A DNA stretch of 46,916 nt. Source: Nitrospiria bacterium (GTDB lineage: Bacteria > Nitrospirota > RBG-16-64-22). The notes beneath the pieces are model-generated. The model had not been told where the DNA came from, searched no databases, and worked only from the letters and a program-made list of their open reading frames with translations. The stretch is from positions 1 to 46,916 of the forward strand of contig CAKKSE010000097.1 in the NCBI GenBank assembly GCA_919903025.1, read 5' to 3'. Position numbers and translations under genes: made by a program. Shown here piece by piece: positions 1 through 46,916 of the stretch; the stretch's first letter is position 1; every line of letters starts with the position of its first letter.

Positions 1-27
1 TCTCCTCCCCCCTGGCGGGGGAGGAGA
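1..27. repeat. GC-rich palindrome (C-arm/G-arm family)
   Basis: An 11-bp perfect inverted repeat (tctcctccccc / gggggaggaga) with a 5-nt loop opens the window. It belongs to a family of short palindromes with one C/T arm and one G/A arm that recurs near 28.88, 28.95, 30.44, 35.42, 40.92 and 41.00 kb. The element may be cut by the window edge. Confidence 0.7.
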
Positions 28-180
28 GTGTGGGGGGATGAAAACGTGGACACCCCAGGGCCACAAGATCTTGGGGCGACCCACTAGAAAGCCGGAAGAA
101 CCATTAGTAATTGGGGCGGGCGGGGGCGTACGCCTGTCGAGGAGGGGGATGAGGAGCGGAACGGCGCGTCAGCGCCCGCG

Positions 181-210
181 TTGACACCCCTTCGAGGCGG
201 GGCGTAAGAT
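181..210 (+). promoter_or_regulatory. uvrB promoter, apparently leaderless
   Basis: A consensus -35 TTGACA (181-186) is followed after 18 nt by TAAGAT (205-210). The ATG of uvrB begins 6 nt after the -10 element, so the predicted transcription start falls on or next to the start codon. No Shine-Dalgarno sequence is visible before the ATG. This would give a leaderless mRNA. Confidence 0.6.
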
Positions 211-216
211 CGGGCC

Positions 217-2253
<2,037 letters not shown>

Positions 2254-2275
2254 ATTGGTTAAGCGGTCACGAGGG

Positions 2276-2382
2276 AAGCTCTCAGCACTCAGCGATCAGC
2301 GGTCAGCTCAGGGCTCCAAGCTGATGGCTGAAAGCCGATCGCTGACAGCTGCTGGTGAATGGGTGAATCGATCAATCGGTCA
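2276..2382. repeat. Composite intergenic repeat block, copy 1
   Basis: The spacer between uvrB and uvrC is almost wholly repeat: a ctcagcactcagcgatcagc-type segment, its inverted partner (ggctgaaagc..gctgacagct), then ggtgaatgggtgaatcg words. The same order of modules recurs at 9249-9335 and 10560-10676. The repeat supplies spurious in-frame ATGs for uvrC. Confidence 0.8.
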
Positions 2383-4218
2383 ATGATGGGACTTGAGGCC
2401 GGGTCCCTGAATTCGGTTCTCGCCGGCCTGCCCGCCCAGCCGGGGGTGTATCTGCTCAAGGGCGAGCGGGGGCAGGTCCTATACGTCGGGAAGGCGAAGT
2501 CGCTCCGGAGCCGGGTGCGGAGCTACTTTCAGGCCGGCGCGGACCTTGCCGACCGGACCCGGACACTCGTCTCCCAGATCCGGGATCTGGAGTTCATCGT
2601 GGCGCCCTCCGAGGTCGACGCGCTCATCCTCGAAGGGAACCTCATCAAGAAGCACCGGCCGCGCTTCAACGTTCTTCTCCGCGACGACAAGACCTACCCG
2701 TACCTGCGCCTCTCCGTCCAGGAGCCGTACCCGCGTCTAACCGTCGTGCGCCGCGTGACGCGGGACGGGTCCGCGTACTTCGGTCCGTACACGGCGGCCG
2801 GGGCGATGCGCGAGACCCTGGAATACATGCAGAAGCTCTTCCCCCTGGCGACCTGCGCCGGGCCGATCGACGGGAAGTCGCCTCGTCCGTGCGTCGAGTA
2901 CGAGATCGGCCGCTGTCTCGGCCCGTGCTGCGCCCAGGCGTACCGCGGGGGTTACGGAGAGGCCGCCCGGCAGGCCCGCCTTTTCCTGGAGGGCCGCAGC
3001 AAGGACCTCCTGTCGTCCCTCCGGTCCCAGATGCGGGAGGCGGCGGACGCGCTCCGGTTCGAGGAAGCGGCGGAGATCCGGGACCGGCTGGACCGGATCG
3101 AGAAGGTCCTGGCGAAGCAGGTCGTCGTCTCTCCGACGCTGGAAGACCAGGACGTGCTCGGGATCGCGCGCGAGGGGACGGCCGCGGACATTCAGGTCCT
3201 CTACGTGCGCGGGGGGCGGCTGTTGGGGCGCAGGGATGTGTTCCTGGCCGACGTCGGGGACCGGGACGATGCCGGGCTCCTGAGCGATCTCCTGCCGCAG
3301 ATCTACCGCGAGGCGGCGGTGGCGCCGAGAGAAGTGGTCGTTCCGCTCCTTCCTCCCGATGCCGATCTGCTGGCTGTGTACCTTTCGCGTAAGGCGGAGT
3401 CTCCCGTCCGGATCTTCGCCCCGCGCAGGGGGCGGAAGCGCCGGCTCGTCCAGATGGCCGAGGAGAACGCCCGGGCCGCGCTCTCCTCCCGGATCCAACG
3501 GGCGGGGGCCAAGGGTGACCTCCCGGATGAAGTGATGGCGCTCCTGGGGCTTTCGCGCCTTCCGCGGCGGGTCGAGGCGTTCGATGTCTCGAACATCCAC
3601 GGAGCCGAGGCCGTCGGCGCGATGATCGTCTGGGAGGACGACCAGCCGAAAAAGGACGAGTATCTCCGCTTCAGGATCCGGACCGTGTCGGGCGCCGACG
3701 ACTTCGCGATGATGGAGGAGATCGTGGCGCGCCGTTACCGGAAAGCCGTCAGGGAGGGAAATCCGCTCCCCGATCTCGTCCTCATCGACGGAGGAAAGGG
3801 GCAGATCTCCTCGGCCCTTCGGGGGATGGCGGCGGCGGGCGTTGCGATCCCGGACGTGATCGGCTTGGCGAAGGCCCGGGGAGAGAAGCAGGAAAGGGTC
3901 TATCTCCCGGGGGTAGAGGGGCCCCTTCCCCTGCCTCCCGATTCCCCGGCGACCCATTTCCTCCAGCGCGTCCGTGACGAGGTCCACCGCTTCGCCGTCT
4001 CGTACCACCGGGGGCGCCGCGAAACCGAGGCGCGGCTCTCCGTCCTGGACAAGATCCCGGGAATCGGCGCCGCGCGAAAGAAGCGGCTCCTCTTGAGATT
4101 TGGGAGCGTTGAGAATATCATCAAGGCGTCCGAGGAAGACCTTGTTGCGCAGGGCGGGCTTCCGCCGCCGGTCGTCGCCCGTCTCCGTGAATCTCTCGCG
4201 AGAAGGGCGGACCGATGA
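2383..4218 (+). CDS. uvrC: Excinuclease ABC subunit C (UvrC)
   Basis: UvrC makes both incisions around a lesion in nucleotide excision repair. The protein has an N-terminal GIY-YIG nuclease (QPGVYLLKGERGQVLYVGKAK, about residues 20-100), a Cys-rich segment (GRCLGPCCAQ), a UVR UvrB-interaction motif (ALRFEEAAEIRDRLDRI), an RNase H-like endonuclease domain with the conserved FDVSNIHG and VLIDGGKGQ motifs, and a C-terminal helix-hairpin-helix (IPGIGAARKKRLLLRFGSVENI). The ORF track starts at 2359, but residues 1-8 there are encoded by the ggtgaatgggtgaatcg repeat. ATG at 2383 or 2386 is more likely; neither has a strong Shine-Dalgarno. It follows uvrB on the same strand across a repeat-filled spacer. 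Confidence 0.96.
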   Translation: MMGLEAGSLNSVLAGLPAQPGVYLLKGERGQVLYVGKAKSLRSRVRSYFQAGADLADRTRTLVSQIRDLEFIVAPSEVDALILEGNLIKKHRPRFNVLLRDDKTYPYLRLSVQEPYPRLTVVRRVTRDGSAYFGPYTAAGAMRETLEYMQKLFPLATCAGPIDGKSPRPCVEYEIGRCLGPCCAQAYRGGYGEAARQARLFLEGRSKDLLSSLRSQMREAADALRFEEAAEIRDRLDRIEKVLAKQVVVSPTLEDQDVLGIAREGTAADIQVLYVRGGRLLGRRDVFLADVGDRDDAGLLSDLLPQIYREAAVAPREVVVPLLPPDADLLAVYLSRKAESPVRIFAPRRGRKRRLVQMAEENARAALSSRIQRAGAKGDLPDEVMALLGLSRLPRRVEAFDVSNIHGAEAVGAMIVWEDDQPKKDEYLRFRIRTVSGADDFAMMEEIVARRYRKAVREGNPLPDLVLIDGGKGQISSALRGMAAAGVAIPDVIGLAKARGEKQERVYLPGVEGPLPLPPDSPATHFLQRVRDEVHRFAVSYHRGRRETEARLSVLDKIPGIGAARKKRLLLRFGSVENIIKASEEDLVAQGGLPPPVVARLRESLARRADR

Positions 4219-4272
4219 GACGAAGGTTCCGGATCATCATGCCGGGCTTCTCAGACACCATGGGAGGGTGAC

Positions 4273-4743
4273 ATGCCGAGAGGATCGCGCGCTTCTTTTC
4301 TGCGGATTGTGTTGGCGCTGGCGTGCGGAGCGGTCGTCTCCTTCAATGCCTTGCCGACAGCGGCCGTATCTCCTTCTCCATCGGAAGGCGCAAATGCCTC
4401 TCCGGAAACGGGAGAGGCGCCCGCCGAAGAGCCCCCGGCCGTCGTTTCCACTGATCCGAAGGACGGCGACAGTATCAACTATTTTCTTTACCAGTTTCCC
4501 CGTCCTATCTCCATCACGTTCAGCAAGGAGATGGACCGCGCCTCGGCCGAGCAGGCATTCTCGGTATCGCCAAGCCTTGAGGGCGCTTTTTCCTGGGACG
4601 GCAACACGATGATCTTCACTCCCTCCACCTATCCGTTGACGTTCGAGATGACGGTCACCGTGGGAACGGGCGCCAAGGACGCGCGAGGGAGCCCCCTCCG
4701 GGAGCCTTATTCCTTTCGATACCGCCTGGTCATCATGAAATGA
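4273..4743 (+). CDS. Secreted protein with one Ig-like (SbsA/Big_5-type) domain
   Basis: A 156-residue protein with a signal peptide (basic n-region, then RIVLALACGAVVSF, cleavage likely after LPTAA), a Pro/Ala/Glu-rich linker to about residue 55, and one bacterial Ig-like domain of the kind that begins with 'STDPKDG' and contains 'ITFSKEMDRASAEQAFSVSP'. In this family such domains are extracytoplasmic beta-sandwiches in surface or cell-wall-associated proteins. The start has a good ribosome site (gggagg, 5 nt before ATG). It sits between uvrC and the cyclase-like gene on the same strand; nothing ties it to repair. The specific function is unknown. Confidence 0.8.
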   Translation: MPRGSRASFLRIVLALACGAVVSFNALPTAAVSPSPSEGANASPETGEAPAEEPPAVVSTDPKDGDSINYFLYQFPRPISITFSKEMDRASAEQAFSVSPSLEGAFSWDGNTMIFTPSTYPLTFEMTVTVGTGAKDARGSPLREPYSFRYRLVIMK

Positions 4744-4830
4744 GACCTTCGTATCCCGAAGGTTGCGGGTCTGATTCATCCCGGTTTCTCCATCCGCGAA
4801 TGAGGAAGCCGTGATCGGGACTATATCGTA

Positions 4831-6975
4831 ATGCGATTCTGGACCGACGATCGGCGCGAAACTCTTCTCATGCGCCTGCTAGTGCTCGTTGTCATCCTGT
4901 TCTCCCTCCTCGTGTTCGATCCGTCCGAGATCCGGCGGATCCTTCCCCATCACATCGTCGCCGGGATGCTGGCCTTCGTGGCCGTCGGCGTGTACGCCCG
5001 TCTTCTCAGGGAGCGCCGCCGGACCCGGGCCGTCCTGAAGTTCGATTCCTCCCTGCGGGCCGCATCGGAGCTGGCGGATGCCACCGACAGGATTATGGCG
5101 GCCCTGGGCGCCTTGGCGGAGTTCATCGGCAAACAGAGCGGGGTCCGGTTGGTTCTCACGCGGCGCCAAGCCGGTTCGCTCGGCCTTCGCGGGTCGGCGT
5201 CGGGGGACGCCGTTTCCCTTCAGATCGCGGAACCTCCTCCATCGGGAGGATCGGACCGGTTTCGGATCGAGGAGGGGGCGGCGGCGCGGAGCGGAGACGG
5301 CGCGGAATGGATCGACGACCGCGCGGTCTTTGCCGGCCGGGTCTACGCGGACCCCGCCCGGCGCGAGGGGCTTCTCGTTGTCTGGTCCCTGGCCGGGAAC
5401 ACGCCGCAAGGAGACGAGGCTCTCCCGGTCGAGGGCGCCGCCGGGAAGATCGTCTCGTTCCTCGGTCGGGAGTGGAGGCAGGCGGGGTATCAGGAAAAGG
5501 TCGAAGAAGCGCGAAGAGCGATCGAGCGGGCCGAGAACGCCCGCCGGGAGGCGGAGCGGAAAGCGGTCCTCCAAGAGGAAGAAGCGGAGCAGGCCGCCGA
5601 GCGGGCCGAAGAGACGCGGGCCAAGATCGCCGAGGCGGAGCGTTTGTTCGAGGAGGCCCGCAGGGAATACGAGCGGCAGTCGTCACGCTCGACCGAGGAG
5701 CTGATGGGGGCGTACGCCCGGCTCGACGAGCGGGAGGAAGAGCTCAAGAGGCGGCTGTCGGAGAGGATCGGCGGCATCGAGATGCAGTCCCTGGCCGAGG
5801 TGGTCCTCGACGAAACGTTCTTTCTGGAGATGACGCTGAACGCGGGGCTCGGCGAGACGCAGGCGGAGATCGGATCGATCATGCTGTTGGACCCCACGAC
5901 GGACGAGCTGGAGATCGTCGTCTCGCGGGGACTCTCGGACGAGGTGGTCAAGACGACGAGGATCGCGGTGGGGGAAGCCATCGCCGGCTACGTGGCCCAG
6001 CAGAAGAAGCCGCTGTTGGTCGCGGATATCGAGAGCGAGCCGCGCTTCCAGGGAGTCTCTCAGGTGAGAAACCGCCGGACGTCGTTCATCTGCGTTCCGA
6101 TTGTCGGGCGGGACCGCGTTCTGGGCGTGATGAACGCGAACAACAAGGCCGGCGGGGGAGCGTTTACGAACCGGGATCTGGCCGTGATGGAATGGCTGGC
6201 CGGCCGGGCGGCCCATTTCCTCGAGAGCCTTTCCGTCCTCGGCGCTTCATCCAGCGGGGCAATCTCCATCAAGAACTACATGGAGCAGACCCTGACGGGG
6301 AGGTTCGTTCGCGAGTTGCCCCTCCTGGAGCCGCAGGGGACGGTGCAGAGGGTGACGGCCGTCTTCGTCCAGATCAAGGGTGTGCCGCGGATGGTGTCCT
6401 GGCTCCCGATCGGGGCGGTCATCGAGACGCTGAACCGGATCTACAAACTGCTCTCCGGAATCGTCACGAAGTTCAGAGGTACGGTCGACCGGTACGGCGG
6501 AGACTCCATGGTGGCCGTCTTCGGTCTTCCGTTCGCGGGCGCCGAAGACGCGGAGCGGGCGGTTCGCTCGGCCATCGAGATCGTCGTCCGGTTCCTGAAA
6601 CAGCGGAATCCCGACGAGATCCGGATGGATCTCGGGATCGCCGTCGGGATCTCCACGGGAGACGTGGTCGTGGGCGTCGTGGGCACGCCGGGAAACAGGC
6701 GGCACACGGTTGTCGGCGACGTGGTCGAGATCGGCCGGCGCCTTCAGATGACGGCCCAGACGGGCCAGGTCCTGATCGATCATGCGACTTTCGAGAAACT
6801 GGAAGGGCGCCTCGAGGCCGAGCCGTCCGGGACCGTCTCCCTTCCGAACAACCCGGCCGTTCCGATCTACGGCGTGCGGCGCTTCAAGAAGACAACGCCC
6901 GCGGGCGTCCCGGCGCCAAAGGATGTTGCGGTTCCTTCCATGAAGATCGACGGCCCCGGGCATCCGGCCCTCTAA
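4831..6975 (+). CDS. Membrane GAF protein with degenerate class III cyclase domain
   Basis: This 714-residue protein has two N-terminal hydrophobic segments (about residues 13-30 and 38-56), a charged coiled coil (about 215-320), a GAF domain (about 330-475, with IGSIMLLDPTTDELEIVVSRG and FICVPIVGRDRVLGVMNANNK) and a C-terminal class III adenylate/guanylate cyclase fold (about 505-690). Key cyclase positions are altered. The first metal Asp is Gln514 (FVQIKG instead of F-DI-G), the base-selecting Lys position is Arg554 (DRYGGD), and the transition-state Asn is Glu633 (VVEIGRRLQ instead of VN-A-RL). The second metal Asp (Asp558) and the Arg (Arg637) remain. I infer that it is a non-catalytic or altered nucleotide sensor rather than a working cyclase. 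The start is uncertain because no Shine-Dalgarno precedes 4831; ATG at 4870 is an alternative. Confidence 0.85.
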   Translation: MRFWTDDRRETLLMRLLVLVVILFSLLVFDPSEIRRILPHHIVAGMLAFVAVGVYARLLRERRRTRAVLKFDSSLRAASELADATDRIMAALGALAEFIGKQSGVRLVLTRRQAGSLGLRGSASGDAVSLQIAEPPPSGGSDRFRIEEGAAARSGDGAEWIDDRAVFAGRVYADPARREGLLVVWSLAGNTPQGDEALPVEGAAGKIVSFLGREWRQAGYQEKVEEARRAIERAENARREAERKAVLQEEEAEQAAERAEETRAKIAEAERLFEEARREYERQSSRSTEELMGAYARLDEREEELKRRLSERIGGIEMQSLAEVVLDETFFLEMTLNAGLGETQAEIGSIMLLDPTTDELEIVVSRGLSDEVVKTTRIAVGEAIAGYVAQQKKPLLVADIESEPRFQGVSQVRNRRTSFICVPIVGRDRVLGVMNANNKAGGGAFTNRDLAVMEWLAGRAAHFLESLSVLGASSSGAISIKNYMEQTLTGRFVRELPLLEPQGTVQRVTAVFVQIKGVPRMVSWLPIGAVIETLNRIYKLLSGIVTKFRGTVDRYGGDSMVAVFGLPFAGAEDAERAVRSAIEIVVRFLKQRNPDEIRMDLGIAVGISTGDVVVGVVGTPGNRRHTVVGDVVEIGRRLQMTAQTGQVLIDHATFEKLEGRLEAEPSGTVSLPNNPAVPIYGVRRFKKTTPAGVPAPKDVAVPSMKIDGPGHPAL

Positions 6976-6981
6976 CTGGAT

Positions 6982-7128
6982 GTTGAAAAAGTCCATCCAT
7001 GGCTTTTTCAACCACGACCTGGACGAAGTGAATTCGTCCAGATCTCACAAATTGCTCGACTTTTCAAGTCTCGCAATTTGGCAATCCATCCATGGATTGC
7101 ACTCGCAGGGTGTTTTTCAACACCCTGC
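6982..7128. repeat. Array of five consecutive hairpins
   Basis: Five separate inverted repeats lie almost end to end. 6982-7012 is gttgaaaaag/ctttttcaac with an extra cca/tgg. 7019-7041 is ctggacgaa/ttcgtccag. 7048-7080 is caaattgc/gcaatttg with inner gactt/aagtc. 7081-7100 is gcaatcca/tggattgc around a tetraloop. 7105-7128 is gcagggtgtt/aacaccctgc. All stems are perfect or have one symmetric internal loop. The whole unit sits between the cyclase-like gene stop and the yebC promoter. The A+T-rich content differs from the flanks, which suggests a mobile repeat element or a structured RNA or transcription barrier. Confidence 0.85.
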
Positions 7129-7145
7129 TAAAGACGGAAATCGCA

Positions 7146-7174
7146 TTGACAGGCCAGGGGCGATGTGTTAAATA
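7146..7174 (+). promoter_or_regulatory. yebC-ruvCA promoter
   Basis: TTGACA (7146-7151) and TAAATA (7169-7174) are separated by 17 nt. The predicted start is near 7181, giving a leader of about 60 nt to the yebC ATG. Confidence 0.6.
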
Positions 7175-7243
7175 ACCTTATCTTTCAATGGTTTCTGGCG
7201 TGTATTCACAGCGGCGCGCAAAGATAGCGGAGGGTCTGCGGCA

Positions 7244-7996
7244 ATGTCGGGGCATTCAAAGTGGGCGACGACGAAGCACAAGAAGGCCGTCGTGGACGGC
7301 CGTCGCGGGAAGCTCTTCACGAAGTTGATCAAGGAGATCACCATCGCCGCGCGGATGGGCGGGGGGGATCCCGAAGGAAATCCCCGGCTGAGGCTCGCCA
7401 TCGCCAAGGCGAAGGAGGCGAACATGCCTCATGACAACATGAAGCGGGCGATTCAGAAGGGGACGGGAGATCTCCCCGGGGAATCGTACGAGGAGATCGT
7501 GTACGAAGGGTACGGGCCGGGAGGCGTCGCCGTCCTGATGGAGATCACGACCGACAACAAGAACCGGACGGCCTCCGATATCCGGCACATCTTCTCGAAG
7601 GCCGGAGGGAACTTGGGAGAGGCCGGGTGCGTGGCCTGGATGTTCAGCAAGAAAGGGTACCTCCTGGTGTCGAAGGGAGGCGTGGACGAGGAGTCGCTGA
7701 TGGCCGCGGCGCTGGAAAGCGGGGCGGAAGACATCCGGTCGGACGATCCGGAGAGTTACGAGGTCCTCACGGCGCCGGCCGACTTCGAGCGGGTGAGGGC
7801 CGCGTTGTCGGCGGCCAAGCTTCCCGTCACGACGGCCGAGGTCACCATGATTCCGAGTTCGACCGTGGCGATCGAGGGGAAGGACGCCGAGGCGATGATC
7901 CGCCTCATGGACGCCCTCGACGATCACGATGACGTCAACCACGTCTACGCGAACTTCGACGTTCCGCAGGACGTTCTCCAAAAGGTGGAAGCCTAA
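7244..7996 (+). CDS. yebC: YebC/TACO1-family protein
   Basis: A 250-residue member of the YebC/PmpR/TACO1 family, of which some members regulate transcription and others assist translation of difficult sequences. It has the family N-terminus [32 protein letters not shown], the [20 protein letters not shown] segment and the [10 protein letters not shown] motif. Length is normal. The ATG has a strong ribosome site (ggaggg) about 10 nt upstream and a promoter at 7146-7174. It leads a yebC-ruvC-ruvA set, an arrangement common in bacteria, which is why the family was long suspected to serve Holliday-junction gene expression. Confidence 0.97.
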
Positions 7997-8018
7997 ACAA
8001 GTCGCGGCGGAGGAACGA

Positions 8019-8636
8019 ATGCGGATCCTTGGGATCGATCCCGGGACGCGGACGGCCGGCTACGGCGTGATCGATGGCGACGGCTACCGCGTTCGATTCA
8101 TCGCGGCCGGCGTCATCCGTCCCGCCGCCCGGGAAACGCTCCCGCGGCGGCTCCTCCATCTGGCGGACTGCGTCGACGAGATGATTCTCGCGCACCGGCC
8201 CGACGTCGTCGTGGTCGAGAACCTCTTTTTTTCCCGAAACGTCCGTTCCGCCCTGGCCCTGGGGCAGGCCCAGGCGGCCGTCTTTCTCTCGGCGGCCAGG
8301 CGGGACATTCCTCTTTTCGAGTATCCGCCGGCCACGGTCAAGAAGGCCGTCGTGGGGACCGGGAACGCCGAGAAGGCCCAAGTGCGGCGGATGGTCCGCG
8401 TTCTGCTGAACCTGGACCACGATCTCGATCCGATGGACATCTCGGACGCGCTCGCCGTCGCGATCTGCCACTTGCACCAGCATCGCCATCTGTCGGCGGT
8501 CAGCGGTCTGCCGGGGGTCAGCGGTCTGTCGGCGGCGGTTGCCCGGTCCGTCCGTTCGTCCCATCCGGCATCCGTCGTCCCGGCCGGGGGTGCGCCCTCT
8601 TCGGCCGGTCTTCTTCGCCGAGGCGGGGGCCGGTGA
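8019..8636 (+). CDS. ruvC: Holliday junction resolvase RuvC
   Basis: RuvC cuts Holliday junctions after RuvAB branch migration. The active-site acidic residues are in ILGIDPGT, VVVENLFFSRN and the C-terminal MDISDALAVAICH. The start is ATG 8019 (MRILGIDPG), preceded by ggagga; the longer ORF in the track (from 7929) overlaps yebC. The protein is 205 residues, longer than the usual 160-175. After the normal end at AICHLH there is a Ser/Ala/Gly/Arg-rich tail encoded by copies of ggtcagcggtctg (8498-8510 and 8516-8528), which look like spacer repeat words captured into the gene. The stop overlaps the ruvA start (GTGA). Confidence 0.96.
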   Translation: MRILGIDPGTRTAGYGVIDGDGYRVRFIAAGVIRPAARETLPRRLLHLADCVDEMILAHRPDVVVVENLFFSRNVRSALALGQAQAAVFLSAARRDIPLFEYPPATVKKAVVGTGNAEKAQVRRMVRVLLNLDHDLDPMDISDALAVAICHLHQHRHLSAVSGLPGVSGLSAAVARSVRSSHPASVVPAGGAPSSAGLLRRGGGR

Positions 8637-9244
8637 TCGCCCGGCTGGCGGGCACCCTCGCCGCCAAGTCATCCGATGCCGTGATCGTCGACGTGGGAGG
8701 GGTGGGGTACGAGGTCGTTTGCCCTCTCGGGACGTTCGCGGCCCTTCCGGCCGTCGGCGAGCCGGTCTCCCTCTTTATCGTCACGCAGATTCGCGACGAC
8801 GCGATCCGCCTGTTCGGGTTCATCGCCGAACAGGACCGGATGCTCTTTCAGAAACTGGTCAGCGTGACCGGTGTGGGTCCGAAGCTGGCCATCGCCGTCC
8901 TGTCCGGCGCCGGGACGCCGGATCTCGTCACGGCCATCCGGGCGGGCGATGGGGACATGCTCCGGCGGATTCCAGGCGTGGGAAAGAAGACGGCCGAACG
9001 GATCGCGCTCGAGCTCAAGGGGTCGCTGGACGACTTCATCGCGGCGGCGGGCTCGGGGCCGCGGCCGGCGCTCAGGAAGGGAGAGGCCCTCAACGAAGCG
9101 GTCCTTGCGCTCATCTCCCTGGGGTACAGGCGGAACGAGGCCGAAAGGGTCCTGGCGGACGTGGCTCGGGCCAGGCCGGACGGGCTGACGGAAGAACTGG
9201 TCCGCGCGGCGCTCCGGGAACTGGGACGGCCGGTGACTCGGTGA
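8633..9244 (+). CDS. ruvA: Holliday junction branch migration protein RuvA
   Basis: RuvA forms tetramers on four-way junctions and loads the RuvB motor. The 203-residue protein has the OB-fold N-terminus (MIARLAGTLAAKSSDAVIVDVGGVGYEV), two helix-hairpin-helix motifs (VTGVGPKLAIAVLSG and IPGVGKKTAERIALEL) and the small C-terminal RuvB-binding domain (LNEAVLALISLGYRRNEAERVL). It begins with GTG at 8633 that overlaps the ruvC stop, so the two are probably translationally coupled. Confidence 0.97.
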   Translation: MIARLAGTLAAKSSDAVIVDVGGVGYEVVCPLGTFAALPAVGEPVSLFIVTQIRDDAIRLFGFIAEQDRMLFQKLVSVTGVGPKLAIAVLSGAGTPDLVTAIRAGDGDMLRRIPGVGKKTAERIALELKGSLDDFIAAAGSGPRPALRKGEALNEAVLALISLGYRRNEAERVLADVARARPDGLTEELVRAALRELGRPVTR

Positions 9245-9248
9245 AAAC

Positions 9249-9405
9249 GGAAGCTTTCAGCAGTCAGCGATCAGCGGTCAGCTCACGGCTTGAAGCTGAT
9301 GGCTGAAAGCTGACCGCTGACAGCTATTGGTGAATCGAAGACCTTCCCCTCCCCTTTGTAAGGCCCCGATATCAAAGTCGGGGCAGGGGATGTTGGGTGG
9401 GGTGG
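9249..9405. repeat. Composite intergenic repeat block, copy 2
   Basis: The ruvA-ruvB spacer holds the cagcagtcagcgatcagcgg segment, its inverted partner (ggctgaaagctgaccgctga), a short ggtgaatcg word, and then a second module (ctcccctttgtaaggccccg ... tcggggcaggggatg..gggtgggg) that recurs at 27662-27720. No promoter is evident. Confidence 0.8.
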
Positions 9406-9436
9406 AGCGAGTAGATTGAGTGGAGTCGACGAACGC

Positions 9437-10486
9437 ATGAGCGAAGAACAAAGAATCGCCTCTCCGGTGATGACGCCCGAGGAGATCCACTTCGACGCGA
9501 GCCTCCGCCCGACCCGGTTCGAGGAGTTCATCGGCCAGGAAAAGGTGAAGGAAAATCTCCGGATCTTCGTTCAGGCGGCCCGCGAGCGGAAAGAGGCGCT
9601 TGACCACGTTCTCCTGGTCGGCCCGCCCGGGTTGGGGAAGACGACGCTCTCGCACATCCTGGCGCGGGAGCTGGGCGTCGAGGTCAAGGTCACGTCGGGG
9701 CCGGTCCTGGAGCGGCAGGGGGATCTCGCCGCGATCCTCACGAACCTGAGTCCGCGCGACATCCTCTTCGTCGACGAGATCCACCGGATGAACCGGGTCG
9801 TCGAGGAGGTCCTGTATCCCGCGATGGAGGAGTTCCAGCTCGACATCCTGATCGGCCAGGGGCCGTCGGCGCGTTCGATCCGGATCGACCTTCCGCGGTT
9901 CACGCTGGTCGGCGCCACGACGCGGTCGGGGATGCTCACCTCTCCGCTCCGGGACCGCTTCGGAATATTCGTGCGTCTCGACTACTACGGGGCGGAAGAC
10001 ATCGCGAGAGTCGTCCGGCGCTCCGCCTCGATCCTGAACGTGGGGCTGACCGACGGGGGAGACGAAGAGATCGCCCGCCGGGCCCGGGGCACGCCCCGGA
10101 TCGCCAACCGGCTCCTCCGCCGAGTCCGCGACTACGCCCAGGTGCGCGGGGACGGGACGATCACGCGCGAGGCGGCGCGCGAGGGACTCGCCCTCCTTGA
10201 GGTGGACGAGCGGGGCCTGGACCCGATGGATCGAAAGCTCCTTCTCACGATCATCGACAAGTTCGACGGGGGGCCGGTTGGGATCGATACGCTTTCGGCG
10301 GCTCTCTCCGAGGACAAGGAGACGCTCGAGGACGTCTACGAGCCGTTCCTGATCCAGGAAGGTCTTCTCGATCGGACGCCGCGGGGGCGGGTGGCGACGC
10401 GCCGGACGTTCGAGTACTTCGGCCGGCCCGCGCCGGAGAAGCGGCAGAATGGACCGGCCGGCGGCGAACAGGGAAGACTTCTTTGA
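9437..10486 (+). CDS. ruvB: Holliday junction branch migration ATPase RuvB
   Basis: RuvB is the hexameric AAA+ motor that drives branch migration with RuvA. It shows Walker [13 protein letters not shown], Walker [12 protein letters not shown], sensor [18 protein letters not shown] with the arginine finger, and the C-terminal winged helix ending in [18 protein letters not shown] 9437 gives 349 residues. A TTG at 9416 has an equally good ribosome site (ggag, 8 nt) and would add seven residues, so the start is not settled. It is separated from ruvCA by a repeat-filled spacer of about 190 bp. Confidence 0.96.
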
Positions 10487-10503
10487 AGAGCCTGAAAGGC
10501 CCA

Positions 10504-10676
10504 TTGAAAATTGAAAATTGAAAATTGGAGATTCGGAAGACGGTGAATGGGTGAAAAGGGAAGCTCTCAGCAGTCAGCGATCAGCGGTCGGCAAACCAGG
10601 GCGAAACGCTTCGGCTGATTGTTGAAAGCTGACCGCCGACAGCTATCGGTGAATGGGTGAATCGGTGAATGGGAAA
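10504..10676. repeat. Composite intergenic repeat block, copy 3
   Basis: Attgaaaattg words (10504-10530) are followed by gtgaatgggtgaa, then the tcagcagtcagcgatcagcgg segment and inverted partner (gaaagctgaccgccgacagct), and finally ggtgaatgggtgaatcggtg running straight into the next gene's start. It is the third copy of this arrangement within 8.4 kb. Confidence 0.8.
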
Positions 10677-11846
10677 ATGCCAAGAGTGATGGGGGCGGTT
10701 ATCGCGGGCCTCATGTATCTGGCCGCGGGCGCCGCGGGGGCCGAGACGATTCGCGTGGCCGTGGTCGAGAAAGCCAAGGAGGTCAGGCTCTCGTCGTCCG
10801 GGCCTCTGCGGTTCCTGGACACGAAAGGGGCTTCGCTTGCGCTCAACTCGGGGCGGCAGACGTCCGTTCGGGCGCAAGGGGGAGGGCTCGCCGTCGGCGA
10901 TCAGCCGGTCGGCCGGTCTGTCCGTCTTCGCTCCTCAGGCGAATCCCTGGCCGTGGACGGCGTCTCTTATCCCGGCGAGATCGAGATCCGCGCCGCCCCG
11001 GGGGGGCTGCTCCAGGTCGTGAACCACGTCGACATCGAGACCTACGTCGCGGGGGTCGTCCCGCGCGAAGTGCCGGCCGCGTGGGATATCGAGGTTCTGA
11101 AGGCCCAGGCCGTGCTCGCCCGGACGTACGCGCTCTCTCTTCGGCAGAGGAGCGCGGGTCAGGCGTTCCATATCGGCGCGGGCGTCGATCATCAGGCCTA
11201 CTCGGGGGAGAGCGCTCTCCATCCGAAAGTCCAAGAGGCCGTGCGGTCGACGCGGGGCGAGGTCCTCGCTTTCCAGGGGGAGCTTGCCGAAGCCGTCTAC
11301 CACGCTTACTGCGGAGGCGTGACGGAGAACGCCGCGGACGTCTGGGGACGGAGTTTTCCGTACCTCCAATCCGTTCGCTCTGAGTGCAGGCTGGGCGACA
11401 CGCCTCCCACATGGACGTACCATGTCGAGGCGAACGATCTGGCGCGGCGTCTTCGGGCGGCCGGCGTCGTCTTTTCCGGGGCGGTCACGGCCGTTGAGCC
11501 GGCCGACCTCTCCCAGACCGGGCGGATCAGGACGGTTCGCGTGAGGACCTCCGAAGGCCCGCGGGAGATGCGGGGCATCGACTTCCGGAAGGCCGTCGGG
11601 CCGGACCTGATCAAGAGCACGCGATTCACGATCGAGCCGGAGGGAGGCGGTTTCCGATTCGCCGGCCTCGGGTCGGGTCATGGCGTCGGCCTGTGCCAGC
11701 ACGGCGCGCGGGCGATGGCGGACGGAAAGGCCGGGTATCGGGAGATCCTCGCCCGCTATTTTCCGGGGACGGCGGTGACTCCCTGGTCGAAGGTGAAAAG
11801 AAACGGAAATGTCCGGATGACACGGCAGGCGGTTCCGCATGATTGA
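10677..11846 (+). CDS. SpoIID/LytB-domain protein, exported
   Basis: This protein resembles SpoIID, a lytic transglycosylase acting on denuded peptidoglycan, and the LytB family; outside sporeformers such proteins are linked to cell-wall remodelling. ATG 10677 gives 389 residues with a signal peptide (MPRVMGAVIAGLMYLAAGAAG). The SpoIID core includes VVPREVPAAWDIEVLKAQAV (with the conserved catalytic-region Glu), YHAYCGGVTENAADVWG and the C-terminal GSGHGVGLCQHGARAMA. The track start (10653) lies in spacer repeat and is unlikely. Its last 8 bases overlap queA. Confidence 0.92.
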   Translation: MPRVMGAVIAGLMYLAAGAAGAETIRVAVVEKAKEVRLSSSGPLRFLDTKGASLALNSGRQTSVRAQGGGLAVGDQPVGRSVRLRSSGESLAVDGVSYPGEIEIRAAPGGLLQVVNHVDIETYVAGVVPREVPAAWDIEVLKAQAVLARTYALSLRQRSAGQAFHIGAGVDHQAYSGESALHPKVQEAVRSTRGEVLAFQGELAEAVYHAYCGGVTENAADVWGRSFPYLQSVRSECRLGDTPPTWTYHVEANDLARRLRAAGVVFSGAVTAVEPADLSQTGRIRTVRVRTSEGPREMRGIDFRKAVGPDLIKSTRFTIEPEGGGFRFAGLGSGHGVGLCQHGARAMADGKAGYREILARYFPGTAVTPWSKVKRNGNVRMTRQAVPHD

Positions 11847-12927
11847 GACATCCGTTCTCGACTATGTTCTTCCCGAGGAGCGGATCGCGGACCGCCCCGC
11901 GTCCCCGAGGGACGCCGCCCGGCTTCTCGTCGTTTCGCGGACAGCGGGCATCTTGTCGCACCGCCGGGTTCGGGATCTTACGGACCTGCTCGATCCCGGG
12001 GACCTCGTCGTCCTGAACGACACGAAGGTCGTCCGGGCCCGCGCCGCCGCCAGCAAGGTCCCGACCGGAGGGCGCGTGGAACTCCTCTTCCTGCTGCGCG
12101 GAGACGCGGGGCGGGACGACCTGCCTGCCGCGTCGCGGGACACGGCGCAGGCAGGTCGGACGTGCGAGGCGCTCGCGCGAGGGGCCGGAAGGCCCGGAAC
12201 GCGCCTTCGCCTGGAGCCGGACGGCCCGGAGGTCGAAGTCCTCTCGGCCGCCGCCGGAACGATTTCCGTCCGTCTGCCGGACCGGTTCGATCTCCGGGCA
12301 TGGCTGGAAAAGAGCGGGGACATTCCGCTTCCCCCTTACATCCTGCGGAGGCGGGGGGAGAGGACGGCGCGTCCGGAGGACTTCGAGACGTATCAGACCG
12401 TCTACGCGAGGACCGACGGATCGGTGGCGGCCCCGACGGCGGGGCTTCATTTCACGCCCGGCCTCCTCGCGGAGCTTGAGCGTCGGGGAATCGAAACGGC
12501 GTCCGTGACGCTCCATGTGGGCCCCGCCACGTTCCGGCCCGTTTCGAAGCCGGGGTTTCCCGAAGGGGAGCCCGATGCGGAGTGGTATTCCGTGCCGCCG
12601 GAGACGGCCGGCGCATGGGAGAGAGCGCGACAGCGGGGCGGCAGAGTCGTCGCCGTCGGGACGACGGCCGCGCGCGTTCTGGAAACGGTCTCTCGCGAGG
12701 GGGCGGGAATCCGGGCGGGGGATGGATGGACGTCTCTCATTGTCCGGCCCGGCCACCGGTTCAGGGCGATCGACGGACTGCTCACGAATTTTCACCTTCC
12801 GCGGACGTCGCTCCTTCTTCTTGTTTCGGCGTTCGCGGGAGAGGAGACAACGCGGGCGGCGTACGGCGCCGCCATCCAGGAAGGGTACCGGTTCTACAGC
12901 TACGGCGACGCGATGCTGGTGCTCTGA
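11839..12927 (+). CDS. queA: S-adenosylmethionine:tRNA ribosyltransferase-isomerase (QueA)
   Basis: QueA transfers and isomerises the ribosyl moiety of SAM to preQ1-modified tRNA, making epoxyqueuosine. Family motifs are present: YVLPEERIADRP, LVVLNDTKVVRAR, PLPPYILR, GSVAAPTAGLHFTP and LLTNFHLPRTSLLLLVSAFAG. At 362 residues it is a little long. About 20 extra residues near position 94-113 are encoded by a segment holding a 12-bp perfect inverted repeat (12117-12128/12147-12158), in a loop that is variable in the family. It starts inside the end of the spoIID-like gene (ATGATTGA), indicating coupled translation. Confidence 0.96.
   Translation: MIETSVLDYVLPEERIADRPASPRDAARLLVVSRTAGILSHRRVRDLTDLLDPGDLVVLNDTKVVRARAAASKVPTGGRVELLFLLRGDAGRDDLPAASRDTAQAGRTCEALARGAGRPGTRLRLEPDGPEVEVLSAAAGTISVRLPDRFDLRAWLEKSGDIPLPPYILRRRGERTARPEDFETYQTVYARTDGSVAAPTAGLHFTPGLLAELERRGIETASVTLHVGPATFRPVSKPGFPEGEPDAEWYSVPPETAGAWERARQRGGRVVAVGTTAARVLETVSREGAGIRAGDGWTSLIVRPGHRFRAIDGLLTNFHLPRTSLLLLVSAFAGEETTRAAYGAAIQEGYRFYSYGDAMLVL
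12117..12158. repeat. Palindrome inside queA
   Basis: Arms cgacctgcctgc and gcaggcaggtcg are perfect 12-bp inverted repeats around an 18-nt loop. The reading frame of queA passes through without interruption, adding a run rich in Ala, Asp, Arg and Thr. This looks like an in-frame capture of a small palindromic repeat. Confidence 0.75.
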
Positions 12928-13018
12928 GATAAGTTCGGAGTTCGTAGCGGGGAGTTCGGAGAAACGACCTCTGAACCCTGAACTCCGAACTCCAAACTCG
13001 CAGAGGAGGTGACGAGGG

Positions 13019-13945
13019 ATGATGGACGAAGATGAATTGAACGAGAGCGCGCGAGTCGCTCCTCGAACCGGGGTGCGCTACGAAAGCCGGCAGATCGGCC
13101 TGCTGATCGCGGGCGGCGTAATGGCGGTCGTGGTCGTCTTCGCCCTGGGCATTCTCGTGGGGCGCTACCTGATGGGGGGATCCGCCTCCCGGAACGAGGC
13201 GGCGCCCGGCCAGCCGCCAGTTCCCCCGGTTGTCAAGGCGGTCCCGAAGGAGGAAAAGCCGGCTCCAGTGCCGCCCCCTTCGCTCTCCCAGCTCCCTCCG
13301 GCGCCGCCGGTGGCACTGCCGGCCCTTCCGCCTCCGCCCGCTCCGGTTGAAGCGAAGAAGCCCGCCGAGCCGGCCGCGGCATCAAAGCCCGTTGTGGAGG
13401 CCAAGACGGCGGCACCGGCCGGGAAGGCTCCCTCCCCGGAGAAGACGAAGGAGCCTGCGGCCAAGAAGGAGCCTGACCGTTTCACGTTCTATCGGACGCT
13501 GACGGCCAAGAAGGAGAGCGAGAAGCGCGTCGATCTCAAGCCCGCCAAGAAGGAGAAGGTGCCGGCCAAGAAGATCGCGAAGGCCGATCCGGAGAAGACG
13601 GCCGCGAAGAAACCCGAGAAGTCGGAAGAAGCCGCGGGCAAGGTGAAGGAAAAGGCCGCTAAAGCGCCGGCGAAGGATGAGAGCGCGGCGGCCGCTCCGA
13701 AGCCGGCCGCCAAACGGTACGTGGTTCAGGTCGGTTCGTACAGACAGGAATCGGACGCGGAGAAGGTTGCCGGCGAGCTTCGTGACAAAGGGTATCAGGC
13801 AACGGTGACATCCGTCGACCTGGCGGACAAAGGGAAATGGTACCGCGTCCGCGTCGGAAGTCCGGCCGCGAAGGAGGAAGCCGAGATCCGCGCCAAGGAG
13901 TTCGAGGAAAAAGAGAAGAAGAAAGCGGCCGTATTGTCGGAGTGA
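13019..13945 (+). CDS. SPOR-domain membrane protein
   Basis: A 308-residue protein with a short cytoplasmic N-terminus, one transmembrane segment (QIGLLIAGGVMAVVVVFALG, about residues 23-46), a long Pro/Ala then Lys/Ala/Glu-rich linker (about 60-225), and a C-terminal SPOR domain (RYVVQVGSYRQESDAEKVAG through VRVGSP). SPOR domains bind glycan strands lacking stem peptides and are typical of division proteins, which fits the SpoIID-like gene two positions upstream. The ATG follows an unusually strong ribosome site (gaggaggtga). Its stop is one base from the next start. Confidence 0.93.
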   Translation: MMDEDELNESARVAPRTGVRYESRQIGLLIAGGVMAVVVVFALGILVGRYLMGGSASRNEAAPGQPPVPPVVKAVPKEEKPAPVPPPSLSQLPPAPPVALPALPPPPAPVEAKKPAEPAAASKPVVEAKTAAPAGKAPSPEKTKEPAAKKEPDRFTFYRTLTAKKESEKRVDLKPAKKEKVPAKKIAKADPEKTAAKKPEKSEEAAGKVKEKAAKAPAKDESAAAAPKPAAKRYVVQVGSYRQESDAEKVAGELRDKGYQATVTSVDLADKGKWYRVRVGSPAAKEEAEIRAKEFEEKEKKKAAVLSE

Positions 13946-13946
13946 G

Positions 13947-15221
13947 ATGCCCGCTCCTTCCCGCCTCGCGGCTGACGCCATCGTCCGAGTTCTCCGGCAG
14001 GCCGGTTACGAGGCCTACCTCGTGGGCGGATGCGTCCGCGACCTTGCCTTGAACGTTTCTCCGCAGGACTTCGACGTGGCGACTTCGGCGCCCGTGGACG
14101 CGATCCGATCGCTCTTCCCCCAGACCGTCCCCGTCGGCGCGGCTTTCGGGACGGTCCTCGTCATCGACGGAGGCGCCCCCTACCAGGTCTCTACGTTTCG
14201 CGGGGACGGGACCGCCATCGGGGACGCCCTTCGCCGCGACTTCACGATCAACGCCATGTTCCTCGACCCGGAGACGGGCGAAGTCATCGACTTCGCGGGC
14301 GGACGCGAGGATCTGGCCGGGCGGATCGTCCGGAGCGTGGGAAGCGCCGAGGACCGGTTCGCCGAGGACCCGGTCCGGATTCTCCGGATGGTCCGCCTGG
14401 CGGCGGCCCTTCGGTTCTCGATCGCCGAAGCGACCGAGAAAGCTGGCGCGGACATGGCGTCCTCCCTATCTTCCGTGAGCCCGGAGCGGGTTCGGGACGA
14501 GTTGGTCTCGATCTTCACGGGTCCAGACCCCGTCCGGGGTCTGGACCTTCTTGACCGTCTTGGGATCCTCTCCCTCCTCCTTCCGGAAGTGGAAGAGATG
14601 AAGGGAGTCGCCCAGCCGCCGGCGTACCACCCGGAAGGGGACGTGTACGCGCACACCCGCCTGGCCCTCTCGCTCCTCAAGGACCCGTCGCCGGTCCTGG
14701 CGTTCGGCGTCCTCTTTCACGACCTCGGGAAGCCGGCGGCGATGACCGTGACGGACCGGATCCACTTCTACGGCCACGAGGAAAAAGGCGCGGAGATATC
14801 ACGAGCGATCTGCTCGCGGCTCAAGTTCTCGAGCGCCGAGACGGAGAACGTTTGCCTGCTCGTCCGGCATCACGGCGACCTCTGCAGAGCCGGCGAGATG
14901 CGTCCGGGCAAGCTCGCGCGGATGCTCGACCGGCCCACGTTCGAGGAGGAGCTGGAGCTCCATCGGGTGGATGCGCTGGCTGGTCCGGGGGATCTCTCCA
15001 CATGGGAGTTCCTCAAGGCGGCTCACGAGGCGCGGCGGGCGGCCGGTCCTCCGAAGGCCCCTCTTCTGACCGGCAGGCACTTGATCGAGATGGGGTTCGC
15101 GCCTGGGCCGATCTTTCGCGAGATTCTCGAGAGCGTCGAGGAGGAGCGGGAAGAAGGGCGGATCGCCGACGCCGAGGAGGCGCGGGCATGGGTCCTCAGG
15201 CAGTTTGGTTCCGCCCGATGA
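13947..15221 (+). CDS. tRNA nucleotidyltransferase / poly(A) polymerase family protein with HD domain
   Basis: A 424-residue class II nucleotidyltransferase of the CCA-adding/poly(A) polymerase family. It has the G-GG motif VGGCVRDLAL, the metal-binding DFDVAT, the RRDFTINAMFLD motif and the RNA-binding PEDRFAEDPVRILRMVR region. The C-terminal half carries an HD phosphohydrolase domain (FGVLFHDLGKPAAMTV, HEEKGAEIS), as in Gram-negative CCA enzymes. Whether it adds CCA, only A, or only C cannot be decided by eye. It starts one base after the SPOR gene stop. A 12-bp palindrome (14520-14547) lies in frame within it. Confidence 0.93.
   Translation: MPAPSRLAADAIVRVLRQAGYEAYLVGGCVRDLALNVSPQDFDVATSAPVDAIRSLFPQTVPVGAAFGTVLVIDGGAPYQVSTFRGDGTAIGDALRRDFTINAMFLDPETGEVIDFAGGREDLAGRIVRSVGSAEDRFAEDPVRILRMVRLAAALRFSIAEATEKAGADMASSLSSVSPERVRDELVSIFTGPDPVRGLDLLDRLGILSLLLPEVEEMKGVAQPPAYHPEGDVYAHTRLALSLLKDPSPVLAFGVLFHDLGKPAAMTVTDRIHFYGHEEKGAEISRAICSRLKFSSAETENVCLLVRHHGDLCRAGEMRPGKLARMLDRPTFEEELELHRVDALAGPGDLSTWEFLKAAHEARRAAGPPKAPLLTGRHLIEMGFAPGPIFREILESVEEEREEGRIADAEEARAWVLRQFGSAR
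14520..14547. repeat. Palindrome inside the tRNA nucleotidyltransferase gene
   Basis: Arms ggtccagacccc and ggggtctggacc pair perfectly over 12 bp around gtcc. The segment encodes GPDPVRGLDL, which matches the family without obvious extra length. It may therefore be a chance-tuned coding palindrome rather than an insertion. Confidence 0.6.
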
Positions 15222-15267
15222 TGGAGGCCCCATCCGGGGAGGGTCCACGCCCTGCCGGCTGAGCCGC

Positions 15268-15297
15268 TTGACAACCCGGGACCGGGGGACTTACATT
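15268..15297 (+). promoter_or_regulatory. Strong sigma70-type promoter
   Basis: TTGACA (15268-15273) and TACATT (15292-15297) are 18 nt apart. The predicted start is near 15304, about 30 nt before the 26-codon ORF at 15335. Confidence 0.6.
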
Positions 15298-15334
15298 GGG
15301 AAGCAAGATGCTGTGGAAGGAGGTGATCCGACCC

Positions 15335-15415
15335 ATGTTTCGAAAGGAATGGATGATTCGCGCGGTGGCCCGTTGCTCGGAGGGCTGCAAACGCCGGTCC
15401 TGGGCACGACGGTAA
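15335..15415 (+). CDS. Candidate 26-aa basic peptide with full-length Shine-Dalgarno
   Basis: This ORF is too short for the track. The leader carries AAGGAGGTGATCC (15317-15329), which matches the whole complement of the canonical 16S rRNA 3' end, followed 5 nt later by ATG. The peptide (MFRKEWMIRAVARCSEGCKR...) is 26 residues with nine Arg/Lys and two Cys, and ends in TAA. A consensus-like promoter lies 38 nt upstream. Downstream, a 13-bp hairpin (15519-15551) may end the transcript. The peptide is not recognised. An alternative is a regulatory RNA: the region has about eight GGA triplets, as in CsrA/RsmA-binding sRNAs. Confidence 0.45.
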   Translation: MFRKEWMIRAVARCSEGCKRRSWARR

Positions 15416-15518
15416 ACGGCCCGACGTACGGTATTGGTTCAGACGGTGGAAAGACCTCTTGGCGAGGGGAGTAAGAATCTCCGAGAGGGTGTCACCCCGG
15501 CTGAAATCGCGGGCGTTA

Positions 15519-15551
15519 CGGCGGGGCCATGTTGTCCGCATGGCCCCGCCG
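15519..15551. terminator. Long GC-rich hairpin downstream of the 26-codon ORF
   Basis: Arms cggcggggccatg and catggccccgccg form a perfect 13-bp stem around ttgtccg. There is no following T-tract, so intrinsic termination is uncertain; it could protect an RNA 3' end. Otherwise 15416-15619 holds only this hairpin and a small inverted repeat AATAAC/GTTATT (15569-15585). Confidence 0.4.
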
Positions 15552-15619
15552 AGTGTGCGGCAGGAATGAATAACAGCCGGTTATTGTTTTGACGATCAAG
15601 GTTATTCTGGGAGGACTAA

Positions 15620-15820
15620 ATGAACGATCCCTCGCCTAGAGAAAAAGACATCTCCCACCTCGTTGACGAATGGTGGAAAGGCCTCCCGGCGTGGGAAAGA
15701 GAGGTCATGCACCAGACCTACGGCGGGGACAGAAAGACCGCCTACCTCGCAACGAAGGCGTTCGAGTCGTACATGGAGCGGAATGCTCCGGACGCCGTCC
15801 TCTGCGCCGACCGCTCCTGA
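15620..15820 (+). CDS. Small hypothetical protein (66 aa)
   Basis: A 66-residue acidic protein (MNDPSPREKDISHLVDEWWK...) with a Trp pair and a mostly helical look, no signal peptide and no membrane segment. The ATG follows a strong ribosome site (gggagga, about 5 nt spacing). I do not recognise a family. It stands alone between the 26-codon ORF and the converging minus-strand MshEN gene, preceded by a small AATAAC/GTTATT inverted repeat that could be an operator or a weak terminator. Confidence 0.6.
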   Translation: MNDPSPREKDISHLVDEWWKGLPAWEREVMHQTYGGDRKTAYLATKAFESYMERNAPDAVLCADRS

Positions 15821-15941
15821 CGATTCACCGAACCAGCTAATCCGCAGATTACGCAGATTGCCGCAGGTTTGCTCGTTGGAAGACCGGACTTCTGTCCTTC
15901 TTTCCGATTCACCCATTCACCCATTCACCAGTCCTCTGATC

Positions 15942-17015
15942 CTAGAGTTCCATCTTCTTCTTGCTTTCAAGGATCAGTCTCTCGTACGCGGTCCCCGCGG
16001 CGGCTAGGAGTCTGGAGAGCCTGGCCGGAAGCGTCGGGTCGATATCCGAGCGTCCCGCGTCACCGTAGAAGAGGTTGACCACTCTCCGGCGGACGTGAAC
16101 CGGGAGGACGAGGGCGGTCGCGGGCCGTTCGCGGCCCAGGGCGCGGAGAAGCGCTTCGTTCAGCGGCTCGGAACCCACGGGGCCGAGGTAAATGGCCCCG
16201 CTCTCTTTGACGGTCTTCAAGACGGACGGTCCGTCCAGCGGCAGGATGGTCTCTCCGATCACGGCCAGAGGTCCGTCGGCCGAGACACCCACCCAGCCGA
16301 TCGCCTCGTCCGTTTTGACAAGGAACAGGGCCGCCGTCGAAAGATACTGGCGCGCGAACTGAAGGATCGTCAGCCCGATCCTGGTCCGGTCCGGGGCCGC
16401 GTCCATCTGCTCGATCGCGTTTTCCAGCGGGAGAGGGCCCGTCGGGACGACCAGGGGAGGTTCCGCGGCCTTGAGGCGCGATTCCGGCAGGGGCCGGCCC
16501 GGAGTCACTCCTGGACGGGACCGGTCCGGGATTCTCCCGCCGAAGATGGCGACGCGCTCCACTTCGGAGAGGCGCGCGTGGTATTCGCGGCGGGGAATTC
16601 CATAGTTCCGCTCCAGATAGTACGCGAGGACGATCTCCGGGACGGCGTATGGGACGACCATCAGGCCGGTGAGGAACGAGATCTCGTCCAGGACCATGAG
16701 ATCGCGCGGGTTGGCCATGGCGAGGTGGAGCCTTCGCCCTTCGATCTTGATCGGGTGGACGCTGTGCTTCTGGACGAGATCGGAGGGGATTCGTTCGATG
16801 AGATCGCGCGGAGCGTCCTCGAGATCGGACTGGCTGGCGCACGGGACACCGAAATGCCGGGACAGAAGGCGCTTGTGCGTCTCGATATCGATGTGGCCGA
16901 GCGTGAGCAGGATCGTCCCAAGCCGTCCACCGTAGACGACCTGGTTCTTGAGGGCGTCTTCAAGCTGCTCGGGCGTGATGACCTTCTCGCGCGCGAGAAG
17001 GGTCCCAAACTTCAT
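15942..17015 (-). CDS. MshEN-domain protein (possible c-di-GMP effector)
   Basis: The first ~110 of 357 residues match the MshEN / type II secretion ATPase N-terminal domain. Two tandem 24-residue-type motifs are visible: KFGTLLAREKVITPEQLEDA.. and RLGTILLTLGHIDIETHKRL.. followed by HFGVPCASQSDLEDAPRDLIERIPSDLV. Known MshEN domains bind cyclic di-GMP. No ATPase domain follows; instead there is a Pro-rich linker (about 155-195) and a C-terminal alpha/beta region (about 200-350) that may be GAF-like (FLVKTDEAIGWVGVS, LVLPVHVRRRVVNLFYGD). It is the last gene of the minus-strand block, 66 nt after the seleno-glutaredoxin candidate. Role: probably a stand-alone regulatory protein; inference. Confidence 0.8.
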   Translation of the reverse strand: MKFGTLLAREKVITPEQLEDALKNQVVYGGRLGTILLTLGHIDIETHKRLLSRHFGVPCASQSDLEDAPRDLIERIPSDLVQKHSVHPIKIEGRRLHLAMANPRDLMVLDEISFLTGLMVVPYAVPEIVLAYYLERNYGIPRREYHARLSEVERVAIFGGRIPDRSRPGVTPGRPLPESRLKAAEPPLVVPTGPLPLENAIEQMDAAPDRTRIGLTILQFARQYLSTAALFLVKTDEAIGWVGVSADGPLAVIGETILPLDGPSVLKTVKESGAIYLGPVGSEPLNEALLRALGRERPATALVLPVHVRRRVVNLFYGDAGRSDIDPTLPARLSRLLAAAGTAYERLILESKKKMEL

Positions 17016-17081
17016 GGCTGTTCCTCATGGCGCGGGATTCGGCTTGCGGAGCCGTCAAGACCGACGGCTTGTCTAGACCCC

Positions 17082-17297
17082 TCACGTTCCGCCGAAGCCG
17101 ACAGCCGTTCGCCCGTTTTCCTCGATGATGACGGGGACGTTTCGTCCTCCTCCGGTGACGGCGAGCATGCGGGCCATGGCGTCCGGGTCGTCCTTGACGT
17201 TGAAGTATTCGATCGTGAATCCGCGCTGGGCGAAGTCCTCACGGGCTCGCGTCGTATACGGTCAGGTGTCTTTGCCGTAGATCGTGACTCTGGGCAT
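17082..17297 (-). CDS. Glutaredoxin-like protein with in-frame UGA (probable selenocysteine)
   Basis: This gene is absent from the ORF track because codon 12 is TGA (17262-17264). Read through, it gives 71 residues: MPRVTIYGKDT-U-PYTTRARE.. then ..FTIEYFNVKDDPDAMARML.. and ..RNVPVIIEENGRTAVGFGGT. This is a complete glutaredoxin fold: beta strand, redox site U-P-Y-T at the CxxC position, helix, cis-Pro in NVPV and the terminal GFGG. The ATG has a strong ribosome site (ggggagg). The layout matches what I know as the Uxx-star family of glutaredoxin-like (seleno)proteins. A possible SECIS-like hairpin (GCGA/UCGC) lies 12-32 nt after the UGA. It lies between panC and the MshEN gene on the same strand. 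The alternative is a pseudogene with one nonsense codon. Confidence 0.8.
17230..17250 (-). promoter_or_regulatory. Possible bacterial SECIS hairpin
   Basis: In the mRNA, GCGA pairs with UCGC around an inner G-C and CC-GG with bulges and a 5-nt loop CGUGA. The loop is about 19-23 nt 3' of the UGA, within the range used by SelB. The fit to the Escherichia coli fdhF consensus is imperfect, with bulges on the 3' side. Confidence 0.35.
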
Positions 17298-17367
17298 CGA
17301 GAACCTCCCCTTCTGAAAGCTGACCACTGAAAGCTGATCGCTCTTTTACCAGACGCGGGGCGGGGCG

Positions 17368-18225
17368 TCAATCGCAAGGAAGGCGGACATTGTCAATCAG
17401 CCGCACGCTTCCGATCCGGCCGGCGACGAGGGCGACGGCCGGTCGGTCGCAGGTCTCGATCGGGTCCAGCGTGCCGGCGTCGCGGATCTCGAGGTATTCC
17501 GGCGTGAAGGCAGGCTCGGCGCCGAGAACGGCGAGGCCTCGTTCGCGCAGGGCGGAAACGCGCCGTTCTCCGTTCGCGCGCGTACGGGCGATCTCCCGCA
17601 GGGCGCGGGAAAGAACGGCGGCGGCTTCTCGGCCGCCAGGGGAAAGGAGGGCCTTCCTGGAGCTCATGGCGAGACCGTCGGCCTCACGGACGGTCGGACA
17701 GGGGACGATCTCCACGTCGAGGTCGAGGTCCGTCGCCATCTGCCGGATCACGGCGAGCTGTTGGTAGTCCTTCTCTCCGAAATAGGCCCGAGTCGGGCTG
17801 ACGATGTTGAATAGCTTGAGGACGACCGTGGCCGCGCCCCGGAAAAGGTCGGGCCGAGATGCGCCGCAAAGGCCCTCCGCGGCCCTTCCCGGCGCGACGA
17901 ACGTGTCGAATCCCGGGGGATAGATGTCCGCAACCCGGGGAAGGAAGAGGAGATCGACCTTTTCCCGCTCGCAGAGAGCCGTGTCCCGCGGGACGTCCCT
18001 GGGGTACCGGTCCAGATCCTCCGTCGGGCCGAACTGGGCGGGATTGACGAAAACGGACACGACGAGCAGGTCGTTTTCCGTGCGCGCGCGGCGGATCAGG
18101 GAGGCGTGCCCCTCGTGGAGCGCGCCCATCGTGGGGACAAAGCCGATCGTCTTGCCGGCCTGGAGGGCGGGGCGGACCCGGCCGCGGAGGTCAGCGGGAG
18201 AAGAGATGGTTTCCACGGATCGCAA
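17368..18225 (-). CDS. panC: Pantothenate synthetase (PanC)
   Basis: PanC condenses pantoate with beta-alanine using ATP, in coenzyme A biosynthesis. Motifs are VPTMGALHEGH (HxGH nucleotide-binding), FVNPAQFGPTEDLDRYPR, FGEKDYQQL and SSRKALLSP (the family's SSRN/SSRK segment). The 285-residue length is normal. The annotated start is TTG at 18225, inside an A/T-rich attgaaaattg-type repeat; GTG at 18216 is an alternative start. Its neighbours on the same strand are a CMD-Rieske gene upstream and the UGA-containing glutaredoxin 70 nt downstream. Confidence 0.96.
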   Translation of the reverse strand: MRSVETISSPADLRGRVRPALQAGKTIGFVPTMGALHEGHASLIRRARTENDLLVVSVFVNPAQFGPTEDLDRYPRDVPRDTALCEREKVDLLFLPRVADIYPPGFDTFVAPGRAAEGLCGASRPDLFRGAATVVLKLFNIVSPTRAYFGEKDYQQLAVIRQMATDLDLDVEIVPCPTVREADGLAMSSRKALLSPGGREAAAVLSRALREIARTRANGERRVSALRERGLAVLGAEPAFTPEYLEIRDAGTLDPIETCDRPAVALVAGRIGSVRLIDNVRLPCD

Positions 18226-18275
18226 ATTGTAAATTGAAAATTGAAAATTTCAAATTCTCAATTTTAAATTCCTCG
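18226..18275. repeat. attgaaaattg-word repeat
   Basis: Runs of aaattgaaaattgaaaa followed by the opposite-sense tcaattttaaattcc. The same family occurs at 10504-10530, 22257-22300, 34130-34178, 42378-42420 and 42445-42480. Confidence 0.7.
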
Positions 18276-18284
18276 ATTCCACCT

Positions 18285-18911
18285 CTACCACTCGGCGAAG
18301 AGGTCGTCCGCCTCCACTTTGATCGGAAGGCGGCCGAGGGGCCGGCTGCCGCCTTTGACGCACGCGCCGGTTTGGGGATCGAATTCCCAGTGGTGGCCGG
18401 GGCAGACGATGTTCCCCGCCGCGTTCTGCTGGAGGGGGATCTTCGTTTTCCTGTGCGGGCAGTGGTCGTCGTAGACGGCGGCGCTTCCGTTCCGGCGGAC
18501 GATGATCACCGTTCTGTCCTCAATGGTCCGCCACGCGGGATGCTCCTCCGGGAATTCCGCGAGGGGGCCGATTCGGTGCCAGCCCGCCGGACGGCCCAGG
18601 TTCTCCGCGCGGAACTCCGGAAGGTCCATCGAGAGAAGAACGTCGACGGCGCCCAGGACCTTCGTGAGACCTGCCGCCGGGAAGGAGCACAGGATCGCGT
18701 CGAGAATCTCGTTCGGAGTGGCGCCGGTTTCGATGGCGCGCGGAAGGTACTGCTTGAGGCCCCGCTCGCTTCCCGTCACGACCTTCGTGACGACGGAGAT
18801 GAGCCAGCGCGTCTTCGGGTCGAGGTGGCGCGCCGATTCCTTGAGGAACTTGAGGTAATGCCCCATCGCTTCGGGGCGGACCTTGGCAAGATAGTCGAGG
18901 GCTTCGCTCAT
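18285..18911 (-). CDS. CMD-like / Rieske [2Fe-2S] fusion protein
   Basis: A 208-residue two-domain protein. Residues 1-95 resemble the carboxymuconolactone decarboxylase/AhpD fold (LDPKTRWLISVVTKVVTGSERG, then AIETGATPNEILDAILCSFPAAGLTKVL). The usual CxxC and His of AhpD are replaced (GSERGLKQYL), so peroxidase-type redox chemistry is unlikely. Residues about 108-208 are a Rieske ferredoxin domain with complete ligands CPH and CPGHHW. The Rieske domain would transfer electrons; the partner is unknown. The ATG has a good ribosome site (gaggag). It lies downstream of the C39-like gene and upstream of panC. Confidence 0.85.
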   Translation of the reverse strand: MSEALDYLAKVRPEAMGHYLKFLKESARHLDPKTRWLISVVTKVVTGSERGLKQYLPRAIETGATPNEILDAILCSFPAAGLTKVLGAVDVLLSMDLPEFRAENLGRPAGWHRIGPLAEFPEEHPAWRTIEDRTVIIVRRNGSAAVYDDHCPHRKTKIPLQQNAAGNIVCPGHHWEFDPQTGACVKGGSRPLGRLPIKVEADDLFAEW

Positions 18912-19010
18912 TTCTTGATCTCCTCGCGCGTCATTGGGCCAGGGGGATCATCCGAACGCCTGGGAAGTGGGAGTTTTGGCGGTGAGCCTTTCCAATTCAC
19001 CCATTCACCG

Positions 19011-19733
19011 TCAGATCAGCGTGATCTCCTCGTCGCAGTTGGCGCAACGGACGAAGCTCCAGTACCCGGACGGGCACCGGGGGTTGGGGCATCCCAGAGG
19101 AAGGCCGGGGCCGTATCGAAACGACTGGCGGCACTCCTCGCACGTGTACGTCGTCACCGGGGAGACGACGGAGCAGTTGGGGCAGGCCAGTTGCGGGTTG
19201 GCGAAGGCGGCCATCTCCCAGAGGTTGAACGACGGCGGGCTCGCCTTCGCGGAGACGATGATATAGCAGTGGCCCGGATGGCGTCCGTAGGGGACGAGGA
19301 GCTTTTCGAACTCGTCCCTCGGCATGGTCCGGTTGGGGCCGTGCAGAGGATCGTGGAACGTGACCGTGACCTCGTCGACCTTGATGATGAGCTTCGCGCC
19401 GGTGGCCCAGAGCTGTTCGTGAGTCCGGGCGAAAGCGATGACCTGGGCCCCTTTCGCAATCGCCCACTGGACGGGGTCAAGCCCCGCCTGGACGAGGGAC
19501 GCCTCGAAGCCGTGTTTTTGGGCGAAGAGGGTCAGGCGCGAGAGAGTCGTGTAGGCGGGTTCCCGGTCTTCTCCGGCCGTCTTGACCTCGGACCAGATGT
19601 CCTGGGCCGTGAGGTCCCACCCGAGGGCGCCGAGGGCCATGGCCAGGGCGCACGGCCCGGCCATCTGTTGGGCCGCCATCGGCGGGGCGCTATGGGCTGA
19701 GTGAAACGGGATTGTCGGCGCTTTCTTTTCCAC
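19011..19733 (-). CDS. C39-like papain-fold peptidase with C-terminal zinc ribbons
   Basis: The 240-residue protein begins (GTG, with aaaggag upstream) with a papain-like C39-type domain: QQMAGPCALAMALGALGWD holds the nucleophile Cys, and VTVTFHDPLHGPNRTMPRDEF holds the catalytic His-Asp arrangement. The C-terminus carries two zinc-ribbon-like pairs (ACPNCSVV..YTCEECRQ and GCPNPRCP..VRCANCDEE). There is no signal peptide or ABC transporter domain, so it is not a bacteriocin exporter; a cytoplasmic peptidase or cysteine-based transfer enzyme is more likely. The substrate is unknown. Spacing to the CMD-Rieske gene is about 100 nt and includes ggtgaatgggtgaa repeat words. Confidence 0.8.
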   Translation of the reverse strand: MEKKAPTIPFHSAHSAPPMAAQQMAGPCALAMALGALGWDLTAQDIWSEVKTAGEDREPAYTTLSRLTLFAQKHGFEASLVQAGLDPVQWAIAKGAQVIAFARTHEQLWATGAKLIIKVDEVTVTFHDPLHGPNRTMPRDEFEKLLVPYGRHPGHCYIIVSAKASPPSFNLWEMAAFANPQLACPNCSVVSPVTTYTCEECRQSFRYGPGLPLGCPNPRCPSGYWSFVRCANCDEEITLI

Positions 19734-19815
19734 GATGAGTCTCCTTTGTTACCTGTATACCGCAATCCTTGGCCCGTTTTCAAGCGCGGTTTCCTCGAAT
19801 CCGGGCCGGCGCGGC

Positions 19816-20478
19816 TCAGCTCTTGTCGGGCGGGTTCTCTCCCGAGCTCATCGGCACGTAGTACTGGGTTCCCCGGCGCATCTGGCGGATCTGCTTGAGA
19901 AGATCGTCCAGGTCTTCCTTCCGGTTGACGAAATCGATTTCCGTCGTTCGGATCACGAGCAGGGGGGTGTCGGAATAATGGAAGAAAAAGTGGTTATAGG
20001 CCTGGTTGAGGTTCTCGAGGTACTCCCGCGAGATCTCGCGTTCGGAGGGCCGGTTTCGAAGGCGGATCCTCTTCCAGAGGGTCTCCGTCGCCGCCTGGAG
20101 ATAGATCACCAGGTCCGGCCGGACGGACTCCCGATCGAGGATCGTGAAGATCTCCTCGTAAAGCCCAAGATCGTGATCGCCCAGGGTCTGGTAGGCGAAG
20201 ATCTTGTCCTTGGCGAAGATGTAGTCGCTGATGACGGCGCGGTTGAAGAGATCGGGCTGTTTGAACTCCGCCTGCTGGTGGAAGCGCGCCAGGAGGAAAT
20301 GGAGCTGGGCCTGGAGGGCGTTCTTGGCCTGGTCCCGGTAGAACTCCTCGAGAAAGGGGTTGTCATCGGCCGGGTCCAGGACAACCCGCGCGTTGAAGTG
20401 CTCGGCCAGGAGATGGGCGAGGGATGTCTTGCCCACGCCGATCGGGCCCTCTATGGCGATGAAACGCGGCTCTCTCAA
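19816..20478 (-). CDS. Deoxynucleoside kinase family protein
   Basis: A 220-residue P-loop kinase of the deoxynucleoside/deoxyadenosine-deoxyguanosine kinase family, which salvages deoxynucleosides. It shows the P-loop IEGPIGVGKTSL, the substrate region FHQQAEFKQPDLFNRAVISDYIFAKDKIFA, and the LID-type segment LWKRIRLRNRPSER. The start is TTG at 20478, overlapping the folK stop (TTGA), so translation is probably coupled. Pairing with folK is also seen in several former deltaproteobacterial genomes (from memory). Exact base preference cannot be told. Confidence 0.9.
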   Translation of the reverse strand: MREPRFIAIEGPIGVGKTSLAHLLAEHFNARVVLDPADDNPFLEEFYRDQAKNALQAQLHFLLARFHQQAEFKQPDLFNRAVISDYIFAKDKIFAYQTLGDHDLGLYEEIFTILDRESVRPDLVIYLQAATETLWKRIRLRNRPSEREISREYLENLNQAYNHFFFHYSDTPLLVIRTTEIDFVNRKEDLDDLLKQIRQMRRGTQYYVPMSSGENPPDKS

Positions 20479-20957
20479 GCGGCCTCCACGGCCGATCGGT
20501 CCGGACAGCGGCGGAGGAGGCCGGCGATGGTTTCCCCGGAGACGGGATCGACCGCATCGGGCGCCACCTCGGCCAGCGGCACGAGGACGAAGCGCCGGTC
20601 CCTGAACCGAGGATGGGGGACGGCGAGATCGGGGGATGAAAGCCGCTGATCGTCAAACATGAGCAGGTCCAAGTCAATTGTCCGGGGGCCGTTGGGGAAG
20701 GCAACGGCCTTGCCGAGGGCTGATTCGATACGCCGGAGGACGGCCGCGAGGTCCCGGGGCGGAAGGTCCGTGTCGATTACGCACGCCGCGTTGACGAACC
20801 AGGGCTGGTCGCGGTGTCCCACGGGCTCCGACCGGTAGAGCCGCGAAACCCGGACGATCCGGACGGCCGGATGGTGCCTCAGCATGCGGATCGCTTCGCG
20901 GATCCGCCGGACCGGGTCTCCCTGGTTGCTTCCCAGGCCGAGATAGGCCCGGTGCAC
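20475..20957 (-). CDS. folK: HPPK, folate biosynthesis (FolK)
   Basis: FolK transfers pyrophosphate from ATP to 6-hydroxymethyl-7,8-dihydropterin. Motifs are RAYLGLGSNQGDP, SRLYRSEPVG, NAACVIDTDLPP, NGPRTIDLDLLMFDD (metal-binding DLDLL) and PHPRFRDRRFVLVPLAEVAP. GTG at 20957 (VHRAYLGLGSN) gives the expected 160 residues and follows a gggaagggg ribosome site. The track start at 21020 would run into the dapL gene. It begins 10 nt after the dapL stop and ends in the dNK start. Confidence 0.96.
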   Translation of the reverse strand: MHRAYLGLGSNQGDPVRRIREAIRMLRHHPAVRIVRVSRLYRSEPVGHRDQPWFVNAACVIDTDLPPRDLAAVLRRIESALGKAVAFPNGPRTIDLDLLMFDDQRLSSPDLAVPHPRFRDRRFVLVPLAEVAPDAVDPVSGETIAGLLRRCPDRSAVEAA

Positions 20958-20967
20958 GCCCCTTCCC

Positions 20968-22212
20968 TCACCACTCGAATTCGACGTTGGAGAGCCGCCG
21001 CCGGACTTCGTCGATGACACGCCGCTCTTCGCTCTCGCCGGAGGCCGCGAATGTGCAGGAGAAGCGAAGGTACGCGCCGACGTCGTCCCAGGGAACGGTC
21101 GAGATCTGCTTCCGGCGGATGAGCCACTGGGAGGCTTGTTCGGCGGACTGAAACCGCTCGCCGCCCCGGATCCCCCGGGGGGCCCGGACGTAGAGAAAGA
21201 ACGAGCCGCCGGGCATCCGGGCGCCGAACCCCTTCTCCCGAAGGAGATCGACCATCATCCCAAGCCGCCGCTCGTACTTGGCCGCGATCGCCCGCGTGAT
21301 TTCCGGATGGGCCAGGCAGTAGATCCCCGCCTTCTGGATTGCCGCGAACTGTCCCGAATCCGTGTTGTCCTTCACGGCGGCGAACGCGGAGACGACCAGG
21401 GGATTCCCGGCCAGGAAGGCGAGGCGCCAGCCCGTCATGTTGTAGGCCTTGGAGAAGGAATGGACCTCGACCCCCACCTCCTTGGCGCCGGGAATCGCCA
21501 GAAACGAGAGGGGGCCCGCTCCCCCGTAGACCAGCCCGTTGTACGCGGCGTCGGAGACGACCAGGACGTTGTTGCGGCGGGCGAAGTCGACCACCCGCTC
21601 GTAGAACTCCCGCGTGGCCGCCGCTCCCGTCGGGTTGTTCGGATAGTTCAGGTAGAGGACCTTGGCGCCGGCTCCCTCGGGAGGGACTGCGTCCAGATCA
21701 GGGAGAAACCCGTTCTCTTCCTTGAGCGGCAGGTTGACGACTCTTCCGCCGTACCAGCGCGCGTGCGTGCCCAGGACCGGATATCCGGGCGTGGTCATCA
21801 GGACCGAGTCGCCGGGGTTGACGAAGGCTGACGCCAGCATGGCGAGCGCCGGCTTGGCGCCGATGGAATGGATGACCTCGCTGTTCGGGTCGATCCCGGA
21901 GACGCCGTAGACCCGCTCCATGTACGCCGGGACGGCGTCCTTGAGCGCCTGGATGCCGTTGTCCGTGTATCCGCGGTTCTCCGGATTGGCCGCTTCGGCC
22001 CGGAGGACCTCGACCACTTCCGGAAAGGCCATCTCGTCCGGCTCGCCGACGCCCATGTCGATGATCTCAACGCCGGGGAACTCGCGGCGGGCCCGGGCCT
22101 TGGCTCTCTTGATCTTCTCGAACTTGTAGATGACGTCTTCCCTGCCGAACCGGACCCCTCCGATCCGCTCGGCGATGAGAGACTGGATGTACGAATCTGT
22201 CTCGACTGCCAT
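20968..22212 (-). CDS. dapL: LL-diaminopimelate aminotransferase (DapL-type)
   Basis: A 414-residue fold-type I PLP aminotransferase with NPNNPTG-like LNYPNNPTGAAA, SDAAYN and the PLP lysine in HSFSKAYNMTGWRLAF. The N-terminal FEKIKRAKARARREFPGVEIIDMGVGEPDEMAFP and its place with dapB, dapA, dapF and lysA identify it as the LL-DAP aminotransferase that converts tetrahydrodipicolinate to LL-DAP in one step; no dapD/dapC/dapE is present here. ATG 22212 has an aaggag site 8 nt upstream, better than the track start 22236. A general aspartate aminotransferase role cannot be excluded by eye. Confidence 0.92.
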   Translation of the reverse strand: MAVETDSYIQSLIAERIGGVRFGREDVIYKFEKIKRAKARARREFPGVEIIDMGVGEPDEMAFPEVVEVLRAEAANPENRGYTDNGIQALKDAVPAYMERVYGVSGIDPNSEVIHSIGAKPALAMLASAFVNPGDSVLMTTPGYPVLGTHARWYGGRVVNLPLKEENGFLPDLDAVPPEGAGAKVLYLNYPNNPTGAAATREFYERVVDFARRNNVLVVSDAAYNGLVYGGAGPLSFLAIPGAKEVGVEVHSFSKAYNMTGWRLAFLAGNPLVVSAFAAVKDNTDSGQFAAIQKAGIYCLAHPEITRAIAAKYERRLGMMVDLLREKGFGARMPGGSFFLYVRAPRGIRGGERFQSAEQASQWLIRRKQISTVPWDDVGAYLRFSCTFAASGESEERRVIDEVRRRLSNVEFEW

Positions 22213-22256
22213 CAACGCGTCTCCTTCAGCACTCAACCTTCGACCTTTGACTCTCG

Positions 22257-22300
22257 CTTTCCAATTTCCAATTTCAAATTTTCAATTTTCAATTTTCAAT
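22257..22300. repeat. attgaaaattg-word repeat (reverse sense)
   Basis: Three copies of tcaattttcaattttcaat plus ccaatttccaatttcaaat between dapL and the FAH-family gene. Confidence 0.7.
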
Positions 22301-23058
22301 CATACAACCCTGTTCCTCAGCGTCCCGATCCCGCCAACGGTGATCTCGATCGTATCTCCCCGCTCCATGGGACCGATCCCGGCCGGCGTTCCCGTGAGGA
22401 TCACGTCGCCCGGAAGAAGCGTCATGACGCGGGAGATGAAGCTTACGAGGAATGGAACGCTGAAGATCATCTTGCCGGTGCTCGATGACTGTTTGATCTC
22501 TCCGTTCAGCCGCGCTTCCACGGCGCAGGACGACGGATCGAGGTCCGTCTCGATCCAGGGGCCCAGCGGCGCGAACGTGTCGAACGACTTCGCCCGGGTC
22601 CACTGGCGGTCCTTCTTCTGCAGGTCGCGGGCCGTGACGTCGTTTCCGCAGGTGTATCCCAGGACGTGCCGGAGGGCTTCCTCCGGCGGAATGTTTCGGG
22701 TTCGGCGGGAGATCACGACGGCCAACTCCGCCTCGTAGTCGACGCGTTCGGACATCTCGGGATACACGATTGCGTCGTCGGGCCCGATGACGGCCGTCGC
22801 CGGCTTGATGAAGAGGCGCGGCTCCTCCGGAAGCTGGGCGTTCTGCTCGTCGGCGTGGTCCTGGTAGTTGAGGCCCACGGCGACGATCTTCGACGGAAGG
22901 ATGGGGGCGAGGAGACGCGTCTCCGAGAGGCGAAGCCCCTTCTCGCCGGGACGAAGGCCCGCGAACGGGTCTCCCGCCGCCGGAATCAGCCGGTCGTTCT
23001 TCGGCTCGGCGACGGCGTAGGTCTCGTGATCGTCCATCCGGACGCGGGCGATCTTCAT
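22300..23058 (-). CDS. Fumarylacetoacetate hydrolase (FAH) family protein
   Basis: A 252-residue FAH-superfamily enzyme. It has the N-terminal strand domain (MKIARVRMDDHETYAV), then LLAPILPSKIVAVGLNYQDHADE, the metal-binding glutamates and Asp in VDYEAELAVVI and TARDLQKKDRQW, and the C-terminal LLPGDVILTGTPAGIGPMERGDTIEITVGGIG. Such proteins act as hydrolases, isomerases or decarboxylases of 2,4-dioxo acids, including oxaloacetate decarboxylase; the substrate here is not determined. It lies within the lysine cluster, between dapB and dapL. Confidence 0.92.
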   Translation of the reverse strand: MKIARVRMDDHETYAVAEPKNDRLIPAAGDPFAGLRPGEKGLRLSETRLLAPILPSKIVAVGLNYQDHADEQNAQLPEEPRLFIKPATAVIGPDDAIVYPEMSERVDYEAELAVVISRRTRNIPPEEALRHVLGYTCGNDVTARDLQKKDRQWTRAKSFDTFAPLGPWIETDLDPSSCAVEARLNGEIKQSSSTGKMIFSVPFLVSFISRVMTLLPGDVILTGTPAGIGPMERGDTIEITVGGIGTLRNRVV

Positions 23059-23193
23059 GGGTCAATTGTCATTGGTCATTGGTCAAGGGTCATTGGTCAA
23101 GGGTTAATCGTTATTGGTCAATGATCAATAGTCAATGGTGAACAACGAATGGCCAATGACGAATAACGATTGACCAATAACGATTGATGGTTT
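23059..23193. repeat. ggtcattggtcaa-word repeat
   Basis: The 135-nt dapB-FAH spacer is made of direct and inverted copies of attggtca/tgaccaat and aataacgatt, unlike the other spacer families. No promoter or terminator is evident. Confidence 0.7.
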
Positions 23194-24000
23194 TCACTGC
23201 TTCAGCCCCAGGACATCCTGCATGTCGTAGAGTCCGGGCGGGCGGCCGAAGAGCCACCTGGCCGCAAGGATGGCGCCCCGCGCGAAGTTTCCGCGGGAGT
23301 GGGCCCGGTGGATGAATTCGAGGCGTTCTCCCGGTCCGGCGAAGATGACCATGTGGTCGCCGACCACGTCTCCGCCGCGGAGGGTCTGGATGCCGATCTC
23401 CTGAGCGGCGCGCTCTTCCATGACGCCGTGCCGCTCGTACCGGGCGGCCTTCTCCAGGTCGCGTCCGAGGGCCTCGGCGACCACCTGGGCGAGGCGGATC
23501 GCCGTCCCGCTCGGCGCGTCCTTCTTCAGCCGGTGGTGCATCTCGACGATCTCCACGTCGTAGTTGTCTCCGAGGGCCTTGGCGGCGACGGCCAGGACCT
23601 TGAGAAGGACGTTGACGCCCACGCTCATGTTGGGCGCGAGGACGATCGGGATCTTTTCGGACGTCCGGCGGATTTCTTCCAACTGGTCCTTGCTGAAGCC
23701 GGTCGTGCCGATGACGGCCGGGACCTTGTTCTCGGCGGCGGGGCCGAGGTGCTCGATCGTTCCTTCCGGCGTCGTGAAGTCGATCATCGCCGAGGCCCCG
23801 GGCAGGACGGCTTCCAGCCTGTCGGTCAGGAGGACTCCCACCTTGCCCCGGCCGATCAACTCCCCGATGTCCTTGCCAAAGGAGGGGTGCCCTTTCCTCT
23901 CTGTCGCCCCGCCCATCTTCAGGTCGCGGGCGTCCAGGACCGCCGAGACGATCTGGGAACCCATTCGGCCGGCCGCGCCGGTTACGACGATTCGGTTCAT
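23194..24000 (-). CDS. dapB: 4-hydroxy-tetrahydrodipicolinate reductase (DapB)
   Basis: DapB reduces 4-hydroxy-tetrahydrodipicolinate to tetrahydrodipicolinate in the lysine/DAP pathway. The 268-residue protein has the Rossmann motif VVTGAAGRMGSQIV, IDFTTPEGT, VIGTTGFSKDQLEEI, the substrate-binding EIVEMHHRLKKDAPSGTA and the C-terminal HRAHSRGNFARGAILAARWL. It begins 13 nt after the dapA stop on the same strand. Confidence 0.97.
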   Translation of the reverse strand: MNRIVVTGAAGRMGSQIVSAVLDARDLKMGGATERKGHPSFGKDIGELIGRGKVGVLLTDRLEAVLPGASAMIDFTTPEGTIEHLGPAAENKVPAVIGTTGFSKDQLEEIRRTSEKIPIVLAPNMSVGVNVLLKVLAVAAKALGDNYDVEIVEMHHRLKKDAPSGTAIRLAQVVAEALGRDLEKAARYERHGVMEERAAQEIGIQTLRGGDVVGDHMVIFAGPGERLEFIHRAHSRGNFARGAILAARWLFGRPPGLYDMQDVLGLKQ

Positions 24001-24013
24001 TTTTCGGAGACCC

Positions 24014-24901
24014 TCACGCGCGGACCAGCCCGGCGGCCCGCAGGGCGGTCCGGAGCTTTTCCTTGTTCCCTTCTCCCATGGGAGAGAGGGGGAGACGCAT
24101 TTCGTCCGAGCACCGGCCCATGAGCGAGAGGGCCGTCTTCACCGGGATCGGGTTCGTCTCCAGGAACATCGCCCGGTTCAGCGGCTGGAGGGACTGATGG
24201 ACGCGGAGCGCCTCGTCCCGGTCTCCGCGCGTCCAAGCGTCGTAGAGAGCCGCGATCCGATCCGGGGCGACGTTGGCGGTGACGGAGATGACGCCGACCC
24301 CGCCAACGGCGAGCGTCGGGAGAAAGGTCATGTCGTCGCCCGAGATGACGGCGAACTCCGGTCCGCACCTCTCGATCACTTCGCTGATCTGGTCGAGGTT
24401 CGCCGTCGCCTCCTTGATCCCGACGATCCGGGGATGGCGCGAGAGCTCCTCCACCGCGGCCGGCATCATGTTCACCGCCGTCCGTCCCGGGACGTTGTAG
24501 AGGACGATGGGAATGTCCACCGCGTCGGCGACGGTTCGGAAGTGGCGGATCAGACCGTCCTGGGTCGGCTTGTTGTAGTACGGCGTGATGAGGAGGGCGC
24601 CGTCCGCTCCCGCCGACTTCGCGTGCCGGGTCAGGGCGACGGCCTCGTCCGTCGCGTTGGACCCGGTTCCCGCGAGGACGGGGACGCGCTTCGCGGCGGC
24701 CTTGACGACGATCTCCACGACGCGGCCGTGCTCGTCGTGCGAAAGCGTGGCCGATTCGCCCGTCGTCCCGCACGGCACGATCCCGTCCGTCCCGGCGGCG
24801 ATTTGGAATTCCACGAGGGCCCGGAGGGTTTCCTCGTCGACTCTCCCGTTCTTGAAGGGCGTCACAATGGCGACGTAGGCGCCCGCAAAGCGTGGACTCA
24901 T
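24014..24901 (-). CDS. dapA: 4-hydroxy-tetrahydrodipicolinate synthase (DapA)
   Basis: DapA condenses pyruvate and aspartate semialdehyde. Motifs are AIVTPFKNGRVDEETL, GTTGESATLSHDEH, VLYNVPGRTAVNM (active-site Tyr) and IVGIKEATANLDQI (Schiff-base Lys). ATG 24901 overlaps the dapF stop (ATGA) and gives the normal 295 residues; the track start at 24934 lies within dapF. Translational coupling with dapF is likely. Confidence 0.97.
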   Translation of the reverse strand: MSPRFAGAYVAIVTPFKNGRVDEETLRALVEFQIAAGTDGIVPCGTTGESATLSHDEHGRVVEIVVKAAAKRVPVLAGTGSNATDEAVALTRHAKSAGADGALLITPYYNKPTQDGLIRHFRTVADAVDIPIVLYNVPGRTAVNMMPAAVEELSRHPRIVGIKEATANLDQISEVIERCGPEFAVISGDDMTFLPTLAVGGVGVISVTANVAPDRIAALYDAWTRGDRDEALRVHQSLQPLNRAMFLETNPIPVKTALSLMGRCSDEMRLPLSPMGEGNKEKLRTALRAAGLVRA

Positions 24902-25737
24902 TCCCAGGCCTCCCGCATGATCTCGCCCTTGCACACGATCCGGGCGTCTCCTTCCAGGTCGATGTCGCCGAACGTTCCGTTCGAGCGGGCGAAGTGGACG
25001 CTGAGGCCGATGCCGCTCCGGGCGGTGAGCGTCACGGGCGAGTCCACGAGACCTCGCGCGGCGGCCACGACGGCCGAGGCGACCGACCCGGTGCCGCAGG
25101 CGAGCGTTTCCCCTTCGACGCCCCGTTCGTAGGTCCGGATCCGCATCGCGTGGCGTCCGTCCACGCGGACGAAGTTGGCGTTGGCGCCGGCCGGGGCGAA
25201 CTCGGGATGGAACCGGATCACGCGCCCCATTCCGGGGACGTCAACCGAATCGGGATTGTCGACGAACACCACCGCGTGGGGAACGCCGGTGTTCACGAAA
25301 TGGGCCGCGACCTCCGCGTCGCCGTTCATCTGAAGGCGGATCCCGAGGGTGAGCCCCCGCGGGTCCGTGAGCCGGACGCGGACCCGCGCGCCGGCGACTT
25401 CGGCCCGAATGGGCCCCGCGATCGTCTCGAACGTCATCCGGGCGGGGGCGATCCCGTTCAGATGGGCGAACCGGGCGGCGCACCGCGCGCCGTTGCCGCA
25501 CATCTCCGCCTCCGATCCGTCGGCGTTGAAGAAACGCCACTTGAAATCGGCCCGGTCCGACGGCTCGATCAGGATCAGTCCGTCCGCCCCGAGCGAGACG
25601 CGGGGGGCGCAGAGACGCGGAACGAGGGGCCGAATCTCGTCCGCGGAAACGAGCCCCGCCCTGTTGTCGATGATGATGAAGTCGTTTCCCGCTCCCGACA
25701 TCTTCCAGAACGGGATCGAATCGGGGAGACGGGTCAC
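24898..25737 (-). CDS. dapF: Diaminopimelate epimerase (DapF)
   Basis: DapF interconverts LL- and meso-DAP using two cysteines. Both are present: EMCGNGARCAARF and LACGTGSVASAVV. The N-terminus IPFWKMSGAGNDFIIIDNRAG is typical. The long track ORF (to 26007) runs out of frame through the TPR gene; GTG at 25737 overlaps the TPR stop (GTGA) and gives 279 residues. It stands between the TPR gene and dapA with overlaps at both ends. Confidence 0.96.
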   Translation of the reverse strand: MTRLPDSIPFWKMSGAGNDFIIIDNRAGLVSADEIRPLVPRLCAPRVSLGADGLILIEPSDRADFKWRFFNADGSEAEMCGNGARCAARFAHLNGIAPARMTFETIAGPIRAEVAGARVRVRLTDPRGLTLGIRLQMNGDAEVAAHFVNTGVPHAVVFVDNPDSVDVPGMGRVIRFHPEFAPAGANANFVRVDGRHAMRIRTYERGVEGETLACGTGSVASAVVAAARGLVDSPVTLTARSGIGLSVHFARSNGTFGDIDLEGDARIVCKGEIMREAWE

Positions 25738-26216
25738 GACGCCTTCTTCTTGGCGGCGAGCCGGTAGCTGAACATGCCAAGGAGCTTGTTGATCGGGTGA
25801 TCCCGGTCCAGGGACCCGATGACGGGCTTCCGGCGGGGCTGGAGCTTCTTCAGCATCGAGAGGAGCTCGCGGTGGCCGTTCTCCGCCACGAGGCCCCGGC
25901 GGAGGACATCGACGGCCTCGTCCTTCCGGCGCGACTTCTCGTACACCGTGGCCAGATTGACGTACCACTGCCCGACGTAAGGCTGTTCGTCGATCGCCTT
26001 CCGGCAAAGCTCGAGCGCCTTCTTCACGTCGCGCCGGACCAGGGCCGTCAGGACGCCGATATAGGAGACAAAGCGCGGATCTCCCGGGGCGAGATCGAGC
26101 CCTTTCTCGAACACCGTCAGGGCCTGGCCGAAGTAGCCGCCGCGGTACAGGGTCTGCCCCAGCTTGTAGAATTCCGCGGGCGTCTTGGGTTCCGCGTGGA
26201 CCTTTTGCTCCGACAT
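25734..26216 (-). CDS. Tetratricopeptide-repeat protein
   Basis: A 160-residue soluble protein with about three TPR-like helix pairs: EFYKLGQTLYRGGYFGQALTVFEKGLDLAP, YIGVLTALVRRDVKKALELCRKAIDEQP, WYVNLATVYEKSRRKDEAVDVLRRGL. It ends in a basic tail. ATG 26216 has aaggag 8 nt upstream. It is embedded between lysA and dapF and overlaps dapF, so it is co-expressed with lysine genes; its partner is unknown. Confidence 0.88.
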   Translation of the reverse strand: MSEQKVHAEPKTPAEFYKLGQTLYRGGYFGQALTVFEKGLDLAPGDPRFVSYIGVLTALVRRDVKKALELCRKAIDEQPYVGQWYVNLATVYEKSRRKDEAVDVLRRGLVAENGHRELLSMLKKLQPRRKPVIGSLDRDHPINKLLGMFSYRLAAKKKAS

Positions 26217-26235
26217 CCGTTCGGCTCCTTCCCGC

Positions 26236-27513
26236 TCAGGCCAGGAGAAGTTCCGGGACCTGTTCGCCCCGCACCAGGTCATCGAGCGTCTCCCGCTCGC
26301 GAACGACGAAAAAGCGGTCTCTCCGCACCATGACTTCAGGGACGCGGGGGCGGGAGTTGTAGTTGGACGACATCGTGAAGCCGTACGCGCCCGCGCTCAT
26401 GACGGCGAGAAGGTCGCCGGAGGAGACGGGCGGGATCTCCCGGTCCTTGGCGAGAAAGTCGCCCGACTCGCAGATCGGTCCCACGATGTCGGCCTTCACG
26501 GGCCTCCCCCCCCTTTCCCGGACGGGGACGATGGCGTGATACGCCCCGTACAGAGAGGGGCGCGTGAGATCGTTCATGGCGGCGTCGACGATGACGAACG
26601 TCTTCCCGCCGGAGCGCTTCACGTAGAGGACGCGCGTCACCAGGATGCCGGCGTTTCCGACGAGCGCCCGGCCCGGTTCCAGGACGAGCGTGCAGTCGAG
26701 GCCGTCCAAGAGCGGAAGAACGGCGTCGGCGAGCTCGTCCGGATGCGGAGGCGTCTCGTCCTTGTACACGATCCCGAGGCCGCCGCCGATGTCGATCTGG
26801 CGGATGTCGATTCCCTCCGCCCTCAGGCTCCTGACGAGATCGACGATCCGCGCGAGGGCGTCGGCGAACGGCTGAACCTCGGTGAGCTGTGAGCCGATGT
26901 GATGGTGGATGCCGACCAGGGAGAGATTCCCGAGTGTCCGGGCTTCCCGGTAGTGTTCCAGCGCCTCCTCGATCGCGATGCCGAACTTGTACTTCCTAAG
27001 GCCGGTCGAGATGTACGGATGGGTCTTGGGATCGATGTCCGGATTCACCCGGAGGGCGATCGGCGCCTTCGCGCCCATCTTTCCGGCGACTTCGTTGATC
27101 GCGACCAGCTCTTCGCGGGATTCGACGTTGAACATTCGGATTCCGGCCTCCAGCGCGGCCCGGATCTCGCTTCGCTTCTTGCCGACGCCGGCGAAAACGA
27201 TCCGGTCGGCGGGGACGCCCGCCTTGAGAGCGCGGAAGAGCTCGCCCCCCGAGACGATATCGGCCCCCCCTCCTTCCTTCGCGAATAGGGAGAGGACGGC
27301 GAGATTCGAGTTCGCCTTGACGGCGAAGCACGTCAAATGGGGCATCCCGCCGAAGGCCCCGTCGAACGCCCGGAAGTTGGCGGTCAGCGCCTCGTGGCTG
27401 TAGAGGTAGAAGGGCGTGTCGATCCGGTCCGCGATGGCGGTGACGGAGACGTCCTCGGCGTGAAAAGAGCCGTTTCGGTGTTCGAATGATGACAAGACGC
27501 TGCACCTCTTCAT
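26236..27513 (-). CDS. lysA: Diaminopimelate decarboxylase (LysA)
   Basis: LysA decarboxylates meso-DAP to lysine. This fold-type III PLP enzyme shows FAVKANSNLAVLSLFAKEG (PLP Lys), DIVSGGELFRAL, GIHHHIGSQL, DIGGGLGI, EPGRALVGNAGIL and GPICESGDFLAKDREIP (Cys at the dimer interface). ATG 27513 gives 425 residues; TTG at 27495 with agaggt upstream is an alternative start. It is the first gene after a clear promoter at 27576-27604 and leads the lysA-TPR-dapF-dapA-dapB-dapL series. Confidence 0.97.
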   Translation of the reverse strand: MKRCSVLSSFEHRNGSFHAEDVSVTAIADRIDTPFYLYSHEALTANFRAFDGAFGGMPHLTCFAVKANSNLAVLSLFAKEGGGADIVSGGELFRALKAGVPADRIVFAGVGKKRSEIRAALEAGIRMFNVESREELVAINEVAGKMGAKAPIALRVNPDIDPKTHPYISTGLRKYKFGIAIEEALEHYREARTLGNLSLVGIHHHIGSQLTEVQPFADALARIVDLVRSLRAEGIDIRQIDIGGGLGIVYKDETPPHPDELADAVLPLLDGLDCTLVLEPGRALVGNAGILVTRVLYVKRSGGKTFVIVDAAMNDLTRPSLYGAYHAIVPVRERGGRPVKADIVGPICESGDFLAKDREIPPVSSGDLLAVMSAGAYGFTMSSNYNSRPRVPEVMVRRDRFFVVRERETLDDLVRGEQVPELLLA

Positions 27514-27575
27514 CGAGCGGATACGGACCTATCGGGCGCGCAAGTCCAAGCGGATCGCCGGGTTACGCGCGTCCG

Positions 27576-27604
27576 AATATATCAGCCGGGACGGGGGTTT
27601 TCAA
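27576..27604 (-). promoter_or_regulatory. lysA-dap operon promoter
   Basis: On the minus strand TTGAAA (27599-27604) and TATATT (27576-27581) are 17 nt apart. The predicted start is about 55 nt upstream of the lysA ATG, too short a leader for a lysine riboswitch. Confidence 0.6.
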
Positions 27605-27628
27605 TACTCTTTGTGGTCGGTGAACGTT

Positions 27629-27780
27629 TGAATCGGTGAATGGGTGAATGGGTGAATCGAACCCCCTCCCCTTTGTAAGGCCCCGAAGTCACTCGGGCCA
27701 GGAGAGGCTGGGTGGGGTAGAGACGGGGAATTCTACCTCCCCTCACCCCTCCTTACAAAGGAGGGGGAGGCCAGCGGGAT
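27629..27780. repeat. Repeat-filled lysA/lipoprotein spacer
   Basis: The spacer holds ggtgaatgggtgaatgggtg words, then ctcccctttgtaaggccccg..tcgggccaggag..ggtgggg (also at 9349-9405) and an opposing ctccttacaaaggaggggga hairpin. No coding potential is seen. Confidence 0.7.
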
Positions 27781-27797
27781 GATTGAATAGATCTTCA

Positions 27798-29027
27798 TCA
27801 TCTCTTCCGAACGGAGACCTTGGCGGGGGATGACGGCGGCGATTCGTTCGGCGGTTTGGCGCGGTCGAAGGACGTGACTGTGTAGATGTACGTGACGCCG
27901 GCGCGGACGGTCTTGTCTTCGTAGGCCGTTTGGCCGGCGGCGGCCGTGGCGATCTTCCGGCTCCGCCCGCCCGCCTCGTCGCTTCGGTAGATGCGATACC
28001 CGGCGACGTCTTCCTCGGGACTCGGCGACCAGGAGAGCCGGGCGCGGCCGGGCGCCGCTGTCGCCTTGAGATCGCGGGGAGGAGACGGGGGCGTCTTGTC
28101 AATCGTCACTAGGGAGATGGATGCGGACCGCTCGCCCGCGTGCCACGGGGCCCTCGCCCCCGCGACGGCGGCGACAGAATAGGTGTAGCTGAGGCCCGGC
28201 GAAAGGTGGATGTCGGTGAACGCCGGCTCGCGGACGGGCTCCGGCGACACCAGAACTTCGCGCGCGTACTTTTCCGACGACCGGTAGACGAGATATCCCG
28301 AGACAGCGGCCCGACCTTCCTCCGTCGCGGGAGGGGTCCACTTGAGCGCGGCCGTGTCCTCCCCCGGCGCGGCGGAAAGACCGGTGGGCTGTCCGGGAGG
28401 GAGAGTGAGCGCGACCAGAACGGCCTTGGAGGTCTTTCCCTTGTAGTCCCTCTTCGTGACCGCCGCGACTTGGTACGAGTACGTTCGTCCGTGGGGGAGT
28501 CCGCCGGGATATAGACTGCCGCCCCGGTCCTCGAACCGGATGCGGTTTCCTTCCATCTCGCCGGGCTTGGGATCGTCGAGGTCGACCCGGCCGGCCGGCT
28601 GGTGCTCGCACTCGCACTTGTCTCCCTTCGCTCCGGGAGGGACTTCTCCGCGAAGGATGATGAATCCTGAGAGGTCGACGGCGAGCGTGCCGTCCGTATT
28701 CTTGCGCGGCTTTGTCCATGCCAGGGATACGTTCCTGCCGTGGGGGGCCGCTTCAAGGTCGGTCACAGCCTCGGGAACGACCGAGCCGGGAACGATGGGG
28801 GGGCCCTTCTTTCCGCAGGACAAGGATGCGGCGCCGAGCAGGAGAACGATCGTGGCGGTGAGGAGGGATGTCGTCGTCCCCCTCCCCCTTGAGGGGGGAG
28901 GGCTGGGGTGGGGGTGAGAAGAAGGAGTGCCCGCCGATCGCCCCCCCACCTTCATCCTCCCCCGCGAGGGGGGAGGATATGATTGGGTCAGGCGTCTGCC
29001 GTCTCTGGGAGGGAGCTGCATTATCAT
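27798..29027 (-). CDS. Lipoprotein with three fibronectin type III domains
   Basis: ATG 29027 overlaps the argH stop (ATGA) and gives 409 residues. A lipoprotein signal (SLLTATIVLLLGAASLSC) ends at Cys71, followed by GKKGPPIVPGS as in small LptM-like lipoproteins next to lysA. Three FN3 domains follow (starting VTDLEAAPHGRNVSLAWTKP, PTGLSAAPGEDTAALKWTPP and PRDLKATAAPGRARLSWSPS). The 54 residues before the signal are Pro/Ser/Arg-rich and are encoded by two palindromic repeats (28880-28902 and 28954-28978), so the mature export signal may use an unidentified internal start; ATG 28955 also lies upstream of both repeat-coded stretches. It is probably an envelope-anchored protein of unknown role. 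Confidence 0.85.
   Translation of the reverse strand: MIMQLPPRDGRRLTQSYPPPSRGRMKVGGRSAGTPSSHPHPSPPPSRGRGTTTSLLTATIVLLLGAASLSCGKKGPPIVPGSVVPEAVTDLEAAPHGRNVSLAWTKPRKNTDGTLAVDLSGFIILRGEVPPGAKGDKCECEHQPAGRVDLDDPKPGEMEGNRIRFEDRGGSLYPGGLPHGRTYSYQVAAVTKRDYKGKTSKAVLVALTLPPGQPTGLSAAPGEDTAALKWTPPATEEGRAAVSGYLVYRSSEKYAREVLVSPEPVREPAFTDIHLSPGLSYTYSVAAVAGARAPWHAGERSASISLVTIDKTPPSPPRDLKATAAPGRARLSWSPSPEEDVAGYRIYRSDEAGGRSRKIATAAAGQTAYEDKTVRAGVTYIYTVTSFDRAKPPNESPPSSPAKVSVRKR
28880..28902. repeat. GC palindrome in lipoprotein N-terminus
   Basis: Arms ccctccccc and gggggaggg around ttgag. It is in frame within the lipoprotein gene and contributes the PPPSRGRG-type residues before the signal peptide. Confidence 0.75.
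28954..28978. repeat. GC palindrome in lipoprotein N-terminus
   Basis: Arms atcctccccc and gggggaggat around gcgag. It is in frame within the lipoprotein gene and encodes YPPPSRGRM. Confidence 0.75.
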
Positions 29028-30502
29028 CGGTCCTCGGCCAGACGCCGCTCCCAGAACTCGATCTGGGCCGAGACGGAGGATGCCGACGTTCCTCCGGGGC
29101 TCTTCCGCCGGCGGATCGAATCGAGGGGGTCGACGCGCTTGAGCGATTTCCGGTCGAACGCCGGTTCGTGCCGCCTGAGATCGGCCAGGGTCAATTGGTC
29201 GAGCGTCCGGCCCCTTTCCTGGCACTCGCGGACGATTCCTCCAACGACTTCGTGGGCCGTCCGGAAGGGGACGCCTTTCTCCACGAGATCGTCCGCGAGG
29301 TCGGTGGCCGTCATGAATCCTTCGCGGACAGCGGCCCTCATCCTTTGTTCGTCGAACGAGATCGAGCTGACGAGGGCCGTCATGACGGCGAGCGTCCGCC
29401 CGACGGCGTCGGCCGTGTCGAAGAGGGGCTCCTTGTCCTCCTGCATATCCCTGTTGTAGCTGAGCGGCAGTCCCTTCATCACCGTGAGAAGAGCGATGAA
29501 GTTTCCCGCCGTGCGGCCAGCCTTCCCGCGGGCGATCTCGGCCACGTCGGGGTTCTTCTTCTGGGGCATCAGGGAGGAGCCGGTGGCGAAGGAATCCGGG
29601 ATGCGGACGAAGCCGAATTCGGCCGAGTTCCAGAGGACGATCTCCTCGGCCAGCCGGGAGATATGCACGGCCAGGATGGCCGCCCCCGCCAGGTATTCGA
29701 GGGCCGGGTCCCGATCCGACACGGCGTCCATCGAGTTCCGCGTGATCCGCGGGAATCCGAGCAGTTTCGCGGCGTAAGCCCGGTCGATGGGGTGAGGCGT
29801 TCCGGCCAGGGCGCCCGACCCCAGGGGCATGACGTTGATCCGCTTGAAGGCGTCGCGGAGGCGCTCCCGGTCCCGCTCCAGCATCTCGACGTAAGCGAGA
29901 AGGTGGTGGGCGAGGAGGACCGGCTGGGCGCGCTGGAGGTGCGTGTACCCGGGCATGGCGGTCTCCTGGCCCCGGGAGGCCTGCATGAGGAGCGCCCGCT
30001 GAAGAGCGGCGATCTGGCGATCATTTTCGTGGACGACGTCCCGGAGGTAGAGCCTGAGGTCGAGAGCGACCTGGTCGTTCCGGCTCCGCGCCGTGTGAAG
30101 ACGCCGCCCCGCGTCCCCAATCATCTCCGTGAGCCGGGCCTCGACGTTCATGTGGACGTCCTCGAGGTCCGTCCGCCACGTGAAGCGGCCCTCCTCGATT
30201 TCCCGCCGGATCTTCTCGAGCCCCCGGACGATCTTTGCGCCGTCGGTCTTCGAGATAATCCGGCACTTGGCGAGCATCTTGGCGTGGGCGATCGAGCCGG
30301 CGATGTCGTACGGGGCGAGCCGGTGATCGAACGAGACCGATTGCGTGTAGGTCTCGACGAGGGGGCTGGTCCTCTCTTTGAACCGGCCGGCCCATGGCTT
30401 GCGGGGCTTGCGGCGGGCGGGACGCGCCGAATTCCCCTCTCCCCTCGGGGGAGAGGGCGAGGGTGAGGGAGATTTCTTTCTTGTCCGGGAGGCGGGCGGC
30501 AT
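29024..30502 (-). CDS. argH: Argininosuccinate lyase (ArgH)
   Basis: ArgH cleaves argininosuccinate to arginine and fumarate. It carries KPWAGRFKERTSPLVETYTQS, DVHMNVEARL, RSRNDQVALDLRLYLRD, GYTHLQRAQPVLLAHHL and the signature GSSLMPQKKNPDVAEIARG. The enzyme core begins near residue 37; the first ~36 residues (MPPASRTRKKSPSPSPSPPR..) are an extension encoded partly by a palindromic repeat (30435-30457). The start is ATG 30502, 3 nt after the argG TAA. Confidence 0.96.
   Translation of the reverse strand: MPPASRTRKKSPSPSPSPPRGEGNSARPARRKPRKPWAGRFKERTSPLVETYTQSVSFDHRLAPYDIAGSIAHAKMLAKCRIISKTDGAKIVRGLEKIRREIEEGRFTWRTDLEDVHMNVEARLTEMIGDAGRRLHTARSRNDQVALDLRLYLRDVVHENDRQIAALQRALLMQASRGQETAMPGYTHLQRAQPVLLAHHLLAYVEMLERDRERLRDAFKRINVMPLGSGALAGTPHPIDRAYAAKLLGFPRITRNSMDAVSDRDPALEYLAGAAILAVHISRLAEEIVLWNSAEFGFVRIPDSFATGSSLMPQKKNPDVAEIARGKAGRTAGNFIALLTVMKGLPLSYNRDMQEDKEPLFDTADAVGRTLAVMTALVSSISFDEQRMRAAVREGFMTATDLADDLVEKGVPFRTAHEVVGGIVRECQERGRTLDQLTLADLRRHEPAFDRKSLKRVDPLDSIRRRKSPGGTSASSVSAQIEFWERRLAEDR
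30435..30457. repeat. GC palindrome in argH N-terminus
   Basis: Arms ccctctcccc and ggggagaggg around a 3-nt loop, in frame in argH (encoding SPPRGEG-type residues). It is a member of the C-arm/G-arm family. Confidence 0.75.
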
Positions 30503-30505
30503 CGG

Positions 30506-31762
30506 TTATCCTGGGTGCCCGCCCGGCTCGGGACCGCGCGGACGCCGTGGAGGCGTCTTGGCCTTGCGCGCCATCCGCTCGACCCGGAGGCGGAGGGCGT
30601 TCAGCCGGATGAATCCCTCGGCGTCCTTCTGGTTGTAGACCGCCTCCTCCTCGAACGTGGCGAGGTCGAGGTTGTAGAGCGACCGGGGCGCTTTCCTCCC
30701 GACGACCATGACGTTCCCCTTGTAGAGCTTGAGGCGCGCGGTCCCCGTCACGGGCTCCTGGATCGAGTCCACGAGCGCCTGGAGCGCCTCCCGCTCGGGC
30801 GCGAACCAGTAGCCGTAGTAGACCAGCTCCGCGTACTTCGGGACGACCTGATCCCGGAGGCGCATCACCTCGCGGTCGAGCGTGACCGATTCGACGGCGC
30901 GGTGGGCGGCGTGGAGGAGCGTTCCGCCGGGGGTCTCGTAGACGCCGCGCGACTTCATTCCCACGTACCGGTTCTCCACGAGGTCCACGCGGCCGATCCC
31001 GTGCTTCCCGCCCAGACGGTTGGCCTCGGCGAGGAGCGAGGCGGGGGAGAGCCGCTTTCCGTTGACCGCCGTGGGGTTTCCCTTCTCGTAGTCGAACGTG
31101 GCGTACTCCGGCCGATCGGGGGCTTTCTCGACGGGAACGGCCAGCGTGTGCATCTCCTTCGGAGGCTCGGTCCACGGGTCCTCCAGGATGCCGCCCTCGT
31201 AGGAGATATGGAAGAGATTGCGGTCCGTGGAGTACGGCTTCGCCTTCGTGACCGGGACGGGGATGCCGTGTTTCCGCGCGTAGTCGATGAGCGACCGGCG
31301 GGACTTGAATTCCCATTCCCGCCACGGCGCGACAATCTTGATCCGGGGGGCGAGGGCCATATACGTCAGCTCGAACCGGACCTGGTCGTTCCCCTTGCCC
31401 GTCGCGCCGTGGGCCACGGCGTCGGCTTTCTCCCGCCGGGCGATCTCGATCTGGGCCTTCGCGATGAGCGGCCGGGCGATCGACGTTCCGAGAAGGTAGC
31501 TTCCCTCGTAGACGGCGCCCGCGCGGAGCATGGGAAAGACGTAGTCGCGGACGAAGGTCTCCTTGAGGTCCTCGATGTAGACCTTCGATGCGCCCGTGGC
31601 GAGCGCCTTCTTCCGGACGGGCGCGAGCTCCTCTCCCTGGCCGAGATCGGCCGAGAAGGCGATCACCTCGCAGCCGTACCGCTCGATCAGCCACTTGATG
31701 ATGACGGACGTATCGAGCCCGCCCGAGTAGGCGAGAACGACCTTGCGGATTGCTGCACTCAT
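30506..31762 (-). CDS. argG: Argininosuccinate synthase (ArgG)
   Basis: ArgG joins citrulline and aspartate with ATP. Motifs are [18 protein letters not shown] (PP-loop), [64 protein letters not shown] and [11 protein letters not shown]. It is 418 residues, slightly long because of a basic C-terminal tail ([15 protein letters not shown]). It lies between rsmA and argH on the same strand. Confidence 0.97.
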
Positions 31763-31793
31763 TCGAAGGTATTCTCCGTCATGTCAGCACTTT

Positions 31794-32627
31794 TTACCCT
31801 TTCCGCCCCGTCCGTTCAAACAAAAAATCAGCCAGACGGGCGAATTCGTCGAGGGAAAGAGTCTCTCCCCGCCGGGCCAGATCGATGTCCGCATCCTTCC
31901 CGGCGGCCGAGAGAGCTTCCGCGTCGGCGATGGACCGGAGAGCGTTCCGGAGCGTCTTCCGCCTTTGCCCGAAGGCGGCCCGGATGACGGAGAAGAGGAA
32001 CCGTTCGTCTCGGACCTTCACGCGCGGGGCGGGGAGGGGAACGAGCCGGACAACGGCCGAGTCGACCTTGGGGGGCGGCGAGAACGCGCCAGGCGGGATC
32101 TTGAAGAGAATCTCCGCGTCCATGACGTACCGCACTGCGAGCGTGAGGGAGCCGTAGTCCTTCGTTCCGGGCGACGCCGTGATCCGGTCGGCCACCTCCT
32201 TCTGGAACATGAGCACGAGCCGGGAGAAGCGCGTGCGCTCCTCGACGAGCCGCATGAGGATCGCCGTGGCGACGTTGTATGGAAGGTTCGCCACGGCGGC
32301 CGATCCGAACGGGAGGCGGTGAAGCGGAAATGTCAGCGCATCGCCGCGGACGAGATGCACATTTCCCAGATCCCGCAGATCGGACTGGAGCGAAGGGATG
32401 AGCCGGCGGTCGAATTCGACGGCAAAGACGCAACCGGCCGCGCGGCCGAGGTGCCGCGTAAGATCGCCCCGGCCGGGACCGATCTCGATGACCGTGTCGG
32501 CGGGCGAGAGCCGGGCCGCGTCGACGATCTTCCGGAGGATGTTCGGGTCCGTGAGGAAGTGCTGGCCGAGGGACTTCTTCGGGGGGGCGCCGGCCGCCGT
32601 CCGGGCCTCGGACGCCGAATGTCTCAC
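31794..32627 (-). CDS. rsmA: 16S rRNA dimethyladenosine transferase (RsmA/KsgA)
   Basis: RsmA dimethylates A1518 and A1519 of 16S rRNA late in 30S assembly. Motifs are SLGQHFLTDPNILRKIVDAA, VIEIGPGRGDLTRHL (SAM site), FAVEFDRRL, VANLPYNVATAIL (catalytic NLPY) and VMFQKEVADRI. Length is 277 residues. ATG 32627 overlaps the stop of the upstream isochorismatase-family gene (ATGA). Confidence 0.96.
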   Translation of the reverse strand: MRHSASEARTAAGAPPKKSLGQHFLTDPNILRKIVDAARLSPADTVIEIGPGRGDLTRHLGRAAGCVFAVEFDRRLIPSLQSDLRDLGNVHLVRGDALTFPLHRLPFGSAAVANLPYNVATAILMRLVEERTRFSRLVLMFQKEVADRITASPGTKDYGSLTLAVRYVMDAEILFKIPPGAFSPPPKVDSAVVRLVPLPAPRVKVRDERFLFSVIRAAFGQRRKTLRNALRSIADAEALSAAGKDADIDLARRGETLSLDEFARLADFLFERTGRKG

Positions 32628-33202
32628 GCGTGGACGGAGAGGGAGTCGATGAAGGAGACGCCGGCCGAGCTCATCTCTTCAAGGGCGCGTTCGACGTCTC
32701 CGGGAGAGGCTTCGACCCCGCGGACGGCGTCCACGACGACGTAGACCTCGAACCCGTTCTTCTTCGCGTCGAGCGCCGTGGCCTTGACGCAGTAGTCCGT
32801 GGCGAGGCCGGTTACGAAGACCCTGCGGACGCCCAGGGTGTGAAGATATTCCGCGAGGGTCGTCCCCGCAAAGCCTGAGTAGGCTTCGGCGTTGGCCGTC
32901 GCGGCCTTGGAGACGATGTGCATGATCCGCTCGGCCCGGAGGCCGGGATGGAGCTCCGCGCCGTGGGTCGTCTGGACGCAGTGCGTGGGCCAGGGGCCGC
33001 CATGCTCCGCAAATGAAACATGGTTCGCGGGATGCCAGTCGCGCGTAGCGACGACGGTTTTCCAGGGAAGATCGAGCAGGCGGTTGACGACGGGGACGAC
33101 GGCGTCGCCCTCGGGGACGGCAAGCGCCCCGCCGGGGCAGAAGTCGTTCTGCACGTCCACGACGATCAGCGCGTCGTTATCGGGATGGACGGTGGTGGAC
33201 AT
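32624..33202 (-). CDS. Nicotinamidase/isochorismatase-family hydrolase
   Basis: A 192-residue cysteine hydrolase, most like nicotinamidase (PncA), which makes nicotinate from nicotinamide. The triad is visible: Asp in VVDVQNDFCPGGALAVP, Lys/His region in CVQTTHGAELHPGL, and Cys in VTGLATDYCVKATALDA. The metal-binding DWHPANHVSF motif typical of PncA is present, which favours nicotinamidase over generic isochorismatase. The ATG has an agggag site. It overlaps rsmA. Confidence 0.92.
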   Translation of the reverse strand: MSTTVHPDNDALIVVDVQNDFCPGGALAVPEGDAVVPVVNRLLDLPWKTVVATRDWHPANHVSFAEHGGPWPTHCVQTTHGAELHPGLRAERIMHIVSKAATANAEAYSGFAGTTLAEYLHTLGVRRVFVTGLATDYCVKATALDAKKNGFEVYVVVDAVRGVEASPGDVERALEEMSSAGVSFIDSLSVHA

Positions 33203-33240
33203 GGCGCTCCCTGCCCTTTGGGTTTGGTCCGAGACGTATT

Positions 33241-33432
33241 CTACTCTTGAAGTCGCTGCGAAGGGAAGGGGTCGCGAAGGGGGGAAGGAACGAGGCGGGC
33301 GGAAGGGCGGGGGTCTCCCGCATTGATGAGATAGGCTAAGCCTGCCTCTTGGCGGCGAAAGTGTCCTTCGTAGCCGGAATCGAAAGTGCTTTCCTCGGAG
33401 ACTTGTTCTGTCTTTGCAAATTTTTCTTCCAC
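33241..33432 (-). CDS. Possible small protein (63 aa), doubtful
   Basis: An ORF from GTG 33432 with a gggag site about 9 nt upstream. The N-terminal half (MEEKFAKTEQVSEESTFD..) is acidic and plausible; the C-terminal half is Pro/Arg-rich and looks like non-coding GC-rich frame. No family is recognised. The rest of the 452-nt gap 33203-33654 holds a 14-bp tandem duplication (ccagcgacggagat at 33503-33530) and the Rrf2 promoter. Confidence 0.25.
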   Translation of the reverse strand: MEEKFAKTEQVSEESTFDSGYEGHFRRQEAGLAYLINAGDPRPSARLVPSPLRDPFPSQRLQE

Positions 33433-33568
33433 GGACCCTATCTCCCGCCTTCCTTATCCACGATAATCCGGCCGCCAGTATAGATGAAGCCTGCCCTTCG
33501 TTCCAGCGACGGAGATCCAGCGACGGAGATCCGCGTCTGGGCCGGGGGGCCAGGGGGCGAATTAATAG

Positions 33569-33599
33569 TTGACAAGATTACTTTGGAATAGGCTAGACT
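33569..33599 (+). promoter_or_regulatory. Rrf2-regulator promoter with possible self-operator
   Basis: A consensus TTGACA (33569-33574) is followed by candidate -10 TAGACT (33594-33599) at a long 19-nt spacing. The segment ATAGTTGACAAGATTACTTT..GGAATAGG has the general ATA..GAC...GG.ATA shape of IscR/Rrf2 type 1 sites, suggesting autoregulation. Confidence 0.4.
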
Positions 33600-33654
33600 G
33601 GGGTTTGATTCGGGAACGGCAGGGTCGGGCGGTCCGCTTGGCCGGGAGGAACGG

Positions 33655-34116
33655 TTGAAGTTTTCGACGAAGGGCGAATACGGGGTCCGGGCGGTTTTCG
33701 AGATCGCGAAGCGGTACGGGAAGGGGCCGATCCCGATCCGGGAGATCGCGGAGCGCCAGGGGATCGACTCGGTCCCGTATCTTGAACAGCTCCTCAACAA
33801 GCTCGTCCGCGGCGGGATCGTCGAGAGCACGCGCGGGCCGGGGGGCGGTTACGTCCTGGCCCGGCACCCGGACGAAGTGACGGTGGGAGAGGTCATCCGC
33901 GTGCTCGAAGGGCCGATCGCGCCGATGGCCTGCCTCCTGCCCGACGATTCGTCCGCGGACTGCAGCCGGAGCGCGGCCTGCGCCACGCGTCTCCTCTGGA
34001 AGCGCGTGGGGGACCGGATCGAGGAAACGCTGAACGAGACGACGTTCGGGGACCTGTGGGCGGAAGAAGAAAAGCTCGTGCGGGGGAAGGTGAGGGCCAA
34101 GGTGACGGCGGGGTGA
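33655..34116 (+). CDS. Rrf2/IscR-type transcriptional regulator
   Basis: A 153-residue winged-helix regulator. It has the family N-terminus MKFSTKGEYGVRAVFEIAKRYG, the recognition region VPYLEQLLNKLVRGGIVESTRGPGGGYVLAR, and three cysteines in the IscR-like pattern (C-x9-C-x5-C: MACLLPDDSSADCSRSAACAT), which in IscR, NsrR and RsrR ligate an Fe-S cluster. It starts with TTG after gggaggaa. It is followed by an IscS-like gene and a TusA-like gene, so it probably senses Fe-S or redox state and controls this set, and possibly itself through the site at 33569. Confidence 0.93.
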   Translation: MKFSTKGEYGVRAVFEIAKRYGKGPIPIREIAERQGIDSVPYLEQLLNKLVRGGIVESTRGPGGGYVLARHPDEVTVGEVIRVLEGPIAPMACLLPDDSSADCSRSAACATRLLWKRVGDRIEETLNETTFGDLWAEEEKLVRGKVRAKVTAG

Positions 34117-34129
34117 CGGAAGGCGAGAT

Positions 34130-34178
34130 TTGAAATTGAAAATTGGAAATTGGAAATTGGAAATTGGAAATCGAAAAG
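34130..34178. repeat. attgaaaattgg-word repeat
   Basis: Tandem attgaaaattggaaattgg words between the Rrf2 gene and the IscS-like gene; they create the spurious extended ORF starts 34143/34150. Confidence 0.75.
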
Positions 34179-34194
34179 CAGGGAGGAATCGGCC

Positions 34195-35376
34195 ATGAGA
34201 AAGGTGTTCTTCGATCACATCTCGACGACCCGGCCTCACGCGGAGGTCGTGGAGGCGATGATGCCGTTCTTCCGGGACCACTTCGGGAACGCCCTGAGTC
34301 TCCACCAGTTCGGGTCGGAGCCGAGGCGGGCCGTGGACGACGCGCGGGAGAAGGTCGCCGCGCTCATCGGGGCGGCGAAGCCGGACGAGATCATCTTCAC
34401 GTCGAGCGGAACGGAAGCCAACAACCTGGCGCTCAAGGGGATCGCGATAGCCCAGCAGAAGCGGGGCAAGCACATCGTCGTCTCGGCGATCGAGCACTTC
34501 TCCGTCCTCCATTCCGCGCGTTCGCTCGAGAAGCTCGGCTGGAGCGTCACGACCGTTCCCGTGGACTCCACCGGGCTGGTGAATCCGGAGGAAGTCGCCA
34601 AGGCGATCACGAAGGAGACGGTCGTCGTCTCCGTGGGCCTCGCGAACAACGAGATCGGGACGATCCAGGACCTGGCGGCGGTATCGAAGGTCTGCAAGGA
34701 GAAGAACGTCCTCCTCCACACGGACGCGATCGCCGCGGTCGGCCACGTGCCCGTCAATGTTCAGGCTCTCGGCGTCGATCTACTCTCGATGGCGGCGCAT
34801 CGCTTCTACGGGCCGAAGGGGGCAGGGGCGCTCTACGTTCGGAAGGGCGTGCGGATTTCTCCATTGATCGACGGAGGCATTCAGGAAAACGGCCGGCGGG
34901 CCGGGACGGAGGACGTGCCGGCGATCGTCGGTTTCGGCAAGGCGGCGGAGATCGCGAAGGCCAAGGCCCCGGAATGGGAAGCCTCCGTCAGCCGTCTGCG
35001 TGACCGCGTGATCGAGGGGATCAAGGAGCGGATCGACCACGTTTACTTCAACGGGCACCCGACCCGGCGGCATCCCGGGAACGTCTCGCTCTGCGTCAAG
35101 TACATCGAGGGCGAGGCGATGCTCCTCTTCCTCAACCAGCAGGGGATCGTGGCGTCGAGCGGCTCGACCTGCTCGTCGCGGGCGCTCAAGACGTCGCACG
35201 TTCTGACGGCGATCGGCGTGGACGCGGAGCTGGCGCAAGGCTCGCTCATGTTCACTCTGGGGATCGACAACGACGACGGGGACGTGGACGCGCTCCTGGA
35301 GGTCCTCCCGAAGGTCGTCGAGCGGCTGAGGATGATGTCGCCGCTCTATACGCCCGCCGAGGGGACGAAGGTATAG
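34195..35376 (+). CDS. IscS/NifS-like protein lacking the PLP lysine
   Basis: A 393-residue homologue of class I cysteine desulfurases, which normally use PLP to take sulfur from cysteine for Fe-S clusters and thio-modifications. Conserved parts are FFDHISTTRPH, TSSGTEANNLALKG, AIEHFSVLHSA, GLANNEIGTIQ and the mobile loop SSGSTCSSRAL with Cys326. The PLP lysine of the GHKxYGPKG motif is replaced: AHRFYGPKG (Arg203). The PLP-contacting Gln of DATQ is Ala (DAIA, Ala180). I infer that normal desulfurase activity is absent or changed. Archaeoglobus IscS is a known case with the lysine replaced by Asp. ATG 34195 follows ggaggaatcggcc. No iscU is adjacent. Confidence 0.9.
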   Translation: MRKVFFDHISTTRPHAEVVEAMMPFFRDHFGNALSLHQFGSEPRRAVDDAREKVAALIGAAKPDEIIFTSSGTEANNLALKGIAIAQQKRGKHIVVSAIEHFSVLHSARSLEKLGWSVTTVPVDSTGLVNPEEVAKAITKETVVVSVGLANNEIGTIQDLAAVSKVCKEKNVLLHTDAIAAVGHVPVNVQALGVDLLSMAAHRFYGPKGAGALYVRKGVRISPLIDGGIQENGRRAGTEDVPAIVGFGKAAEIAKAKAPEWEASVSRLRDRVIEGIKERIDHVYFNGHPTRRHPGNVSLCVKYIEGEAMLLFLNQQGIVASSGSTCSSRALKTSHVLTAIGVDAELAQGSLMFTLGIDNDDGDVDALLEVLPKVVERLRMMSPLYTPAEGTKV

Positions 35377-35416
35377 CGCGGTGAGCGCGGCGCCTGCGCT
35401 AACACCCCCATCCCGA

Positions 35417-35439
35417 CCTTCCCCCGTCGAGGGGGAAGG
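35417..35439. repeat. GC palindrome before tusA-like gene
   Basis: Arms ccttccccc and gggggaagg around gtcga; a member of the C-arm/G-arm family. Confidence 0.7.
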
Positions 35440-35468
35440 GGGAGATTTCTTGAGAGAGTAGGGGCAAA

Positions 35469-35714
35469 ATGATGCTCGATGTCAAACCGGATGCCACGGT
35501 CGATACCCGGGGGACGTACTGCCCCATGCCGATCGTCCTGGCGAAGCAGGCGATCGAAAAGCTGGCCGCTGGCGAGGTCCTTCAGGTCTTCTCGGACGAC
35601 GACGGGGTGCTGAAGGATTTCCCGGACTGGTGCGCCCGAACCGGCCACGAGTATCTCGGGACGGTCGAGGAAGAGGGGGAGTACCGCTCGCTCATAAGAC
35701 GGAGGGATTGGTGA
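35469..35714 (+). CDS. TusA-family sulfurtransferase
   Basis: An 81-residue TusA/SirA-like protein that relays persulfide sulfur between donors and acceptors. The signature DTRGTYCPMPIVLAKQAIEKLAAGE contains the CPxP cysteine; then come the expected VFSDDDGVLKDFPDWCARTGHE and a second Cys. The start is ATG 35469 or 35472. It follows the IscS-like gene by 92 nt, the natural partner context for TusA, although that partner lacks its PLP lysine. It could serve molybdenum cofactor sulfuration or tRNA thiolation; not decided. Confidence 0.93.
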   Translation: MMLDVKPDATVDTRGTYCPMPIVLAKQAIEKLAAGEVLQVFSDDDGVLKDFPDWCARTGHEYLGTVEEEGEYRSLIRRRDW

Positions 35715-35748
35715 ATCGGTGAATCGGAGGAAAGCTGCCGGCGGCCCA

Positions 35749-35790
35749 TAAAAAAGCTGGGGCGGTTTCGGCAAACCGCCCCAGCCTCTC
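35749..35790 (-). terminator. Bidirectional terminator between tusA-like and cytochrome genes
   Basis: A perfect 13-bp stem (gctggggcggttt / aaaccgccccagc) with loop cggc. On the minus strand it is followed by six Ts, a good terminator for the cytochrome gene. On the plus strand it is followed by a weaker ctctctt tract. Confidence 0.8.
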
Positions 35791-35819
35791 TTGTAACTTA
35801 ACCCTTAACCCCGCTTTTA

Positions 35820-36230
35820 CTACTTCTTCCCCAGAGACCTCAGGTAGTTGACCACCGACCAGATGTCGTTTTCTTCGAGGACGATGTCCCAGCGGGGCAT
35901 CATGCCTCGGCCGTTGGCCGTCTTGTAGGAGAGGTCCCCGTCCGAATTGGCGGCCATGTACTTCTTGTCGAGGAAGCTGGCCGGGGGAGGGTTCAGCGCC
36001 GAGGCCGAGGCGCCCTTTCCGTCGGCCTTCTCGCCGTGGCAGATGGCGCACCGCTCCGCGAAGATCTTCTTTCCCTTCCCGATCGAGGCGGCGTCCGCCT
36101 TGACCGGGTTCTTCTTCTTGGACTCCTCGGCCGGGACCTTCCACGGCTCGGCGCTCCAGGCCGCCGGGGCAACCGTCAGTCCCCACAGGGCCAGGGCAAT
36201 CCCGAAGAGCTTGAATGTGCTGTGCTTCAT
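35820..36230 (-). CDS. Periplasmic monohaem cytochrome c
   Basis: A 136-residue class I-type cytochrome c. It has a Sec signal peptide (MKHSTFKLFGIALALWGLTVAPAAWSA), haem motif CAICH in KIFAERCAICHGEKADGKG, and Met ligand in NGRGMMPRWDIVLEENDIWSVVNYLRSL. It should carry electrons in the periplasm. ATG 36230 has a ggaggg site 7 nt upstream; the longer track ORF has no proper start. It is transcribed from a strong promoter divergent to that of the YeiH-type transporter and ends in a strong terminator. Confidence 0.94.
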   Translation of the reverse strand: MKHSTFKLFGIALALWGLTVAPAAWSAEPWKVPAEESKKKNPVKADAASIGKGKKIFAERCAICHGEKADGKGASASALNPPPASFLDKKYMAANSDGDLSYKTANGRGMMPRWDIVLEENDIWSVVNYLRSLGKK

Positions 36231-36350
36231 GGCAAACCCTCCTTCGAATTCCACAATACTGTGTTTGGATGATGCCTTCTTGAAGAAACCTGGATATTGG
36301 TTGCGTTGCCGGACCACCTCCTCTGAACGGGTTGCGGGGGAAGCCGCGAA

Positions 36351-36379
36351 ATATTAAGGAAGAGATCCGCTCTTGTCAA
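36351..36379 (-). promoter_or_regulatory. Cytochrome c gene promoter
   Basis: On the minus strand TTGACA (36374-36379) and TAATAT (36351-36356) are exactly 17 nt apart. The leader to the ATG would be about 115 nt. It faces away from the promoter at 36497. Confidence 0.7.
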
Positions 36380-36496
36380 CGGCCGGGGGGCTCATTTTTT
36401 CTCGCTCGGCCGGGGGCTTCCATCCCAGATCGACGTTTCGCCGCGCCGCTCCGTTCAATCGAACAAAACCCGGTAGAACGCCGTTTCTTTTTTGCC

Positions 36497-36525
36497 TTGA
36501 CATGAAAGGGGGCGGTTTCTATAAT
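36497..36525 (+). promoter_or_regulatory. Full-consensus sigma70 promoter of the yeiH-like gene
   Basis: TTGACA (36497-36502) and TATAAT (36520-36525) with a 17-nt spacer: a perfect match at both hexamers and the optimal spacing. The predicted start is near 36532, leaving a leader of about 267 nt before the ATG at 36800. Confidence 0.8.
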
Positions 36526-36532
36526 CCGCCCC
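36509..36532. promoter_or_regulatory. Inverted repeat straddling the -10 element (operator candidate)
   Basis: Perfect arms GGGGCGG (36509-36515) and CCGCCCC (36526-36532) enclose tttctataat, which contains the whole -10 hexamer. A repressor bound here would block RNA polymerase. The binding protein is unknown. Confidence 0.55.
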
Positions 36533-36651
36533 ACTTTTTCACCGAACCCATCGGCAGAAAAAAGGCAGTCATCATAATCGCTTGTTGCACGATAAGCGGA
36601 TCCGGGGTGGTTCTCCGGTGGGCGTTCGAATTCAGCTTCTCGAAGGGGGGG

Positions 36652-36753
36652 ATGCCTGGGAAGAACGGCGAAGAAGGCACGCGCAACGCCATTCAGAAGA
36701 AGACCCGACAGAAGAAAAAACTAGAAAAATCAGAGAAGCCCCCCGGTTCCTGA
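36652..36753 (+). CDS. Possible 33-aa ORF in the yeiH-like leader, doubtful
   Basis: An ATG right after aaggggggg opens a 33-codon ORF (MPGKNGEEGTRNAIQKK..) rich in Lys, Glu and Gln, inside the long 5' leader. The very short spacing from the purine tract to the ATG weakens it. It could be a leader peptide or simply untranslated. The remaining gap (36231-36799) holds the two divergent promoters and a small cccccg/cggggg hairpin near 36740-36760. Confidence 0.25.
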   Translation: MPGKNGEEGTRNAIQKKTRQKKKLEKSEKPPGS

Positions 36754-36799
36754 CGGGGGCGTTGGCTCGACTGCCATTCTATAAAATGGAGGGGGAATA

Positions 36800-38383
36800 A
36801 TGAGTAACGGGGAGCGATCGCCCGCAGCTTTGATTATCGGTTTGATTCTGCTCGCCTATGCCTGGATTATCTCGGGAGCCTGGGTTGACCTTCCAAGCTG
36901 GCTCCATGCCGGCAAGACGATTAACACCCACGTCGGCGTCGCATGGTACGCCGGTCTTGTCATTGCGATCTTCGGCCTGTGGAACATGGTCCAGCCTCTC
37001 GCGGGGACCAAGCTCGACAACGTCCTCCGGGCGCCCATGGCGGGGATCGGCTACATCATGATCCTGGCCGTTATCGTCCGGTACTACGGAGAGCCGCTCT
37101 TCAAGCACTGGGGCAAGCTGGCGAAGCCGTCCCTGGGCTGGGACTTTTCTTCGGTTCTTAACTTCAACTACGTTCTCCTGGGAATCATCATCGGGGTCAT
37201 CCTGACCAACACGATCGGGATCCCGAAGTGGGCCGCCTCTGGCGTCAAGACGGCGCGCCTGGCCCTCAAGACGGGCGTCATCACGCTGGGCACGATGTAT
37301 TCGATCACCGAGCTCGCCTACCTCGGCCAGCTCTCCATCGTCATGATCGGCATCTTCGTCATGGGAACGACGATCATGACCCTCTGGCTCGGCGGCATCT
37401 TCGGCACCGACCGCTCGCTTACGGGAACCCTCTCGTCGGGGCTCGGAGTCTGCGGCGTCTCGGCGGTCGTGGCGGCCGCTCCCGTCGTCAAGGCCAAGTC
37501 GATCGACATGGCGTACTCGATCGGAACGGTCCTCCTGATCGGCGTGATCTTCCTCTTCATCTTCCCGCCCGTGGGGCAGATCTTCAGCATGTCGCCGATC
37601 CAGTTCGGCGCGTGGGCGGGGACAGGGATCCTCAACTCGGCGCAGGTCGCGGCGGCGGCCCTGATCTACGATCCGAAGGGGATCGAGACCTTGAAGGTCG
37701 CCGAGATCTTCAACATCACCCGCGTTCTCTTCCTGCCGCTCATCGTCATCCTGCTCGCCGTCTGGTTCGCCAAGGGCGAGGAAGAGGCCGAGGCCGGCGG
37801 AAAGGTCAGCATCGGGAAGGTCCTCATCGACAAATTCCCGGTCTTCGTCCTCGGGTTCATCCTGATGTTCGCGTTCAGCTCGACGGGCGTCTTCCGGCCC
37901 GCGGGGTACGAGCTCTACAAGGCCAAGAGCTACAACTTCTCGGCGGAAAAGAACAAGGACCCCAAGAAGCACATGATCAGCGCCGGCGACGCCGAGAAGC
38001 TGACGGCGTTCCTGGCGACCGGCAAGGTGAAGGATCCGGCCCAGAAGACGGCTCTCGAGAAGCTCGCGGCCGAGAAGCGGGTCACGAGCGCCGGTACGCT
38101 CGCGGCGATCCAGGATTCCCGCGGCGCACTGGACAAGGACACCAAGAAGATCGTGGACCACTCGATCAAGATCGCCCAGCACACGCCGAATGTCCAGAAG
38201 ATCATCCGGGAGTACATGATCTGGTTCTTCGCGTACGGTTTGATCGGCCTGGGGATGCAGATCACCTGGTCGACCATGGCCCAGGCGGGCGGGAAAGCGG
38301 CGCTCATCGGCGCGATCGCCGGTGTCACGAAGGCCGTTCTCTCGCTCATCGTCGTGCTGGCTTTCATTACGATGACGGTCTAA
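36800..38383 (+). CDS. YeiH/UPF0324-family transporter with soluble insert
   Basis: A 527-residue polytopic membrane protein of the YeiH (putative sulfate exporter) family. The diagnostic stretch is present: KTGVITLGTMYSITEL.., GVCGVSAVVAAAPVVKAKSIDMAYSIG and FGAWAGTGILNSAQVAAAA. Usual family length is about 330-350. Here a hydrophilic block at about residues 366-472 (YELYKAKSYNFSAEKNKDPK.. to ..TPNVQKIIREY) separates the last transmembrane helices. Substrate is not established for the family as a whole. The ATG has a strong site (ggaggggg). It is driven by the full-consensus promoter at 36497 and followed 30 nt later by a 51-aa membrane protein gene. Confidence 0.88.
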   Translation: MSNGERSPAALIIGLILLAYAWIISGAWVDLPSWLHAGKTINTHVGVAWYAGLVIAIFGLWNMVQPLAGTKLDNVLRAPMAGIGYIMILAVIVRYYGEPLFKHWGKLAKPSLGWDFSSVLNFNYVLLGIIIGVILTNTIGIPKWAASGVKTARLALKTGVITLGTMYSITELAYLGQLSIVMIGIFVMGTTIMTLWLGGIFGTDRSLTGTLSSGLGVCGVSAVVAAAPVVKAKSIDMAYSIGTVLLIGVIFLFIFPPVGQIFSMSPIQFGAWAGTGILNSAQVAAAALIYDPKGIETLKVAEIFNITRVLFLPLIVILLAVWFAKGEEEAEAGGKVSIGKVLIDKFPVFVLGFILMFAFSSTGVFRPAGYELYKAKSYNFSAEKNKDPKKHMISAGDAEKLTAFLATGKVKDPAQKTALEKLAAEKRVTSAGTLAAIQDSRGALDKDTKKIVDHSIKIAQHTPNVQKIIREYMIWFFAYGLIGLGMQITWSTMAQAGGKAALIGAIAGVTKAVLSLIVVLAFITMTV

Positions 38384-38413
38384 CCGTCTCGTCGACCGTT
38401 TAGGGAGGGAATC

Positions 38414-38569
38414 ATGGCTGGACCAAGAACGACAGCGACAGAAGCGGAAGTCAAGGATCTGGAGGAAAGGGCCCTGTCCGTCTTCGCGTCCGAGCGGCGG
38501 GAAGACATGACGGCGCTCATCATCTCGTTCGTCCTCGCGATCATCATGATCGTGATGATTCAGGGGTAG
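38414..38569 (+). CDS. Small single-TM protein (51 aa)
   Basis: Missed by the track for length. A 51-residue protein (MAGPRTTATEAEVKDLEER..) with a charged N-terminal helix and one C-terminal transmembrane segment (ALIISFVLAIIMIVMI). The ATG follows a strong ribosome site (agggaggga). It lies 30 nt after the YeiH-type gene and before a terminator, so it is co-transcribed with the transporter and may be an accessory subunit. No family is recognised. Confidence 0.7.
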   Translation: MAGPRTTATEAEVKDLEERALSVFASERREDMTALIISFVLAIIMIVMIQG

Positions 38570-38606
38570 TTCGCGTATAATCTCCCCTGGACTTGGTGCT
38601 GGGGAA

Positions 38607-38637
38607 GGGGCGGCCCGCCGGGTCGCCCCTTTTTTTT
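38607..38637 (+). terminator. Intrinsic terminator abutting the usp ribosome site
   Basis: Stem ggggcggccc / gggtcgcccc (one G-T wobble) with a 3-nt loop, followed by eight Ts. The Shine-Dalgarno of the next gene (ggagg) begins immediately after the T-tract. A TATAAT (38576-38581) just upstream is a possible -10 but lacks a clear -35. Confidence 0.85.
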
Positions 38638-38647
38638 GGAGGAAAAA

Positions 38648-39100
38648 GTGGAAGGACCGATCTTGCTGGCGACGCATGGAACGGAGAACGCGGTCCGGGC
38701 CGAGGACGAAGCGTTCGAACTGAGCCGACAGCTGGGCCTGCCGGTGACCGCCCTCTACGTGGTCCACGAGAACTGGGCGAAGGTGATCGGCGCCGACTGG
38801 CTCACTTCGTACTCGACCCGGCGGACGTTCATCCGCCACGCGGAATCGGAGCTCAAGAAGCGGGCGGACGCCGTCCTGGACGCCGCGGCCGCGAAAGGGC
38901 GCGGGGCGGGCATCGAGGTCCGGCGCGTAATCCGGATCGGAGAGCCGGGCCAGGCGATTGGCGACGAGGCCCGCGAGATGAAGGCCGGACTGATCGTGAT
39001 GGGCGGACGGGCGCGGAAGAGATCGAAGGAGTTCAAGGCGCGGATCAAGATGGACCGGTTCCTTCGCGAAGCGCCCTGTCCGGTCCTGGTTATTCCGTGA
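38648..39100 (+). CDS. Universal stress protein (UspA family)
   Basis: A 150-residue single Usp domain. It has the strand PILLATHGTENAVRAEDEAFEL, then PVTALYVVHENW, and the C-terminal ATP-loop region LIVMGGRARKRSKEF..APCPVLVIP. The classical G-2x-G-9x-G-S/T loop is altered (GGRARKRSKEFKARIKM), so ATP binding is uncertain. GTG 38648 with ggagg five nt upstream is preferred to the track's TTG 38636. Its stop overlaps the next start (GTGA). It belongs to the cluster with the YeiH-type transporter but lies beyond a terminator. Confidence 0.88.
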   Translation: MEGPILLATHGTENAVRAEDEAFELSRQLGLPVTALYVVHENWAKVIGADWLTSYSTRRTFIRHAESELKKRADAVLDAAAAKGRGAGIEVRRVIRIGEPGQAIGDEAREMKAGLIVMGGRARKRSKEFKARIKMDRFLREAPCPVLVIP

Positions 39101-39693
39101 CCGAAGGAAAAGGCTTTTTCTGGAGTGTCGCCGCCCTCCTCCGGCCGGCCGGCGCGGCGAGGGCGGCTCAGGTCTGGAAGGACCCGGTCGTTTTCCTGGG
39201 GTTCTCTCCGTACTGGGAGGTGCAGGCCGGCGAGGGTCCCGCCAAGAGCCGGCCAACGGACCGGCCTGCCGGCCTGCCATCAGGCCGGATCGTCCCGTAC
39301 GCCGATTTCGAGCCGTGGAACTTCTCCGCCGCCTGGTCGGAGAGTGAAGCGGCGTGGACCTGGGAGGGAGTGCCGTGGCGCCGCGTCTCGCTCAGGGAGG
39401 AACCGCGCGGCGGGGAAATCGCGCTGACCATCACGGTGGAGTTCGCCGAGGAGCCCGATCCGGCCCTTCTGTTTCACTGGCAAACCTGGTTCCGGTCGCT
39501 CCGCGAGTACCTTCGGTTGTACGAACGCTGGGGGGTCTGGAACCGGCTCTGGCGCCTTTTCATGGAGCGCCTCTGGCTGTCGATGACGCCCTCCCAGAGA
39601 ACGCAGGCCGTCCTCATCCTGAAGATCACGGCGCTCGAGTTCGTTCTTTTTCTCGCCGCCGTGGTGATCTTCCTGATCGCCTGGAGAGACTGA
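39097..39693 (+). CDS. Uncharacterised protein with C-terminal TM anchor
   Basis: A 198-residue protein starting at GTG 39097, which overlaps the usp stop; the track ORF starts earlier in the wrong frame region. The bulk is a Trp-rich, probably cytoplasmic domain (WKDPVVFLGFSPYWEVQAGEG.., IALTITVEFAEEPDP), then an amphipathic Trp/Arg-rich stretch (WFRSLREYLRLYERWGVWNR) and a C-terminal transmembrane helix (LKITALEFVLFLAAVVIFLI). No family is recognised. A direct/inverted ccggcctgcc repeat lies in frame near 39260-39290. It is adjacent to a second membrane protein. Confidence 0.75.
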   Translation: MTEGKGFFWSVAALLRPAGAARAAQVWKDPVVFLGFSPYWEVQAGEGPAKSRPTDRPAGLPSGRIVPYADFEPWNFSAAWSESEAAWTWEGVPWRRVSLREEPRGGEIALTITVEFAEEPDPALLFHWQTWFRSLREYLRLYERWGVWNRLWRLFMERLWLSMTPSQRTQAVLILKITALEFVLFLAAVVIFLIAWRD

Positions 39694-39701
39694 TTCGCGC
39701 C

Positions 39702-40817
39702 TTGGGGTCCCCATTCCGGGGCCGTCTAGCGGCCCATCTCCCGGCCGCGCTTTCGGTCGCGCTTCTCGCTCTTGTCGCCCTCCTCTTCGCCGGCTCGGGT
39801 CCGGCCAGGGGAGTCCTGAACGTCGAAGGGCTCGACCGCTGGATCGGGCGCAACTGGTTCCTCGGCCATCGCTTTTTCCAAATGGACGGTGTTTTTCTTC
39901 CGTTCGTCCTGGGGTTTCTCCTGAGACGCATCCGCGCGTGGCCGGCATCGCTCCCGGAAGGCGGCTTCTTCGGCCGCTGGGCGCTGGTCATCGGCGTGGC
40001 GCTTCTCCCATTTTCCTTCGCCCTCGCGATTCCTCCCGGGCTGATCAATGGAGGAAGCCTCGCCCTGATGGCCGCGTTCCTCGCCGTTACGGCCGGCGGG
40101 GTTCTTGCGATCGGCTGGCTGATCGGATTCAGGGACGAGCGGGTGCCCGTGGCGGTGGCGTGCGCGCTTCCCGGGGTCGGAATGGCCGGCGCCGCGGGCG
40201 GTAGGGGAATCTGGAACCAGTCGGAGTCGGTCGTCCAGTGGATGGTTCTCTCGCTCTATGTCGTGGGGATCGTCAACGCGCTGGCCGTCCTTGGGATCTC
40301 GACTTGGCTGAACATCGGGAGCGCGGGGCACGGCGTCTGGCTGGGCATCTCGTCGGCGGGCCTGGGCCCGCTTCGCGCCGTCGCCCTCCTGATCGATCCC
40401 GGTTCTCCGGACGGGATTTCGACCGCCCTCGCGGCGGGGGAAGAGGTGTTCCGGCTGAGAATCCTCGGTTTCCCCTTTCTGGTCCTCTTGCTGGCGATCG
40501 TTCTCTTGCTCTGGCGTACGGGCCCCTGGGAGAAGGGGGGGCGGTGGGGTCTTCTGATCGTGGCGATCGGGGGAGGAGCCGCCTCGGTCCTCGTTCTGAA
40601 CGAGGGGAAGGTCCCGCTGACTCTCGCGGACTGGCTCTCCTGGATCGGCCGGTTTCTCCTGGCGGCGGGGATGTTCCATCTCGGACTTCTGCCGACAAGG
40701 CTCTCCTGGCGGCGCGAGGGACGGTACGTCGCGGGTCTCGTCGCGCTCACCGGCGTGACGGCGCTTTGCGTGGGACTCGCCGCGGGCGCCGTCCTGTCAC
40801 GATCGTTGACGCCGTGA
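39702..40817 (+). CDS. Uncharacterised polytopic membrane protein
   Basis: About 371 residues with eight or nine hydrophobic segments (for example LPAALSVALLALVALLFAG, FLPFVLGFLL, WALVIGVALLPFSFALAI, LALMAAFLAVTAGGVLAIGWLIG, FLVLLLAIVLLLW and GLVALTGVTALCVGLAAGAVL). The start is unclear: TTG 39702 follows ggagag at about 14 nt and lies just after the previous stop; CTG 39690 would overlap that stop. The track start (39354) is inside the previous gene. No transporter signature is recognised. It ends the cluster that begins with the YeiH-type gene. Confidence 0.75.
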   Translation: MGSPFRGRLAAHLPAALSVALLALVALLFAGSGPARGVLNVEGLDRWIGRNWFLGHRFFQMDGVFLPFVLGFLLRRIRAWPASLPEGGFFGRWALVIGVALLPFSFALAIPPGLINGGSLALMAAFLAVTAGGVLAIGWLIGFRDERVPVAVACALPGVGMAGAAGGRGIWNQSESVVQWMVLSLYVVGIVNALAVLGISTWLNIGSAGHGVWLGISSAGLGPLRAVALLIDPGSPDGISTALAAGEEVFRLRILGFPFLVLLLAIVLLLWRTGPWEKGGRWGLLIVAIGGGAASVLVLNEGKVPLTLADWLSWIGRFLLAAGMFHLGLLPTRLSWRREGRYVAGLVALTGVTALCVGLAAGAVLSRSLTP

Positions 40818-40896
40818 AAATCGGTATGCCACAATCTCGGACAATCGTACTATCCGAGTCACCCCAATATGCGATCGCTTGTCCGTTCGGCCCGTT

Positions 40897-41045
40897 CCTC
40901 CCCCCCCCCCCACCTTGATCCTCCCCCGCAAGGGGGGAGGAGAGAATGAGGCGGGAGCGCCGATTTTCAAATGGATGGGAGGAAACCGGAAAGAAGTCAA
41001 TCCCCTCCCCCTTGAAGGGGGAAGGGCGAGGGTGGGGGTGGTGAG
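40897..41045. repeat. Repeat-filled spacer before moeA
   Basis: Two C-arm/G-arm palindromes (40919-40941 tcctccccc/gggggagga, and 41004-41027 around cccccttgaaggggg) with a run of C before the first and gggtgggggtgg after the second. The gap 40818-41100 shows no promoter I can defend. Confidence 0.75.
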
Positions 41046-41100
41046 GCGTGATGGTGACCCGAAAGATATCGGGACCACCTAGACAAAACGCGGAAGCGCC

Positions 41101-42366
41101 ATGAAGGACATGCTGGGTCGTGAAGAACTGGTGACGTCGGCCGAGGCGGCCGATCGGATCGCGCGGGAGTTTCCGGTCCCGGGCCGCTCCGGGACGGAGA
41201 GGGTCCCTCTTGCGTCCGGGCTGGGAAGGGTCCTGGCCGAGGACCTGGCGAGCCCGGAAGACCTTCCGCCGTTCGATCGTTCCACGGTCGACGGATTCGC
41301 GCTCGCGGCGGCGGACACCTTCGGCGCGACGGACGCGATGCCGGCCTACCTGAAGCTTGCCGGGGAGGTGGCGATGGGCGAGCGCCCCGTCCTCCGCGTC
41401 GGGAAGGGGGAGACGGTCCGGATCTGGACGGGAGGGATGCTTCCCGAAGGGGCCGACGCCGTGATGATGCTCGAACATGCGAGCGTCATCGACCATGAGA
41501 CGGTCGAGTGCGTTAAAGCCGTCGCCCCCGGGGAAAACGTGCTCTTCAGGGGAGAGGACGTGACGAACGGCGAAGCCGTCCTGCCAAGGGGGCACCGTCT
41601 CCGTCCCCAGGATCTGGGGGCGCTGGCCGGTCTCGGGATCGTCGAACTTCCCGTCTTCAAGAAGCCGCGCGTGGCCGTCCTCTCGACGGGGGACGAAATC
41701 GTTCCGGCGGAGGCCACGCCTTCTCTCGGCCAGATCCGGGACATCAACGCCTACACCCTGATTGGTCTGATCGCCGAGGCGGGGGGAGAGGCGCTTTACC
41801 GGGGGATCGTTCCGGACGACCGGGAGGCCCTTCGGCGGGCGATCGGATCGGCGCTCGATTCCGCCGACATCGTCGTCCTCTCCGGGGGAAGCTCAGTCGG
41901 CGTGAGGGACATGACGCCCGAAGTGTTGAACGAGATGGGCAAGCCGGGGGTCTTTCTTCACGGCGTCTCGATCCGCCCGGGAAAACCGGTGCTGGCGGCG
42001 AACATGGACGGGAAGCCCGTCTTTGGACTCCCCGGCAATCCGGCGGCGGTTGCCCTCACGTTCGAGTTGTTCGTCGAGCCCGTTATCAGAAGCTGGGCCG
42101 GCGAATTAGGGACGGAGTCCGCTTTTCTGCGGACGGTCCGGGCCCGTCTCGCGCGGCGCATTGCCTCGTCCATGGGGAGGGAGGACTATGTCCGCGTCCG
42201 CCTGGAGGAGAGGGACGGAGAGTGGTGGGCCGTGCCGGTCCTTGGGAAGTCGGGCTTGATCACGACGCTCGTGCGGGCGGGCGGGACAGTCGTGATTCCC
42301 CTGCACAAGACGGGATTCGAGGCGGGGGAGATCGTGGACGTGAGGCTGTTCGGGCAGCGCGGGTGA
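41101..42366 (+). CDS. moeA: Molybdopterin molybdenumtransferase (MoeA)
   Basis: MoeA inserts molybdate (or tungstate) into adenylylated molybdopterin. The 421-residue protein has PPFDRSTVDGFALAAADT, IWTGGMLPEGADAVMMLEH, VAVLSTGDEIV, LSGGSSVGVRDM, GVSIRPGKPVLAA and GLPGNPAAVALTFELFV, all typical of the family, and a C-terminal domain IV. The ATG has only a weak upstream ggaag. A second, fused MoeA follows 145 nt downstream, a pairing seen where Mo and W cofactors are handled separately or in strict anaerobes. Confidence 0.95.
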   Translation: MKDMLGREELVTSAEAADRIAREFPVPGRSGTERVPLASGLGRVLAEDLASPEDLPPFDRSTVDGFALAAADTFGATDAMPAYLKLAGEVAMGERPVLRVGKGETVRIWTGGMLPEGADAVMMLEHASVIDHETVECVKAVAPGENVLFRGEDVTNGEAVLPRGHRLRPQDLGALAGLGIVELPVFKKPRVAVLSTGDEIVPAEATPSLGQIRDINAYTLIGLIAEAGGEALYRGIVPDDREALRRAIGSALDSADIVVLSGGSSVGVRDMTPEVLNEMGKPGVFLHGVSIRPGKPVLAANMDGKPVFGLPGNPAAVALTFELFVEPVIRSWAGELGTESAFLRTVRARLARRIASSMGREDYVRVRLEERDGEWWAVPVLGKSGLITTLVRAGGTVVIPLHKTGFEAGEIVDVRLFGQRG

Positions 42367-42377
42367 GAAGAACAAGA

Positions 42378-42480
42378 AATTGAAAATTGGAAATTGAAAA
42401 TTGAAAATTGAAAATTGGAAAGTTGCGGAAGACCTCCTTCGTTTTCCAATTTCCAGTTTACAATTTGCAATTTACAATTT
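42378..42480. repeat. attgaaaattgg-word repeats between the moeA genes
   Basis: A forward run (attgaaaattggaaattg) and a reverse run (ccaatttccagtttacaatt, aatttacaattt) face each other across about 25 nt, forming a large imperfect inverted repeat. Confidence 0.75.
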
Positions 42481-42511
42481 GTATTCGGGCTTTGTCCCTT
42501 AGGGTGGAGCG

Positions 42512-44446
42512 ATGAAGCGGAATGTTTTTCTGGACAACACGCCTCTCAATGAGGCGCTCGCGCGCTGGACCGCGGCGCTTGAGCGCGCGGGCGCGGCGAA
42601 CCCCCTGCCGGGGGAGGCCGTTTCCGTTGAGAGGTCGCGGGGGCGGGTCACGGCGGCGCCGGTGACGGCCTTGGTCTCTTCGCCTTCCTACCACGCCGCG
42701 GCCATGGACGGGTACGCCGTCCGGTTCGCCGACACGTTTGGGGCGACGGAGACACGGCCCAAGAGGCTTGCGATCGGCCGAGAGGCCTTTCCCGTCGATA
42801 CGGGGGACCCCTTGCCGGAAGGGTGCAACGCCGTCGTCATGATCGAGCACGTCCAGCCGGTCGCAGGTCCCGGCGGCGATGCGATCGAGATCATCGAGTC
42901 CGTCACGCCGTGGCACCACGTCCGGACGACGGGCGAGGACATCGTGGCGACGGAGATGATCGTCCCGGAGAACCACGTTGTGCGGCCGGTGGACATCGGC
43001 GCCATGCTGGGCGCCGGGATTACGGAGATTTCGGTCCGTCGCCGTCCGCGCGTCGTGGTGATTCCCACGGGCGACGAGCTGATCCAGCCCGGAGAGCCGC
43101 CGGGGCCGGGGCGGATCGTCGAATTCAACTCCCGCGTTCTGTGCGGCTTGGTCGAGGAGTGGGGAGGCGAGCCGGTCCGGTCCGAGATCGTCCGGGACAA
43201 CGTCGAATCGCTCCGGACGAGGATCCGCGAGGCCGTCGGGGAAGGGGACGTGGTCGTAGTAAACGCCGGCTCCTCCGCGGGTTCCGAAGACTACACGGTC
43301 CACGTCCTCCGAGAGCTTGGCGAGGTCGTCCTCCACGGCGTGAGCATCAAGCCGGGGAAACCGGTCATCCTGGCCCTTGTCTCAGGCAAGCCTGTCCTGG
43401 GCATACCCGGCTATCCCGTTTCGACCGTCCTCACGTTCGAGCTGTTCGGGAAGCCCCTGGTTTTCGCGCTCCAAGGAAGACGGGTCCCCCCGGCCGAGAC
43501 GATCCGCGCGCGGATGTCGCGCCAGACGGCCTCGCCCCTCGGGCAGGAGGAGTTCCTCCGCGTCAAGGTGGGCCGTGTGGGGGAGAACGTCGTCGCCACG
43601 CCGATCTCGCGCGGCGCGGGCGTCCTCATGTCCCTCGTCCGGGCGGATGGGATCGTCCGGATCCCCGCCGCGTCCGAGGGCGTAGGCGCGGGAGTGGAAA
43701 TAGACGTGGCCCTCCTGCGGCCCGCCGAGGAGATCTCGAAGACGGTCGTCTGCATCGGAAGCCACGACAACACGCTGGACCTGCTCGCCAACGCCCTCAA
43801 GAAACGCCATCCGGAGATGAGCCTCTCCTCGGCCCACGTCGGGAGCCTGGGCGGCCTCCTGGCCCTCAAGCGGGGGGAGGCCCACATCGCCGGAACGCAC
43901 CTGCTCGACGAAGAGACGGGAACCTACAACGTCTCCTATCTCAAGAAAGTCCTTCCCGACAGGCGGATGACGCTCATCCGGCTGGTCGATCGTGAGCAGG
44001 GGTTTGTGGTTCCGCGGGGCAACCCGATGGGGATCAAGGGTTTCGACGATCTCGCCCGCCCGGATGTCGTCTACATCAACCGCCAGGCCGGCTCGGGGAC
44101 GAGGCTCCTCCTCGACCACCACCTGAAGAAGAACGGGATCGATCCGGGGAAGGTGACGGGATACAACCACGAGGAATACACCCACATGGGCGTGGCCGCC
44201 GCCGTTCTTTCCGGCGCGGCAAGCACGGGGCTCGCCATCCTCGCCGCCGCCAGGGCGCTGGGCCTCGACTTCGTCCCCGTGGCCGTGGAGGAATACGACC
44301 TTGCGATCCCGCGGGAGTTCCTCGATCTGCCCATGGTCAAGGCTTTGCTGGAGAGCATTCGGATGGACCGGGGATTCAAGGACGCCGTCGTCGCTCTCGG
44401 AGGTTACAACGTCGAACGGATGGGGGAGGTCGTGTGGGAATCGTAG
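42512..44446 (+). CDS. MoeA fused to periplasmic-binding-like domain
   Basis: A 644-residue fusion. Residues about 1-405 form a MoeA (YHAAAMDGYAVRFADTFGATE, LPEGCNAVVMIEHV, VVVIPTGDELIQPGEPPGPGR, NAGSSAGSEDY, GVSIKPGKPVIL, GIPGYPVSTVLTFELF). From about 410 a PBP-like/LysR-substrate-type domain follows (VVCIGSHDNTLDLLANALKKR, GTHLLDEETGTYNVSYL, YINRQAGSGTRLLLDHHLKK, GVAAAVLSGAASTGLAI). Such fusions are known from archaea and anaerobic bacteria; I infer that the PBP-like part senses an oxyanion or cofactor intermediate. It has no signal peptide, so it is cytoplasmic. Confidence 0.93.
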   Translation: MKRNVFLDNTPLNEALARWTAALERAGAANPLPGEAVSVERSRGRVTAAPVTALVSSPSYHAAAMDGYAVRFADTFGATETRPKRLAIGREAFPVDTGDPLPEGCNAVVMIEHVQPVAGPGGDAIEIIESVTPWHHVRTTGEDIVATEMIVPENHVVRPVDIGAMLGAGITEISVRRRPRVVVIPTGDELIQPGEPPGPGRIVEFNSRVLCGLVEEWGGEPVRSEIVRDNVESLRTRIREAVGEGDVVVVNAGSSAGSEDYTVHVLRELGEVVLHGVSIKPGKPVILALVSGKPVLGIPGYPVSTVLTFELFGKPLVFALQGRRVPPAETIRARMSRQTASPLGQEEFLRVKVGRVGENVVATPISRGAGVLMSLVRADGIVRIPAASEGVGAGVEIDVALLRPAEEISKTVVCIGSHDNTLDLLANALKKRHPEMSLSSAHVGSLGGLLALKRGEAHIAGTHLLDEETGTYNVSYLKKVLPDRRMTLIRLVDREQGFVVPRGNPMGIKGFDDLARPDVVYINRQAGSGTRLLLDHHLKKNGIDPGKVTGYNHEEYTHMGVAAAVLSGAASTGLAILAAARALGLDFVPVAVEEYDLAIPREFLDLPMVKALLESIRMDRGFKDAVVALGGYNVERMGEVVWES

Positions 44447-44489
44447 AGGGAAATTGGAAATCGGAAATCCGAAAGTCGAAGGTCGGGGG

Positions 44490-45092
44490 ATGATCCGCCC
44501 CGCTTTCTTCGACGACGTGCGAAAGATCGCTCTGCGCGATCCGCTCGCCGAATTCCTCGGCGCGGCGGAGGGCGGCGTAATCGAGTACGGCTGCCTCGAC
44601 GCGGTGAAGCTCGCCGGCCACTCCTGCCCCACGGTCGCCGCTGCCTATCTCATGACGCTCAAGGCGCTCACGCATCTTTACGGGGACGAACTCCCGGAGC
44701 GCGGCGCGGTGCGCGTGCTTTTCCGCGACGACATGACATCCGGCGTCACCGGCGTGATGGGGAATGTCGCGGGCCTTCTCACCGGGGCGGCTGGGCCGGG
44801 CGGCTTCAAGGGGATCGGCGGGCGCTTCGACAGGCGCGGCCTGCTGGTCTTTGGCGCGGGCATCGAGAGCGACGTGCGCTTCGAGCGCGTGGACGGCGGG
44901 GGCGGCGTGGATGCGGCGTTTCGGCCCGAAATCGTTCCGCCGGCTCCGGAGATGAGGGCGCTCATGCCGAAGGTCTTGAGCGGCGGCGCCGCGCCCGAGG
45001 AGCAGCGCGAGTTCGGTCGGCTGTGGCAGGAGCGCGTGAAGCGCATCCTGATCGATCATGCCGATGACCCGGCGCTCGTGATCTTGGGCTGA
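44490..45092 (+). CDS. FmdE-like protein
   Basis: A 200-residue protein resembling the FmdE (formylmethanofuran dehydrogenase subunit E-like) domain: VIEYGCLDAVKLAGHSCPTVAAAYLMTLKAL contains the conserved GH-CP metal/cysteine motif, and RVLFRDDMTSGVTGVMGNVAGLLTGAAGPGGFKGIGGRF follows. The usual C-terminal zinc ribbon of some FmdE proteins is absent. The ATG directly follows gtcggggg. It lies 43 nt after the MoeA fusion, so a role in Mo/W enzyme maturation is plausible, but no reaction is established. Confidence 0.8.
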   Translation: MIRPAFFDDVRKIALRDPLAEFLGAAEGGVIEYGCLDAVKLAGHSCPTVAAAYLMTLKALTHLYGDELPERGAVRVLFRDDMTSGVTGVMGNVAGLLTGAAGPGGFKGIGGRFDRRGLLVFGAGIESDVRFERVDGGGGVDAAFRPEIVPPAPEMRALMPKVLSGGAAPEEQREFGRLWQERVKRILIDHADDPALVILG

Positions 45093-45162
45093 AAGGACCC
45101 GCGCTCGGGGCGGCGATCCCCCCCTGTCGCTCCGGGGGAACCGCCGCTTCCGGCGGGCATGG

Positions 45163-46449
45163 CTATCCGTTTAAGGTTAAGGGGCGGGCCGGACGCGATC
45201 GGCCGGGTTCGGTCCTTCCGGCCTGGCGGAACGTGAGGCCGCGGCCTCGATCGTTCCCGCCGAAACGCTTCGGGCGGCCGGATCGTTCCATCGGCGCCTG
45301 CCGGCGCGGCGCTCGGCTCGGCTCAAGACCGGGGATCACGAGGGACGGGATGGCGTGTCCGGTGAAACGCTCGATCTCTCTCACCTGCTGGAAATCGTCG
45401 GGCATGACAAACGAGATGGCGATCCCGTTGTTTCCCGCCCGGCCTGTGCGGCCGATGCGGTGCACGTAATCCGCCGCGGTTTTCGGCAGGTCAAAGTTGA
45501 TGATGTGCGTGATGCCGCTCACGTCGATGCCGCGGGCCGCCACGTCGGTGGCCACGAGCAGGCGTACAGCACCCCCGCGCAGGCCCGCGATCGTCCTGTT
45601 TCGCGCGTTCTGATTCATGTTGCCATGGAGCGCCGCCGCCGCGTGGCCCTGCGCGTGCAGGGTCTTCGCGAGCCGGTCGGCTCCGCGTTTGGTGGCGGTG
45701 AAGACGATCGCTTTGCCGAGACCGGCGTCCGCCAGGTGGTGCGCGAGAAGACGGTGCTTGTGCGCCGCGTCATCCGCGTGGTGCAGACGCTGATCGATAT
45801 TTTCGTGCCGCGTCTGGGGCGGCGTGATCTCGATTCGCTTCGGGTCCTTCAACAGGCGCTTGGCCAGGGCGGCGATGTTCCCTTCGAGCGTGGCGGAGAA
45901 GAGGAGCGTCTGGCGGCTTGCGGGCGTCGCGGCCGCGATCTGCTCCACGGCGTGGATGAAGCCCATGTCCAGCATGCGGTCGGCCTCGTCCAGGACCAGT
46001 ATCTCGAGCCGAGAGAAATCGACCCGCCCGCATTTCATGTGGTCGAGGAGACGCCCCGGCGTCGCCACCAGGATGTCCAAAGGCTGGGACAAAAGCCGGT
46101 TCTGCGGCGGGTAGGGCATGCCGCCCACCACGGCGCCGGTTCTGAAGCGCGCATGACGGCCGTATCGGGAGGCGGCGTCCGTGACTTGCTGGGCGAGCTC
46201 GCGCGTCGGCGTGAGCACCAGCATCCGCGGACCGCGGGACTTGCCCGCGGACGGCGCGCCCAGACGCTGCAGGGCGGGGAGGACAAATGCGGCGGTTTTG
46301 CCGGTGCCGGTCTGGGCGGAGGCCATCAGGTCGCGTCCGCTCAAGACTTCCGGGATCGCTTGGGCTTGGATCGGGGTCGGCGTGTTGTAGCCGCTCTCGG
46401 CGATCGCTTTGAGCAGGGCCGGGTGTAAAGCCAGTTCTTCGAAGGTCAC
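45163..46449 (-). CDS. DEAD-box RNA helicase (RhlE-like)
   Basis: A 428-residue ATP-dependent RNA helicase. It shows the Q motif region FEELALHPALLKAIAESGYNTPTPIQAQAIP, Walker A AQTGTGKT, PTRELAQQ, TPGRLLDHM, DEAD, SAT, the helicase C motifs ATDVAARGIDVSGI and HRIGRTGRAG, and a basic Gly/Arg-rich tail (RSGRPKRFGGNDRGRGLTF). GTG 46449 has a perfect aaggag site 5 nt upstream; the track's start at 46536 adds unlikely residues. Such helicases act in ribosome assembly and RNA decay, often on cold shock. It is convergent with the FmdE-like gene. Confidence 0.95.
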   Translation of the reverse strand: MTFEELALHPALLKAIAESGYNTPTPIQAQAIPEVLSGRDLMASAQTGTGKTAAFVLPALQRLGAPSAGKSRGPRMLVLTPTRELAQQVTDAASRYGRHARFRTGAVVGGMPYPPQNRLLSQPLDILVATPGRLLDHMKCGRVDFSRLEILVLDEADRMLDMGFIHAVEQIAAATPASRQTLLFSATLEGNIAALAKRLLKDPKRIEITPPQTRHENIDQRLHHADDAAHKHRLLAHHLADAGLGKAIVFTATKRGADRLAKTLHAQGHAAAALHGNMNQNARNRTIAGLRGGAVRLLVATDVAARGIDVSGITHIINFDLPKTAADYVHRIGRTGRAGNNGIAISFVMPDDFQQVREIERFTGHAIPSLVIPGLEPSRAPRRQAPMERSGRPKRFGGNDRGRGLTFRQAGRTEPGRSRPARPLTLNG

Positions 46450-46830
46450 TTTGACTCCTTTTTGAGTTGCGTGGATAGATCCCGCGCCCGCGGAATTGGG
46501 GAGCCGGCTCCCGGCGAGGAGGAAACGGCATGGCACAACCCTGCTGGCGCAACCGCATCGTCGCCAACCGGTTGCTGAATTTTCAGACGGGACTGAAATC
46601 AGGATGGGTTAGAGAGCGATGAACGAAAGGCAGGACCGGACCTTGCGGCCGGTCGGCTGTCTGCTCCGTACTGGAGCGAGGCGTACACTATCATACTCAT
46701 CCGAGGATTGCGAGCGAATTCTTTCGGGACGCTCGCGGATGCCGCCCATCGATTGTTCAGCGGGGGGCGTATGGCCATATGTCCCTACGACCACGATTCG
46801 CTATTGCCTCACGTTCAGGAACAGCAGGTG
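46450..46830. other. Gene-free stretch
   Basis: No convincing gene, RNA or terminator. The track ORFs here (46609-46794 minus, 46619-46912 plus) have no family features, and the plus ORF runs into the repeats at the right edge. Confidence 0.6.
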
Positions 46831-46904
46831 GGCAGGCACGGTGTGCTGCCCTACGGGGCTATTCGTAGCAGGGGGGCAGGCACGGTGTGCTGCCCTACGG
46901 GGCT
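46831..46904. repeat. Two 30-bp repeats at 44-bp period, continuing off the edge
   Basis: The unit ggcaggcacggtgtgctgcc + ctacggggct occurs at 46831-46860 and 46875-46904, separated by attcgtagcagggg. Each unit contains an imperfect palindrome (gggcaggcac/gtgctgccc). The following ttttcgtagggcg suggests another unit beyond the window. Confidence 0.8.
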
Positions 46905-46916
46905 TTTCGTAGGGCG

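Follow-up and report, generated by a model that had tools for sequence, protein, structure and literature searches.

Five different hairpins packed into 147 bp were predicted at positions 6982-7128 of a 46,916-nt stretch of a Nitrospiria bacterium genome (contig CAKKSE010000097.1, forward strand; here called the window). The question was whether such a row is a structured RNA, a multi-hairpin mobile repeat, or a transcription/topology barrier, and what keeps its stems paired.

Hairpins at the Window Locus

Five non-overlapping hairpins were located in this region, and their stem sequences differ among themselves. The segment 6970-7140 has an MFE of -73.9 kcal/mol, compared with -36.5 +/- 3.4 kcal/mol for dinucleotide shuffles (z = -10.9), and none of the 200 shuffles folded equally well. 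All hairpins are given on the forward strand: hairpin 1 at 6982-7012 with the conserved loop region TCCATCCATGG, hairpin 2 at 7016-7044, hairpin 3 at 7048-7080, hairpin 4 at 7081-7100 with the inner sequences CATCCATG/CATCCCTG retained across classes, and hairpin 5 at 7105-7128, the 3' arm of which is the right terminal repeat. The stems had all been described as perfect. Not all of them are: hairpin 3 in the window copy consists of 8 bp, a 2x2 internal mismatch (TC/TC), and 5 bp, and the outer part of hairpin 2 contains an internal mismatch as well. The gttgaaaaa/tttttcaac cores common to hairpins 1 and 5 are real and represent the terminal inverted repeats of a transposable element. Pairing of one terminal repeat with the other as the main fold was rejected, as it is worse than the local hairpins and column 5/169 pairs almost never.

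The unit is slightly longer than the 147 bp originally claimed. The element occupies 6976-7127 (152 bp, forward strand) and is flanked by CTAA at 6972-6975 and 7128-7131. Its G+C content of 46% is lower than that of the surroundings, as predicted. Its upstream neighbor is a cyclase-like gene (4831-6975) and its downstream neighbor yebC (7244-7996), both named by reading the translations. The stop codon of the cyclase-like gene, TAA (6973-6975), sits within the left duplication. A 63-aa ORF at 6980-7171 overlaps the element and is unlikely to be coding, because indels differ between copies. The element ends shortly 5' of the sequence TTGACA-17-TTAAAT (7146-7174) upstream of yebC, which is retained at the orthologous locus L033 and reads TTGACA-17-CTAAAT at L032.

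Other repeats were also seen in the window. At 46823-46912, where the window ends, two 44-bp units in tandem (AGCAGGGGGGCAGGCACGGTGTGCTGCCCTACGGGGCTATTCGT) resemble the flank of one copy of the element (L007), and 7-bp AT-rich tandem arrays (e.g., ATTGGAA, AAATTGA) are present at 22258-22300, 34128-34171, and 42376-42481 in a window that is otherwise GC-rich.

Copies and Covariation

The element is clearly not a single genomic occurrence. A 161-bp query gave 14 BLAST matches in its own genome, about eight of them full length, and 24 and 21 matches in two same-genus genomes, with at least 20 copies in each; elsewhere, one match was found in genome G009 and shorter ones in G013. A covariance model was built from 42 distinct copies; the window copy matches it over positions 1-151 of 151 with 175.9 bits, and at least 16, 26, and 26 matches to it were obtained in the three same-genus genomes, respectively. 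Matches were present in six of 118 genomes (G000, G001, G002, G009, G011, and G013), with one each in G009 and G011. Other same-genus classes (L091, L095, and L107) were matched at full length and in the same orientation (E 1e-24 to 1e-28), and so were elements of G013, which belongs to another family (E as low as 1.7e-21). The only full-length copy in G009 (L079, contig C326), also a genome of a different family with 6% reported contamination, may have come by horizontal transfer or with a contaminating contig. No match to the element was found in phage and plasmid records.

Two alignments were evaluated over 54 scored pairs: A1, with 42 distinct copies, and A2, a wider combined alignment across classes. 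In A1, 94.2% of cells pair and 21 of the 54 pairs are changed on both sides, compared with a mean of 11.7 in shuffles and at most 7 in slid controls. In A2, 92.3% of cells pair and 39 of 54 pairs are doubly changed; its covariation score of 0.429 compares with 0.150 for shuffled and at most 0.105 for slid alignments. Because A2 was fitted to the structure of the model, its counts are tilted toward that structure, and related copies are not independent. Distant members score roughly 30-45 bits higher with structure than under a sequence-only model, the effective sequence number differing between the two models. The covariation that the original prediction proposed to look for is clearly present.

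The changes are spread along the row. In hairpin 1, 98.5% of cells are paired, and compensatory changes occur at columns 8/38 and 17/30. All 11 pairs of hairpin 2 are changed on both sides in A2, and at its pair 47/67 UA, AU, CG, GC, and UG all occur in A1; about 18 copies retain a mismatch at one same pair of this hairpin. Both-side changes were found in 11 of 13 pairs of hairpin 3 (A2). The inner sequences of hairpin 1 (TCCATCCATGG) and hairpin 4 (CATCCCTG) are recognizable across classes, whereas hairpins 2-5 have largely exchanged their stems. With both-side changes in 39 of 54 pairs, the five-hairpin architecture thus persists, in one and the same order in several same-genus classes and in a different family, although nearly all of the stem sequence has been replaced. 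Such a conserved interior, common to elements of different families, is unusual. No published description of five-hairpin elements was found in the open literature searched, beyond which further papers may exist.

Element Ends, Target Duplications, and Empty Sites

The 44 near-full copies can be aligned end to end, with ends CAGGATGTTGAAAAAG and, inverted, CAGGGTGTTGAAAAAC. In the window copy, the left terminal inverted repeat CTGGATGTTGAAAAAG lies at 6976-6991 on the forward strand, and the right one, read on the reverse strand as CAGGGTGTTGAAAAAC, at 7112-7127. The repeats are imperfect and about 16 bp long. The left end of the window copy starts with CTGG and has T for A at the second base when compared with the left end of the family and of the insertion sequences described below.

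CTAN stands directly outside both ends in the aligned copies. The same 4-mer stands on the left and on the right in 14 of the 44 copies, where 5.5 would be expected (p about 5e-5), and the fourth target base agrees in 25 (12.4 expected, p about 5e-5). As this base is often T too, the motif is looser than YTAR, the target motif of E. coli IS5 (PMC10359306). Target duplications are imperfect in many copies, as expected of old copies; the window copy has CTAA on both sides.

Empty sites were identified in relatives. For GGCCCT-CTAA-[element]-CTAA-AGACGG in the window, the orthologous sequence at L033 reads GGCCCT-TTGA-AGACGG, and the orthologous site at L032 is also without the element. Conversely, L032 has a copy at the yebC end, just before ruvC, that is missing from the window and from L033. 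Reciprocal empty sites occur in two further pairs (L051/L065 and L053/L060), and copies common by descent were found at L014/L024 and L049/L050, so insertions are both older and recent. In the two reciprocal pairs, independent insertions of different subfamilies lie some tens of bases apart in orthologous intergenic regions, which suggests insertion hot spots.

The target tetranucleotide falls on a stop codon both in the window (CTC TAA) and at L032 (GCA TAG), and the gene ends are preserved. A TA-containing target in GC-rich DNA would steer insertions to stop codons. Of the three options originally proposed, the mobile repeat is strongly supported, by the number of copies and their covariation as well as by terminal repeats, duplicated targets, and empty sites.

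Relationship to IS5-Family Insertion Sequences

Of 296 Nitrospirota genomes sampled, 89 contain the end motif CTAKCAGGVTGYTGAAAAA and none contains a reversed control pattern. Among transposase loci of genomes with the motif, intact insertion sequences of 1.32-1.38 kb with CAGGATGTTGAAAAAG/CAGGGTGTTGAAAAAC-type ends are present in the Nitrospiraceae genomes G250, G246, G219, and G213, where their targets are CTAG, CTAA, or TTAG. Three of them (L245, L247, and L249) have CAGGATGTTGAAAAAG as the left and CAGGGTGTTGAAAAAC as the right end, which is the same asymmetry as in the window family. The right end of the window copy is identical to theirs in 16 of 16 bases; at the left end, the window copy agrees with the autonomous insertion sequence in 15 of 16 bases and the family consensus in 16 of 16.

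Transposases of the intact insertion sequences were assigned to NCBIfam NF033581 IS5_4 (1.3e-77 and 1.5e-72, over the cut-off), with that of L246 just below the cut-off, and carry Pfam domains PF05598 and PF01609. Their plasmid relatives are annotated as IS5 family, among them ISAzs10 with about 52% identity. Other candidates were rejected: the IS1182 family, as the transposases are under its cut-off; a DDE_Tnp_1 gene in G002 (L080), which is without the ends; and a 3.6-kb inverted pair on contig C45 of G001, which represents two separate MITEs around host genes and not an autonomous element. Viral contigs were also scanned for the end motif, and there was no autonomous element among the matches examined; so short a motif gives many chance matches.

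As intact insertion sequences with the same ends and with CTAG/CTAA targets exist in the phylum, the element is best read as a MITE mobilized in trans by an IS5-type transposase, a reading drawn from sequence comparison. It has what is expected of an IS5-family MITE: it is short, non-coding, and present in many intergenic copies with empty sites in relatives, it has a 4-bp YTAR/CTAN-like target duplication, and its ends are common to an intact IS5-family element with a partner transposase, here from other Nitrospirota genomes and not from its own genus. It differs from IS5-family MITEs in its interior of five covarying hairpins common to families. What speaks against the reading is that the three same-genus genomes, the assemblies of which are fragmented and could miss one, yielded no intact transposase of the IS5 family. 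In the window's own genome, only a broken piece of an IS5-like transposase, with two stops in frame and without element ends, was found (L257, G000:C158:10564-10998). A same-genus helper transposase was either lost or falls in an assembly gap.

Other interiors occur between the same ends. Elements of 140-236 bp at L091 (734-873), L092 (460-601), and L093 (506-741) have IS5-type ends and an interior of long CCCTCTCCC/GGGAGAGGG inverted repeats, and fold as essentially one long hairpin. A 44-bp element at L094 (415-458) consists of the two ends as a single hairpin with partly matching target flanks (CGAT/CTAT), and is possibly a minimal element. Many elements of 132 and about 208 bp (range 132-209 bp) with the same ends were found in Nitrospiraceae (L258-L277), and for the most part fold into one long hairpin each; the 208-bp form resembles a 132-bp form extended by 76 bp. 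Genome G118 contains 138-bp elements with the same ends and their own hairpins. Several interiors have thus been successful, and the five hairpins are one of them.

Maintenance of the Hairpins

At paired positions of subfamily 1, rare variant cells (found in at most two copies) include 21 fully compensated doubles and 29 broken singles. Template-switching correction of quasipalindromes, by which imperfect inverted repeats are made perfect through paired changes, is established in E. coli (PMC7202029); it is a mutational process and not an element family, and its action on this element is putative. The fast compensation seen in individual copies would match such correction, and selection on active source elements could contribute. 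The hairpins may even be mutational products only, symmetrized by template switching with no selection on shape, an account that concerns their persistence and competes with selection, not with the MITE. The share of compensated doubles, large for copies probably without individual function, argues for it, as does the equal frequency of G.T and A.C mismatches in A2 (27 and 26 cells; 16 and 15 types). It leaves unexplained why there are five separate hairpins, their order and approximate spacing, the inner sequences of hairpins 1 and 4 shared across classes and families, and the mismatch kept at the same hairpin 2 pair in about 18 copies. We regard correction alone as possible but on balance somewhat unlikely.

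A structured RNA (small RNA or mRNA element) spread by transposition and selected as a transcript would agree with the strong family-wide covariation of five helices and with the very stable fold, and transcripts through the element would certainly fold. RNA selection on one strand would give more G.U than A.C, and there is no such excess in A2, which argues against it; in A1, there are 61 G.T and 36 A.C cells, but 18 and 16 types. Insertions between tandem genes show no orientation bias, with eight sense and eight antisense by crude, rough GC3-based ORF calls. A search of 6000-8400 against Rfam gave no match at E <= 1, and neither a promoter-like site nor an intrinsic-terminator-like one (GC-rich stem followed by a T run) was found in 6900-7260. 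This option of the original prediction is thus not supported, and we hold it to be improbable. The structure is most likely kept at the DNA level, by selection for hairpins or by palindrome correction. The DNA-level reading follows from the lack of strand bias, which is negative evidence, and copies transcribed equally in both directions could produce the same symmetry of mismatches and orientation.

A barrier of bidirectional insulating hairpins selected at gene ends is consistent with two copies placed exactly at a gene end by empty-site comparison (the window and the yebC-ruvC copy at L032), and with many other copies that are intergenic by a rough ORF call. Location at gene ends would, on the other hand, be explained by the TA-containing target, expected to be enriched at stop codons in GC-rich DNA. 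The same lack of a terminator-like site in 6900-7260 also counts against a barrier, and since close relatives differ in copies at the same site, no site needs one. Selection as a barrier is therefore very improbable. REPINs and REP elements are likewise small intergenic mobile hairpins with compensatory changes (PMC3116915), and Y1_Tnp genes occur in all three same-genus genomes. Still, it is hardly credible that the element is REPIN-like and moved by a REP-associated Y1 (HUH) transposase: it has DDE-type ends, a 4-bp target duplication that fits DDE and not HUH transposition, and five hairpins where a REPIN has one, and its ends are absent from nine of nine Y1 loci and present on intact IS5 elements.

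Some further known systems were compared. ERIC-like repeats are comparable intergenic repeats. Integron attC sites (RYYYAAC/GTTRRRY core sites with a cassette) were considered because the element ends read GTT...AAC; by inspection, GTTGAAA does not fit GTTRRRY. The enterobacterial RU-1, RU-2, and RU-3 are similar as MITE-like intergenic repeats of about 100-170 bp (PMC2759123). RU and ERIC repeats belong to different taxa, and the likeness is one of description.

Discussion

Taken as a whole, the feature is very probably a non-autonomous, IS5-mobilized MITE with a five-hairpin scaffold that is most likely kept at the DNA level. An IS5-family DDE transposase would act in trans on the imperfect terminal repeats of about 16 bp, move the 152-bp unit, and duplicate a 4-bp CTAN target. 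In the window, the target was the CTAA at the upstream gene end, and the reading frame and the TAA stop stayed intact, a soft landing just upstream of yebC. The interior is a conserved row of five hairpins and would not be a remnant of a transposase gene. Its palindromes may extrude as hairpins on single-stranded or supercoiled DNA, where they could help the element to move or to be tolerated, or else template switching may repeatedly correct one arm from the other. Any function of the row is putative. Tentatively, it may be a functional DNA device, such as a scaffold presenting the ends to the transposase or a replication shield, with its shape selected in DNA, present in IS5-type elements of different lineages, and with stems that drift through arm-to-arm correction; we consider this rather unlikely.

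The usual view of MITEs is that they are passive products of deletion whose interiors are arbitrary. In this element, by contrast, a five-hairpin array is conserved between the ends; across families of one phylum, paired changes have replaced its stems, and there are signs that the structure is kept in DNA and not in RNA. Also documented are a phylum-wide IS5-type end motif and an insertion at a stop codon that leaves the reading frame intact. Two questions become testable. One is whether selection, for transposition or for host tolerance, acts on the secondary structure of mobile elements; the other is how far template-switching correction imitates the covariation that is usually taken as proof of functional RNA. 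The latter directly urges caution where bacterial RNAs are discovered by covariation. If the row does act as a DNA device, the conserved trait of this bacterial mobile element would be the architecture of its DNA.
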